Source: Sipunculus nudus (lineage: Eukaryota > Annelida > Sipuncula > Golfingiida > Sipunculidae). Taken from it: a stretch of DNA of 64,000 bases. The DNA is taken from the NCBI GenBank assembly GCA_026874595.1, contig CM049311.1, positions 75,270,953 to 75,334,952 of the forward strand, read 5' to 3'. Position numbers and translations under genes: made by a program. The notes beneath the pieces were generated by a model, which made no database searches, was not told the origin of the DNA, and worked only from the letters and a program-made list of their open reading frames with translations. How positions within the stretch are numbered: the stretch's first letter is position 1; every line of letters begins with the position of its first letter. Shown piece by piece: positions 1 to 64,000 of the stretch.

Positions 1-94
1 ATACCGTGAATTGAGCCAGCACTGGCGTCTTATCATGCCTTGTCACTATCTGGTCACACCAGGGGGCCCCGAGCACGTGCGTTTCCTTTGTTAA

Positions 95-184
95 CATCCG
101 GGCGTTTTCAGGTTTTTCACCGCCATCTTTGACATTTCCTGCAGCTCGCAGAGGCGTACAATCTCGAATAATCCCATGTTTTCG
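95..184 (+). other. possible 5' exon fragment ending at a GTGAGT donor
   Basis: A reading frame is open from position 95 to 184 and ends exactly at a consensus splice donor (GTGAGT from 185). An ATG at 176-178 precedes the donor by two codons, and a CACGTG E-box lies near 75. Joined to the acceptor at 750 in this frame the ATG would give only a 23-codon product ending at TAA 811-813. The alternative phase, which gives the more protein-like downstream frame, has a stop just upstream here. This may therefore be a 5' UTR exon or chance. No product is recognised. Confidence 0.15.
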
Positions 185-880
185 GTGAGTTTACCTTTAT
201 GCCTTGTTTCGCAAACTACTTTAGGAATCTTTAATTGGCACGTATGATATATATTTCTTTGGTAAATTTAGATGTTTTACCAAAACTGGCCACTCCAAAT
301 CACACCATGCCTGGTTTGGTGGTATCACTGTTCGTGCTGTGTATTTTGTATATTGTGGGTAAAACGGTGTGTTGATATATTGCTAGTTAAATATATTTCA
401 GATATACGGACCCGCGTGTATATCACATATTGGCTTACATGATTTACGAATTTAAATACAGCCTTTTTTTATCATCATGATAACACCACTGCTGTACATA
501 CTTGTTTTAACTTATTTTATTCTTCATCATATGTGGAATAACATGTATGCCATTATGTGTGATTTAAATGAATATTCAGATTATTTTAGAAATACACTCT
601 GCATATTTGTTTAAGTATTTGAGTATCTCATCGAAAATATCCAAGTTAATCTTTTTATTTATATCTCAATACATAATGTGTATATGATATATTTCAGACA
701 ATCAAATCATGTTTATGTAACTGATACTTTTTGTATTTTTTCTGTTTTAGATTATGAGTTTGACCCAAAGCAGAGAAATCAACAACTGCAGTCATCACCG
801 ACCAGATGAATAAGACGAATAGGAATTACCACTTGGAAATACCACTTACTAAATATAGGCATCTTGGACGTAATATATAA

Positions 881-894
881 ATATATATACATAT

Positions 895-940
<46 letters not shown>
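881..940. repeat. (AT)n microsatellite
   Basis: Near-perfect AT dinucleotide run with one AA interruption, inside the putative 3' UTR. Confidence 0.95.
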
Positions 941-943
<3 letters not shown>

Positions 944-1296
944 CTTGTATATACATATGTATTATCTTGATATATATGATATATACATATTATGGTATTT
1001 TCGCGTGTAATTTGAACAGGCTGATTGTGAAAAACACGTGAGTTCATCAACACACTAACTGTATGATTGACACGGGGACTCAAAAGGCATATTTTATTTA
1101 AGACTGCAAAATGCAATACCGAGGTACACGGCTTGTAAAAAACACTTGTTATCTCTTACAAGTTTGTGTTACATTTCGCACAAATGTGTTTGTGTGTATG
1201 AACAGATGCATTTATATACACGTTTATGCATGTTTAATCATGTTTTTCTCAGAGTTGTTGATTTTGAATATGTGTATTGATAATTTGTTGTTTTAT

Positions 1297-1302
1297 AATA
1301 AA
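1297..1302 (+). terminator. polyadenylation signal AATAAA
   Basis: Canonical AATAAA followed about 20-40 bases later by a T- and GT-rich stretch, the usual arrangement for eukaryotic cleavage and polyadenylation. It would end the candidate terminal exon upstream. Confidence 0.4.
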
Positions 1303-1435
1303 GTTTTCCCTTGAATATACATTTTTTTGCTGTTTGTATCATTCTCATTCCTTCAATTTACCTTCCTATTTAGCGGCTCTCCCTGCCTGCCTCTAATACC
1401 TACCAAATTCAAAGTGACACAGGATCAAGTGTAAG

Positions 1436-1446
1436 CCCCCCCCCCC
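1436..1446. repeat. poly-C tract
   Basis: Eleven consecutive C, followed by a pyrimidine-rich stretch. Confidence 0.9.
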
Positions 1447-1571
1447 TTTCCCCACACACCCACATGTATACATAAACATACATATATAATATTACAATCG
1501 TACATAATCATAATAGTACCAAAAATATAATATTTTTATAATATTAATAATAACCACAATATTTTTACAGA

Positions 1572-1750
1572 GAATACCGTGAAAATACGGTATTCTACCG
1601 TAATTTGACCCGATAACGTATTTCTCAAAGTACGGTAGTCTACCGTTATTTTACGTCCTCCCGTAATCTGGAGATTACGATCTACCGTTTTTTTAAGGTA
1701 GACTACCGGCAGCGACGGATGCCGGTATACTACCGTTCACTTACGGCGCA
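1572..1750. repeat. cluster of TACCGT/ACGGTA short inverted repeats
   Basis: Several small perfect hairpins lie side by side. GAATACCGT pairs with ACGGTATTC around a 6-base loop at 1572-1595. ACGGTA pairs with TACCGT near 1632-1646, and CGTAATCT pairs with AGATTACG around two bases near 1663-1680. Further TACCGT or GGTA/TACC copies continue to about 1735. The stretch is richer in CpG than its surroundings. It could be a decayed mobile element or a structured non-coding segment. No coding frame is supported. Confidence 0.7.
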
Positions 1751-1759
1751 TGTCTAAGA

Positions 1760-3525
1760 GTGTAGTTCTGCTTCTCGCCGGGTGAACCCATGTTTCTTAA
1801 CTATGACAATGTTTTATATGAAACGTGCACGTATATATATATATGAACGAACGACTTATTAGAAGATTCTGGCGGGGATTTCAAAGTCCCCAAGAGACAG
1901 AGGACTTTTTTTTCAAACAACTCATAAATCAGCCGAACTATTAAAACCATGGTTATCATGGAACGATGCTTCTGAATGTAGAAAAATTAACATACCTGTA
2001 AACCTATAAAACGGTGATCGTGTAGAGGGTCTCAGCTTTGTGTCCACTCAACGGAAAAGTCCTCCCTATTAAAAGAATCATGTGGACATGTGTTCCGCGC
2101 TTGAATTTAAAATCTTTACTTCCTTTTGACAGGGTAAACTGCCTTAACAGGCAATATAATGGAAATGAGATTCACTGGGGATTACAGGTCGCCTCCTGAA
2201 AAACCGTGACAGGCGAAAATGTTTTTGCTTAAAATTTGTATAGGGTTAGGGTAAAGGCATATCAATAGTTCATTTCATTTTTGAGGACAAAGGACCATTC
2301 CTTTCTCCCCGTGTGGAAGCAACCAATTCGTATTTAATTGTTCTGCCACTCGCAAGGTGAACTCGTGTTACTGAAGCATGACAGCGTTCACACATAAAAC
2401 GCATACACGTGAACACATGACTGATATTAAAGGAGATTCTGGTGGAGATCTGTACACCATGACTACATATTCTAGTTTGTGCGTTTTGCACGGAAATGCC
2501 TTTTGGACAGGACATGCACTCGCGCTATGCACGGTCTTAACAGGCCAGTGAAAATCCCCGAGGCCCCTCATGAAAAAGCGTCATAGGCGTGGAGGACCTT
2601 GCAGCTCAAAAGAAATAGCTAATGGGGAAATATTAAAATTATTAATTATTCAGTTTAATAGGGCATAATCCAGTAAAATAAAACAAACTTGTCCTAAAGG
2701 AGCACACCACCGATATGTCTGCATGCCGAATTTGGAGAGTCAAATCAGAACGGAAGCAAGTAAACCGTGGTCTAGAAAAAAAACCTTCTCTGTATTAATT
2801 ATATAGATTTAAAATGTAATGTACATCATGCAGACAATAATCTTAGGAGAACACCTTTTTCACGAAGCAGGACAAATAAAATTCTAAAATGTAAATTTAT
2901 TATACGTGGATATAGAGTATAGAAGGGCCTGTACATGCATGCAGTTTGTACTGAAAGAATGAGTCAATTTTTAACCCGTGGGAACGATTAAACTTTAGTT
3001 CATGCTGAATGAATAACTGCATGGATGACTATATTACATGTAGAACATCCACAAATAATCCCAAACCATAATATTTGGCAATGTATCTTAAATAAACTCA
3101 CTCTTCCTCCAACGTATACTTTCAATCTTGTCAGTGCTGTCCATGGAGTAAATGCTAAATTCTGTATAGAAACTCAATGGCGGGATTACTCAATGGTACG
3201 GTTAACATCTGAAAAAATAAATCCATGATGGACTTCAGGGTTCCGACTAGGCATGCAGGGTTGGGTCCATGCAGACAAATGTATGCGACAGTATACATAC
3301 AAAAGTACATACGAGATTGTCAGGTACGGGTACAGGTACAGGTGCTTATTTCGTGGAGAACCTAGGTGCAGGTCCAGGTACTTAAGAAATTACCTGGGTA
3401 CAGGTACAGATATTTAAACTGAACTCCAAGAAAGTTTATTTAATGATAACTGCATACATTTCATCTATGGAGAGGTCAAATGCACGTCAGTTTCCAGTAT
3501 CATACATGTTCCTGTAGGACAGTTT
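1760..3525. other. unannotated intergenic DNA
   Basis: No gene or clear repeat seen. Contains loosely repeated GGTACAGGTACAGGTGC-like stretches around 3310-3420 (a degenerate CAGGTA repeat). Short frames on both strands at 2270-2571 and 3025-3228 show no recognisable domain. Confidence 0.5.
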
Positions 3526-4701
3526 TAGCTCATCTGAATGAAAATCAACAGAGGCATTGAAATGGCGCCTTGTGAATCGTCCGTCCGGCTGTTCGTCTGT
3601 CCGTTAAGAGGGCACAAATCGTAACCGCTAGCCTTAGAAACTTGTAACTGAATAGCCAGATAGGTTGATAAAAAATCTCTTGGGGAAACCTGAAATTAGG
3701 TCACTGCGACCTATATCCTCCGAGCTATGGGGCTGGTAAAGACCCCCCCCCCCGAATAATTAAAAATTGGATACAAAACCTTCAGTTCCTTGATAATTAA
3801 TGCATGGATGCCATGAATCTTGCCTTGAATATTGACCATGGCTATTTTTGTCAGTTCCCGAAAATTGGTGGCACCCCCTGTATTTTATTCTAATTTTTAC
3901 GATTTTTTTTCTGTTTTTTAGACCATCAAATGACAGCAGTTATGTCAGTTGCTCAGCTGTAGGGCCTTCCATCGTCCTGCAACCCAGTGTCTTTATTGCT
4001 TATCATTGGTTTCTTCAGTTCCCGAAGACTGGTGGCGCTACCTGTATTTTCCCTATTTTTGATGCATTGTTTCCCCTTTGTTTTGAGACTGCCAAATTAT
4101 ATTAATACTATCAGATACGCAACTGATGTTTCATCTTTGTCCTGAATTTTAAGCCAAATTTTTCATTCTAAACCTTCCATCTTTCGCTAATAGCTCACCT
4201 GCCAATAGGGGACGAAATTGATTGATTTTTGGGTCACAAGATCAAAGGTCTAGTTCACAGGGGCCATCTATCCATATATTTGTTTCTGGATGATAACTCC
4301 AGTTTGGAATGACATATTTGTTTCAATCTTGACTTATATATGACCCCTCAATATTTTAAGAACTCCTTTGATTTTTGGGTCATGAGGTGAAAGGTCAAGG
4401 TCACAGGACCCACTACTTTAGAAAGGTTGTAGATGCATTTTAAGCCAAACTTTTCCTTGCAAACCTTCTGTCTTCCAAATGTGACCCACCTGCCAATAAG
4501 GAAAGTTTCCTTTTGATTTTGGGGTCACTCGGTCAAAGCTCACAGGGCCCAACCATTCACAAATTAGTTTATAGATGATAACTCAAGTTTGGGTAGACAG
4601 GTTGGCTTCAAACTGATCACAGGACCCATATTTTGAAAGCGCTTATAAACATATCCTTATAGACAAATTCAGCTGAGCGTCGAGACCCATGGGTCCCTAG
4701 T
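3526..4701 (-). mobile_element. tandem-core dispersed element, copy A
   Basis: Minus-orientation copy of the family also seen at 12113-13353, 14377-16367 and 53713-54350. It begins (plus strand) with TTTTAGCTCATCTGA and ends with CAGCTGAGCGTCGAGACCC followed by ATGGGTC, so the outer ends are an imperfect inverted repeat of GCTCAGCTG. Next to the left end are GTCCGTCCGGC/GTCTGTCC steps, then the block with 'cctatatcctccgagctatggggc', then a core with repeated AAGGTCAAGGTCACAGG spaced roughly 140-150 bp. No transposase frame is visible, so it is non-autonomous. Resemblance to oyster pearl-type elements is inference from architecture. Confidence 0.7.
3743..3753. repeat. poly-C tract inside element copy A
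   Basis: Eleven C at the same place in the element where the copies at 13117 and 16147 carry G-runs of other lengths. Confidence 0.85.
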
Positions 4702-5853
4702 TACTGATACAGATGCCATAGTCTCAGATTCAGGTACCAGGTACTTCCTACTCATGACATGCAGGTAGGTACAGGTACAGATACCTGGCTCCAGCCCTAG
4801 TTTTGCATGGAGATGTGGATGCAGGGTGGTTTCGGTCGTTTTGACGTCTATATGTTAAGAAGGAAACGCGAATGTTGCTGACCCCTGGTGGCGAGATTTG
4901 CTTCCATTAGTTTTTGTTTTTAGTTTTAACACAGGTTTCGGCATATTTTGGAGTTCTTTAAATGCTCTATGGTACATAATTAATTATAAAACACTTTACA
5001 ACAACTCACAGGTAAGAAGAGAGAGGAAGTTGATAAGAAAATCCACGGTGGTATGTGTACTAACATCTCGTTTCTCACGCTATCTGTTGAACATCGGTCA
5101 TAATCCATTCATCAGTATCTTATCCGCCAGACCCTGAAATCACCATACTTGAGACCAACTTTCTTTCCTCCCTGGGCCTGATTTTCGGACGCTATGTTTT
5201 TTTTGTACACAAGCCCGGTCCTTTAGACGCCTCTTCAAGACAAATGAAGCTCGGAGGGGCGGAGGTTGAAAAGGAGGCCAGAACCAATATACAAGTATAA
5301 TCAACCCTGTCCTTCAAAATGTTACGTCCATGTAAGTGCCCCTGTGGTCGGACATGGCCCCAGGGGTATAGCTTAAGTAATGGTTCCTATAACCAGGATT
5401 TACATCTGTTTTACTTAAGAAATACAGATGGGTATACGGGTACAAGGACTGTGATAAGTGAAATAACTTTGTCACAGATCAAAGACAATGTTTATATCCA
5501 CAGTTCCATGGTGTTTTGTTGATTTAGGGATTCGATCCGGGATGAAGCCTTGTTCTAACTTTGATAGTCACTCACAGGTGGCGACACAGGTATCCCTTTT
5601 TTTACAAAGTTGATTTCTCTGACTGCACCAGGGGCTTCAACGGTTGTCATCCCTTGTTAGAATACTCATGCTACAACGGATATTGGAGCTTTTTATTAGG
5701 AAGGGATGTCATTAAGTATAAATCAAATCATGTCGACATGAAGGAGAATAAAGCATTTTTGTCTCTAAAAATAACATGAAAAAAATATTTACGGTCCAGC
5801 ATTTGTTCTGAATATAAAAAAAAAAAAAACAAATATCAAGGCACATGAAATAC

Positions 5854-5857
<4 letters not shown>
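4702..5857. other. unannotated intergenic DNA
   Basis: No gene seen. A 67-codon ATG frame at 5319-5522 and a 72-codon frame at 5561-5779 have no recognisable domain. Continued CAGGTACAGG-type degenerate repeat around 4720-4795. Confidence 0.45.

Positions 5858-5908
<51 letters not shown>
5858..5908. repeat. (TA)n microsatellite
   Basis: About 25 uninterrupted TA units. Confidence 0.95.
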
Positions 5909-5910
<2 letters not shown>

Positions 5911-7198
5911 CATGTACCATATAGATATTAAATTTATGAAAGATAAATTTATAAATATAAAGTTATAAAGTTGGACCAACTTAAGATCAGGCGACGATTT
6001 TGTTGTAAAGGATTTAAACTTTAGAATTTATTCTTTTGAATCTTTTAGTTAAAAAGTGCATGGACCCGGAAGATATGCAGCAGAAAAACTCTCTGTTTAA
6101 GAAATTATTCAAGAACACATAGAATATCCAACTGTCTTGTTATCTAGTATTTTAACTTAATATAGGAAATACGCTTGGTCCTTGGTTCTATAAATTCAAA
6201 ATGCAGCTTTCTTTACTCTGATAACCCCAAACATACTTCAATAACCTTTTTTTCCCCTTTTTTATTATTTTTTTGTGCTAAATTAACCGCTTCCCTTTTT
6301 AAAACTTAGTAGGCAAAATTCCTTTTTATAGTTTCGGACAATATGACAGGGCGGATGCATAGCCTCTCTCTCTCTCTCTCGCTCCCTCTCTCTCTCTCTT
6401 ACTTATATACCCTGTATTGTTCACCAACGATTATTAAATTTGAATGAATATCTTTGCCAACGTTCACGCAAGACGGTGTGAAATTTTATTAGTAAACTAT
6501 TATTTAATAATTCTTCTTTTATATTTATCAGCGGGTGCTGAAACGCAGATTTCCTTATATATAAGTATTGGAAAACATTTAAAGCATCAAAAATTTGAAA
6601 GTATTACGAAATCATGTAGATATGGCATAATGAAACAGAGTATGCATGTGTTCAGAATGAATTACGTTTTAGGTCCCATAATTATGCAGTGAAACATCTG
6701 GTGCATCCATACATGCATACTGGGGCTGCCATATGTGCGGTCATAGGCGATATATTCAATTGTAATTGTATATGATGACGGTTTGCTGAGCGACACCAGT
6801 ACATAACGTGGCCTACTGAAGGATATTGATATCTACGACCTTTCGCACCTGCACGAGTCATCAGATCTCGGGTCCCATCTTATTGTGGTGTCCATTGTCC
6901 CGCAGTGTCCGGGCGGTCACGGAGACATCTGTTGCCGGGTTATTACCGGCCTTTCCTTTTCACGGCCACTACCTCTTCTGGATGTCCGTAATATGCTGGC
7001 AGTCATCGATCAGCCCATTCCATATCACCTGACAGACCGACCATATACTCTAACTTCCGGTCATTAAATTCAAACATGCGGCCCGCACTACGCTAAATGT
7101 CGTAAATTGTAACTGACTTTTCAGATGAGTGTGGACTTCCTGAAATCTAAAGAAGCCATTTAAATATGTTTGCTTTTAGCTGTTTTACACCATATAAA

Positions 7199-7201
<3 letters not shown>
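5909..7201. other. intergenic DNA with a CT-rich tract and one open stretch
   Basis: A (CT)n-rich tract occupies 6363-6400. From 6807 to 7067 the + strand is open for about 86 codons in a locally GC-richer patch, but without an ATG at the start or a clear acceptor. No domain is recognised. Nothing else supported. Confidence 0.4.

Positions 7202-7272
<71 letters not shown>
7202..7272. repeat. (AT)n microsatellite
   Basis: About 35 uninterrupted AT units, among the longest in the window. Confidence 0.97.
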
Positions 7273-7273
<1 letters not shown>

Positions 7274-7759
7274 CTGGTTTTTTTCTTGCTTCTCGTTGCT
7301 TAAATACTGCAAATATAAGGACTACATCTGCATTGATATTGTATACTTTATTATTTTATGAAAAAAAATATGTTGAAAATCACCAACATTTCTTTGCAAC
7401 TATATAGTATACATCAATAAAAACAAAAACAGGATTATGACAGTGGCGTGATTCAAGTTCCGGGGTTCCTGATGTAGTTTGCGGTTTTTACCGTTCTGAC
7501 AGAACAGGCCTCCCACCAAGCAGTCTAACCACATGATTTATTTGAAAATATGACGGTCAGTATTTATGATTAGGTAGCTGTTGACAGTCGCGCGTGCAAT
7601 GAACACAATCCCGCAGTGACATATGGTTTCTCGCACATGTGTAACTATTCTTTATTATATTATCTATGATTTTTTTTATGAAATCAGTTCTCATCACTAC
7701 AATAAGGTGAAATATGTTCAATTTTCTTTCAAATCATGAGCTAACATACCGATTTACAT

Positions 7760-7795
<36 letters not shown>

Positions 7796-8961
7796 TTATA
7801 TATATATATATATTATGTAATAATATTATGTAATATACTTTATTTTGATATTCACTACTTGTCAGAAAATCAATTGACATTTTATGGAGATTATTAATAA
7901 AGGTCTGGAATATCTAAAAAGAATAAACAACTAAACGAAAATGGGTCCTTTGAAAGGCGCTTGCAATTGTACCAGCACACTCCTAGAACAAATAATTTGC
8001 CAGATTTTTCCAGTCTGCCTTTTTAAAAATTCTAAAAAGTTATTCATTTAAGGGGGGTGGGTTACGGTATGAGCCACAGGAGGTGTCGTTGAATTTAGCT
8101 ATATATAATGTTCCCAAAGTACGGAGTCGAAACAAGGATCTTTGCCTTTGCCTTTTTAAAAAATCTGAATCCACCCTGCAGACAGCCAACTGCTACCCTC
8201 TGTGAGCTGATTCCTACTCTAAAGGGGTGTGGTCGAAATGGTCCAAGGAAGACCAAATAATGAATCAGTCTTATTTTTTCATTGGTGGAGGTATGCGCTC
8301 TTCTGATTACTATTCTTTTCACACACACCAAGTATTTGACATCTGAGAATCGCACAGGAGAACTCGCTGCCATGCTAAAAATGGGGCCTTGCTCTATTTG
8401 AAAGAAAAATATAATCTATGTCCACGAACAGTGGCAGTTGTCTGATAGGCCTGTAAATCATCTACATGAAATAAACCATAAAACTCGAGACAGCTTGCTG
8501 TAAAACATACTTGTTGCTGCTTCCGAGATACTTTTTTACTCCTTGATAAATGATCCCACACCTTGACTGACCCCAAAAACAGGGCTGTACATTTCTTTCT
8601 AAGTAACTCGTGCGTCAAAGAGTTCACCTGCAGCACGTGCGGTATATTTGTTCTTTTATATGAACGTTTCTGTTTGCGTTTCCTGTGGAAGCAGTAGATA
8701 TTGCATGTGATAGTAATATCTCATTTATCTCCCAGTGGGTTTTCTCGAAAACCAAAGGTTAGCTGCCCACACAAGAAAAGTAGGAAATGAACATAAGGGA
8801 CCTGTATAACACCCTCTGTGTCAGATAATGTACAAGAAATAAAACAGTGACAAATATCAGTAGAGTGCCACCTGAGGTCATGGCCAAAAGCCAAATACAA
8901 ACAAAGGGGAGAATTTTAATAACTTATATAATAACACGGCCGGATCCAGAGGTAAAGTGAT
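7273..8961. other. unannotated intergenic DNA
   Basis: Apart from the compound microsatellite at 7759-7813, no gene is seen. Minus frames of 92 and 80 codons at 8095-8373 and 8394-8636 have no recognisable domain. Confidence 0.4.
7759..7813. repeat. compound (CA)n(TA)n microsatellite
   Basis: About eleven CA units pass directly into TA units, with one TTTA interruption. Confidence 0.95.
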
Positions 8962-9007
8962 GGGGGCGGGAGGGGGTTGGGGGTTTGGGGGCGTGGGTTT
9001 GAAGGGG
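8962..9007 (+). other. G-quadruplex-prone G-run cluster
   Basis: Seven runs of three to five G occur in 46 bases with spacers of one to six bases, which meets the usual sequence rule for a G-quadruplex on the + strand. It may be part of a repeat. Confidence 0.75.
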
Positions 9008-9550
9008 CGTCATTGGGAATGGAATCTTCAAAATCTTGAAAATAGTCATTCATTTTCTACAAAGTTCAATTCATTGTAAAATGTATTTATTTCGCTCAAA
9101 CTATAAAATTATAAGTAAAGTACCCGTTACTGCATTAAGAGACTTGTAAGAAAGGTTTTCGTTTAAAGCATGTTTTAGTCCGTCCCTGCTTTATTTACTA
9201 GATTCGCTGTGCCCTGCACATTCACAGCCTTAGGCACACACTGGTCCTCTGCACATATCCTTGCATCATAAGTACCTAAATGACCTCCAGCTGATTCCTG
9301 TAACATCAAACTTCTAGGAAAATGACGTCTAGCCTTTTCTGCGTGTTTTATACCACTTTCACTTCACCTAACTTTGATAAGATCAATTCGTACTCGTCTG
9401 TTGGCAGGCACCAAACATATACACATTTGTTTATATCCTTCTTTGTTTGTACACAGGATGTACAAACACCACACTCTGGTTATACAGTGATCATGCCATA
9501 TAATATGAAACCAGAGTAAGAAGAAAGTAATATATTTATTTTTAAATCAG

Positions 9551-10462
9551 GCCCGATCATTTGTAGACATGTTTGTGTTTATATGCTGCATGCTTCCAGT
9601 TTGACGGTGGCGCCATCTGGCAAACTACTGACTGTTTCCGTCACATCTGAGACGATAATATTATTATAATAAAGGCTTGCATGCAACCATCACTCGTGAA
9701 AGTTTGTCCCCTATTTAAAGTCCATTTCGTTATTTATAAGCACAAGTGCATAAACCTCCACCCTCTGAAAATATGTAATTGTATACTATTGTATATTTCT
9801 GTTTACGCCCGGTGCCCGATGCGGGACAAAGGTGAAACGGCACAGTTCTTACTCAGCCAGAAAAAGAAAGCAAGTTAATGCGTCCTTGCCCGATCTGTTG
9901 GAGATATAATTTATATACAACTCTCAAACGCTGGCCATCTGTCATCGACGGACCATGACATACCGCGCACGTGTCGATATCTCGTGTACTTTCGGTATTT
10001 TATTTCACTTAGTCCATGTACACAGTTTCCTGCAAAGTCCTGTAACTGGGACTCCTATATTTAAAGTATACATTTGTGTGGTTGCTATCGGCATGCTTTC
10101 GGCGGAGCAGGCAGAGTCACAAATTTCATAACTGACAATGTTTCCTTTTTTTCGATCACGTGTTTTTGTAGTTCAGTTTATAAAGTGGTTTCTCGTGAAT
10201 TTGCCTGTACAATTCCCTAAATATAAAAACAACTTGTTTATCTGTGTGGTACTGATGGTTCGAGATAAATACATAAACAACCCTTTAGGTTTTCATTAAA
10301 CTTGATACAAATGAAGGTGATTTCTGGTGTATACTTCGTTATCAAATGTATTTAAACAAAGTGCTTTATGTTTACAGACTACAAACAGTGTTTTACAGAT
10401 TTTGTACAGCATTTAATTTGTTTCACATATGAAGCTTTATATTCTAAATTAGGGATACCACA
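9551..10462 (+). repeat. 0.9 kb direct duplication, copy 1
   Basis: From GCCCGATCATTTGTAGACAT to AGGGATACCACA this segment recurs at 10674-11575 with only scattered substitutions and small indels. It contains GGTGGCGCCATCTGGC near 9606. A 65-codon frame at 9681-9878 is interrupted by a TAA in the second copy, so it is unlikely to be a maintained gene. No terminal repeats or target duplications are clear, so segmental duplication and two insertions of one element both remain possible. Confidence 0.9.
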
Positions 10463-10673
10463 AAGAGTCCTTATTTATTTTTATCACATTTATGCTGTTC
10501 AAAATATAGGTAACTTGCATTTATGACAATACAAGAAAAATTAGAAGTATATTGAAAGCTCAGGAACCAAAACAGTATTTAAACACTGAAGCAAGATGAA
10601 AGACTGGCAAGAAAAGTTTAGCTTAAAAGGCATTCACAACATTTTAGAATTATGAGTCCCGAGGCCCGATCAT
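10463..10673. other. spacer between the duplicated copies
   Basis: About 211 bp of AT-rich DNA present once. I saw no match to the DNA before copy 1. Confidence 0.6.
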
Positions 10674-11575
10674 TTGTAGACATGTTTGTGTTTATGTGCT
10701 GCATGCTTCCAGTTTGACGGTGGCGCCATCTGGCAAACTACTGACTGTTTCCGTCATATCTGAGACGATAATATTATTATAATAAAGGCTTGCATGCAAC
10801 CATCACACGTGAAAGTTTGTCCCCTATTTAAAGTCCATTTCGTTATTTATAAGCACAAGTGCATAAACCTCCACCCTCTGTAAATATGTTATTGTATACT
10901 ATTGTATATTTCTGTTTACGCCCGGTGCCCGATGCGGGACAAAGGTGAAACGGCACAGTTCTTACTCAGCCAGAAAAAGAAAGCAAGTTAATGCGTCCTT
11001 GCCCGATCTGTTGGAGATATAATTTATATACAACTCTCAAACTCTGGCCATCTGTCATCGACGGACCATGACACACCGCACACGTGTCGATATCTCGTGT
11101 ACTTTCGGTATTTTATTTCACTTAGTCCATGTACACAGTTTCCTGCAAAGTCCTGTAACTGGGACTCCAATATTTAATGTATACATTTGTGTGGTTGCTA
11201 TCGACATGCTTTCGGCGGAGCAGGCAGAGTGACAAGTTTCATTACTGACAAAGTTTCCTCTGTTTCGAACACGTGTTTTTGTAGTTCAGCTTATAAAGTG
11301 GTTTCTCGTGAATTTGCCTGTACAATTTCGAAAAAATAAAAACAACTTGTTTATCTGTGTGGTACTGATGGTTCGAGATAAATACATAAACAACCCCTTA
11401 TGTTTTCATTAAACTTGATACAAATGAAGGTGATTTCTGGTGTATACTTCGTTATCAAATGTATTTAAACAAAGTGCTTTATGTTTACAGACTACAAACA
11501 GTGTTTTACAAATTTTGTACAGCATTTAATTTGTTTAACATATGAAGCTTTATATTCTAAATTAGGGATACCACA
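10674..11575 (+). repeat. 0.9 kb direct duplication, copy 2
   Basis: Second copy of 9551-10462, offset by 1123 bp at the start. Differences include an A-to-T change near 10888 that creates a stop in the small frame open in copy 1, and several small indels after 11250. High similarity points to a fairly recent event. Confidence 0.9.
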
Positions 11576-12112
11576 TTTCATACAGAGCAAACAAATACAA
11601 AACATATAAATTAATTGACAGATGACTCTTTCATTTTCAGTTTGAGTAATTGACCGATTTCATTCGGTAAACTTTCAGTCAGCTGAGCTAAAAACTATTG
11701 AAATTAAACCAAACCCTGTGTAAATGTGTGAAAATGTAGGTATCGCCACCTGTATTAAAGAAAATGCGCGGATACATGGGCGAATACAGGATTTTAGAAG
11801 GGGGGGGGGGGTATGGGAGTGGGCACAATTCCCAAAGTGACCCCTAAATATTTTTAGGCCTGTAATGGCGCAGTCTGTAAATGTTTTTTTTTCGGTATTA
11901 AGCGCTTATTTTTCTATTTTCCATATTTGTTTGATTGAAAAAGGGCAAGTGCGCCTGCAAAATACAAGTATACAACACAAAACATGCATCACGATATGCA
12001 AATAGGATAAAACTGACATGTTTGCTAAAAATTTATTTATGTTGATCCTATATGCAATCAAAATATTGAGCAGCGATTATCTTTTCACAGGTATTATAGT
12101 ATATGAACATAA
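11576..12112. other. intergenic DNA with an isolated element end and poly-G
   Basis: CAGTCAGCTGAGCTAAAAA at about 11667-11685 matches the right end of the tandem-core family without the rest of the element. A G12 tract lies at 11800-11811. No gene seen. Confidence 0.5.
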
Positions 12113-13353
12113 CAAGTGACCCAGTGGTCATGACGCTCAGCTGACTAGGAAGACATTCACAAAAAGAATTTTATCATCTGAATGCCAAACTTTGTAGGCG
12201 GAATCCCCATTCAACTGAAGCATAGCTAGGAGGATATGGGTTACAGAAACCTAATTTCAGGTTTCCCAGGTGATTTTTCATGGACCTCCCTGGATGTCAA
12301 GTTACATGGTTAAGATTTGTGCCCTGTTAACGGACGATCGCATCTTTGAAGGTCTCAAAAATAAAAAATTTAAAGAAAATGCGTAAAAACACTCCATGCA
12401 AAGAATCATGGTGATGAATGCATTAGTTGTTCGAAAACTTGAGGTTTTATATCAAATTTTTAATTATACCGAGGGGTACTTTAAAGTCCTATAGCTCAAA
12501 GGATATGGGTAACAGAGACCTGATTTCAGGTTTCCAAGAAGATTTTGTCAAATTAAAAGATTCTAGGTTGAATGGTTACGATTTGTATCCTGCATCTTTG
12601 AAGGTCTAAAAAAAATCAAGAAAGAATGTGTAAAAAAATAAAAAAAATCAGGTGGTGCCATCAGTCTGCTTGAACTGATGAAACACTCCATGATGAATGC
12701 ATGCAAAGAACCATGGTATTCAATACAGTAGTTATTCAGATACTGGAGCTTTCGTATCAAATTTTCAATTCTTGTGTTGGATAACTATGAGTCCCATAGC
12801 TCGGAGGATATGGGAAACAGAGACCTAATTTCAGGTTTCCACAGAGATTTTTCAGGGACCTCCCTAGATGTCAAGATAGAAGATTCTAGATCCAATGGTT
12901 ATGATTTGTGCCCTCTTAACAGACAACAGCATTTTTTAATGTCTCAAAAATAGTGAAAAATGCGTAGAAATTAGGAAAAATCCAGGTGGCGCCTCCATTC
13001 TGCAGGAACAGCTGATAGGCCTACACTCCATGATCAATATGCATGCAAAGAATCATATTGATCAATGCATTAGCTGTTTAGATACTAGAGCTTTTGTATC
13101 AAATTTTTAATTATTCGGGGGTTGGGGGGGGGGGGGGTAATTCTGAGCCCCATAGCTCGGATGGTATGGGTAACAGAGACCTAATTTCAGGTTTTAAAGG
13201 AGATTTTTCATGGACCACCCTGGAAGTCAAGTAAAAAGATTCTAGGTCCATTGGTTACGATCTGTGCCCTGTTAACGGACGGACAGACAGTCGGACAAAC
13301 GGACGACGGACAAAGAGTGATCGCTGACTGAAAGTCATCTGAGCTAAAAAAAA
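12113..13353 (+). mobile_element. tandem-core dispersed element, copy C
   Basis: Starts near CATGACGCTCAGCTGAC and ends with CATCTGAGCTAAAAA, the family's ends. The right-hand module is repeated in tandem: the block containing CATGCAAAGAATCATG, then TAATTTCAGGTTTCC, then the ATTTGTGCCCTGTTAACGG-like block occurs about four times, at spacings of roughly 300-340 bp (near 12240, 12500, 12800 and 13165). It ends with GACGGACAGACAGTCGGACA. No protein-coding frame. Confidence 0.65.
13117..13138. repeat. poly-G tract in element copy C
   Basis: Two G-runs, five and fourteen bases long, separated by TT, at a fixed place in the element. Confidence 0.9.
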
Positions 13354-14376
13354 ACACATAAATAAAGCATAAAGAAAGAAACTGAATGTTCATTTTGAGA
13401 TTATTTATTGAATATTATATGTACTTAGGTAGTTTTTTAAAACAAACAAAAGAAGAAAATCAATTTAATTTAACTTCCCTATCTATTGTGCTCTAAATTT
13501 TGCATGGAAAAAATGGAAAAAACTTGCAAGATAAGCACGCCACCTGGTGGCGGTCCCGTGTGTCTTCATGAACAAATCAAGATTTTTTTCAAGCTGCCAA
13601 CTTGAGTTTTTTCTGTGTTCTCACACATGTGAAAGATCGGATCTCTGGTCATGAAGTCTTGTTATTGTAAACAAACCCTTGGACTGTGTTTATTCACATA
13701 CATAATTATTACAACGCATAAAACGTGAATTGGAGAAAGCAATTCCATGTGCAAAGGCGGTTTTACTAGGAAACTTTTGTATTGAGCTAAAATGAACTAA
13801 TAACTTGATTTAATCCATATATTAGTGCACATTTTGTGTGCATTTAGGTTTGCATTTCTTAAGCCTATATACCTAATCACTATAGGGAAAACAGACAAGG
13901 CGATGTAAGCTGAAAACATATGTTAGCACCTTCCGAAAAAGTGGCTTTCAGAAACTGTCACTTAATCAGTCCCACCTCCATGTTACTCATTCACCAGGTG
14001 TCCGGTAAACCCCTGGTAACATCTGGTAAACCGATTCAGGAATGCATATTCGTTTCGGCGTCTTTTTTCGACATATGGTAGAATGGTTACCGCTCATTCT
14101 TGAGTCAACAGTCATAAATCTGATATCGCCATTCATTATATGTTTATGACAAGACCTTGTTGAAAAGTTTCTGTGTCAGTAGACTGGTCCCTGCTCGATA
14201 AGTACACTGGTCTCTGGGCATAGGAATGCAGAGCATTTATTGTGCTTTTAAACACACAACTACGATACCTTTATTCCATGTACCTTCCCGGAAAATATGT
14301 ATAGGATTTCCTACCAGTGCCGGCATGTTTCAAAACAGCTTCATTTGTGCATTTTCAAAACGTCATGGTTTAAACT
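13354..14376. other. unannotated intergenic DNA
   Basis: No gene seen. A near-palindrome CGCCACCTGGTGGCG lies near 13539-13553. Confidence 0.45.
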
Positions 14377-16367
14377 AGGGACCCATGGGTCTCGACGCTC
14401 AGCTGCGTTTGTCTATAAGGATATATGTTTATGAAGTTTTCCAAATATTGGTCCTGAGATCAGTTTGAAGCCAACCTGTCTACCCAAACTGGAGTTATCA
14501 TCCATAAACAAATTGTGAATGGATGGGCCCTGTGACCTTAGGCTTTGACCTTATAACCCCAAAATCAGAAGAAACTTCCCCTATTGGCAGGTGCACCACA
14601 TGTTGATGATGCAAGGATTGAGATGAAAAGTTTGGCTTAAAATGCATCCACAATCTTTCTAAAGTAGTGGGTCCTGTGACCTTGACCTTTGATCTCATGA
14701 CCCCAGAAATAACATTTCTTACTTTAGTGGTGGGCCATATATAAGTCAAGTTTGAAACCAATATTTCAAACCAAACTGGTGTTATCATCTGGAAACTAAA
14801 ATGTTGATTGATGGCCCCCATGACCTTGACCTTGTGACCCCAAAATCCATAAGTTACTTCCACTATTGGCAGGTGAGCAACATCTGGAAGATAGAATGTT
14901 TGGGACAGAAAGTTTTGCAAAAAAATACATCAACAATCTTTTAAAGAAGTAGGTCCTGTAACCTTGACCTTTGGCCTTATGGCCCCAAAATCAAAAGGGT
15001 TCTTACATTATTGGTAGGTCATATATAAGTTAAAATTGAAACCAATATGTCAATCCGAACTGGAGTTATCATCCAGAAACAAATATGTGGACATATGGGC
15101 CCCTGTGACGATGAACTTTGACCTTGTGACCCCCAAATCAATCAGTTTCTTCACATATTGGCAGCTCAGCTATATGTGCAAGATGGAAGGTTTTGGATGA
15201 AAAGTTTGGCTTAAAATGCAACCACAATCTTTCTAAATAAGTGGGTACTGTGACATTGACCTTTGACCTCATGACCCCAAAATTGAACAGAATCTTCCCC
15301 TATTGGCGGGTTAGCAATATCTTGAATATGGAAGGTCTGGGATGAAAAGTTTGGCTTCAAATGCATATGCATTCTTTTTAAAGAAATGAGTCCTGTGACC
15401 ATGACCTTTGACGGTTGGACCCCAAAATCCACACGGTTCTTACTTTAGTGGTGAGTCATATATTAGTTAAGTTTGAAACCAATATGTCAAACTAAACTGG
15501 AGTTATCATCTGGAAACTAATTTGTAAACAGATGGCCCCTGTGACCTTGACCTTTGACCATGTGACCCCAAATTTATTTATGCTCTCCCCATACTGGCAA
15601 GTCAGCTAAATGTGCAAAATGGAAAGTTTGGGATGAAATGCTTGGCATAAAATGCAGCCAAAATCTTTTTTAAAAAGTGGGTCCTGTGACCTTGACCTTT
15701 GGCCTCATGACCAAAAAATCATAGGTTCATAGGTTCTTGCTTTAGTGGTGGGCCATATGTAAGTCAAGTTTGAAATCCATGTGTCAATACAACCTGGAGT
15801 TATCATCTGGAAACAAATTTGTGTGGATGGACAGATGGACAGACGGAGAGACAAACAGACAGACAGACAGACAGGGTGATAACTATATGGCATCCACTTG
15901 TGATCAATAAACACACCAGGTTTTGGGACACTAGAGGTAATTACAGCTGAGAAACTCACATGATGGTTGTCATTTTAAAGTAAAAAAAATGAAAAATAAC
16001 GTTAAAATAACAAAAAATACAGATGGCGCCACCACTTATCGGGAACTGACAAAACTAGTCATGGTCAATATTCAAGGCAAGATTCATGACAATCCATGCA
16101 TTAATTATCAAGATATTAGAGGTTTTGTATTATATTTTTGATTATTCTGGGGGGTACTTTCAAGCCCCATAGCTCGGAGGATATAAGTCGCAGTGACCTA
16201 TTTTCAGGTTTCCAAGGAGATTTTTTATTGACCTCCCTGGATATTCACTTAGAAGTTTCTAGGACCAGCAGTTACGATTTGTGTCCTGCTAACGGACGGC
16301 CGGACGGACGACGGACAAAGCGCCATTCCTATACCTCAGTTGACATACAGTCAGCTGAGCTAAAAAA
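14377..16367 (+). mobile_element. tandem-core dispersed element, copy B (longest)
   Basis: Left end GGGACCCATGGGTCTCGACG then CTCAGCTG; right end CAGTCAGCTGAGCTAAAAA. Between them are about nine core monomers of roughly 145 bp, each with a form of CCTGTGACCTTGACCTTTGA, near 14528, 14674, 14818, 14955, 15102, 15246, 15392, 15537 and 15686. Two monomer types mostly alternate (preceded by 'gatggcccc' or by 'agtgggtcc'), giving a ~290 bp dimer. A (CAGA)n patch lies at about 15850-15876, then a right module shared with copies A and C, ending with GACGGACGACGGACAAAG. Minus-strand frames of 140, 73 and 84 codons are by-products of the core. Non-autonomous; the pearl-type analogy is inference. Confidence 0.75.
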
Positions 16368-16642
16368 GGGCAACCAACGAAATTAAAGATACAGCAACAC
16401 AAACGTGACGTTTACCATGGATGTATAATATATTAAAACTATATGATATATAATTACATTATAACGAAAGGCATATATACTGAAAGAAGGTAAACATATA
16501 GAAATTCAGTTGTCCTCATTGGTGCTGTTATGTAAATGCATGGTTATGGGATATATGGTTTTATAAACAGGAGCCCACCCCACAATATACGGACATGTAT
16601 AACTATAAATAAGCATATATAATTTATGAAACAAAACATGCA
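16368..16642. other. unannotated AT-rich DNA
   Basis: No feature seen. Confidence 0.4.
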
Positions 16643-16643
16643 G

Positions 16644-16735
<92 letters not shown>
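16643..16735. repeat. compound (GT)n(GA)n microsatellite
   Basis: About seven GT units followed by about 39 uninterrupted GA units. Confidence 0.97.
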
Positions 16736-16738
<3 letters not shown>

Positions 16739-17903
16739 GGGTCATCTACCTAGTAATAGGCATCGGTATCCCAAAATATACCTAAATTGGTTTAAATGGG
16801 GATAAGTGATTAAGAATATCCCGGAATTAAGCAATTAAGTGGCCATTAAGAGATCTATATGGGACTGATTAACAATGATAAATTACCTGTGCACTGTGGC
16901 GACCCTAACGTACCGTACTATACTCAAGTTGCTGCTGTAATTACTAGCATAATGTTTGGACATTTCTAGAGTTCAGGGGGTCATTTCTGGAGCGAAATAA
17001 GCAAGCGGAAAAAAATAGTTGCTCACAGCGGGCGGCACCTCGTGTCATAAAGAGATAGTCAACTTTTGCTGACCTCAAGGGCTTGCCACGAGAAAAAAGC
17101 ACCCAGCTTCTACAGAAAGGGGTCTAACACCCTTGATTGATTAGCACATGTCCAATGATATGTGGTTGCCACGCCCCTTTTGTTGCTTAGTTACCAGAGT
17201 GAATAGCACGATACCGCGTCACAGATACCTTCATAACTGCACGCTTTGATCTTCAAAGAATTCTTTTGAATTGAACTTTGCATAATCATTCGCGAGCACT
17301 AGTCACATACACAAATTATATCTATTGCAATTATTGTTATGCGCAGGTAGGCGACTGAAGTATGCATAGTTTGGATTCCATGTGAATGCTAAGATAAATG
17401 GAAATTTAAGGTTAATTGTTAGGGCAACGAAATGTTCATGCATCAAAGCTTGAAATAACATCTGAAAGGAATTTATCCAAGATACCCCATATATCATAAG
17501 TTATATCTGTCTTGTGAACTTAAAAAATGTACGTGGGTGTTTCGTAGGGCTTGGGGAAATTTATATGAATCTCTTTGTGTAAGCCTTATATGTTGTCTGA
17601 TACATGCAGACCAAGATAAGATCTGACATTCATTTAAATAGAGTTTTTAATGAACTCGTGCCAAATATATAGAATTCTGACTGTAACACTAACACGACAG
17701 AATATGACACTTCTCATTTGATACATATATAGATATATACTGTTTAATTTGTCGTGTTCTTCTTTCATGTTACCGTTTAATTATCGGCATTTGGCGGGCT
17801 TCCACAAGATTTCCAATTGTGTATTTGAGGGATATTTGTGTGTTTTTTTTTTCAAACGAATCGATATATCGTGTTATGTTAATCTATAGATAATATTCTC
17901 TAT
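16736..17903. other. unannotated intergenic DNA
   Basis: No gene or repeat recognised. Confidence 0.45.
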
Positions 17904-18180
17904 CGACGTCCATTTACCGGCAGAACCATCCGCGCTAAGCATCGCCATCCGCTCCACTGAAATAACCATCCGTGTTCAACATTTCAATCCAATCCACCGA
18001 AAGAACCATCCGTGTTCAACATCACTATCCACATCCACCGACAGAAGCATCTATGTTCGTCATCACCAACTACATCCATCGACAGAACCATGCAGCCATG
18101 TTCAATATAACCAACCACATCCAACGACAGAATTATCCATGTTCATGCAAAATCATTAACCAAATCCACCGACAGAACCA

Positions 18181-18340
18181 GTAGTAGTAGCAGTAGTAGT
18201 ATTCTTTATTAGAGTGACAAGTACATTCAGATACATCTTTAATTATACATATCAGTGCACCCGGCCCCATGGACCTATTAGTCACTTCATAACTTGGAAT
18301 AAGTGATTCGCATACACTAGACATACAATTGCTTGCTCCT
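18181..18340 (-). mobile_element. truncated retroelement 3' fragment inside the array
   Basis: About 160 bp unrelated to the 41-bp unit interrupts the degenerate left part of the array. Read on the minus strand it ends with AATAAAGAATACTACTACTG and further TAC repeats, a typical 3' end of a 5'-truncated non-LTR element with a short simple-repeat tail. GACAGAACC flanks both sides (18171 and 18352), consistent with a target-site duplication, although every array unit contains that string. The element family is not identified. Confidence 0.6.
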
Positions 18341-21300
18341 AATTATCAATGACAGAACCTTCTGTGTTCAACATAATCAACCACGTCAAATGACAGAACC
18401 ATATGTATTCGACATCACCATCAACACCCACTGACAGAAAAATCAGTGTTCAACATCATCAACCAAAATCCAACGAAAAAACTGTCTGTGTTCATCATAG
18501 CCTTCCACATCCATTGACCGAACCGTCTGTGTTCAGCATCACCATCCACAACCAATGACAGAACCATCTGTGTTCAGCATCGCCATCCACATCCAATGAC
18601 AGAACCATCGGGGTTCAACATCACCGTCCACGTCCATTAACAGAATCATCTATGTTTAGCATCACCATCTACATCCAATGACAGAGCCATCTATGTTTAG
18701 CATCACCATCTACATCCAATGACAGAGCCATCTATGTTCAGCATCACCATCCACGTCCAATGACAGAACCATCTGTGTTCAACTTCACCATCCACATCCA
18801 ATGACAGAACCATCTGTGTTCAACAACATCATCCACATCTAATGACGGAACCATCTGTGTTCAGCATCACCATCCACATCCCATGACAGAACCATCTGTG
18901 TTCAACTTCACCATCCACATCCAATGACAGAACCATCTGTGTTCAACATCACCATCGACGTCCAATGATAGAACCATCTGTGTTCAGCATCACCATCCAC
19001 ATCCCATGACAGAACCATCTGTGTTAATCGTCACCATCCACATCCAATGATGACAGAACCATCTGTGTTCAACATCACCATCCACTTCCTATGACAGTAC
19101 CATCTGTATTAATAATCAACACCTTCATCCAGTGACAGAACCATCAATGATCGACATCACCATCCTCATCCAATGACATAACCATCTGTGTACAGCATCA
19201 CGATCCATGTCCAATGACAGAACCATCTGTGTTCGACATCAACATCCACGTCCAATGAAAAAACTATCAATGTTCAACATCACCATCCAAATACAATGAC
19301 AGAACCATCTATGTTTAGCATCACCATCATCGTCCAATGACAGAACCATCTGTGTTCAACATCACCATCCACATCCAATGACAGAACCATCTGTGTTCAA
19401 CATCACCATCCACGTCCAACGAAAGAACCATCAGTGTTCAACATCACCATCCACATCCAATGACAGAACCATCTGTGTTCAACATCACCATCCACGTCCA
19501 ATGACAGAACCATCTGTGTTCAACATCACCATCCACATCCAATGACAGAACCATCTGTGTTCAACATCACCATCCACGTCCAACTAAAGAACCATCTGTG
19601 TTCAACATCACCATCCACATCCAATGACAGAACCATCTGTGTTCAACATCACCATCCACGTCCAACTAAAGAACCATCTGTGTTCAACATCACCATCCAC
19701 GTCCAATGACAGAACCATCTGTGTTCAACATCACCATCCACGTCCAACTAAAGAACCATCTGTGTTCAACATTACCATCCACATCCAATGACAAAACTGT
19801 CTGTGTTTAGCATCACCATCCACATCCACCAACAGAACCATCTGTGTTCAATATCACAATCCACGTCCAATGAAAGAACCATCAGTGTTCAACATCACCA
19901 TCCACGTCCAACGAAAGAACCATCAGTGTTCAACATCACCATCCACGTCCAACGAAAGAACCATCAGTGTTCAACATCACCATCCACGTCCAACGAAAGA
20001 ACCATCAGTGTTCAACATCACCATCCACGTCCAATGAAAGAACCATCTGTGTTCAACATCACCATCCACGTCCAACGAAAGAACCATCAGTGTTCAACAT
20101 CACCATCCACGTCCAATGACAGAACCATCAGTGTTCAACATCACCATCCACGTCCAATGAAAGAACCATCTGTGTTCAACATCACCATCCACGTCCAATG
20201 AAAGAACCATCTGTGTTCAACATCACCATCCACGTCCAACTAAAGAACCATCAGTGTTCAACATCACCATCCACGTCCAACGAAAGAACCATCAGTGTTC
20301 AACATCACCATCCACGTCCAATGAAAGAACCATCTGTGTTCAACATCACCATCCACGTCCAATGAAAGAACCATCTGTGTTCAACATCACCATCCACGTC
20401 CAACGAAAGAACCATCAGTGTTCAACATCACCATCCACGTCCAACGAAAGAACCATCAGTGTTCAACATCACCATCCACGTCCAATGACAGAACCATCTG
20501 TGTTCAACATCACCATCCACGTCCAATGACAGAACCATCTGTGTTCAACATCACCATCCACGTCCAACTAAAGAACCATCAGTGTTCAACATCACCATCC
20601 ACATCCAATGACAGAACCATCTGTGTTCAACATCACCATCCACGTCCAACGAAAGAACCATCAGTGTTCAACATCACCATCCACGTCCAATGAAAGAACC
20701 ATCTGTGTTCAACATTACCATCCACGTCCAACGAAAGAACCATCAGTGTTCAACATCACCATCCACGTCCAACGAAAGAACCATCAGTGTTCAACATCAC
20801 CATCCACGTCCAACGAAAGAACCATCAGTGTTCAACATCACCATCCACGTCCAATGACAGAACCATCTGTGTTCAACATCACCATCCACGTCCAATGAAA
20901 GAACCATCTGTGTTCAACATCACCATCCACGTCCAATGAAAGAACCATCTGTGTTCAACATCACCATCCACATTCATTGACAGAACCATCTGTGTTCAAC
21001 ATCACCATCCACGTCCAACGAAAGAACCATCAGTGTTCAACATCACCATCCACGTCAAACGAAAGAACCATCAGTGTTCAACATCACCATCCACATCCAA
21101 TGACAGAACAATCTGTGTTCAACATCACCATCCACGTCCAACGAAAGAACCATCAGTGTTCAACATCACCATCCACATCCAATGACAGAACCATCTGTGT
21201 TCAACATCACCATCCACGTCCAACGAAAGAACCATCAGTGTTCAACATCACCATCCACGTCCAACTAAAGAACCATCTGTGTTCAACATCACCATCCACG

Positions 21301-21939
21301 TCCAATGAAAGAACCATCTGTGTTCAACATCACCATCCACATCCAATGACAGAACCATCTGTGTTCAACATCACCATCCACGTCCAATGACAGAACCATC
21401 TGTGTTCAACATCACCATCCACGTCCAATGAAAGAACCGTCTGTGTTCAACATCACCATCCACGTCCAATGAAAGAACCATCTGTGTTCAACATCACCAT
21501 CCACGTTCAATGACAGAACCATCTGTGTTCAACATCACCATCCACGTCCAATGAAAGAACCATCTGTGTTCAACATCACCATCCACGTCCAATGACAGAA
21601 CCATCTGTGTTCAGCATCACCATCCACATCCAATGACAGAACCATCTGTGTTCAACATCACCATCCACGTCCAATGAAAGAACCATCTGTGTTCAACATC
21701 ACCATCCACGTCCAATGAAAGAACCATCTGTGTTCAACATAACCATCCACGTCCAATGACAGAACCATCTGTGTTCAACATCACCATCCACATCCAATGA
21801 CAGAACCATCTGTGTTCAACATCACCATCGACGTCCAATGAAAGAACCATCTGTGTTCAACATCACCATCCACATCCAATGACAGAACCATCTGTGTTCA
21901 GCATCGCCATCCACGTCCAATGAAAGAACCATCTGTGTT

Positions 21940-23010
21940 CAACATCACCATCCACGTCCAATGACAGAACCATCTGTGTTCAACATCACCATCCACATCC
22001 AATGACAGAACCATCTGTGTTCAACATCACCATCGACGTCCAATGAAAGAACCATCTGTGTTCAACATCACCATCCACATCCAATGACAGAACCATCTGT
22101 GTTCAGCATCGCCATCCACGTCCAATGAAAGAACCATCTGTGTTCAACATCACCATCCACATCCAATGACAGAACCATCTGTGTTCAGCATCGCCATCCA
22201 CGTCCAATGACAGAACAATCTGTGTTCAACATCACCATCCACGTCCAATGAAAGAACCATCTGTGTTCAACATCACCATCCACATCCAATGACAGAACCA
22301 TCTGTGTTCAGCATCGCCATCCACGTCCAATGAAAGAACCATCTGTGTTCAACATCACCATCCACGTCCAATGACAGAACCATCTGTGTTCAACATCACC
22401 ATCCACGTCCAATGAAAGAACCATCTGTGTTCAACATCACCATCCACATCCAATGACAGAACCATCTGTGTTCAACATCACCATCCACATCCAATGACAG
22501 AACCATCTGTGTTCAACATCACCATCCACGTCCAATGACAGAACCATCTGTGTTCAACATCACCATCCACGTCCAATGACAGAACCATCTGTGTTCAACA
22601 TCACCATCCACATCCAATGACAGAACCATCTGTGTTCAACATCACCATCGACGTCCAATGAAAGAACCATCTGTGTTCAACATCACCATCCACATCCAAT
22701 GACAGAACCATCTGTGTTCAGCATCGCCATCCACGTCCAATGAAAGAACCATCTGTGTTCAACATCACCATCCACATCCAATGACAGAACCATCTGTGTT
22801 CAGCATCGCCATCCACGTCCAATGACAGAACCATCTGTGTTCAACATCACCATCCACGTCCAATGAAAGAACCATCTGTGTTCAACATCACCATCCACAT
22901 CCAATGACAGAACCATCTGTGTTCAGCATCGCCATCCACGTCCAATGAAAGAACCATCTGTGTTCAACATCACCATCCACGTCCAATGACAGAACCATCT
23001 GTGTTCAACA
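21940..23010 (+). repeat. higher-order duplication within the 41-bp array
   Basis: The order of variant units from about 21940 to 22395 is repeated about 615 bp (15 units) later, from about 22555 to 23010. The rare GACGTCC unit at 22026 and 22641, and the CAGCATCGCC units at 22108, 22190 and 22313, recur at exact +615 offsets. One visible difference in the compared part is AACAATC against AACCATC near 22216. Confidence 0.8.
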
Positions 23011-23533
23011 TCACCATCGACGTCCAACGAAAGAACCATCTGTGTTCAACATCACCATCCACGTCCAATGACAGAACCATCTGTGTTCAACATCACCATC
23101 CACATCCAATGACAGAACCATCAGTGTTCAACATCACCATCGACGTCCAATGAAAGAACCATCAGTGTTCAACATCACCATCCACGTCCAATGAAAGAAC
23201 CGTCTGTGTTCAACATCACCATCCACATCCAATGACAGAACCATCTGTGTTCAACATCACCATCCACATCCAATGACAGAACCATCTGTGTTCAGCATCG
23301 CCATCCACGTCCAATGAAAGAACCATCTGTGTTCAACATCACCATCCACGTCCAATGAAAGAACCATCTGTGTTCAACATCACCATCCACGTCCAATGAC
23401 AGAACCATCTGTGTTCAACATCACCATCCACATCCAATGACAGAACCATCTGTGTTCAGCATCACCATCCACGTCCAATGAAAGAACCATCTGTGTTAAT
23501 CATCACCATCTACATTCAGTGACAGAACCATCA

Positions 23534-24729
23534 ATTTCATGGATAATTAAAAATTAGATAAGAGCATTTTAACTGAATATAATGAATCAAATGGTCCACA
23601 TGAGTAAAACCATGGAGATACAATATGCTAATTATTAAATTATTAAAACTCTTTGGTAATACGCACGCCAGAATATGATCCTGTACAATACGTCTTACTT
23701 AGAGAATATATAGCAGAGATAAATATTAAAGATATATTTTAATTTTCGTATTTTTAAGACATTTCATTAGCGAAATATATATGTTATTGCCATAAACCAT
23801 TTATACAGACATTCACATATTGTAGCGGTGAAATAAATATTAGATATAGATGCAAATTCAGTGTTAATATCGCTGTCCCAGACTGATGATGTAATAACAT
23901 GATGTGATCTCTCAATAAGTATATATGTATATACGTAAACCATTAGTAGGGATATATGACTATCCAAACAATCAGCGTGCTCCCGTAGACACGCTCATTA
24001 AAGGTCAGGAATGGTATTTCGGGATCAACTAGGGGTCACAAGGTGCAAACGGAAATCCAAGCCCCCGGGAAACTGTCATTCATGACGCGGGGACGGAATT
24101 CCGGGCTCGCGTGACAATAACATCAGAGTTATTTAACATACACGATGAGAAATCATGCAGGTATGCAGGAACTCACCCGCGTCCCCGCCCCCTGTTGCTC
24201 AAAGTAATCTATTTCAGTTATGCATGCAATGTAGTATTTTTCAAGTAGTATAAAATCTTCGTGTCGATTGCTTCCCGGTAAACAGAAAATGATCTAAATC
24301 AAACACATGAGGAAACCTTGTGGACTCCGCATTGCGTCAACTACGGAAAATACAGATGTCGTCAGCAACTGATATATACTAAATTAGATCCACCCTCAAC
24401 ATACTGCCATAATGCTCTACGTATGTGGCCATGTGATTTTTTCTTTATGTATTAACTTAGCACACCTATATGTATACGGGCATACGTGCTTGACATGTAA
24501 CCTTATTCCAATGTATTTCACGCTGTGTACAAGTCTTTGTGTATAGATTTATGAAAAATAAACACGATAAACTTCAGATTTGAAGATACATATGGGAATA
24601 TACTGAAGGAGGTTAAACGCTAATTGCATAATATAATGCAATAATATGAATAAATAATAATGTAAAACAATTAAATTTAATAAAGCAAAAGAAAACAACA
24701 ATAAACACTAGAATGAGTTTGTTTTGCAT
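23534..24729. other. unannotated intergenic DNA
   Basis: No gene seen. AT-rich, with a GC-richer patch near 24040-24190. Confidence 0.45.
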
Positions 24730-25588
24730 AGCAAATCTCTATGGGTTTCTGATCCCCAAACTGGAGGAAAAAAATTCGGACCAAACTTCAAAAGTTTGGG
24801 GTTCACAAAAATCTTAGAATTCTGAAGATTTGACCTTGAAGATGAAGGTCAAGGTCACCAGTTTTTCAGTCACGTGTTTCAAATGTCATCAAAAATATTT
24901 AGTGGTCCAGAAGTTATGTTGTTCACAAACAATGTCTATTTCTGCGGATTTGACCTCGAAGATGAAGGTCAAGGTCACTGGTTTGCGAATTATTCCGAGA
25001 TTTTGGTTGAAACATTTCACGTTTCAAATTTAAAGATAAATATATTGAGTGATTCAAAGGTCATAGTGTTCATTAATACTTTCTATTCTTGCTGATTTGA
25101 CTTTGAAGATGGTCAAGGTCATCAATTTTCCTTCTTTTTCGAGAACTTGGTTCACACCACTTGTGTGTCATATTGGAGGAAAGAATATGCAGTGCTTCAA
25201 AAGTTACCACATTCACAAGAAATTGTAGAAACACTGAGCAATAATTCCGCTGATTTGACTTTGAAGATCCACGTCAGTTTTTGAACTCGTCAAAGAACTT
25301 GGTTAAAATAATAAGTGTTTCAAATCTGAGGTAAAAATATGCGATACTTCAAAAGCTATAGGGGTTTACAAAATGATTTCTATTTCGGCCTATTTGACCT
25401 TGATGATGAAGGTCAAGGTCATCGGTTTTGAACTCGTCCGAGAGATATTGATCAATACAAATAAATTTCAAATTTCATGAAAAAATGTTGAGTCGTTCAA
25501 AAGTTCTCGCGTTCACAAGAAATGCCACAGACGACTATATATAAGGACGACGCGGGGACGACGACGACAGAACAAACACTACATGTCG
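24730..25588 (+). mobile_element. second type of tandem-core dispersed element
   Basis: Five units of about 120-155 bp carry forms of TTGACCTTGAAGATGAAGGT followed by CAAGGTCAC, near 24830, 24950, 25096, 25253 and 25395. GACCTTGA pairs with TCAAGGTC in the better copies, so each unit can form a small hairpin. The right side ends in a GACGACGACGACAG stretch beside a poly-C tract. The family appears distinct from copies A-C and E. Its ends are uncertain and no coding frame is supported. Confidence 0.6.
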
Positions 25589-25603
25589 CCCCCCCCCCCC
25601 CCC
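25589..25603. repeat. poly-C tract
   Basis: Fifteen consecutive C at the right edge of the element. Confidence 0.9.
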
Positions 25604-25616
25604 ACTGGGAGGGGAG

Positions 25617-26040
25617 ACACATAATATAATATAATGTAATATAATATATTTTGACTTTATGCCATATAAGGAAATACAACGTAATGTCTAAGATAATAAC
25701 ATATGATCGAGCATAATATAGCATAACATAAAATAACACATACAAATAATAGATAACATAAAATATAAACGCAAATCTATGTATCAAAATAAGAAATAAA
25801 GCTTAATACAATAACGTATCACATGACGTAAAATAAATAACAAAACACAATATGACAAATACAACATATAATAACAAAAGATTATGTAACATATAGCAAA
25901 ATGCAATAAAACATGACGGAACATAAAAAAAAATTATATAAATTAACATATAAGCTGTTCTTATAGTAAAAACCTTGATATAACTGAACATAATAAAATA
26001 TAATACAGTATTATTTAAGAAATAATATTTATAAAATATA
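25617..26040. repeat. degenerate AT-rich pentanucleotide-like repeat
   Basis: Begins as near-regular ATAAT units (25620-25650) and decays into A-rich strings such as ATAACA and AAAATA on the + strand. The 96- and 62-codon minus frames (Tyr/Ile/Leu-rich) here are a consequence of this composition. Confidence 0.65.
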
Positions 26041-28328
26041 CACTATTCCAGTAAATTACCTTCAGCTCGCGATGAGGTCATTATCTGCTGGACAGCCGTT
26101 GGGTTCTGGCTGACTGATGGACCGTGTCATAGAAACCACTTTACCTCAGTTTTTATTACCAAAGTGCAAAGAGTCTAACTATAATTTCCCCCACGAGATC
26201 CCCACTTTGAGAGGGCCTTCCAACACATTTACAAGCGTTTATTGTTACAGAAATTCAATATTTCATACAGACCTGGCCACTGTATTAAGTTTAAGGTCTA
26301 ACTTTGCAAATGTGTGTGTCAAGTGCAACAGCTAGAGGATAATTATACACAGTGAAAGTGAAACGTGTGCTTTGAGCCTGGTCTCCGCCCTGTGTACACT
26401 GTCCCGGTGCACATAAGTTAATGGACAGTAAATTGGCTTCGACATGTCAAAATATGCGCTGATATGTGGCTGTTTGGCACACGCTGTTGTTTATGTAACA
26501 CCTCATGTTAAAGCATTTGAACATATCAGATCTAATTTACCAGGAAATGTTTTTATTATTGCTCACCTACTTTCAGCGAATGTTAAAAACATCTTTACAG
26601 TGTACATAATGCTATAGTGGCCTTTCTGTGTATTATACAGAACACATTCCAGTCAGTATGACTGACCCATTTTTAACCTTGCAAAAGGGCATGCCTATAT
26701 ATATATATAGCTTAGCATCATTTGTATATATATATACTCTTTTATACTCTTTTAAACATCTATGGAACCATGCAGCTGTGTGATCATGTAATGCATACAG
26801 TTAGATAAATAAAATCAGATTTAAGGTTTCAGAGGGTGTTTGCTTTTACATCCACCACAGATTTAAGAATATATAGGATTTTTATATCATGTTTGATCAG
26901 TGAAAGAAGTCAAAAGTGACCTATGATCGATTGTTAATCAGTTTTCCATGTAACTTCAATATCATAGAAAAATAAATGAAACATACATGCACCGTGTCTG
27001 ATTTTTAAACCAACATTTTCATGTTGTATATTTTTCAATATTATATAAAAGTTTATATAAATATAAATGTATATTTGCTGCAATAATGAATTACTAAACA
27101 GTTTTGTTCTCACTTTTCTAACTCCTCTCAAGGTTAGGTTTTAATAATTTATGTATTTCTGACAGAATAAAAGGATTTATCCTTAGTTAATATGTGCAAA
27201 CTGCTTTCCTGATCGGAGTTGATCAAAGACTACTCCGATATGAAACCAGTTGTAAAACAATGATCATCGATGTAATCGATTAATCGGCCTCACACTAATA
27301 TATACTTCATCGTCCCTATACCCTCATAAACATTAATATAATTCTTCTAAACACGGAGTATAAAAATTATATATCTCTACACTTGCATTATTTTAATCAG
27401 CGAAATTCAACTTCAACGATAATCCGTTTAAGGCTAATGGATATGTCAAAGAAAGCATCATTATTCAATAGCTGGTGATTGCTTTCCATTCCAAAGCTGC
27501 AAAAGACCATCTTTATCCCTGCTTCGTCAGGTAACGCCTCTTGGTCGAAGATACTTATCATATTTTTGTAATGACATATTAATGAGAACATATAAACGAT
27601 CCCAAACCCCCGGGGGGAGCCACCTGCTGGCTTTATTAGCTACTAACAATATACATAAAGATCTCTATCAACCGGCACGGTCCGGCCAGACATCGGTTTC
27701 CTGGATCCATTAAAACTACCAAGCTACATATGTTTCCATAAAATGCTTTGAAAGTTTACTTTTAGGAGATCTTCCGTTGGTTCGCTTTTCGTACATATTT
27801 TATATCGATAACGTTCATCGCTGTATATACATCTTTTACGTGAAATGTACCGTGACGTGGTCGTACTTTGATATTTATTCTTCAGTTGAGCGTCGTATAC
27901 CGTTATTACTTTCCTGCTTGTAGGTTCGATATGGCACGTGCGCTTCAATAGCGTCACCTGCCTTTAAAACGGAAAGTATTACCTTTTCCCCCATGCAAGC
28001 TCTTAATGTTTATAGCATACTCAGTATCGGTAAGGTCTGGTTATAGGCACAAATATAAGATCATCCCTTTGACGGCTCGACTGATGCATGTATTTAAGAT
28101 ATATGTGGAGAGAGAAAACCCCAATTTAACATTATAAATTCAATGCACAATTACCAGATATCTCAAACTTTAGAAAACAAGTATATACTTTTTTTATAGA
28201 ATTTATCAATATAGAAAGTGATTTTATGAAGGGGCTTAAGTTTAATTTACAGATGTAGTTGGGATCATAACATTTTAAAACAAAAATGTGTCAAACAAGT
28301 CTGGTGGCAATAAGGCCAACATTGTTGT
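26041..28328. other. unannotated intergenic DNA
   Basis: No gene recognised. An ATG frame of 72 codons at 26117-26335 has no domain. Short (AT)n patches near 26697-26710 and 26726-26735. Minus frames of 64-77 codons at 27397-27957 are unassigned. Confidence 0.4.
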
Positions 28329-28342
28329 GTATATATATATAT

Positions 28343-28396
<54 letters not shown>
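28329..28396. repeat. (AT)n microsatellite
   Basis: AT run with one ACATGT interruption near 28345. Confidence 0.95.
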
Positions 28397-28399
<3 letters not shown>

Positions 28400-29900
28400 A
28401 CAATGATCGTGTGAACTCGGGAAATACATGTATTTATTATAACTATCCGTAAAAAAGTGTTATCCCTAATACGTGTAATTCCTAATTTCAACAGTAACTT
28501 TATATTTAGTATTATTTACTAAAATATCTAGAATATATATGTGATTCGTCAAATTTAGGGCTACAAGTTTCACACATATACTGATATGAAAAACATGGAC
28601 AATCTGTTCCTATATAGCATAGTTATTTACGTATAAACCATTACAGAATTCATGCTACCATGGCCTAGCAGCGCGTCATCATCAACAAACCTCTTCTGAA
28701 TGCAAGTTATTGCATTTTTTGTTTAATATTATCAAAACAATGAAGAATTAAAGCACACGATATAATTTTGCACTTGACTCTGTGTATCATTGAATAATAC
28801 ATGACGCCTTGATTCGACCAGCTTTTAAGCAACTGTTAATTGTCTAATATATAAAGACATTTTCTAACTGTATCTGAGATTGGAAAAATAGCAATTTGTC
28901 TTTGTGAATATAGTCAACTGTGCATTTAGGTTTGAGAGAGATATTATTGAATGGATGTCGGTTCGTGATATTTCGGCTTCTTCCCTGTCGGCACGGGTCC
29001 AATATATTCCAAAGTCGCGGCATGCAGACAGATTCCTGCCTCTGCACTATTCTTGGATTACCGTCGTGTTGTATTTCCGTTTCCTGAGCAACCTATACGA
29101 CTGATTGCTTTATTGGAACCATTTCAGTATATTCCAATTGCGCAATAAAACCCGAATGATGACAGACGAATATAAGTATACTATATATCTAAAATCTTGA
29201 TGCTCGATATCGCAGGTCGACAGGGCATATACCCCATTGCATGCAGTTTTATGAAATATCGCTAGCAAAAAGACGTCATCCAACACATGTAGTCTATGAA
29301 AAGGTTTCTAGAAATAGTCAAGTGTGTCATAGATATCATATTTACTATCACAGGAGTGCATGTGCATACTGCGCTATTACACTGTCACAAACAGACACAT
29401 GTACATTCAACACGTATCCTAAACCGATGTGCACCTCATGGTATAGAACGAACTAAAACGATATAGGGTATGTTTCGTATGTGATATATATATTTAAAGA
29501 CAATGCCAAATCACCTATCATGTTTCCGTGAAAATACAAGTAACATGTCACTCTGAGCCAGCATCACGATTTTGTGATTTATAATGACAGCTTGCTTTGT
29601 TTCCCACGCGTTAAACAGTATATGGTACAAAACGGCCTCATTTGGTGAACATGTGCGATGTTGTATTTTTTACCGTTCAAGGGGTGTGAACCCGAACTAT
29701 ACCAGATATACAACCCGAGCATCTGACTAGGTGACCGACACTTTGAGAATGCATGTTAATTTTGGCAAATTTGGCCAGTTTCAATTTACGCATGTACGCG
29801 AACATGTATATTATACACTCACTCTAGAATGTTTCATGGTGAATACATTAAATGTGCAAGGTCCGTACTATTACTCCTGTGTGGATAGATAGTGTCTATT

Positions 29901-29906
<6 letters not shown>
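28397..29906. other. unannotated intergenic DNA
   Basis: No gene recognised; only short frames without domains (28844-29104, 29241-29456). Confidence 0.4.

Positions 29907-29942
<36 letters not shown>
29907..29942. repeat. (GA)n microsatellite
   Basis: About 18 GA units. Confidence 0.95.
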
Positions 29943-29945
<3 letters not shown>

Positions 29946-30334
29946 TACGTCAACACCGATACACATTTAATTTTAAGACCATGCGAACTATGAAAGACCC
30001 TGAAAAAAATATTAATTATTTCCATGAAATATGCCCTGAAATCCAAGGGTTTCTTTCTACATTCAGACATGTTTTATGTTCAGACGGTACATACGAGCAT
30101 CAAGAATACTCAATGCTCGTGACCATGCTCATACTTCAGAATCACATCAAATCCTGTTATTTTGCTCAACACATAATTATTTTGCTCAACACATAAAATC
30201 TATCCGTAAAATGAATCAAAATATGTTTTTGTTTTTGGAAGGAGGTTTCCATCATATGCCTTACAATGAATCGAAGGAGAGAAGAAAACTGTCACAATTT
30301 ATACGACAGAATCCAGTGAAATGCATGTGCAGTT
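29943..30334. other. unannotated DNA
   Basis: Two overlapping frames of 71 and 87 codons, no domain recognised. A short direct repeat of TTTTGCTCAACACATAA-like sequence lies near 30159-30196. Confidence 0.35.
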
Positions 30335-30485
30335 TTTAGGGTACGGACTATAGCCCCCTCGGACTAAAGCCCCGCGGGTGAAAAGCCCCTCCCGAACCAA
30401 ATCCCCCTTCCCCCAGGTTAAAAGCCCCCTACCTTAATAATAAAGAAAACAAAAGCGCCACCCCCCCCCTCCCCAACCCCCTCCA
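30335..30485 (-). repeat. short AAAGCCCC minisatellite, G-quadruplex-prone on the minus strand
   Basis: About five degenerate units of 16-20 bp, each with a form of CTAAAGCCCC, lie between 30342 and 30432, followed by C-rich tracts up to 30482. The minus strand carries at least six runs of four or more G within 80 bases. Confidence 0.7.
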
Positions 30486-30852
30486 AAAAAAATTTCTAAA
30501 AAATTATTTAAAACTATTAATTATTTTTAAGTGAAACCTGCTGCAGTGCAGAAGTAATACGGCGCTGTAGTCGGAATATAGTATATTTACATAATTTATG
30601 AGTCACATTATACCAAAAATATAAACATCCACATTATATACATCATAATTATCATGAAAAATAATTCATTAATATACATGTTTTGTATTTTTATTAAAAT
30701 GGTTATTTGTATTTCTATAACTTTACCAGTGTAGTTTATGTAATCATGTGATGTATATGTTGATATTGCCCTTGTATATTTAACCAAAAATTTAAATATA
30801 TAGTAAAGTTTAATTTTGAGTGGTTTCGGATTGCGTAAGTATAGACATCACT
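30486..30852. other. unannotated AT-rich DNA
   Basis: No feature seen. Confidence 0.4.
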
Positions 30853-31215
30853 TATAATAATAATAATAATATATGGTATTTATATAGCGCCAGTTCTCCG
30901 ATGATCGGACTCGCAGCGCAGTTTACACACACACACATACTCACATACAATTTCATGGAAATCTACTCCTTGTGTCTGACCCAAGAAAAAAATGATGATG
31001 CATATTAATTACCACAAGCTTGCCGAAAGAGATACGTTTTTAAATTAGTTTTAAATGTTACAAGAGTTGGAGATTTTCTAATTGTAATGCATGGGAAGTG
31101 AATTCCAAACTTTTGGGGCTATTAAACGGAAGGAAAGTTTACCGACTTTCACATTACACTTTAACCATGGCACTTAAAGAAGATTTCCACCAGCCGAGTG
31201 CAGCGTTCGCAAAGG
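30853..31215. repeat. probable dispersed retroelement-type repeat
   Basis: Starts with an (ATA)n run, then TATTTATATAGCGC at 30877-30890, then a block ending around TTCCAAACTTTTGGGGCT. I recall this arrangement as a repeat common in marine invertebrate genomes, but the family name is uncertain. Ends are approximate. No full reverse transcriptase frame is present. Confidence 0.45.
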
Positions 31216-31403
31216 CCGATAGATTATTATTTTTCCAAACAAATATGATGGGAGTGAGTCATCAATATGGCGGTAAACAAAAACAACAATTTTGTATTGT
31301 ATGCGGTATTTGACGGGAAGCCAATGGAGCTGTTTGAGCAGCGGTGTGACGTGGTCGATCTTACGGCATATACTAATAATATAATCATGGGGGCTTTTGT
31401 TCT

Positions 31404-31430
31404 GGGGGGTGGGGGTGGGGGGGGGGGGGG
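31404..31430 (+). repeat. poly-G tract
   Basis: G6, G5 and G14 runs separated by single T. It produces artificial Gly- and Pro-runs in frames on both strands. Confidence 0.95.
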
Positions 31431-34400
31431 CTTTATACCGGGTTTATTATTTTTGGTCCGGTGGGGGAAGGCGCTGCAGTGTGAAGTATAATTGTGGGTT
31501 TGGAAAAATATATAAGACAAACAGGGCCTTGTAAATAAATTGTTCTCTGTCCAGGGCTCATGTTCGCAGGTGCACGAGGCCATCGAGTGCAATGACGCTG
31601 AATCTACATATTTGTACTGCATCCAACTGCGGACCCCGGGCAACCACTCCAAAACTCAACCGGTCTGAAAATCTGGATGCGTGCTCATATCGTTCTGCTG
31701 GGCCTAGTATCATAACAACAGTGCTGGCCAACGTCTGGCACGTGCCCTTTCTTCAAAATGAAAGAACCGCCAAGACCGGTGAAATTTCTGACAGGAATCA
31801 GCAGCAAATATGTATCACTCACTCGCTGGTTGTTATAGCATTATAGCTCAGCTGTATCCCCGTAAGTTAGTGGTTTCGGCGGGAGAGCAGTGCAGGTGCG
31901 CGTTTTGTATAAGGTGGATGATGTATTTGTTAACAATTCCACACCAGGGCACGTTCGCATACCAACTGTTCAATAATAATTTATATATAACAATTCACAA
32001 ACATATTGTATAAATAGTCGACAGTCTGTGCACGTGTTTTTACATATGACTCTACAATGATCTATAGTAACATGCACTGGTGATTTAATTTTAAACAGCC
32101 GTTTTCACGTGCCGTTTTCCTATACTGTTATCACGCAAAAGTATATATATACTCTTCTCTGTAAAGTTATCACACCACATTCAAACCAAATACCTGCTAC
32201 CGAAATGCATTATGACTTGTATGAAAAGAAAATTATTTGTCCGACACATCTATATTTTTAAAGTTTTGATTTATATTTACTAATTTTTAGCTCTCAATTC
32301 GAATTAATATTTTCATATGAATACAAGCTGAAGCCAGAATTTGAATTGTTCTGGTTGATATAAGAAACTCCAAGCTTTATACAGAAGCGTGAAAACAATA
32401 ACATTAACCTAAACCTGCATTTAACACTAACAAGGAAGCATATTAAAGGAAAATTACCATGAACCTAAAACGACGTACGGTCAATACTAGAAGCCGTAAA
32501 CTATCTAAAAGTAAAATGATACGCCAAACCATAAAGCACCCAAAGGAAACATAATCAACCGCAAGTACAAAGCACCAACAGGTGGCCAAATTACCCCAAA
32601 TGAGGGTCGCATTTAACCGAAAACGAAAAGTATCTTAAATGAATGCAGTCACTGGAAATACAGAGAACGTGGAAGGTATTACAATCACCCGAAACCGTAA
32701 ATCACCTGAAGAACCTTTGTGGTATTTTTAATTAGCGTCGTGACAGGTATAAGGGCTTGGCATGCATCACCGGGCGGGCGGTATACCGCAACAATAAGGT
32801 ATTGTGTCTGTCGTCAGCCTGAGTGTGGAAATAAGTCTGCTAAGACATAATAAACCCTTCTAATTAAGTTTGCTACACCATATATTATCCAAATCTTCCT
32901 TATCTCATATACCTGTTTACCCGACTTAAATTAAACTATTTAACTATGGACCCAGCCATTCGATTAATCGGTGCCTGTGTTCAAGTATTTTCGGTTGACT
33001 TAACCGGGCGAATCTGATCACGGTGACACCTTTTCATGGGCTGTCCAGAATGTAGCGAGTAAATAGACCATTTTCATATATAAAGTTGTCAAGTGGTTTG
33101 GGGGTAAAATATTATCGTCATATGCAGCGCCTGCAAAGAGGCCACTCTCCAGTAATGCCTGGTTGTGTACTTGAGGAAACTGTTATAATGTGTGTAGGAA
33201 GAGAATCAATCATTTCCACATAAGGCAGCCAAGTGTTTTGGGGTTAAAATTATTATGCCATGTGTATGGGCAGTAAATAGGGCATTTTCCAGTAAAGTTA
33301 TACCAGCGTGTGAAAACAAACATGGAGGCAAACACTGGCAGATGAGACCCTCCATCCCTGAGCCGTAGGAATACTTCCACTTTGTTCTCAAGTTAGCAGC
33401 GCTCGGCTTTATTTGTACAGATCGTGTAATTCCTGATTGAAGGGTCTGATCCCTTTGTTGATGTTTCATTACCCCAGAGTACCCTTGTTGATCCTCTTTT
33501 ATCCCGTCTTTTGTCCGGCTTTTGTTCCTCCGTTATCCACACTCCGCCTCTACTTTACGTGTCTGCCAGCTATAAACTGCCCCTCTTATCCCGGGATAAG
33601 GGGTTCGTAAATCTCTTTCTATCACAGCATGTGTACGCTAATACATTCCGACTTAACCTTATTTGAAGCGGGGATTTGCATAATTTGACACCGTCAATGT
33701 ATTTCATCAGAGGATCACGTGACAGCGCTGATTGGATGTTTACTCTGTCGCTCTTTTCGTCATTTTCCCAGGGGGATCAGTTTCAATACAGATCCGACGG
33801 CAATTTATTTCTAAGCGAAACGATTTTGTGTTATGGTTATTTCTACAAATCAAGTTAAAAAGTCCACAGACGTTGGAATTCCTATTGGTATAAATATTAT
33901 CTTGAAAATGTTTCAATGAACCTAATAAACAATCTCATATATATATACCCTTTCCCTGAGCCCTCATCCTGTAAACATATACAGGTACTGTTTATACCAG
34001 TGACTTGTGTTTGCGAAAAGGCAGGCACAAGGCTGGAATATACGTTTGCAGTTGTTCATCACTGAAAAAGATTATATAAGATTATCTTATAAATAAGATT
34101 GATTATGGTTCAGGCGTTTGTATGATAAAAGCAGACATTCTGCGCCGAATCGTACTCGCAGGAGTACTTTGTATGCATTATGTCTGCTACCGGCCAATTT
34201 CTCAGGAACTCCTGGGGCTATTTTATAACAGACCTATACATGATGGTTGCATGCTCTTATAATTATAACTTTAAATAGGAATAAATCATCCCACATATTG
34301 TTCCGCTTTTGTACATACTTAGCATACTGATAGCCTGGAAGCTGTAGACAAGGCATATTATTCCATGCAATTTGATGGTCCGATGCAATATATTTGTTAA

Positions 34401-35520
34401 GCAATATTGAGAAAAGTATTACTATCAGCGTGCTCAAATCAGGATTTCGGAGCAAACAGAAAATATAGGTAACGTTGATCTAATTTTTTGACTGCCGAGT
34501 TGATGTCTTATATGTAGGTCTCCATGGGTGTTAAGATAGCTTTTTTATTGCTAAAAGTTACCAAATTGTTTTGTTAACGGTGTGCGAAAAAGCCGAGAAA
34601 AATGGAAAATGTTTAGAATGAAGTTCGTGATGCATGATCGAAATATCGTATTATAAAAGTTTTCAATTTATGCATTCGTTTACAACATATATATAAGAAA
34701 TAAAGTCGTTGCAGTCGCAATGTAGAATGCTGTTATATATTTAACGGTATAATTCATTCCCGATGGGGTTGTTTTGATCTGGTGACATATCATTTCAAAC
34801 ATCGAGTGTTCTCATCTTGCCAAGATGTCAGAATGTCTAAATATGAAGCCTCTGGTCAGAAATGGCACCGCACCTGTCCCAAATATAACCACGTGTTCTG
34901 TGTGATCCTTCACATAACGCACGCGCGGACAGCAGGGCCGGAGAGGATTAACGGGAGAGAGAGCACGCACGTGTACACGTTGTTCACGGTCTGGAGTGGT
35001 TGTCAGGAGGGCTATTGATTGGGGTTGAGTGGATTTCTATTAGGAATTACCAATATGCCAGGCGGTGTGAATTAGCACAGCACTTCTTTTGTAGTATCTT
35101 GCGTCACAGTGTTTCTCCGTGTCACGCTGACGAAAATGGGACCGTCAGTTTTCTCATCAAGACTACCAGCCAACTCACCGTGATGCACCCAGAAAATAAC
35201 TATATTAGCTCCTTACTGGTCACGAGGCGATGTAAACCTTAGAGAGGCTTTGTGCAACATGTTAACTAAGTTGGATACTAGTTAAACCGATAAGATGTCA
35301 GCGAACACTAAATGCGATCACGCATGCTTGGTTTTTGTGACCTGCATGTTCGTCATTTATACCTACCCAGGAGATGCCATAGTGTATATAGTCCACACTT
35401 TCTATTATAATATAGGTCTTTCTCCGTGACTATATATATATATTTCTCCGTGATACAATTTTACACAAGTTCATTATTGCAATACAATAACCATTTATTT
35501 AAATATACTTATACACTTAT

Positions 35521-35555
35521 ATGTATATATATATATATAATATATATAATATATT
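35521..35555. repeat. interrupted (AT)n microsatellite
   Basis: AT units with AA interruptions. Confidence 0.85.
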
Positions 35556-35589
35556 TATTGTTTTACATACATATATCATACATTATTAC

Positions 35590-35592
<3 letters not shown>

Positions 35593-35632
<40 letters not shown>
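35593..35632. repeat. (TA)n microsatellite
   Basis: About 20 TA units. Confidence 0.95.
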
Positions 35633-35636
<4 letters not shown>

Positions 35637-36365
35637 CACGCATATGTAAGGTTCGGTTAATTTGTATACATGTGCATGAGTGCAGGTAGGCAGTACCATG
35701 CCGGTAAATTGTCTTTAACACCACAGCAGTTATTTTCATGTGTTTGTGCATACCACGCCGCTCGTCAAAGGCATTCTTGGAATATCATCGTGAGAATGAA
35801 GGAAGTGCACGCAGATAGACTACCGTTATAGCGTTCGAACACTTCCATGTATGTGACACGCGGCATTTCCTCACGGCGAATATCTGTCCAAGAATAAAAG
35901 CATGTAACGCTATATATATAATGTATGGAGGGATCCATATATAGACACACCCTCGTTATATAAACAGGTACAGATGCCACGAATTCCTTCTTGTTATTGA
36001 GGTCCATAGGAGGCTTGCTTTTATAACCAATAAATAGGGTACAATGCCTAGTTAGCAACTTGTGAATTATATACGGAACTAAAGTCTATAGTATTCGGAT
36101 CATAGGTATACACTGCTTAATTTAGTGAAATATTACAACCAGACTATATATAGCTTAATACAGAAACGCGAAAACGCAGACTACTAAGAAAGTATAATAC
36201 CTCTTTTCATTTATGCAAGTACAAACAGAAATACATATATCGTATGAAAATATATAAATGAAAAATATACGTAGAATTCTAATATGCATGGACAACCATG
36301 CACACACGCCCACACTCATGTATTCATTGTGATGATAATTCAATAATGTAAACTTATAGCTAATT

Positions 36366-37960
36366 TGTTAAAGCTATCGATACTAGTATCATCGATAATA
36401 GTAAAGTATCTTGTTAGAACTATCGCTATTGGTGTCTTATCTTGTTAGAACTATCGATAATAGTATCGTTGAAAATAGTATCGTTTCTTGTTAGAACTAT
36501 CGAAAATAGTAACGTATCTTGTAAGAGACATCAATAATCGTATTTTATCTTGTATGGGACATCGATAATCCTGTTTAATCTTGTTAGAGACATCGATTAT
36601 CGTATAATGTCTTGTTAGAACTATCGATAATAATATCGTATCTTGTTAGAACTCTCAATATTAGTATCGTATCTTGTTAGAGACATCGATAAAAGTATCG
36701 TCGATAATAGCATCGTGCCTTGTTAGAACTATAGATAATTGTATCGTATCTTAGAACTATCGATAATAGTATCGTATCTGGTTAAAAACAATCGTATTGT
36801 ATCTTGTTAGAGACATCGATAATCGTATTTCATCTTGTAAGAGACATCGATAATGGTATCGTATTTTGTTAGAACTATCGACAATAGTATCGTATCTTAT
36901 TTGAGACATCGATAATCGTCTTTTATCGTGTTATAATTATCGATAATAGTATCGCATAATGTAAATGACATCGATAGTCGAATCATATCTTGTTAGAACT
37001 ATCGACAATAGTATCGTATCTTATTTGAGACATCAATAATCGTATTTGATCGAGTGAGAGACATCGATAATAGAATTTTTTCTGGTAAGAGACGTCGATA
37101 GTCGTATTTGATCTTGCAAGAAACATCGATTATCATTTTTTTATCTTGTTAGAGACATCGATAATCGTATAGTGTCTTGTTAGAACTATCGATAATAGTA
37201 TCGTATCTTAGAACCAACGATAACAGTATTGTATCTTGTTAAAGACATCGATAATAGTTTTGTTGATAATAGTATCGTATCTTATTATAACTATATCGTT
37301 AATGGTATCGTAGCTTTTTAGAGACATTGATATTTGCATTTTATCTTGTAAGAGACAACGACAATAGTATTTTATCTTGTTAGAGACATTAATAATCCTA
37401 TTTAAGCTTGTTAGGGATATCGATAATCGTATTAGAGACATCGATAATGGTATTTTATCTTGTAACATACATCGATAATGATATTTCATCTTGTTTGAGA
37501 CATCGATTACGTGTAGTGTATTGTTAGAACTAACGATAATTGTATCGTATCTTGTTAGAACTATCTAGAATACTATCGTATCTTGTTAGAGACATCGATA
37601 ATCGTATTGCATCTTGTTAGAGATATTGATAATAGAATTGTATTTTATTAGGGACATCGATACTCGTATCTTATCTTGTTTGAGATTTTGATAATCGTAT
37701 TGTTTCTTGTCAGAGCTATCGTTTCTCGTATCGTTCTTTGCAAGATTTATCGATAATCGTAACCGTATCTTTTTAGAGCTATCGAAAATTGTACGTTTGT
37801 TGTCAGAGCTATCAATATCTGTACGTTTGTTGTATAAGCTTTCGATTATTCTATGATTTATTGATTCGATTATTGTATCGTTTCTTGTCATAGACATCTA
37901 TGATCGAATTCCTTGATCAGAACCATCAAATACCGGATTGATTCTCTGTCAGAGACACCT
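36366..37960 (+). repeat. 31-bp minisatellite rich in TATCGATA palindromes
   Basis: Unit of the form ATCTTGTTAGAACTATCGAT followed by AATAGTATCGT. Spacing was checked as 31 bp between CTTG at 36487, 36518 and 36549, with some units enlarged by an extra partial copy. About 50 diverged copies. Two alternating themes occur, AGAACTATCGATAATAGTATC and AGAGACATCGATAATCGTAT-like. Most units contain the self-complementary TATCGATA or ATCGAT, so the array can form many small cruciforms. Minus frames at 37208-37897 are by-products. Confidence 0.95.
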
Positions 37961-38293
37961 TATAAGTCACAATCATTCATCAATCAGCTATAAGTTATAC
38001 TAAAATCATTCCAATCCTATATTGAGCATGTGTGCATTTTAAAGTCAATGTAACAGCTCTGTTATATGATAACAGTTCATGGCATATACACAGATATAAC
38101 AATATGACGAATCTCCAACATCGAAAAAGCATTTCCAACGTTAATAGTACGGAGGACTTGCACTATTGAAAATATTTTTATGTTTTTATGTGAAACTTTT
38201 TATATAATTAAAGAAAATTAACAGTTGATCCAGACATAAAAAATTAAGCTGAACTTAAACATTATAATTTTAATCACTACCGAATAAATGGTT

Positions 38294-38296
<3 letters not shown>

Positions 38297-38339
<43 letters not shown>
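38297..38339. repeat. (AT)n microsatellite
   Basis: About 21 AT units. Confidence 0.95.
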
Positions 38340-38342
<3 letters not shown>

Positions 38343-38374
38343 GAAATAAACTGCTCCGTCACAATAAGAACACA

Positions 38375-38400
38375 ATATATATATATATATATATATATAT
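38375..38400. repeat. (AT)n microsatellite
   Basis: About 13 AT units. Confidence 0.9.
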
Positions 38401-38739
38401 CAAACTTTTCTCCCTCTCATCTATACCTCATACACGCAACCACACAACACATGCATGTTGTTTGTTAAAAATAAAAACAAGATCATGATATATGATTGCA
38501 TTGTCATATACTTCTACGCGTACAGATTCCCGCTTGTGACGTCATGAAGTCATTTAATCGTCAGGCATCCTTTGATTACTCTCTATCTCAGTCGTCCCTA
38601 TATGCTGTGTACGATAATCCAGTGTGTACGCATGTATATGTTATAGTGTAGACGGGGATGTATAGTGTAGACGGGGATGTATCATGTATTTCCGTAGGAG
38701 TTTGATGCCCAAATTGCAAAAGTGACTGATTTAGCATAA

Positions 38740-39300
38740 ACAGGATATGAACTGATGGAAAATGTTAGGTAACAAATTTTCAGATCCCTCTAACACCGAA
38801 AATCCAAGATGGCCGCCTTCACCCATTGAAATTATTGAGTTTTAGGGATAAAGTGTACTAACACGTGTAACAGAACGACCTTTTCTTAGGAATTGAATAA
38901 GATAGTGCTTGCTTTCATTTTATTTGCGCTTAAGCTGATGAATGAATGCAGGTTATATTTTTAATGAACCCTGTGACCCTAAGGAATCTCAGATGGCCTC
39001 CACTTCAGTCTTAACATCGAGATAATGCTATTATACTGTGATTGTCCCTTAAAATTTAATGATATTGGATCGATTTATACGCTTTTGAATGTGTTTTGTG
39101 TCGATTGCAACTAAAAAGGAATTATATGAGTTTTCTGACCCCAGAGAATCCAAAATGGCTGCCATGGCAATCTTAACAGAGAGATAATGATAAAACTTAA
39201 TGATATTAGATAATTGGATCGATGTGTTCTTTGTTTGAATGTTAATTGCAACTAACCAGAAATTGTCGGAAGCTCGCAGAGGGTACGCAAGGTCCAAGTC
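38740..39300 (+). repeat. dispersed repeat carrying ATGGCCGCC, decayed tandem form
   Basis: Three diverged units about 170 bp apart carry AATCCAAGATGGCCGCC, ATCTCAGATGGCCTCC and ATCCAAAATGGCTGCC, each preceded by an element such as GTTAGGTAACAAATTTT or GGTTATATTTTTAATGA. The reverse complement of 41801-42229 aligns with its first part (GATGGAAAA, TTAGGTAACAAATTTT, AATCCAAGATGGCCGCC), so these are two copies of one family in opposite orientation. Confidence 0.6.
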
Positions 39301-41800
39301 AAATGTGTGTACAAATATTTTAAAGCATAAAAATAACTTGAGGATTACACTGTCATATGTTATCTGATATGGTTATCAAAAACAAATACACCTAATGAAA
39401 TTGATGCTCGTGATCTCTGATTATATTGCTGATTCTCTTATAGTATAGTACTACATGGTCTAGATGCCTAACATATAACAACAAAATTAACATTTAGAAT
39501 CCATTTGTGTGGTTATATGGAAGATATTCCAAGATTCCAAAAGCCCTGTTGGTGGTCTTGATACAGAAATATTCTTGTCATATTAAACTATTCCAAGTAC
39601 CTTGTAGAACAGGGGGATCGGTAGCAACCGTTGTCTGGACATTTTATATTGCTATATAGTTTATCTGAATATGAGCTGAAACAGGTCTAATTGTTACAAG
39701 TTATATAGATAAGGTACTTCTAAAAGGTAAAAAGAGACAAATAATGCACACAAAAAACTAATCAGCCATATTTGATTAGCAGAAAAGAAGACTCATCTGC
39801 TTATGTAAAATGGCATATGAGTACGCATTATTCCTAAAGGAAAGTTTGCACATTACGGAAATACAAATATATCTACTGAAAATTGTTGGATAAAACGGAC
39901 CATGCAGATCCGGACATCAAGGCTAACATCACGGATGGAATCTTTTTCTCATATATTTTTTGTGTGGAGGTAGCCGCTTCCATTTTTTAATCCAAACATA
40001 ACTACATATATGTACATCTGCAGATTTCGATCCCGGTTTCGGTCTACATGACAGGGCAGTATCACACACTTCCTCTCATTTCGCGGATCCCCCGAAAGGC
40101 GCACTCGTGAATGAAACACGGCCGGTGGGCACGCCCTTCTTATTCCACTGCCCATCTCAATATTATTCGAATCTTTCTAAGCGTATCTTATAACCATTTA
40201 CTGTGGCATTCTAGTTTTCCTTTGTACGCGCATCTTCTGGTCGATGCAGACTTGAAAGTATAGTTAATTATATTATAATCCTTAGTATATAGTTTTATCT
40301 AAATCTTCAGGTGCTTGGTTCCGATTGTCCGACATTAACCTACGGGGTTCTTAGGTACATGTTTTTGAAATCGCCAGATGCCATTTACATGTACACACTT
40401 AAACTTTTTTAACGGACCACATCAGTATAACTCTGTGCACGTGCAGATGTGTTGTCTTCTTCTGTCAGGGAAGAATATTTTTGTTTTCCTGCTAATCTTT
40501 TAGTGACAATTACAATAATAACTGACCTACTCACGCCTATATTCAGACAAAGCCAAAAGATATTCAGACAAAGGTTTCTAATACTACTCGAAGTGATTTC
40601 AAAGTAGTAATTGATTTTAAAATGGTTGTTTCAACAATATTGTTGACGATAAATACTAAGCAGCAGAGAATCAGCAATATGTAAAATATGTATATACGTA
40701 CATCAATTTCATGTTTTAAAGGGGCCCAATCACCTATCTGAATTTTAAAGACTAAACGTAGTCCCTTGGAGATTTCATTCAAGATAGGCCAGAAAACGTT
40801 GATATCACGCACACAGGCTGCTTGTTTTGTTTATATTAACGTGTTTATAATATATGGGGGCCCGCCAAAATAAAACAAATTCAACAATGGCATGGGACAG
40901 CAAGTCGGATAGGCGAGAGTTTTGCAAATGGCGTTTTGCAGCAAATAACCTTTTGTGCCTCTGCATATACGCCACATGTCATGTTAGGTTACATTTTCCC
41001 CCTATTTTCAACATTGCTGGGTTAACAAACATATTTTGGTCCACAAGTTCATATAACCTTCACGGAGGTATTATATGAATCAGAAATCAGAATTACCTTT
41101 AGATCATTAACATATACAAAGAGAAGCCAGAAATCACACTTTCAGAAAGGTATTTGAATGGGTACCATGTGACATGTAGTATCTTAGTGTAATGTTTTTT
41201 TATACACACAGCCTCTCACACAGGGAAACAAAAACCTGGGAGCTGATTTATCATTTATTCAGGTAAATTCAGATGGATCCACTTGACCTTTTACACACAG
41301 GTTATTGGATAATTACTCTTAGGGACGTTAAGGAAGGCGTTTGATTGGCTATTACATTTGTACATGATAGATCACTTAATTACCTTATATATGGGTAATT
41401 GGGTATTATACATATGACCAATCACATGTGGAACACGGCTGCTTATACTATATAACTAACTACCGACAACATTATTGTATCTTCCTACATATCTAGCAAG
41501 GAAAAATACACTGTGGGAGAGGCTTGTCTATAAAGTGTTTAAAGTACACTGCTGTACTTGAAACCTATTTTTTAATGTCGTCCCTGTGATATTATTCTGG
41601 CAAGGAAATTATTAATACTGCAGACTTTTTGAAAACCATATTACAATATATATGACAGCGTAGAACTATAAAGATGTCTAATATTATTTTTAAGATCGAA
41701 GGTTGGTAAATATTTTTGACCTTGACCTTGAATACCCTCCTCAACCTTTGGTCAGTTCCTGGAGTAGTTGGTATTACCAGTACACATTCAAAATCTTATA
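39301..41800. other. unannotated intergenic DNA
   Basis: No gene recognised. Frames of 68-82 codons at 39949-40155, 40564-40812 and 40854-41078 have no domain. GACCTTGACCTTGAA occurs at about 41718-41732. Confidence 0.4.
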
Positions 41801-42229
41801 AATTGATCAAATATTATTCATTTTGATGCGATGGTTACAATATCAAAGCAATATCTAGGCTTTTTTATTGTGATGGCGGCCATCTTGGATTTTTGGGGGG
41901 TTGATAAAATTTGTTACCTAATTTTTTCCATCAACTTACACCTAAATGAAGTGAAAACAAGAGCTATCTCAATTTGGTCATTCATGTCGTATACAGGATT
42001 GGGATTTAGCTAAATTAAATTGATCAAATATTATTCATTTTGATGCGATGGTTACAATATCAAAGCAATATCTAGGTTTTTTATTATGATGGCGGCCATC
42101 TTGGATTTTTCGGGGGTTGATAAAATTTGTTACCTAATTTTTTCCATCAACTTACACCTAAATGAAGTGAAAACAAGTGATATCTCAATTTGGTCATTCA
42201 TGTCGTATACAGGATTGGGATTTAGCTAC
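41801..42229 (-). repeat. 217-bp tandem duplication of the ATGGCCGCC repeat
   Basis: AATTGATCAAATATTATTCA starts at 41801 and again at 42018. The two units are almost identical through GGGATTTAGCTA. Each contains ATGGCGGCCATCTTGG and the reverse complement of the block at 38755-38820. A 60-codon frame in unit 1 is not maintained in unit 2. Confidence 0.92.
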
Positions 42230-43688
42230 ATGAGCGACTAATCTATGTGGGTTACTTTCAGCATCCAGTCACTGAATAAGTGCATTGTTCTGTATGAAAC
42301 CTGTCCCGTTAAACGAACACTAAATGCAAGATCATTGTGTGATAAATTACAATATACAGCCGATACCACCAGTAAGATACATGTATAAGCAATACACCGA
42401 CACGAGTGACCTGCCAGTTAAACAGCTCAACAGTCATGTGCCAACAGACCCGTGCAGGACGATGTTGATCTGGGTGGTGTATCGTAAGTTGTTTGATGTA
42501 ATCTAATCAAAGTGACTGATAGCGTCATCAAGGTGCCTGGGAAACAACCATTTGTCTGTATCAAGATGTCGTATCGTCAACGACCCAGATAAGATAAGAC
42601 ATATAGATCACTTTCTTAACCCTTGCCACGAAACTGAACCACATGTGTGTATATGAGTGAGGGTTATACACACCAACAAAATCAGCCGATCTCAGGTACT
42701 CTAGATCCTGCTGGGCTTTCAAAGTTAGAGAAACATAATCCTGACAAAAATGAATATCTTACTTGTGTTCAAACCGGTTTTATGATTTGTTATATTGTGT
42801 AATTAGCTCGAAAGTTCACATTAGTCAGGGAATTCTACTCGGTTTGCAGTTTTATATATTTTATGGAGACGTTAGACTGTTTACTTTTCTCTGTTATCCT
42901 ATACTAAAATTTTTGCAGGTGAGGGCGCGGTCGTCCAAGAGCGTTCATTCGGCTTCTACTTAGAAGTTACGGGGCTAATGACCATCAAACACAACATTTT
43001 GAAATTGTAGACTTTTAATTATCAGAAGGATATATGTATTCCGTAATTTTCTTAATAAATATGAGCTGGCTTCAACATTTTTAAGAAATTGCATATCACC
43101 AGTCCAATATATAATATTTCAAATTCTCCTAGATTACTAAACACGGCAAATTCAGTAAAATCCATCTAGCCATTTCTTAGAAAAGTTCATTGACAAACGT
43201 TTAACATCTGAATGTATATGTCACCATGACCTATTTAAATTCTCAAGATAGGGATATTTATCGCAACCAGACTTCACCAGAATTTGCTATAGTTATCGCC
43301 GATACAGTGTGTTCTGCTAATTTGTCATTCTAAAAAATAATTGAGATAAAAATGCACACATACTTAAAAGATAGATGGCGACACTAGTCCTTTGCAGAGG
43401 TTTGAAATCAAGCTTTTTATATATGATTTTTTTTTCCGCCAAGATGAGAGTACCTACTTAGACTTTCAATCTTGCGTTTTCTCCCCAAGAAACCGAAGAA
43501 GATAGGTCGCAGTAAACTCGTTTCTGAGCTACCTAATTATATAAACATGGGGCTTTCTTTGTCTACGCCATGCACCAATCTTCGACAAAAGTGCTTCAAG
43601 ATCTGTTAGCACTAAATATCATATGAGAATCATTCAAACCTGTAATTCCGAAATATATATCACAATGAATTGTGTTTTGGTTTTCTGC
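42230..43688. other. unannotated intergenic DNA
   Basis: No gene or repeat recognised. Confidence 0.45.
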
Positions 43689-43707
43689 GGGGGGGGGGGG
43701 GGGGGGG
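43689..43707 (+). repeat. poly-G tract
   Basis: Nineteen consecutive G. Confidence 0.95.
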
Positions 43708-43767
43708 CGACGCGGACATATATACATCACCAAGTTAAATTCGTTTGAACGAAAATCACGTGAATCA

Positions 43768-44060
43768 CGTATACAGACGGACAGAAAAACTAGTAGACGG
43801 ACAGACGAAGGACAAAGGACAATATAGGTCAGACTGGCCTAATTGTGGGTTTCGAAAGAGAAATCCCATGCAGGACACTGATCGGGAAGCCAGTATTTAA
43901 CTTTACGGTTTCGATTCGTGCCTTGTCCACGTGCGGACTGTACAGATGGACAGACGGACGGTCCAACTTCTCGTTGGACAGAGGGCGGACGAATGTAGGA
44001 CATTTCGGACACGGCCATTTCGGACACGGCCATTTCGGACTGGGACGTTGTGAATAAGAT
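43768..44060. repeat. degenerate GGACA-rich repeat
   Basis: GACGGACAG-type steps at 43776-43830 and 43940-43990 resemble the right-end module of the tandem-core family. An 18-bp motif (CATTTCGGACACGGC) follows, repeated about three times at 43999-44045. A fragment of that family is possible but its ends are not present. Confidence 0.4.
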
Positions 44061-44689
44061 ATTAACCTTCATACCAATTAGTGACCATCCCATGATATGA
44101 TTAATATCACACACAATATTTTGACCATTACATGAAACGGTCAACAAAAATGGAGGGATCAGTCACGTTGATTGGCCGTTTCATAAGATGCCAGTTTGAC
44201 TGTCCACTGCATCAAGTTGTCAGGAATGACCGCAGAGTATATATAATTCATGTTGATATACATAAGCATTTGTCATGCATCTACCCATGACTATGCGTCT
44301 ATAAATAAACCAACGGAAGTGACCCCTCCGCCTCCCAGACAGTGTGATACAATTAAACGTCTGGTCTAATGAATGAGTATTCAGTAAGCTCGACGTGTAA
44401 TGTCTGAGAGGGGTCACTTCACACACGTTGACTCCTTGCGGAAGTTCACTGCTTTGTGGTCAGTCAGTGAGCCAGAAAATGGGGACTTGTATGTCTGAAC
44501 TGTTGACCACTGGTCACCTCAATCGAACAAATTACCTACGGTCTGCCTTTAAAATAAGTTCGTGTGGGACAATCCAATGGCCTTTTATGTCTGTGTCTGT
44601 GTTTTCCCTTACCCTTATTGAACAGAGTCGTAACCAGTCTCGGGGGGCTTTCTGAACTTTTCCTCCATATTAATTGAACTATGGATCTT

Positions 44690-44690
<1 letters not shown>
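44061..44690. other. unannotated DNA
   Basis: No gene recognised; frames of 68 and 75 codons have no domain. Confidence 0.4.

Positions 44691-44732
<42 letters not shown>
44691..44732. repeat. (CT)n microsatellite
   Basis: About 20 CT units with one CCCT interruption. Confidence 0.95.
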
Positions 44733-44737
<5 letters not shown>

Positions 44738-46603
44738 TCTATAGTTTTAAAAGAGGGTTTTAAAAGATTGGTTTCAAGAACTTTATTCTGTCAACCAAGT
44801 TAGCACGAAGGTGACCCATATTTAGTTTTCCTCCTCTACTTCGTAAAATGTAATATACCATCTAAGGAGCTATGACTATAAATTTATAAATCATTAATTA
44901 ACCTTGTACCGAAGAAGCAGTCAAATAACAAAGCAAATTTACAATCAGTTAAAAATAGAGAACTGTTCAAAGAGTGATATCTTGCATATTTCGGTTTGTC
45001 GTCTTTTTGACACGGCCAAAATATCTGGATTCTTCGAAAGTAACATGTATATAAAGTCACAAAGAAAACGCAGTATCACTCAACAGTCACTGACTCATTT
45101 TAAGACTGTTATATATAGCTTGTGATCTCTCCCCGTGTCATATTGATATTACGTTCTTCAATAACTTAAATTTAACAATTTTTAATGACCTGATATATTT
45201 TCGATTTCCTCTATATTTGTAAACTACATTATAAGTATACCTAGTTTAAGTATAGTAAACTCTGAAAGGAGATTTGAAAGATGATTAAACGGATAATTTC
45301 ATAAATCCGATACAAAGACAGATATACATGCGCCATGGTATGGAACGTTTGAATAAACTGAAATATATTGACGTATACTTTCCCCAAAGAACTGAACTTT
45401 AAGCATTACGCGTTAATTTGAATCCTGTAACTTGGCGATAATTACAGACCCCTGTAAAATCGTTTGCTTCAAATTCCTATTTTTCCCAGTGCAGTCCGTG
45501 AATAGCACCCAAATTACACGTAATATATCGAAACGCTTGTTATAGGGAGTGATTTGTAGAAGTGCTAATTAATGCCCGTTATGTATAATGTGCAATTACA
45601 GAATGGCGTGGATGCTGTAAGCCGTGGGACTTTCACATCCTCCAGATGGACCAGGCTACAGAACTGACTCCAAACAAGGAGGGGTTAGAGGTCAACGGGT
45701 GGAGGGGTGTACTTTATCCAGATCCAGCAAATGAAAGTTGAGTGGAACTGGGTCGGCAAACCCATAACAAACAGTCTGTGTAGCGAGGTTATCTAGCTGT
45801 GTAAGGTCTCGATAATAAACCCCTTGTGCCCGTATTTGGACACGTTTGCTGATACCGTAAACTGTCCCCTTTAACACATTGGGTCTTAAAAGCATTTTCC
45901 CACGTGTGAACCTAGAATTATTACTCTTCTTACCTAAACTGTCGACGGTCTAGATAGACATAAATTCTCTGATGATTCAAGTTGTATACAAGTTTTCAAA
46001 TCAACATGTGTATATTAGAGTGTTCTCTCACCTTGTGTATTATATCCACCGCTAAGATACATAAACAAAACGGGAAAATTGGAGAAACAAAACTGAAAGT
46101 AACACGCCATACGGGGCATTTCCCACACACCTGTGTGCTGTTATGTAATCTACGTTATTTAATTACGCCAGAGAGAGTAAATGATGTTCGAAAAATATCC
46201 ATAAGAGACAGAACTTCCGTAACTATCAGTGCATATAATCCTGGCAACAAGCGCACACATAACAGAACCTCAATATGACTTTCCATTATATGACTACTAA
46301 ATAGCTTGGTCCGAGAATATACAAATGTACAATCACTTACCGTAATTAAACTGTAGTTCTATTGGTGTATCTCCAATTAATGATTGGGTTAGTTGGTTGA
46401 ACCTTTTACAATATACGTGTTGCGTCTTATTTAGGTTGCCGTATCAGTTAAGAAGAGTATTAAATGCTATATAGGAAGTGTACGTGCATATTTTTCTCTT
46501 TACAAACAATGATTAATTCTACACATTTTCCATTTAGTCAAAAGTAATTAATTTTGGAAAAATTCAAGTCACAAGATTTAGCAGGCTTAAGTCCCTTTAC
46601 TGA
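44733..46603. other. unannotated intergenic DNA
   Basis: No gene recognised. A 98-codon frame at 45982-46278 (Ser/Thr/Ile-rich) has no domain. Confidence 0.4.
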
Positions 46604-46849
46604 ATGGTCATAGTCTGTGACCGCGAGTGGTCAGCGGGGTCAAAAGTTGGTAAGAGTGAGAGTGATAAATCAGCAATGTCTGCTGCTGGACAGCGCCCTC
46701 ACGACCTGCTGACTGGACAGTACCGACAGCTGGACAGCGCCTCACTACGAGCTGGCTGGACACTACGGACAGGAGACGTCAGGCTGTCACGGGGACTTAT
46801 ACTAGACACGACAACGAGTGACATCTCGGGTTTCCTGATCGTCCTCTGA
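46604..46849 (+). other. GC-richer island with an 81-codon ATG frame
   Basis: ATG at 46604 with G at +4, open for 81 codons to TGA. The patch is clearly more GC-rich than its surroundings and contains several CTGGACAG repeats. An overlapping minus frame of 71 codons is equally open. No domain, splice site or polyA signal is tied to it, so both a host exon and a GC-rich repeat are possible. Confidence 0.2.
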
Positions 46850-46889
46850 ATAACTCCAACCCTCGGCTTTCTGGCTGTCACTGTCATTT

Positions 46890-47164
46890 TGCACGAGTGA
46901 AAGAGTACATGCATCCGTCAACATATACTATCTTTTCTGTCTTTCTGCCTCTCTCTCTCGTACATCCGTCAACATATACTCTCTTTTTGTCTGTCTGTCT
47001 CTCTTTCTTTTGTTATCTCCCCCTGCACGAGTACGTCTATCACATATACTAATCTCTTCCTCTCTCTCTCTCGTACATCCGTCAATATCTACTCTCTATC
47101 TGTTTTTCTGTCTCTCTTTCTTTTATTCTCTCTCTCTCTGCACGAGTACATACGTCAACAAAAA

Positions 47165-47214
<50 letters not shown>
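46890..47214 (+). repeat. tandem CT-rich repeat ending in (CT)n
   Basis: Three imperfect units of about 115-130 bp, each starting near GCACGAGT (46892, 47022, 47138) and containing GTACATCCGTCAACATATAC-type segments separated by CT-rich DNA. It ends with 22-23 uninterrupted CT units at 47169-47214. Confidence 0.85.
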
Positions 47215-47218
<4 letters not shown>

Positions 47219-49057
47219 AGATAAAAATCAGAGTTATAACCTTAACCAAATGTCCCGTTGAAAAATATGATTTTGAAAGGTCTAGGCTTGAAGTCCTATT
47301 TCATAAACAGCATGGGAGGTTTCTTCTGAAGTGAGAAAGCTTCTTATTTCACTGACATGATAATAGGCGATAATAAGCGGCATTTGTACAATAGCAGTGA
47401 ACGGTCTGCCGCGTTGGGTGAGGAGGGGTTATTTTAACAATAGCCGGGCTAATATACTTGGCTACCTTCAGGTTTGTGTCTACATGGGGCCAATTATTTT
47501 CAGATTTGACCAGGTTCCTGATCGTTATCGTATCGTAAAACGCTGCCTTATCAGATGAAATAACGGTCAGCCATGACGAGGGCTTCAGAGGTACAATGGA
47601 GCGCATTATCAGAAATTAGCCATCATTATCAAGAATATAATGCAAAGATGATATATCATTATCACAGTGTACCATATTATGAATAAAAAAATTCGGCTGT
47701 ACGGCACTTACAAAGCAATGATTGTTGTTTCAATTTACCTTGCACTGAAAAGACCTATTCAAAGCGCTGGTAAAGAAATTGGCATGTCACCGAAAGATCG
47801 AGAGTTCTTCTGGGAACTATATATTTCTTTTAGTGTTTTTGTTGAGGTGAAGCGGTCTTAGAAATATATACTTTATTGTGTTTCTTTTTTAATTGATAAC
47901 ATCATAACTATTTATTGTTAATTCTTATGTTTTATGTTTATTTGTATATAAGTACATTACAATGTATATTAGTAATGGAATAATAACGACTTAAGATGCT
48001 TTCAGAGCTAAACAATAAGGTTAATGAGGAGGGTATAAACCATAATTTTACATGCACAGATGGGGACGTTATCTAAAATATTGGACAAGGGTGGGTCTGG
48101 TTAACTAAGATGAGTGAAATGCACAATTTTTGAACCGATATTATCATTAACTTCAAATAACTAGCGTTTTTAATATCTCCTCCACAAAGAAAAAAATTGT
48201 TTCCATGGTAAAGAATTTTTTCTTTTCTCGATTTTTATTTTGAAGAAAGATATTAGCTATTCCATTTGAAAAGTAAATTCTTACACATGAAATTTTTATA
48301 ATTGAATTTTAAACATGAAAGAAGTGTATTGACCAGCAAATAAAAAACTTAATCAAGATATTTTTATTTGTTTTAACATAAACCCACTAAAATTTGCAAT
48401 TATTCAGGCTAGAAAAAAAAACTCATGTTCAGTTTTTAAAAAATCGAAAGTAATTGATGAGATACTTAGACAAATTATATCCTTTCAAACTGATAATTTT
48501 CTATAAGGTATACAAAGATAAACACTCTATGAGACTTACAAAATATATTTTGTCAGACAAATTCATGAAGGAGCGTAGCCAGGGATGATGAAAGGGGCCA
48601 TGCACCCCCCCCCCCCCCGCCCCATCAGACTTTGCAATTAATATTGAGGATAGACTTTCCAGACCCTAAACATCTGCTAGAAAATAATGGTATGAACATC
48701 TTTTCAAAACAGGAAAATGCCAGTAATATTTACCTCAGTTTACCTTACTGTTCACTTTCAGCTACATCTTATAAATATATAGAAAGAGATACATCCCTGG
48801 GATATTGTATCTGACTTTGTCATGAAACTTTAGATAACGAATCATGCATCCTAAACAAGTGATCGATAGGCTGATCGTAAAAATGTACACTTTTGTACCC
48901 ATTCTCAAATTTAAGCTATGCTGTGATAAATGTTTCTCTTGTTTTGAACATCAAAATGTAATAATATTCTTTAAAAATATGCTAATTCTCGGCTGATTCG
49001 ATGCTGATTCCCCGATTTCTACAAACATATTATTTTATATATAAATTCACACATATA

Positions 49058-49059
<2 letters not shown>
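47215..49059. other. unannotated intergenic DNA
   Basis: Poly-C at 48605-48618. No gene recognised. 47667-47861 is a 64-codon frame without a domain. Confidence 0.45.

Positions 49060-49112
<53 letters not shown>
49060..49112. repeat. (TA)n microsatellite
   Basis: About 26 TA units. Confidence 0.95.
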
Positions 49113-49116
<4 letters not shown>

Positions 49117-49177
49117 ATTCTTTGTGCCCAGCACGTATGCTTGTAGACACCCCAACCATCCTTTTTAGGTTATATAA

Positions 49178-49200
49178 CCCCCCCTCCCCCCCCCCCCCCC
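49178..49200. repeat. poly-C tract
   Basis: Seven C, one T, then fifteen C. Confidence 0.95.
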
Positions 49201-50136
49201 GAACAGTGTTAGAAATGATTGCAGGCTACGTAGCTATACCTTAATGAACTAGAAAGGTGTAAATGTCTATAATATAAATCGTACACAGGGCTGGAAAAGC
49301 GTGTATGTGGTTTGTAACTGGTATAATCATATACACATGGCCTTTCATAGGAAACCACTCATGTTTAAACGCTGTTTCATTTCCTATAATCAACCACAAA
49401 TCTGTCCACACTCCCGCCTGCCATATTTTTTCACCTTGTGTTTATGAAACCCATTTCGTAGATCTGTTAATTCCATCACTTTTTATCGTTATGATCTGTA
49501 AAAGAAAGTCGGTTTCTAATTAGTTTTATACTACGGTGTCGGATCTTCTACACATTTTAGTATATCATTTCTTTTCTTGCCCGAAGCTGTTGTAACTGAA
49601 ACCTCCGCTGGGTTTATATACACTGAAACCCCAGGATCAAATGGGACACCGCTGACAGTTTAGACAGACGTCAGCTGGCGTGGGAATTACGGGGGCTGTG
49701 TTACCCCATGTCACAATTGGAACGAATCTATAATTACAGAGCCTGTTTTACCGATATTAAACAGGGGACCAGTCTATGGCGGAATGGAGTGATATATGAC
49801 AGTTATTAAATGACATGGCGTTTATATAAAACACCCGGGGTGATCCACTGTAGTTAATTGATGGGTTCTCTTCTTTCCGTGTACGTATATTTTCAGCTCT
49901 CTGATAATCATATTCATAATTATAGCTATATACTTCAGCAGTTACTCAGTAAAAATCCAATTAAGGATAGTTGGGGATGCAGCTAGACAATACTATTTGT
50001 CTGTATCTACACAAGCCTTTTTTTTAAACAAGATAACCTTAACATAAATGCTCTGAGTTTATTCTCTGTAACTTTTATTCTAGAATCGTGAGAAAAATAT
50101 ATTATCCCTGCACAGTGAACTCACTTAAGCACTCCA

Positions 50137-50137
<1 letters not shown>
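49201..50137. other. unannotated intergenic DNA
   Basis: No gene or repeat recognised. Confidence 0.45.

Positions 50138-50206
<69 letters not shown>
50138..50206. repeat. (AT)n microsatellite
   Basis: AT run with one AAAT interruption. Confidence 0.95.
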
Positions 50207-50238
50207 CCCTGAAGATCGTGGAGACGTGCTGTCTGGAA

Positions 50239-50259
50239 ATATATATATATATACATATA

Positions 50260-50314
<55 letters not shown>
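50239..50314. repeat. (AT)n microsatellite
   Basis: Long AT run with a short ACATATACAAA interruption. Only 32 bp of unique DNA separate it from the preceding tract. Confidence 0.95.
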
Positions 50315-50319
<5 letters not shown>

Positions 50320-50484
50320 TAAGTGTTGATAAGACATTTCTTCAGCTGTGTTTCCATGTGCGCGCGTAAATGCATGCGTGTACAAATATGGGTGTTATAA
50401 AATCGCTCATATCGTTTTGTAACTGGAGTCTTTCCATGAGTCCGTCAGCGGGTATGCGTATATGCGTGACAATCGCTTCTGTGG

Positions 50485-50507
50485 CCACACACACACACAC
50501 ACACACA
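50485..50507. repeat. (CA)n microsatellite
   Basis: About eleven CA units. Confidence 0.95.
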
Positions 50508-51025
50508 TACAAACAAACACAATACATACATAGATATATTTATATATATATATAACTGCAAACATAATTAGGAAAACACACTAATATATTAAATATCATT
50601 GTTATGAAGATACCAGTCTGACCATTCAATTCGAGTTCATTTATCATTTGGAGTGGGGCGGGGCGCGAATACAAAGCGGACCTCGAAAATCATTATCGTA
50701 TACCGTCAAGGGAAAAAAATAATAAGCGACTCTTGATTCGTTGTAAGTGAATACATAAGATGGAGCTTTGTAAATAAGACCTGATGGTTATTAAACTTTA
50801 TACAATCCGTGAGATACATAATGGCGGAGTGATGAATCACAGGACGCTCTATATATGGCAAGTGTAACGAGTTGTGCAGGTTTCTGTACCCGGAGCGTTG
50901 ATTTTCCTTGACAGCCTGGCTTTTATTGTATTATGTTGTCACCAGAGTGTCAAGGATGATCCATATATATGACTGCGGGGGAGACATAACATTGTCATGT
51001 GGTCTCAATCTCGTTCTGACAAAAC
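50508..51025. other. unannotated DNA
   Basis: No gene recognised. Confidence 0.4.
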
Positions 51026-51061
51026 GGGTCAAAGGTCAAAACAGACCATGGCCACGTGACT
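51026..51061 (+). promoter_or_regulatory. DR1-type nuclear-receptor motif beside a CACGTG E-box
   Basis: GGGTCAAAGGTCA at 51026-51038 is a direct repeat of the nuclear-receptor half-site with one-base spacing. GGCCACGTGACT follows within 20 bases, an E-box with flanks favoured by USF/MITF-type bHLH-Zip factors. No gene start is identified nearby, so function is unknown. Confidence 0.3.
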
Positions 51062-51063
51062 AC

Positions 51064-51064
<1 letters not shown>

Positions 51065-51098
<34 letters not shown>
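51065..51098. repeat. (TA)n microsatellite
   Basis: About 17 TA units directly after the E-box. Confidence 0.95.
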
Positions 51099-51099
<1 letters not shown>

Positions 51100-51326
51100 C
51101 TATACATTTTTACATTTTAATACAGGCACTTTCATAATAAAAATGGCATATAGTTGTGTACGAATATAATTACAGATACCTTGTTTCATACATATTGTTT
51201 GCTATTTTTTTTTGCTATGTTCTTAGCTCACATGCAGTGCATGCACAGTTACACTGTTATTGTTCATTATATGTTAATGCAGTAATATTTTTCAGGATGG
51301 GTGGTTATATTATTAAGATATAGAAG

Positions 51327-51328
<2 letters not shown>

Positions 51329-51382
<54 letters not shown>
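51329..51382. repeat. (AT)n microsatellite
   Basis: About 27 AT units. Confidence 0.95.
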
Positions 51383-51386
<4 letters not shown>

Positions 51387-52039
51387 ACTTTTATTGTAGT
51401 TTTATTATATAAACATGTATAAACATGTACCAGTTAGTGCTTTAATCACAAATGGCTAAATATCTCAAGATAGGCCAGATGGGTTGTTCTGAGCCCCATT
51501 CCATGCAGAAGACCTCTGATAGCTTGGCACCATCTCTGATCCTTATGATGTTTTTCAAATTCCACTCATATTTTGCACCTGCATCGATATGGATCATAGG
51601 ATGATACATAGTTCATTGAGAGTCATGACCTGTATACATGAGAGTGGCCTTTACCATATTTTATAAAAATCACATGACATTTTAAAAAACGTGTTGATGG
51701 ATTGTTTTAAAAATCAAAATGATGAAAGTTCATTGATAGTACGTTCTCAAATCCAAAAACTGGCGACCCTGCCATGGCCTTCATATTAAAGGTCGAATTA
51801 TTCGCATTTAAGGATTGCTGTGAACCCTTTTTCCCCAAAACCTTTAAATATCTGCATTTTCCCCTGAAATCTGATATATAATTTGATTCATCCAAGCTCT
51901 AAGAGGAGTTTGAAAACCTTTGCCTGACATTGATTTTCAAGGTCAAGTCAGCCGAAATACAGGAGTATTGTTAAACCATGAATTTTGAAGAACTGCATTT
52001 CTCCCCTCGTCTTTGACACACTTTTTTTTCAACCAACTT
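51383..52039. other. unannotated DNA
   Basis: No gene recognised. A 62-codon minus frame at 51707-51895 has no domain. Confidence 0.4.
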
Positions 52040-52275
52040 CTCAGAGGAGCCAACTTCTCGGCTCTCTACGCTTGCGACCCGGGTTCGATCCCGGGCGTTG
52101 CTATGAGAGTGGGTGGTTGCTGTCCGTCCAAGGTCCGCGGTCTTCTCCGGAGTCTATGTTTCTTCCACCTATATATAGACACTACCGAACGCCATCATCC
52201 CAGTCATGGAGAGTGCCGCGATTAGTTATAATAACTATTTGCACAGTCCATGTAAAATAAATAAAGTTAATCGTT
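52040..52275 (+). mobile_element. tRNA-derived SINE
   Basis: An RNA polymerase III B-box-like GGTTCGATCCC lies at 52082-52092 within a T-arm-like CCCGG...CCGGG stem. The A-box region upstream is degraded. The body contains a stretch near 52115-52170 (TCTTCTCCGGAGTC) that resembles a segment seen in many invertebrate SINEs. It ends with an A-rich tail AAAATAAATAAAG. The family is not named, and the 5' end is approximate. Confidence 0.6.
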
Positions 52276-52354
52276 TTACAATTCTTAAAAGAAACCTTAT
52301 GCCCTTTTATATTAATTCATAAAACCGTCCTCTTAATGGACCTCATATAGAACC

Positions 52355-52395
52355 TAATCAACCCTGAGCGTCGTGACCCATGGGTCCCTAGTTTT
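52355..52395 (-). mobile_element. isolated left end of the tandem-core element family
   Basis: CTGAGCGTCGTGACCCATGG followed by GTCCCTAG matches the left ends of copies A (4673-4701) and B (14377-14405). I could not recognise the rest of the element beside it. Confidence 0.5.
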
Positions 52396-52501
52396 AAACT
52401 GATCTGAGGCGCCAGTCGCGACCATGCACTAAATGAAATATATACAGGCCGATCGTCTAACTCCAATCCACCTACCCAATGCATATGGACCGGTCACGGA
52501 A

Positions 52502-52532
<31 letters not shown>

Positions 52533-52533
52533 A

Positions 52534-52564
<31 letters not shown>

Positions 52565-52568
52565 AACA
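52502..52568. repeat. interrupted (CA)n microsatellite
   Basis: CA units with AAAA and AAA interruptions. Confidence 0.95.
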
Positions 52569-52978
52569 CGCATACAGACGCACACGTACACAGGGAAGGA
52601 TATTATGCTTTGTTTAGTATAGAATAATAATAAAAAAGAAGTAACCCTGTGGGTATAGGAACAAAACAAGTTATGACCACAAAACCAAATGTTTACGACT
52701 CTATATGCGGTGACCTGACTTCCCGGAAGGCCTATAACTGATTTGGGTGTTATTACTGTATATGGATGTTACAAAGCAAGGCGTAAACAAATGTTTCATA
52801 GAAAATATAAACCATGCAGAGGTGTTTTTTTTCTCTTTGTTATCTAGGGCATCCAGGTTATGACTGATGGTACCGCGATACGCATGACTCAACTACAAAT
52901 GTACGACGCAATACCCCTGGTTATATACTTAACATGCAGAGTGCCACACTATACAAACACGCACACATATACATATAC

Positions 52979-53027
52979 GAGAGAGAGAGAGAGAGAGGGA
53001 AAGGGAGGGAGGGAGGAAGGAAGGGAG
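52979..53027. repeat. (GA)n / GGGA-rich purine tract
   Basis: Nine GA units passing into GGGA and GGAA repeats. Homopurine on the + strand. Confidence 0.9.
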
Positions 53028-53354
53028 ATCTCATACACATTTCTCTGAGTGTTTGCTAATTGCATAATTTCTCTACACAACGGGGGGTCGGCGAAAATAA
53101 AAGTGATTAAGAAATAATGATATTATAACCATTCGTGACAATAACTGTGAATTTCCAACCTGGTTAAGTTTACAAAACCATTGTAACCAATTGTTATTTA
53201 CGTGTTTTCATAACAGCAAGGTTTAGGTTAATAAGTACGCATCCCATATATACAAGTAGCACTTTGGAATATAAGGATGCGCATGCGGGTGCCATCTGCA
53301 TGTTCTGAAAAGATAATTATAAAAAAAAGAAAGTATATGAGACAGAAGCAGACT
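53028..53354. other. unannotated DNA
   Basis: No feature seen. Confidence 0.4.
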
Positions 53355-53367
53355 GCGCCCCCTGGAG
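53355..53367 (-). promoter_or_regulatory. CTCF-like motif
   Basis: The minus strand reads CTCCAGGGGGCGC, close to the bilaterian CTCF core (CCA..AGGGGGCGC type). A single motif without chromatin data is weak evidence. Confidence 0.3.
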
Positions 53368-53403
53368 ACTGACAACACACACTGCCTATATATACAGAAA
53401 ACC

Positions 53404-53405
<2 letters not shown>

Positions 53406-53472
<67 letters not shown>
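53406..53472. repeat. (AT)n microsatellite
   Basis: About 33 uninterrupted AT units. Confidence 0.97.
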
Positions 53473-53473
<1 letters not shown>

Positions 53474-53712
53474 GTTTATGTGTGTTTGCCCAGTGTTATT
53501 AAAAATTTATATTTATCTGATAAGTTAATGATCGTGCAGTTAACATTACTGTTAGCTTTTGTATTAGCAATCTGAATGACTATATAAATGTTGATTATTT
53601 CAAAGATTACAAGGTAGCCATTGTAACTTCAGGCATATGACAAATGATATCCATCGTAAACAAGTGTTTTGACAAGACAGCTTTGTATTTTACATTGAGT
53701 GATGGTATCATT

Positions 53713-53740
53713 TTTAGCTGAGCTGACAGTAAGTCATTTG

Positions 53741-53799
<59 letters not shown>

Positions 53800-54350
53800 C
53801 GTGGTCCATTATCCGTCGTCCGTCCGTCCGTTAGACTGGGACGTTTTGAAACTGTTAAACCTACGAATCCAAAATTTGGCACATTGTTAGATGTCCGTAA
53901 GATCTCCTACCAAACCGAAAACCGGGTCACTGCGACTTCGTTCCTTTGAGAAATTAAGGAAAACCCTCAATTTTCCATTAAAAACCTATCATCACACTTT
54001 AGGACTGCCTAATATCAAAACCACTCATCTGTTTTTCTTCATATTTACCATAAATATTCCCCTATATAGTTTCTATGTACATGTCAGAAATTAGGTCAAT
54101 ATTACTTAATTTTTAAAAGTTATGGGGCCAGGTAAAATGCACTTTGTAAAAAAACAGGAAAGATATTTATTCACTTAACTTGATAAATGTTAAAGCTAGA
54201 GACTTTTTTTAGGTATATAAATTTATTTAATCAAGATTCAATTGTATACCCAAAATTTAATCTGATTTTTTGTTATTTTTTTTTAATTATTAGCATTAAT
54301 ATAAAATCAGTGACTTAAATTTTGTCCAACTTTGACCATGGCAAGTATGC
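53713..54350 (-). mobile_element. tandem-core dispersed element, copy E (partial)
   Basis: Starts with TTTTTAGCTGAGCTGACAG, then an (AT)n tract (53740-53797), then CCGTCGTCCGTCCGTCCGTT and the module containing GGGTCACTGCGACTTCGTTC. This matches the right-end module of copies A and B in minus orientation. The tandem TGACCTTTGACC core and the left end are not seen, so it is truncated or diverged. The right boundary is approximate. Confidence 0.55.
53740..53797. repeat. (AT)n microsatellite inside element copy E
   Basis: AT run with one AAAT interruption, inserted between the element terminus and the GTCCGTCC block. Confidence 0.95.
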
Positions 54351-55713
54351 CTCCTGTAAATACATTTGATTTCATTTTCACAGCAGGTAGTCGTTGTACG
54401 TTATATGTTTATAACAACATATACCGGCTAGACCAAAGAGGTATTGCGTGATCTGTATACATAAAGCCCCATAGTGATGTATCAGCAGGAATGTCCCCAC
54501 GGCACTGACAATTATACTGACCAGGTCAAAGGGGAGGGGTTTAATGAGAAGTCCTGATCTACAGATGCCAGACTTCAATGAAGGAGATGAGAGCCGCGGT
54601 GCCTTCAAGTTGCCGAGTATTCTATATAGGTAGTCAATAAATGCATGGATCACTTTTGTGGCTGGTGGGAGCATCATGAAAATATTATCCGTGGGCAGTT
54701 TTATTGTCTGCTAGACATTTTTCATTAATCTTTGCAGCGGGGAATATAATCAAATTAAACATTAACATATATAGTGATTTTTTTTAGAAATTTAAGGCCA
54801 GCCGAGATATACTTTTGACAAGGGTTGCTTTCGGTGATAGTACCAGGTATATGCATATCTATATCTTTTACAATTATCTGATTTCAGATATAAAAGATCG
54901 CAATTTGTTATATTTATATATATATGCACTCCTTGGCCGGCGAATACGCTGTACCCCAGGCACCCCCCCCCCCCCCCACCCCCACTTCCGTAAATCATTG
55001 CGACACCCAAGCTCACGAATAGGTCATACACTGCAGTCGACCCATGCAAACATCGTTTCGTGTAACCGGTGCTTGGTATGCATAGTTCTCTGGATTGGAA
55101 CACCAGGGTGCGCACAGAATTATAATGAGTGCACTTACTGATAAAGTGGTATTGCGACACCCGCTTTCGTTGGTCTGATAACACTCGTTCCTGCAGTGGT
55201 TGAAAAAATCAGACCAATGAATGTAGTTAACGCAGACCCTTTGCATGAAGATCGCTCCTGTGGCGAATTTCACGCACATATACACACGTATATACGCACA
55301 TACACGTAAACGCTGAACAAAAAAAAAAACAAAGAATGCCCAATGTTAAAAATAATATGAGCGACTTTTCACGCACATATGCATAGATGTGTTATATGCA
55401 TAATCACAGCTTATTGTGGTTTCACATGCAAAGTGATGAAGCAAGCTTATTAAACAAAATATCAATTATATTATTAAGTATAATGAAACTAAAAAAAATA
55501 TAGGAGGATATGAAAGGACTTGGTAATAATAGTGAAAGTTTATTATTTTCCATAGCATGAAGAGCAAAGCATCTGCAGCCCACGCAAGAAGAAGATCAAG
55601 GCTGATAAAAAAAAAAAAACAAAAACAAAAAAAAAATTGGGTTCTACTGTCTCCATGCAGTTTGTCGCCACCGTACAAAACCATGCATGTCAGCGGTCGT
55701 GGTGCAGGGGGTT
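54351..55713. other. unannotated intergenic DNA
   Basis: Poly-C at 54961-54985 (C-runs with one A). Frames of 90-130 codons on both strands at 54378-55285 span or flank that tract and have no recognisable domain. A-rich tracts near 55608-55635. Confidence 0.4.
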
Positions 55714-56914
55714 TTAGTGGGTGAGTTAAGTGCATAAAATAGGCTGTTGACTTCATTTCATGATGCAAAGGTCCCCTTTGGCATAAAAGTACCTTAGGGT
55801 CATAGGATTAAATTTATCCAAAGACACAAGTTAGATCTCCCTTAGTATGTGAAATATATGCAAATTATTCAAAATGGCCGCCGAAAATACTCAAAACCCC
55901 ATATGCTTGCTGCTGTTACAGCTATAATGACAAATGTTGTGTCAAAATATACATTTTCTTGGTCAAGGAATCCAATGAAATAGGTTTCCAGATTGAGAAA
56001 ACAATAGTTTTCTCCTTAACATGAAAATCTGGGGTAAAATGGGCACATTTCATAAAATATCAATGATTTTCTTCCATCAGGGTAACCTGAGACACTTGAG
56101 ACATCTATGTCCTTGGCATTTGGGAGGTATTAAACAGTTGTGAATAGACCATGAAGACGCGTCTAACTGAACACAATCCTCAGTCGACATACATAGAGCA
56201 TGAAACCACAGGAAATTTAAAGCATTAACTAGAGAATTACTGGTACGTGGCACTTACTTAATCTGAGTTTAGGCAGTACAGTAAGACCATGGTATTACAA
56301 GGACAGATATACAGTTTTTTTTTCTTTTTTTTTAAGAATCACCCAATGAAATACCCACATTCTTGCTCTATCATCCGATCAAATACCCACACTAGATGCT
56401 CTATTACTAGCAAATATACATAAGGCCTTGGTTGTGTTTTTTCTGCATGTACTGTTATTTAATTTATATACATTATCTGGGTAATACGGCATAAAATGAC
56501 CTTTCTCGAAAGTACAGCATGCATGAGATATATATAAAATCAGAGTACCAGTACACACAGGAATGGGTAGACATTCCTGTAGGAGAACACAATAAAGTTG
56601 CCAATTGTGGTTCCTTACCAGAATCTAAAATTTTGATTCGACAGAATATATTGCTTGAAATACATCTTATCTATCTCATAATCTATCTCATGATGGCAAA
56701 CCCATAATAGTAAATGATCAATGCTGAAAACTAAAAAGCCATCATTTCTTGACATTCTTGGTGTTTATGCTTCGCCAATTAGTTTAGGGTATATAGTGAA
56801 ATATCCTAAAAACTTTTTTTCACATTTCTATTTGTTTACAAGTAATGTTAGGGAACTGAAGGAATTAGATGTCTTATATTTTAGTTGTTGGTGAAATGAT
56901 TGTTGAAGTAATGG
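55714..56914 (+). repeat. left arm of the inverted repeat
   Basis: Pairs with 59353-60534. Best conserved between about 55760 and 56440. Contains a small internal hairpin (GAGAAAAC / GTTTTCTC near 55996-56015) and AAAATGGCCGCCGAAAA near 55871. Beyond about 56500 the arms diverge more. The frame open in the right arm at 59591-59920 is stopped here. Confidence 0.85.
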
Positions 56915-57071
56915 TGGCAGTGCTGATTGTTCAGGATGTGGTGCAGGTTATATCAATGAATCCAGTATTGTTCACAAAAACTGCAATAATGCCACCGATC
57001 ATCAGCATGTTAATGATGCAATAATAAACTTGCAACCGAAGTATAAGCACAGCAAGAAGGCGAGATGCTAA
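56907..57071 (+). other. 54-codon protein-like frame at the inner edge of the left arm
   Basis: Open from 56907 (after TGA) to TAA 57069-57071, without an ATG. It reads NGGSADCSGCGAGYINES... with three cysteines early and a Lys-rich end (KYKHSKKARC). The composition is unlike the surrounding AT-rich noise, and an acceptor-like TTATATTTTAG lies just upstream near 56874-56884. It could be an exon remnant captured in the element. Not recognised. Confidence 0.2.
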
Positions 57072-57218
57072 GTCCGCCTAACAGACTTTACCTCTCACTT
57101 CCGTGCTATATAACCTTTTACACTAGTCATAACAGAAAAGCAGAAAGTGTTGAATGTAATGTCTTAATGTAATTCAATAAAGTTTAGAATTTGATAAATT
57201 GTAACTTTATCACTTTAC

Positions 57219-57542
57219 ATGGACCCAGAGAAACTACTGACCTGGAAAGGGTCACTGTCATCTATTCTCATAGCTTTCCCGGGAATTGAAACTGGATATA
57301 GCCAGCACAGAGATCAAAGTCTATTACCACTCGACTCAGTGATTAGCTCTTTATTTAAACATTCCGTCCAAAGACATTTCTTTCCTTTGCCTAAAATCAG
57401 CTATAATCTTTGGGCAAAAGGATCTCAAATGTACTCACTGTGGATCCAGTCACCTCTTGGTCCACATATGTTCCTTGTGTCCAATGTCCATGGGGAAGAA
57501 AATAATTTTCTTCTCAGTAAGAACCAAATTGAAGTGGTATAG
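57219..57542 (+). CDS. hypothetical 107-aa ORF in the element interior
   Basis: Begins with ATGG at 57219 and ends with TAG at 57540-57542. A TATA-like CTATATAA lies near 57105, about 110 bp upstream, and AATAAAG at about 57176. The product starts MDPEKLLTWKGSLSS and ends FLLSKNQIEVV. It is rich in Ser, Leu and aromatic residues, has no clear membrane segment and no domain I recognise. On the opposite strand the same DNA is also open for about 40 codons and looks equally protein-like, so strand and reality are uncertain. It may be a small element gene or a remnant of captured host sequence. Confidence 0.3.
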   Translation: MDPEKLLTWKGSLSSILIAFPGIETGYSQHRDQSLLPLDSVISSLFKHSVQRHFFPLPKISYNLWAKGSQMYSLWIQSPLGPHMFLVSNVHGEENNFLLSKNQIEVV

Positions 57543-58311
57543 AAAATTGGTAGTGTCCTTTGTCATATAAAGAGATTAAGACACTAATTTACTTACATCA
57601 TGCAATGAAAATACATCTTAAACCTAGAAATGCACAAGTCGCGGTAATGCATAAGTGAGAATAATATGTCATTTAACCTTAACAATACCCCGAACAGACC
57701 TAGGAAATTAAGTTATCAGTACCTGAGAGTATACAAGTGTCAGGGCTTACACCAAGAAAATAACCCTTTTAGATCCATCAGTGGAAAACAAATTTTTTAG
57801 GGTTGTAAAGCTGACCATTTGTCAATGATTCTCCAAAGTGAGGTAATCTCTGATGAACTTATTTAGCAAATCCCATTCAGTCATGTCGCACCAGCAGCTT
57901 TATGTTACGATGTATAACCCTTTCAGGCATGGGCCACGTTGATAAACAGCAGCAGCCTCTTCAGCAAATTCTCTCACATTTCCAATCAAACAAATAATCT
58001 GTTTTTTTTCTTCAGAAAAAAACTAATTCTTGCTCATAATAATTTAATAAAATGTGTATGTTATACTTTTACAGTTGGTCACAACTAACCTGAAAAGGGG
58101 GCTCAAACTGCTTTGACGTCAGCAAGACACGCCACAAATGTCACTTAAAATTCGAAGGGCCTATAACATAAACAGTACTGGACATTTTATTTAACCTATG
58201 AAGCAAGATATAGGTTTTCTTTAATTTATGCTGTGGTACCACCATGTGATAATTCCTATGCACACAATTCATTAGTTTTAATTGAAGTGCAATGCTCCTA
58301 AGTTTTCAGGG

Positions 58312-58814
58312 TCACCTGCCGATATTCTGCAGATGAATTTGGCAAGTAGGGCCATACCAGGTCACATTTGGGTTTTTAGGGAGATTTCTAAGATTGTAAT
58401 AAATGTTGTGCTTACTCGTTAGAATTTCAACGGATATCAGGCGGCTATTAAGTTCATTATAAATATTAATAAACACCAAAGTCCAGGAAGCACTCCAATC
58501 TGAAAGATAGATGTTTGAGGATTTGGCTTCAGAAGTATACACACATTCTCAAATGCAGTTTGACTAGATCTGTAAACAAGCGATGTTTGGCCAAGTTTAT
58601 CAACTTGTGACTGTCCAGTGACAACTCTGATAGTATAGTACTGACTTTCTGGGCATAAGGAACTTTGACTAATGTGATTCGTGCAATGGACTTCACTATC
58701 CAGAATGCTAGATTCTGGGAAATAGGTGCTTCCATTTTTATCAAATGCACATCTTAAATAGATTATGTGATGATTATATCGGACAAGACCTGAAAGTTGT
58801 ACATTGAAGCTCAA
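58312..58814 (-). pseudogene. possible decayed plexin-type IPT/PSI fragment
   Basis: The frame 58814-58437 (125 codons, opening from TTG, with an acceptor-like CCAACAAAAG upstream on the minus strand) carries an extracellular-domain pattern: YLRCAF at residues 19-24, VHC at 42-44, VVTGQSQVD at 64-72, Y81, C92, and a final WC. This order resembles plexins between an IPT domain and the next PSI domain (YxCxF, VxC, VxxGxxxVD, C-rich segment, WC). Several expected cysteines are missing, and the continuation lies in another frame (58542-58312, ending IHLQNIGR), suggesting a frameshift. The resemblance is from memory of the family and unverified. The fragment is too short to function as a receptor. 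Confidence 0.25.
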
Positions 58815-59352
58815 GCAGACGATAATCTTTTGTTGGCAATACAGAAATTCTCATGTCCACTTTGTACAGCTGCCAATACCTCTGTGTACTCCGTCTGTGA
58901 CAGAGTGAAACCTATGTAAGCCGTGCAAAACGTATGATTTAAGGGGTATTAAAGAGATATTGTATTCCAGAACATGGCAGTAAATTTGAAAACTTACGGA
59001 AGCAAGACTATGGAAGTGTGTTCTTACGTTCAATTAAATTATATCTGATCATAAGCATAATTATATGTTATTCGAATAGCATGCAGCTTAATTATTTCTC
59101 CACGTAATACAAATATGTTTATCACTTTGTTGTGGTTTTATGCAGTCTGTATGCAGTGAATCGCACACATCGGGTACATATACACTGGTATTAAATGCTC
59201 CCCTGTCTATATAAGGATAATAAACAAGAACTTATAAAGGAATATAATACAAAACCAATCAAATATATTAAAAGTTTTCATGATGATACTAAAATTTATT
59301 GAAGTTTGCAATCTTTCCCCATAATTTCAAGGTAGGATGAATACTTTTACTT

Positions 59353-60534
59353 CATTACTTCAACAATCATTTCATCCACAATGCAACATAACACATCTAA
59401 ATCCTTCAGTTACCTGACGTTACTTGTGAAAATAGAAATACGAACACAACTTTCAGGATACGTGTATTTCCCTATAAAACCCAATAACTAACTGGAGAAG
59501 CATAAAAACCAAGAGTGTCAATGACTGACGGCTTTTTGTGCTTTTGGTATTGATCAACTATTAAGGGTTAACCATCATGAGATAGATAATATGTGTCTCA
59601 AACAAAATATTCTGTTGAATCAAAATATTAGATACTGGGAAGAAACTACAGTTGGCAACATTATTGAGTTTTGTTACAGGAATGTCTTCCCATTCCTGTG
59701 TGTACTGGTACTCTGCTTTTGCCAAGTAAATCCCATGCATGTTGTGTGGTCCAGAAGGGTCAGTTTATGCCGTATTACCCAGATAATGTATATAAATGAA
59801 ATAACAGTACATGCGGAAAAACCACAACCAAGGCCTTATGTATATTTGCTAGTAATAGAGCATCGTGTGTGGGTATTTGATCGGGTGATAGAGCAAGAAT
59901 GTGGGTATTTCATTGGGTGATTCTTAAAAAAAAAGAAAAAAAAACTGTATATCTGTCCTTGTAATACCATGGTCTTGCTGTACTGCCTAAACTCAGATTA
60001 AGTAAGTGCCACGTACCAGTAATTCTCTAGTTAATGCTTTAAATTTCCTGTGGTTTCATGCTCTATGTATGTCGACTGAGGATTGTGTTCGGTAAGACGC
60101 ATCTTCATGGTCTATTCACAACTGTTTAATACCTCCCAAATGCCAAGGACATAGATGTCTCAAGTGTCTCAGGTTACCCTGATGGAAGAAAATCATTGAT
60201 ATTTTATGAAATGTGCCCATTTTACCCCAGATTTTCATGTTAAGGAGAAAACTATTGTTTTCTCAATCTGGAAACCTATTTCATTGGATTCCTTGACCAA
60301 GAAAATGTATATTTTGACACAAAATTTGTCATTATAGCTGTAACAGCAGCAAGCATATGGGGTTTGGAGTATTTTCGGCGGCCATTTTTAATAATTTGCA
60401 TATATTTCACATACTAAGGGAGATCTTACTTGTGTCTTTGGATAAATTTATTCCTATGACTTTAAGGTACTTTTGTGCCAAAGGGGACTTTTGCATCATG
60501 AAATGAAGTCAAAAGTCACTTAACCCACCTACTA
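59353..60534 (-). repeat. right arm of the inverted repeat
   Basis: Reverse complement of the left arm. Contains a 109-codon frame at 59591-59920 that is interrupted in the left arm, so it is probably not a conserved gene. Ends with CACTTAACCCACCTAC followed by TA. Confidence 0.85.
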
Positions 60535-60630
60535 TTTATCTGATTGGCTTAAAAAAAATACAATTGTCGTTCTAGATGGTATAGGCGTTATCTTTTATAT
60601 TATTTTACATCCTTTTATATTTAAATTTTT

Positions 60631-60745
60631 ATGATGTTAAACAATGTTGTATGATAAAGAAATAGGTGGTCGTCTTATAGCCGTAGGTTGGTCGATATTT
60701 TGCTGTGTATTCTACTGTATATTTTGTTCCTGTCGTTGTTGATGA
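60631..60745 (+). repeat. unique-flank segment also found inside the 32-bp array
   Basis: ATGATGTTAAACAATGTTGT onward matches 62571-62690 at roughly 85-90% by eye, including GGTGGTCGTCTTATAGCC and TTGTTCCTGTCGT. It lies about 360 bp before the array starts. Confidence 0.85.
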
Positions 60746-60871
60746 GTACCCGATTATTAGAAAAACTCAAAACTTAGCCTTAATTATAACACAGATGTCT
60801 TGCATATTCAGGATATAATATTATATAAGCAAAATCATTCACATTGCTTTTCACAAAAATAAATTATGAAT

Positions 60872-60874
<3 letters not shown>

Positions 60875-60917
<43 letters not shown>

Positions 60918-60934
60918 ATATATATATATATATA
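60875..60934. repeat. (AT)n microsatellite
   Basis: AT run with a TTGT interruption near 60913-60917. Confidence 0.95.
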
Positions 60935-61006
60935 AATTAGGTCAATGGACCCGTATTGGCAGAGAAGATGCCGGAAAAAACTCTTCCGTGACCACGCTAA
61001 CTTCGG

Positions 61007-61019
61007 TATAATATATATA

Positions 61020-61066
<47 letters not shown>
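61007..61066. repeat. (AT)n microsatellite
   Basis: AT run with a TTTT interruption. About 72 bp of GC-richer unique DNA lie between it and the previous tract. Confidence 0.95.
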
Positions 61067-61067
<1 letters not shown>

Positions 61068-61105
61068 GATGATACTATAATATTATGATGATTCAATAAT
61101 ATAGT

Positions 61106-64000
61106 CTGAACGTTCCACATGTAACCATTACTATAGTCTGAACGTTCCTTGTGTAATATCATACCTTTTCTGAACGTTCGTTGTGTAATACCATTACTAT
61201 ATAATCTAAACGTCCTTATTTTTAATATGATTACTTGTCTGGAAGTTCGCTATGTAATACCATAACTTATCATTACTAGTCTGAAAGTTCGTTGTGTAAT
61301 ATCATTACTATTCTTAACTTTCGTTGTGTAATATCATTTCTATAGTCTCAACGTTCGTTATTTAAAATCGTTTCTAGTCTGAAAATTCGATATATAATAT
61401 CATTACTAGTAAGAACGTTTCCAACCTGAACGTTTCTTTGTGTAATATCATTACTAATCTGGAGGTTCGTTATGTTATATTATTACTTGTCTGAACGTTC
61501 TTTGTGTAATATCAGTACTAGTAAGAACGTTGAATTTGTAATATAATTTCCAATCTGAACGTTCGTTGTGTGATATCATTTATTAACTGGAGGTTCGTTA
61601 TGTAACATCGTTACTAGTCTAAATGTTCGTTGTGTAATATCATTACTAGTCTGAACGTTCGTTGTTTAATATAATTTCCAATATGAACTTTCGAAGTGTA
61701 ATATCTGAACTTTCTGGAGGTTCGTTATGCTATATCTTTACTAGTCTAAATGTTCGTTATGTAATATCATTACTGGTCTAAACGTTCGTTGTGTAATATC
61801 ATAACTGGTATGTACGTTTGTTGTGTAATATAATTTCCAGTCTGAGCGTTCTTTGTGTAAAATCATAACTTATCTGGAGGTTCGTTATGTAATATCATTA
61901 CTAGACTGAACGTTCGTTTTGTAATATCATTAATGGTCTGAATGTTCGTTGTGTAATAACATAACTAGTCTGGACGTTCGTTGTGTAATATAATTTCCAG
62001 TATGAGCGTTCGTTATACAATATCATTCCTTATCTTGAGGTTCGTTATGTATTATCATCACTAGTAGGAATTGTCGTTGTGTAATATCATTTCTAGTCTG
62101 AAAGTTCGTTGTATAATATAATTTCCAATATGCACGTTCCTTGTGTAATATCATTACTAATATGGAGGTTCGTTATGTAATATCATTACTGGTCTGAACG
62201 TTCTTTGTGTATAATCATAACTAATCTGGAGGTTCGTTATGTAACAACATTACTAGACTGAACATTCGTTATGTAATATCATATATGGTCTGAAAGTTCG
62301 TTGTGTAATATCATATAACTAGTCTGGATGTTCGTTAATTGTGTAATATCATTATTTATCTTGAGGTTCGTTATGTCATATCATTACTATAGTCTGGACG
62401 TTAGTTATGTTATATCATAACTAGTATGAACGTTCAGTGTGTCATATCATTACTAGTCTGAACGTTCCGTGTGTAATATCAATGTTAGTCTGGACGTTCG
62501 TTATACGTTATATTATTAGTCTGAACGTTTGTTTTGTAATACTATATTAAATGTATGAAGGTTCCTTAATATGATGTTATACAATGTTGTGTGATAAAAA
62601 AATGGGTGGTCGTCTTATAGCCGGGCTGGTTGACATTTTGCTGTTTATTCAATTGTATATATTGTTCCTGTCGTGGTTCATGTTCATGAACGTTCCTTGC
62701 GTAATCATAATATGTCTGGACGTTCGTTGTGTAATATCATTTCTATATTGTCTGAACGTTCTTAGGTTATATGATTACTGGACGTTCGCTATGGAATACC
62801 ATAAAAAATCATTACTAATCTGAACGTTCGTTGTGTAAAATCATTACTAGTCTGAACATTCATTATGTAATATCATTACCAGTCTTTACTTTTGTTTTGT
62901 AATATAATTTCCAATCTGAACGTTCGTTGTGTAATATCATTTCTAGTCAGAAAGTTCGATATTTAATATCATTACTAGTAAGAATGATCGATATTTAATA
63001 CCAGAACTAGTAAGAACGTTGAATTATTAATATAATTTCCAATCTGAACGTTCGTTTTGAAATATCATTACTAATAAAAGAGCTTCATTTTGTTATATCA
63101 TAACTATAGTCTGAACGTTTGTTGTGTAATATCATTTCTAATAAGAACTTAGAATTTGTAATATAATTTCAAACCTGAAACATTCTTTGTGTAATATCAT
63201 TACTAGTTTGAACGTTCGTTGTGTAATATAATTTCCAATCTGAACGTTCGAAGTGTAATATCATTACATATATTGAGGTTCGTTATGTTATATCATCACT
63301 AGTATGATCGTTCATTGTGTTATATAATTTCCAGTCTGAACGTTCCTTGTGTAACATCATTACTAATATGGAGGTTCGTTATGTAATATCATTACTAGAC
63401 TTAACGTTCATTATTTAATATCATTAATGGTCTGAACGTTCGTTGTGTAATATCATAACTAGTCTGGATGTTCGTTGTGTAATATCATTTTGAGTCTGAG
63501 CGTTCGTTGTGCAATATCATTATTTATCTTGAGGTTCGCTATGTCATATCATTACTATAGTCTGGACGTTAGTTATGTTATATCATAACTAGTCTGAACG
63601 TTCAGTGTGTAATATCATTACTAGACTGAACGTTCAGTGAGTAATATTATTACTAGTCTGGACGTTCAGTGCGTAATATCATTACTAGTCTGGACGTTCA
63701 GTGTGTAATATCATTACTAGTCTGGACGTTCAGTGTGTAATATCATTACCTGTCTGGACGTTCAGTGTGTAATATCATTACCTGTCTGGACGTTCAGTGT
63801 GTAATATCATTACCAGTCTGGACGTTCAGTGTGTAATATCATTACCAGTCTGGACGTTCAGTGTGTAATATCATTTCCAGTCTGGACGTTCAGTGTGTAA
63901 TATCATTAGCAGTCTGGACGTTCAGTGTGTAATATCATTAGCAGTCTGGACGTTCAGTGTGTAATATCATTAGCAGTCTGGACGTTCAGTGTGTAATATC
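61106..64000 (+). repeat. 32-bp minisatellite array, continues past the window
   Basis: Unit of the form TCTGAACGTTCGTTGTGTAA followed by TATCATTACTAG, 32 bp. About 90 copies are visible. From 61106 to about 63590 copies are diverged and mostly carry CGTTCGTTGTG or GGTTCGTTATG. From about 63590 to the edge they carry CGTTCAGTGTG and are almost identical. AACGTT in most units is self-complementary. No coding meaning. Confidence 0.97.
62571..62690 (+). repeat. captured flank segment within the 32-bp array
   Basis: A block unlike the 32-bp unit, matching 60631-60745, sits inside the array. An 79-codon frame starting at 62584 spans it and array units, and is not supported as a gene. Confidence 0.85.

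Follow-up and report, generated by a model that had tools for sequence, protein, structure and literature searches.

A 4.8 kb element with 1.2 kb inverted arms that is very probably a non-autonomous DNA transposon

What is a 4.8 kb stretch of DNA bounded by long inverted arms, and if it moves, what moves it? In the window (the whole stretch of 64,000 nucleotides that was analyzed) the longest inverted repeat is a pair of arms, each about 1.2 kb long and 90% identical to the other, that enclose a 2.4 kb interior. A first-pass annotation had seen in this arrangement a DNA transposon family lacking a recognizable transposase, a foldback-type element, or an element that captures host DNA, with a protein-like interior and TA on both sides. 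The basic architecture stands. Aligned with each other, the arms agree in 1,082 of 1,212 columns, with a longest exact run of 221 bp and an ungapped core of 789 nt at 96%; BLAST gives 89.9% over 1,182, and the interior measures 2,439 bp. The boundaries required correction, as the mobile element occupies 55715-60534 (4,820 bp) rather than starting at 55714. Its ends read TAGTRGGTGRGTTAAG, and the TA taken for flank is the element's own terminus (TAG...CTA), the flanking duplication here being 3 bp, TTT. Allowing up to 3 mismatches, the end motif has 2 matches within the window against 1.46 expected and is not significant there alone; consequently, it is the genome-wide count of the motif that carries weight. 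Rfam and ARAGORN returned nothing on the window, and neither arm contains internal direct repeats of 25 bp or longer. Coordinates of the features are collected in Table 1.

Table 1. Positions within the window of the element's parts and flanks, with the evidence for each
Feature	Position	Strand	Evidence
Left target-site duplication, TTT	55712..55714	.	Equals 60535-60537; matching 3-4 bp at this place in 40/42 end pairs, 41 including the poly-G pair
Left terminus, TAGTGGGTGAGTTAAGTG	55715..55732	+	Similarity stops here in 20/20 fetched copies; 18 bases identical in 19
Left arm, inverted repeat of ~1.2 kb	55715..56913	+	Arm alignment, BLAST; genome matches
Homogenized arm zone, ~97-99% identical to the other arm	55815..56464	+	Arm comparison; boundaries approximate
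Interior common to copies, without coding signature	56914..59352	.	39 full-length and 1 partial match among 40 scored
Right arm	59353..60534	-	Arm alignment, BLAST
Right-arm counterpart of homogenized zone	59795..60444	-	Arm comparison; boundaries approximate
Right terminus, TAGTAGGTGGGTTAAGTG	60517..60534	-	Identical in 19/20 fetched copies; one base different in L039
Right target-site duplication, TTT	60535..60537	.	Equals left TTT

Copies were sought in the same genome (1.43 Gb), and the expectation of many with the same ends was borne out: an 18-base end motif occurs exactly 163 times, against 0 for the reversed control. For the left arm, with 40 of 284 candidates scored, there are at least 41 matches, 33 of them full or nearly full at 95-100%, the window's own included, and the interior has at least 40, comprising 39 full-length and one partial (40 scored of 130 candidates). 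Among the 20 further copies fetched, 15 can be aligned over their full length as a single block (94.5-96.9%), three (L026, L035, and L036) align in two blocks, and two (L024 and L039) lack part of the right side. The 100 end motifs listed of the 163 form 37 convergent pairs, of which 34 span 4,127-4,925 bp and none is shorter than the usual 4.1-4.9 kb. The inverted ends are thus fixed in dispersed copies, as is characteristic of terminal-inverted-repeat DNA transposons. Pairwise distances among 21 copies are low (0.5-6.7%, median 2.8%), which suggests that the family moved recently. Capture of host DNA is not supported: on contigs for which end positions were listed there are 22 of the 40 scored interior matches, and each of these, compared by eye, falls within a copy that has one or both ends listed.

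The flanks of these copies tell a similar story. In 42 end pairs examined, a clear target duplication is present in 40, of 3 bp in 36 and 4 bp in 4; of the remaining two, one lies in poly-G, and the other lacks a duplication since its left end repeats the right end in inverted form. Empty sites holding a single copy of the duplication were found for 3 of 21 insertions tested (L028, L035, and L039), where insertions were compared with loci in hand and the empty sites are paralogous repeats rather than alleles. The TA duplication that had been predicted does not hold, the duplications being of 3-4 bp. A short, near-constant duplication (40 clear pairs and the poly-G pair of 42) together with empty sites is again what a terminal-inverted-repeat transposon leaves behind, while Tc1/mariner, whose duplication is TA (PMC10045372), was rejected on the length of 3-4 bp.

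Taken together, the element is very probably a non-autonomous, cut-and-paste, terminal-inverted-repeat DNA transposon, and the proposal of a transposon family without a recognizable transposase is upheld by its same-ended copies, target duplications, and empty sites. A transposase supplied in trans from another part of the genome would recognize the ends TAGTRGGTGRGTTAAGTG and excise the 4.8 kb unit, which would then insert at T-rich, otherwise little-selected sites with a stagger of 3 bp, or sometimes 4 bp, whose repair would yield the target duplication. The long arms may now and then copy each other, by gene conversion or by template switching in gap repair.

Whether the element itself encodes a protein bears directly on this reading. 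The interior, thought at first to be protein-like, contains a frame of 137 aa that is long for shuffled sequence (reached in 5 of 300 shuffles). Only 7 of the 21 copies, however, keep 80% or more of it in one open frame, and 20 keep 50% or more; site variation at codon positions 1, 2, and 3 is 31/23/25. Pfam matched neither this frame nor those of its relatives in other copies that were tested, no relative was found in viral contigs by tblastn, and comparison with PDB sequences gave none, so that the protein-like description is not sustained. Similarly, Pfam gave nothing over cut-off for 10 frames of the window and no match for 4 frames from other copies. The longest unspliced frame in the 21 copies is 141 aa, and frames across the copies have no general excess of variation at the third codon position. 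On these grounds (unspliced frames in 21 copies, Pfam, and codon positions), the copies hold no recognizable transposase gene, as befits a non-autonomous element, and absence of coding is supported but not proved.

Nor did a search for an autonomous relative, the longer transposase-coding element envisaged between the same ends, recover one among the 100 end motifs listed of 163. Three convergent pairs among the 37 deviate from the usual length. One of 6,059 bp (L043) proved to be an older copy with tandem expansion and no frame above 124 aa, and the 28,355 bp pair was rejected as an autonomous element, being a copy interrupted by a nested insertion of about 23.5 kb (about 11 kb of it read in pieces); for the 5,224 bp pair, the reading covered the ends.

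The transposase is tentatively placed in the AcademX lineage, the likeliest single source, because of the duplication length and the abundance of Academ in bivalves. AcademX duplications are 3 or 4 bp (PMC10045372), which the element's 36 of 3 bp and 4 of 4 bp among 42 fit. Among molluscs, Academ is described as almost exclusive to bivalves and amplified there, an argument that takes the host to be a bivalve, as the first-pass annotation assumed; Zator is likewise described as bivalve-restricted among molluscs, though rare, which counts against AcademX and in favor of Zator (both PMC10294476). The likeness to AcademX is one of duplication length, and no transposase or nuclease was recognized in the element copies read. 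In the genome, XPG_I, the nuclease domain of AcademX, yielded 11 candidates and 5 matches, all of which lie away from the listed copies (100 of 163 ends listed). Somewhat more doubtful, yet a serious contender, is a non-autonomous member of some other superfamily that duplicates 3 bp, namely PIF/Harbinger or its relatives, Zator, or CACTA, the last of which leaves duplications of 2-3 bp. Harbinger relatives are credited with duplications of 0-4 bp and Zator with 3 bp (PMC10045372), and plant PIF/Harbinger elements with 3 bp (PMC2213677). The same plant source gives TTA/TAA as the target of Harbinger proper and inverted ends of 14-25 bp (PMC2213677), whereas the element has mixed targets, with TTA/TAA in only 3 of 36 duplications of 3 bp, and arms of 1.2 kb. 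CACTA is found in the inverted ends of CACTA elements (PMC1636069), but the ends here begin TAGTR. For Zator, the 3-bp duplication agrees, although 4 of 42 are 4 bp; the genome has a single match to PF07592 (Zator-type, ISAzo13-type transposase), and this locus was rejected as partner since the surrounding 9.5 kb holds no arms and no end within 2 mismatches (best 3).

Other explanations fare less well. It is unlikely that the family is moved by a hitherto undescribed lineage of transposases whose substrate is the full length of the 1.2 kb arms and which keeps them alike through conversion between them; if true, this would account for the size of the listed pairs, 34 of 37 falling within 4.1-4.9 kb and none below. 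That the element is self-contained, its small or spliced gene having been overlooked, is very unlikely. The arms do carry recurrent frames of 107-141 aa: the one in the left arm is the longest in 13 of 21 copies, and in 14 of 21 its 130-aa version stays open over 80% or more of its length, with changes of 29/16/28, fewest at codon position 2; yet the mirror copy in the right arm has the opposite pattern (17/29/17 to 17/29/19), Pfam and third positions offer nothing, and much openness is expected by descent at about 3% divergence. Long inverted ends are typical of Polinton/Maverick, and a deleted member of that group would account for the arms. Polinton duplications are, however, 6 bp (PMC10045372), and only the poly-G pair among 42 can be read so, which leaves this origin with next to no credibility. 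Highly improbable, if a little less so, is a Mutator-related foldback element whose arms drive movement. The foldback label survives for shape, given the 1.2 kb inverted arms and conversion between them, and the resemblance to Tetris extends to the lack of conserved frames and of a known autonomous partner and to possible homogenization of arm repeats (PMC4079207). Beyond shape it is disfavored, in that Tetris has 8-10 bp duplications, 220-bp arm repeats, and three structurally complete copies (PMC4079207), as against 3-4 bp, no such direct repeats, nearly uniform length, and dozens of copies here. One copy alone could not have ruled out a host inverted duplication, or unrelated repeats lying head to head; both are refuted by dispersed copies that share their ends and interior and are flanked by matching duplications, and by empty sites, and hardly any weight is left to them.

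The family of transposons described here is probably new, though its kind is known. Among titles and opening lines of abstracts on long-armed or Academ families, no published account of it was found, and five end strings searched as text in 5.39 million papers gave none, a weak result as such strings are seldom printed. Fourteen IMG/VR contigs with the terminus pattern were set aside as chance, BLAST of the element giving only short matches (best E 0.043), and 1,101 bases of the left arm had no match in phage records. General knowledge of transposons is unchanged, but the family offers a clean description of ends, target length, and empty sites in a long-armed element that has apparently spread of late, and it may be useful as a probe with which to find the transposase responsible for its movement.

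Finally, the arms constitute a readable record of gene conversion. One conversion profile is common to all 19 copies with both arms (L024 and L039, whose right arms are deleted, were left out), which excludes separate conversion in each copy as its source and indicates that the arms exchanged sequence in the family's ancestor. In one further event, one end was likely copied onto the other together with 64 bp of the sequence flanking it.

The element at 55715-60534 in the window (G000:C6:75270953-75334952) belongs to a recently spreading, long-armed DNA transposon family that is probably non-autonomous and probably a new family of a well-known kind; literature searches found no published description of it, which is weak evidence. 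Shared ends, target duplications and empty sites bear out the proposal of the first-pass annotation that this is a DNA transposon family without a recognisable transposase. The two reverse-complement arms of about 1.2 kb that it described are likewise real: 55715-56913 aligns with the complement of 60534-59353 at 1,082 of 1,212 columns, with a longest exact run of 221 bp and an ungapped core of 789 nt at 96% identity, and the pair is the longest inverted repeat within the window, in which a BLAST search with the element found no second copy.

Searching arms and interior separately in the 1.43 Gb genome, as had been suggested, uncovered many copies with common ends. With the left arm as query there were 41 matches (40 scored of 284 candidates): 33 left arms that are complete or almost so, two partial ones, five right arms (89-90%) and one fragment. 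The interior gave 39 full matches and one partial (40 scored of 130 candidates). Contigs C1-C8 and C9, the latter as far as its ends were listed, hold 22 of the interior matches, and by-eye comparison placed every one of these within a copy that has one or both ends in the end-motif listing; the remaining 18 of the 40 are on contigs outside that listing. The family is estimated from the candidate counts at roughly 130 copies. Among the 20 best-scoring left-arm places besides the window's own, which were fetched, 15 align end to end in a single block at 94.5-96.9%, three (L026, L035, L036) align in two blocks, and two (L024, L039) lack part of the right side. L026 and L035 form a sub-type in which about 330 bp of different sequence replaces about 576 bp of interior (element positions 1771-2347).

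The resemblance among copies stops at a left end of TAGTGGGTGAGTTAAGTG and a right end of CACTTAACCCACCTACTA, beyond which the flanks differ; for each end, 19 of the 20 fetched copies have exactly this sequence, with single-base differences in L033 and L039. The end motif TAGTRGGTGRGTTAAGTG occurs 163 times in the genome, 80 times in forward and 83 times in reverse orientation, against none for the reversed control. Among the first 100 positions listed, 74 combine into 37 convergent pairs and 26 are unpaired. Thirty-four pairs span 4,127-4,925 bp, the others 5,224, 6,059 and 28,355 bp. Target duplications, read in all 37 listed pairs and in five fetched copies with at least one end outside the listing, are 3 bp in 36 of the 42 and 4 bp in four, with one ambiguous poly-G (at least 3 bp) and one absent; the window copy has TTT, and the middle target base is T in 15 of the 21 copies comprising the window's and the 20 fetched. 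When the joined flanks of these 21 were compared with the fetched loci, empty versions with a single target copy emerged for three insertions (L028, L035, L039), so that the expectation of empty sites held, with a target of 3-4 bp and not the TA originally proposed. The L028 empty site lies in L038 (324 query bases, 93.5%). L035 has one in its own flank and another within L039, while the one for L039 lies in L035; the sites of these last two insertions have a few mismatches close to the joint. These empty sites are paralogous repeats rather than alleles.

The interior had also been called protein-like, a description that fares poorly. Counting the best open frame per copy, its 137-aa frame is at least 80% open in only 7 of 21 copies (at least 50% in 20), has variable sites spread 31/23/25 over the codon positions and has no Pfam match. 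The corresponding counts at 80% and 50% are 7 and 19 for the 131-aa right-arm frame, 1 and 17 for the 114-aa frame, and 14 and 20 for the 130-aa left-arm frame of the copy L028. Only the 114-aa frame, also the least conserved, has its maximum at third positions among the five frames compared; the left-arm frame is low in second-position changes, but its right-arm mirror image has its maximum there. In shuffles, the interior reaches 137 aa in 5 of 300 and the right arm 131 aa in 9 of 300. Ten window frames gave nothing over the Pfam cut-off (two weak matches, E 0.052 and 0.039), and four frames from other copies gave no match. From such sequence comparisons we read the element's frames as non-coding, a small or spliced gene within it being a possible alternative. 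Many copies have arm frames of 107-141 aa at matching places, with no Pfam match and a mixed codon-position signal.

Open frames of the element and other repeats in the window
Feature	Position	Strand	Location	Variable sites at codon positions 1/2/3
Recurrent arm frame	56342-56764 (approximate)	minus	left arm	
Recurrent arm frame	59525-59917	plus	right arm	
137-aa frame			interior	31/23/25
114-aa frame				23/19/29
131-aa frame			right arm	17/29/17
130-aa frame (copy L028)			left arm	29/16/28
141-aa frame (copy L040)				33/16/30
~126 copies of 41-bp unit, strong strand skew (GC skew ~-0.45)	18347-23532			
Degenerate 32/64/96-bp tandem array	61426-64000		begins shortly past element, reaches window end	
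Related GACCTTTGACCTT-rich repeats, units ~145/292 bp, mutually inverted	4142-4542 and 14462-15822			
Two tandem 216-bp copies, 97% alike, core GATGGCGGCCATCTTGGA	41799-42228			

Given that no recognised transposase was found within the family copies read, the enzyme probably acts in trans. That AcademX moves the family is a tentative assignment, somewhat short of an even chance. The profile for XPG_I, the nuclease domain of AcademX, has five matches in the genome out of 11 candidates; that no listed family copy holds any of them counts against the assignment, and these matches may be host repair genes. What AcademX shares with the family is its target duplication, 3 or 4 bp (PMC10045372), beside the family's 36 of 3 bp and four of 4 bp. 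According to PMC10294476, Academ is amplified in bivalves and nearly exclusive to them among molluscs, an exclusiveness shared by Zator, though Zator is rare there; it is the first-pass annotation that takes the present genome for a bivalve's. The ISAzo13/Zator-type transposase model has a single genome match (L090, C7:75738369-75738902, a 261-aa open frame), near which no family ends were found. Target sequence speaks against Harbinger proper, since TTA or TAA make up only 3 of the 36 3-bp duplications.

The 19 copies with both arms share a single profile of left-right identity, computed with gaps counted. It is 0.82-0.86 over the outermost 100 bp, rises to 0.92-0.99 at 101-400 and 0.94-0.98 at 401-750, and is 0.73-0.81 beyond. 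Being common to all 19, the profile was inherited from the family ancestor. An older relative, L043 (6,059 bp, TTC duplication, a 301-bp tandem expansion within the element, interior about 86% identical), allows a comparison with gaps excluded. At 701-1200 each window arm is nearest its own counterpart in L043 (0.890 and 0.891, versus 0.825 and 0.846 crosswise). Over positions 101-700, by contrast, the window arms are 0.977-0.987 alike and 0.85-0.93 like either L043 arm, L043's own two arms being 0.92 and 0.89 alike there. This pattern is the mark of arm-to-arm conversion after the two lineages separated.

The only pair without a target duplication, C2:92365715-92370494 (L058, L059, L088, L089), is bounded by a right-type end at either side. 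Over 159 bases, made up of 95 of the element as fetched and 64 of flank, one side repeats the other exactly in inverted orientation. We read it as a repair event in which the template switched from one arm to the other; alternatively, the inverted end may be an assembly error. The 28,355 bp pair (C6:50688557-50716911; L044-L049) is a family copy with a TAA duplication whose left arm is interrupted by about 23.5 kb, about 11 bp of arm being repeated at the junctions (about 11 kb of the insertion was read). This insertion contains many units of about 74 bp. Sequence resembling the GACCTTTGACCTT-rich repeats of the window also occurs in the flanks of the fetched copy L037.
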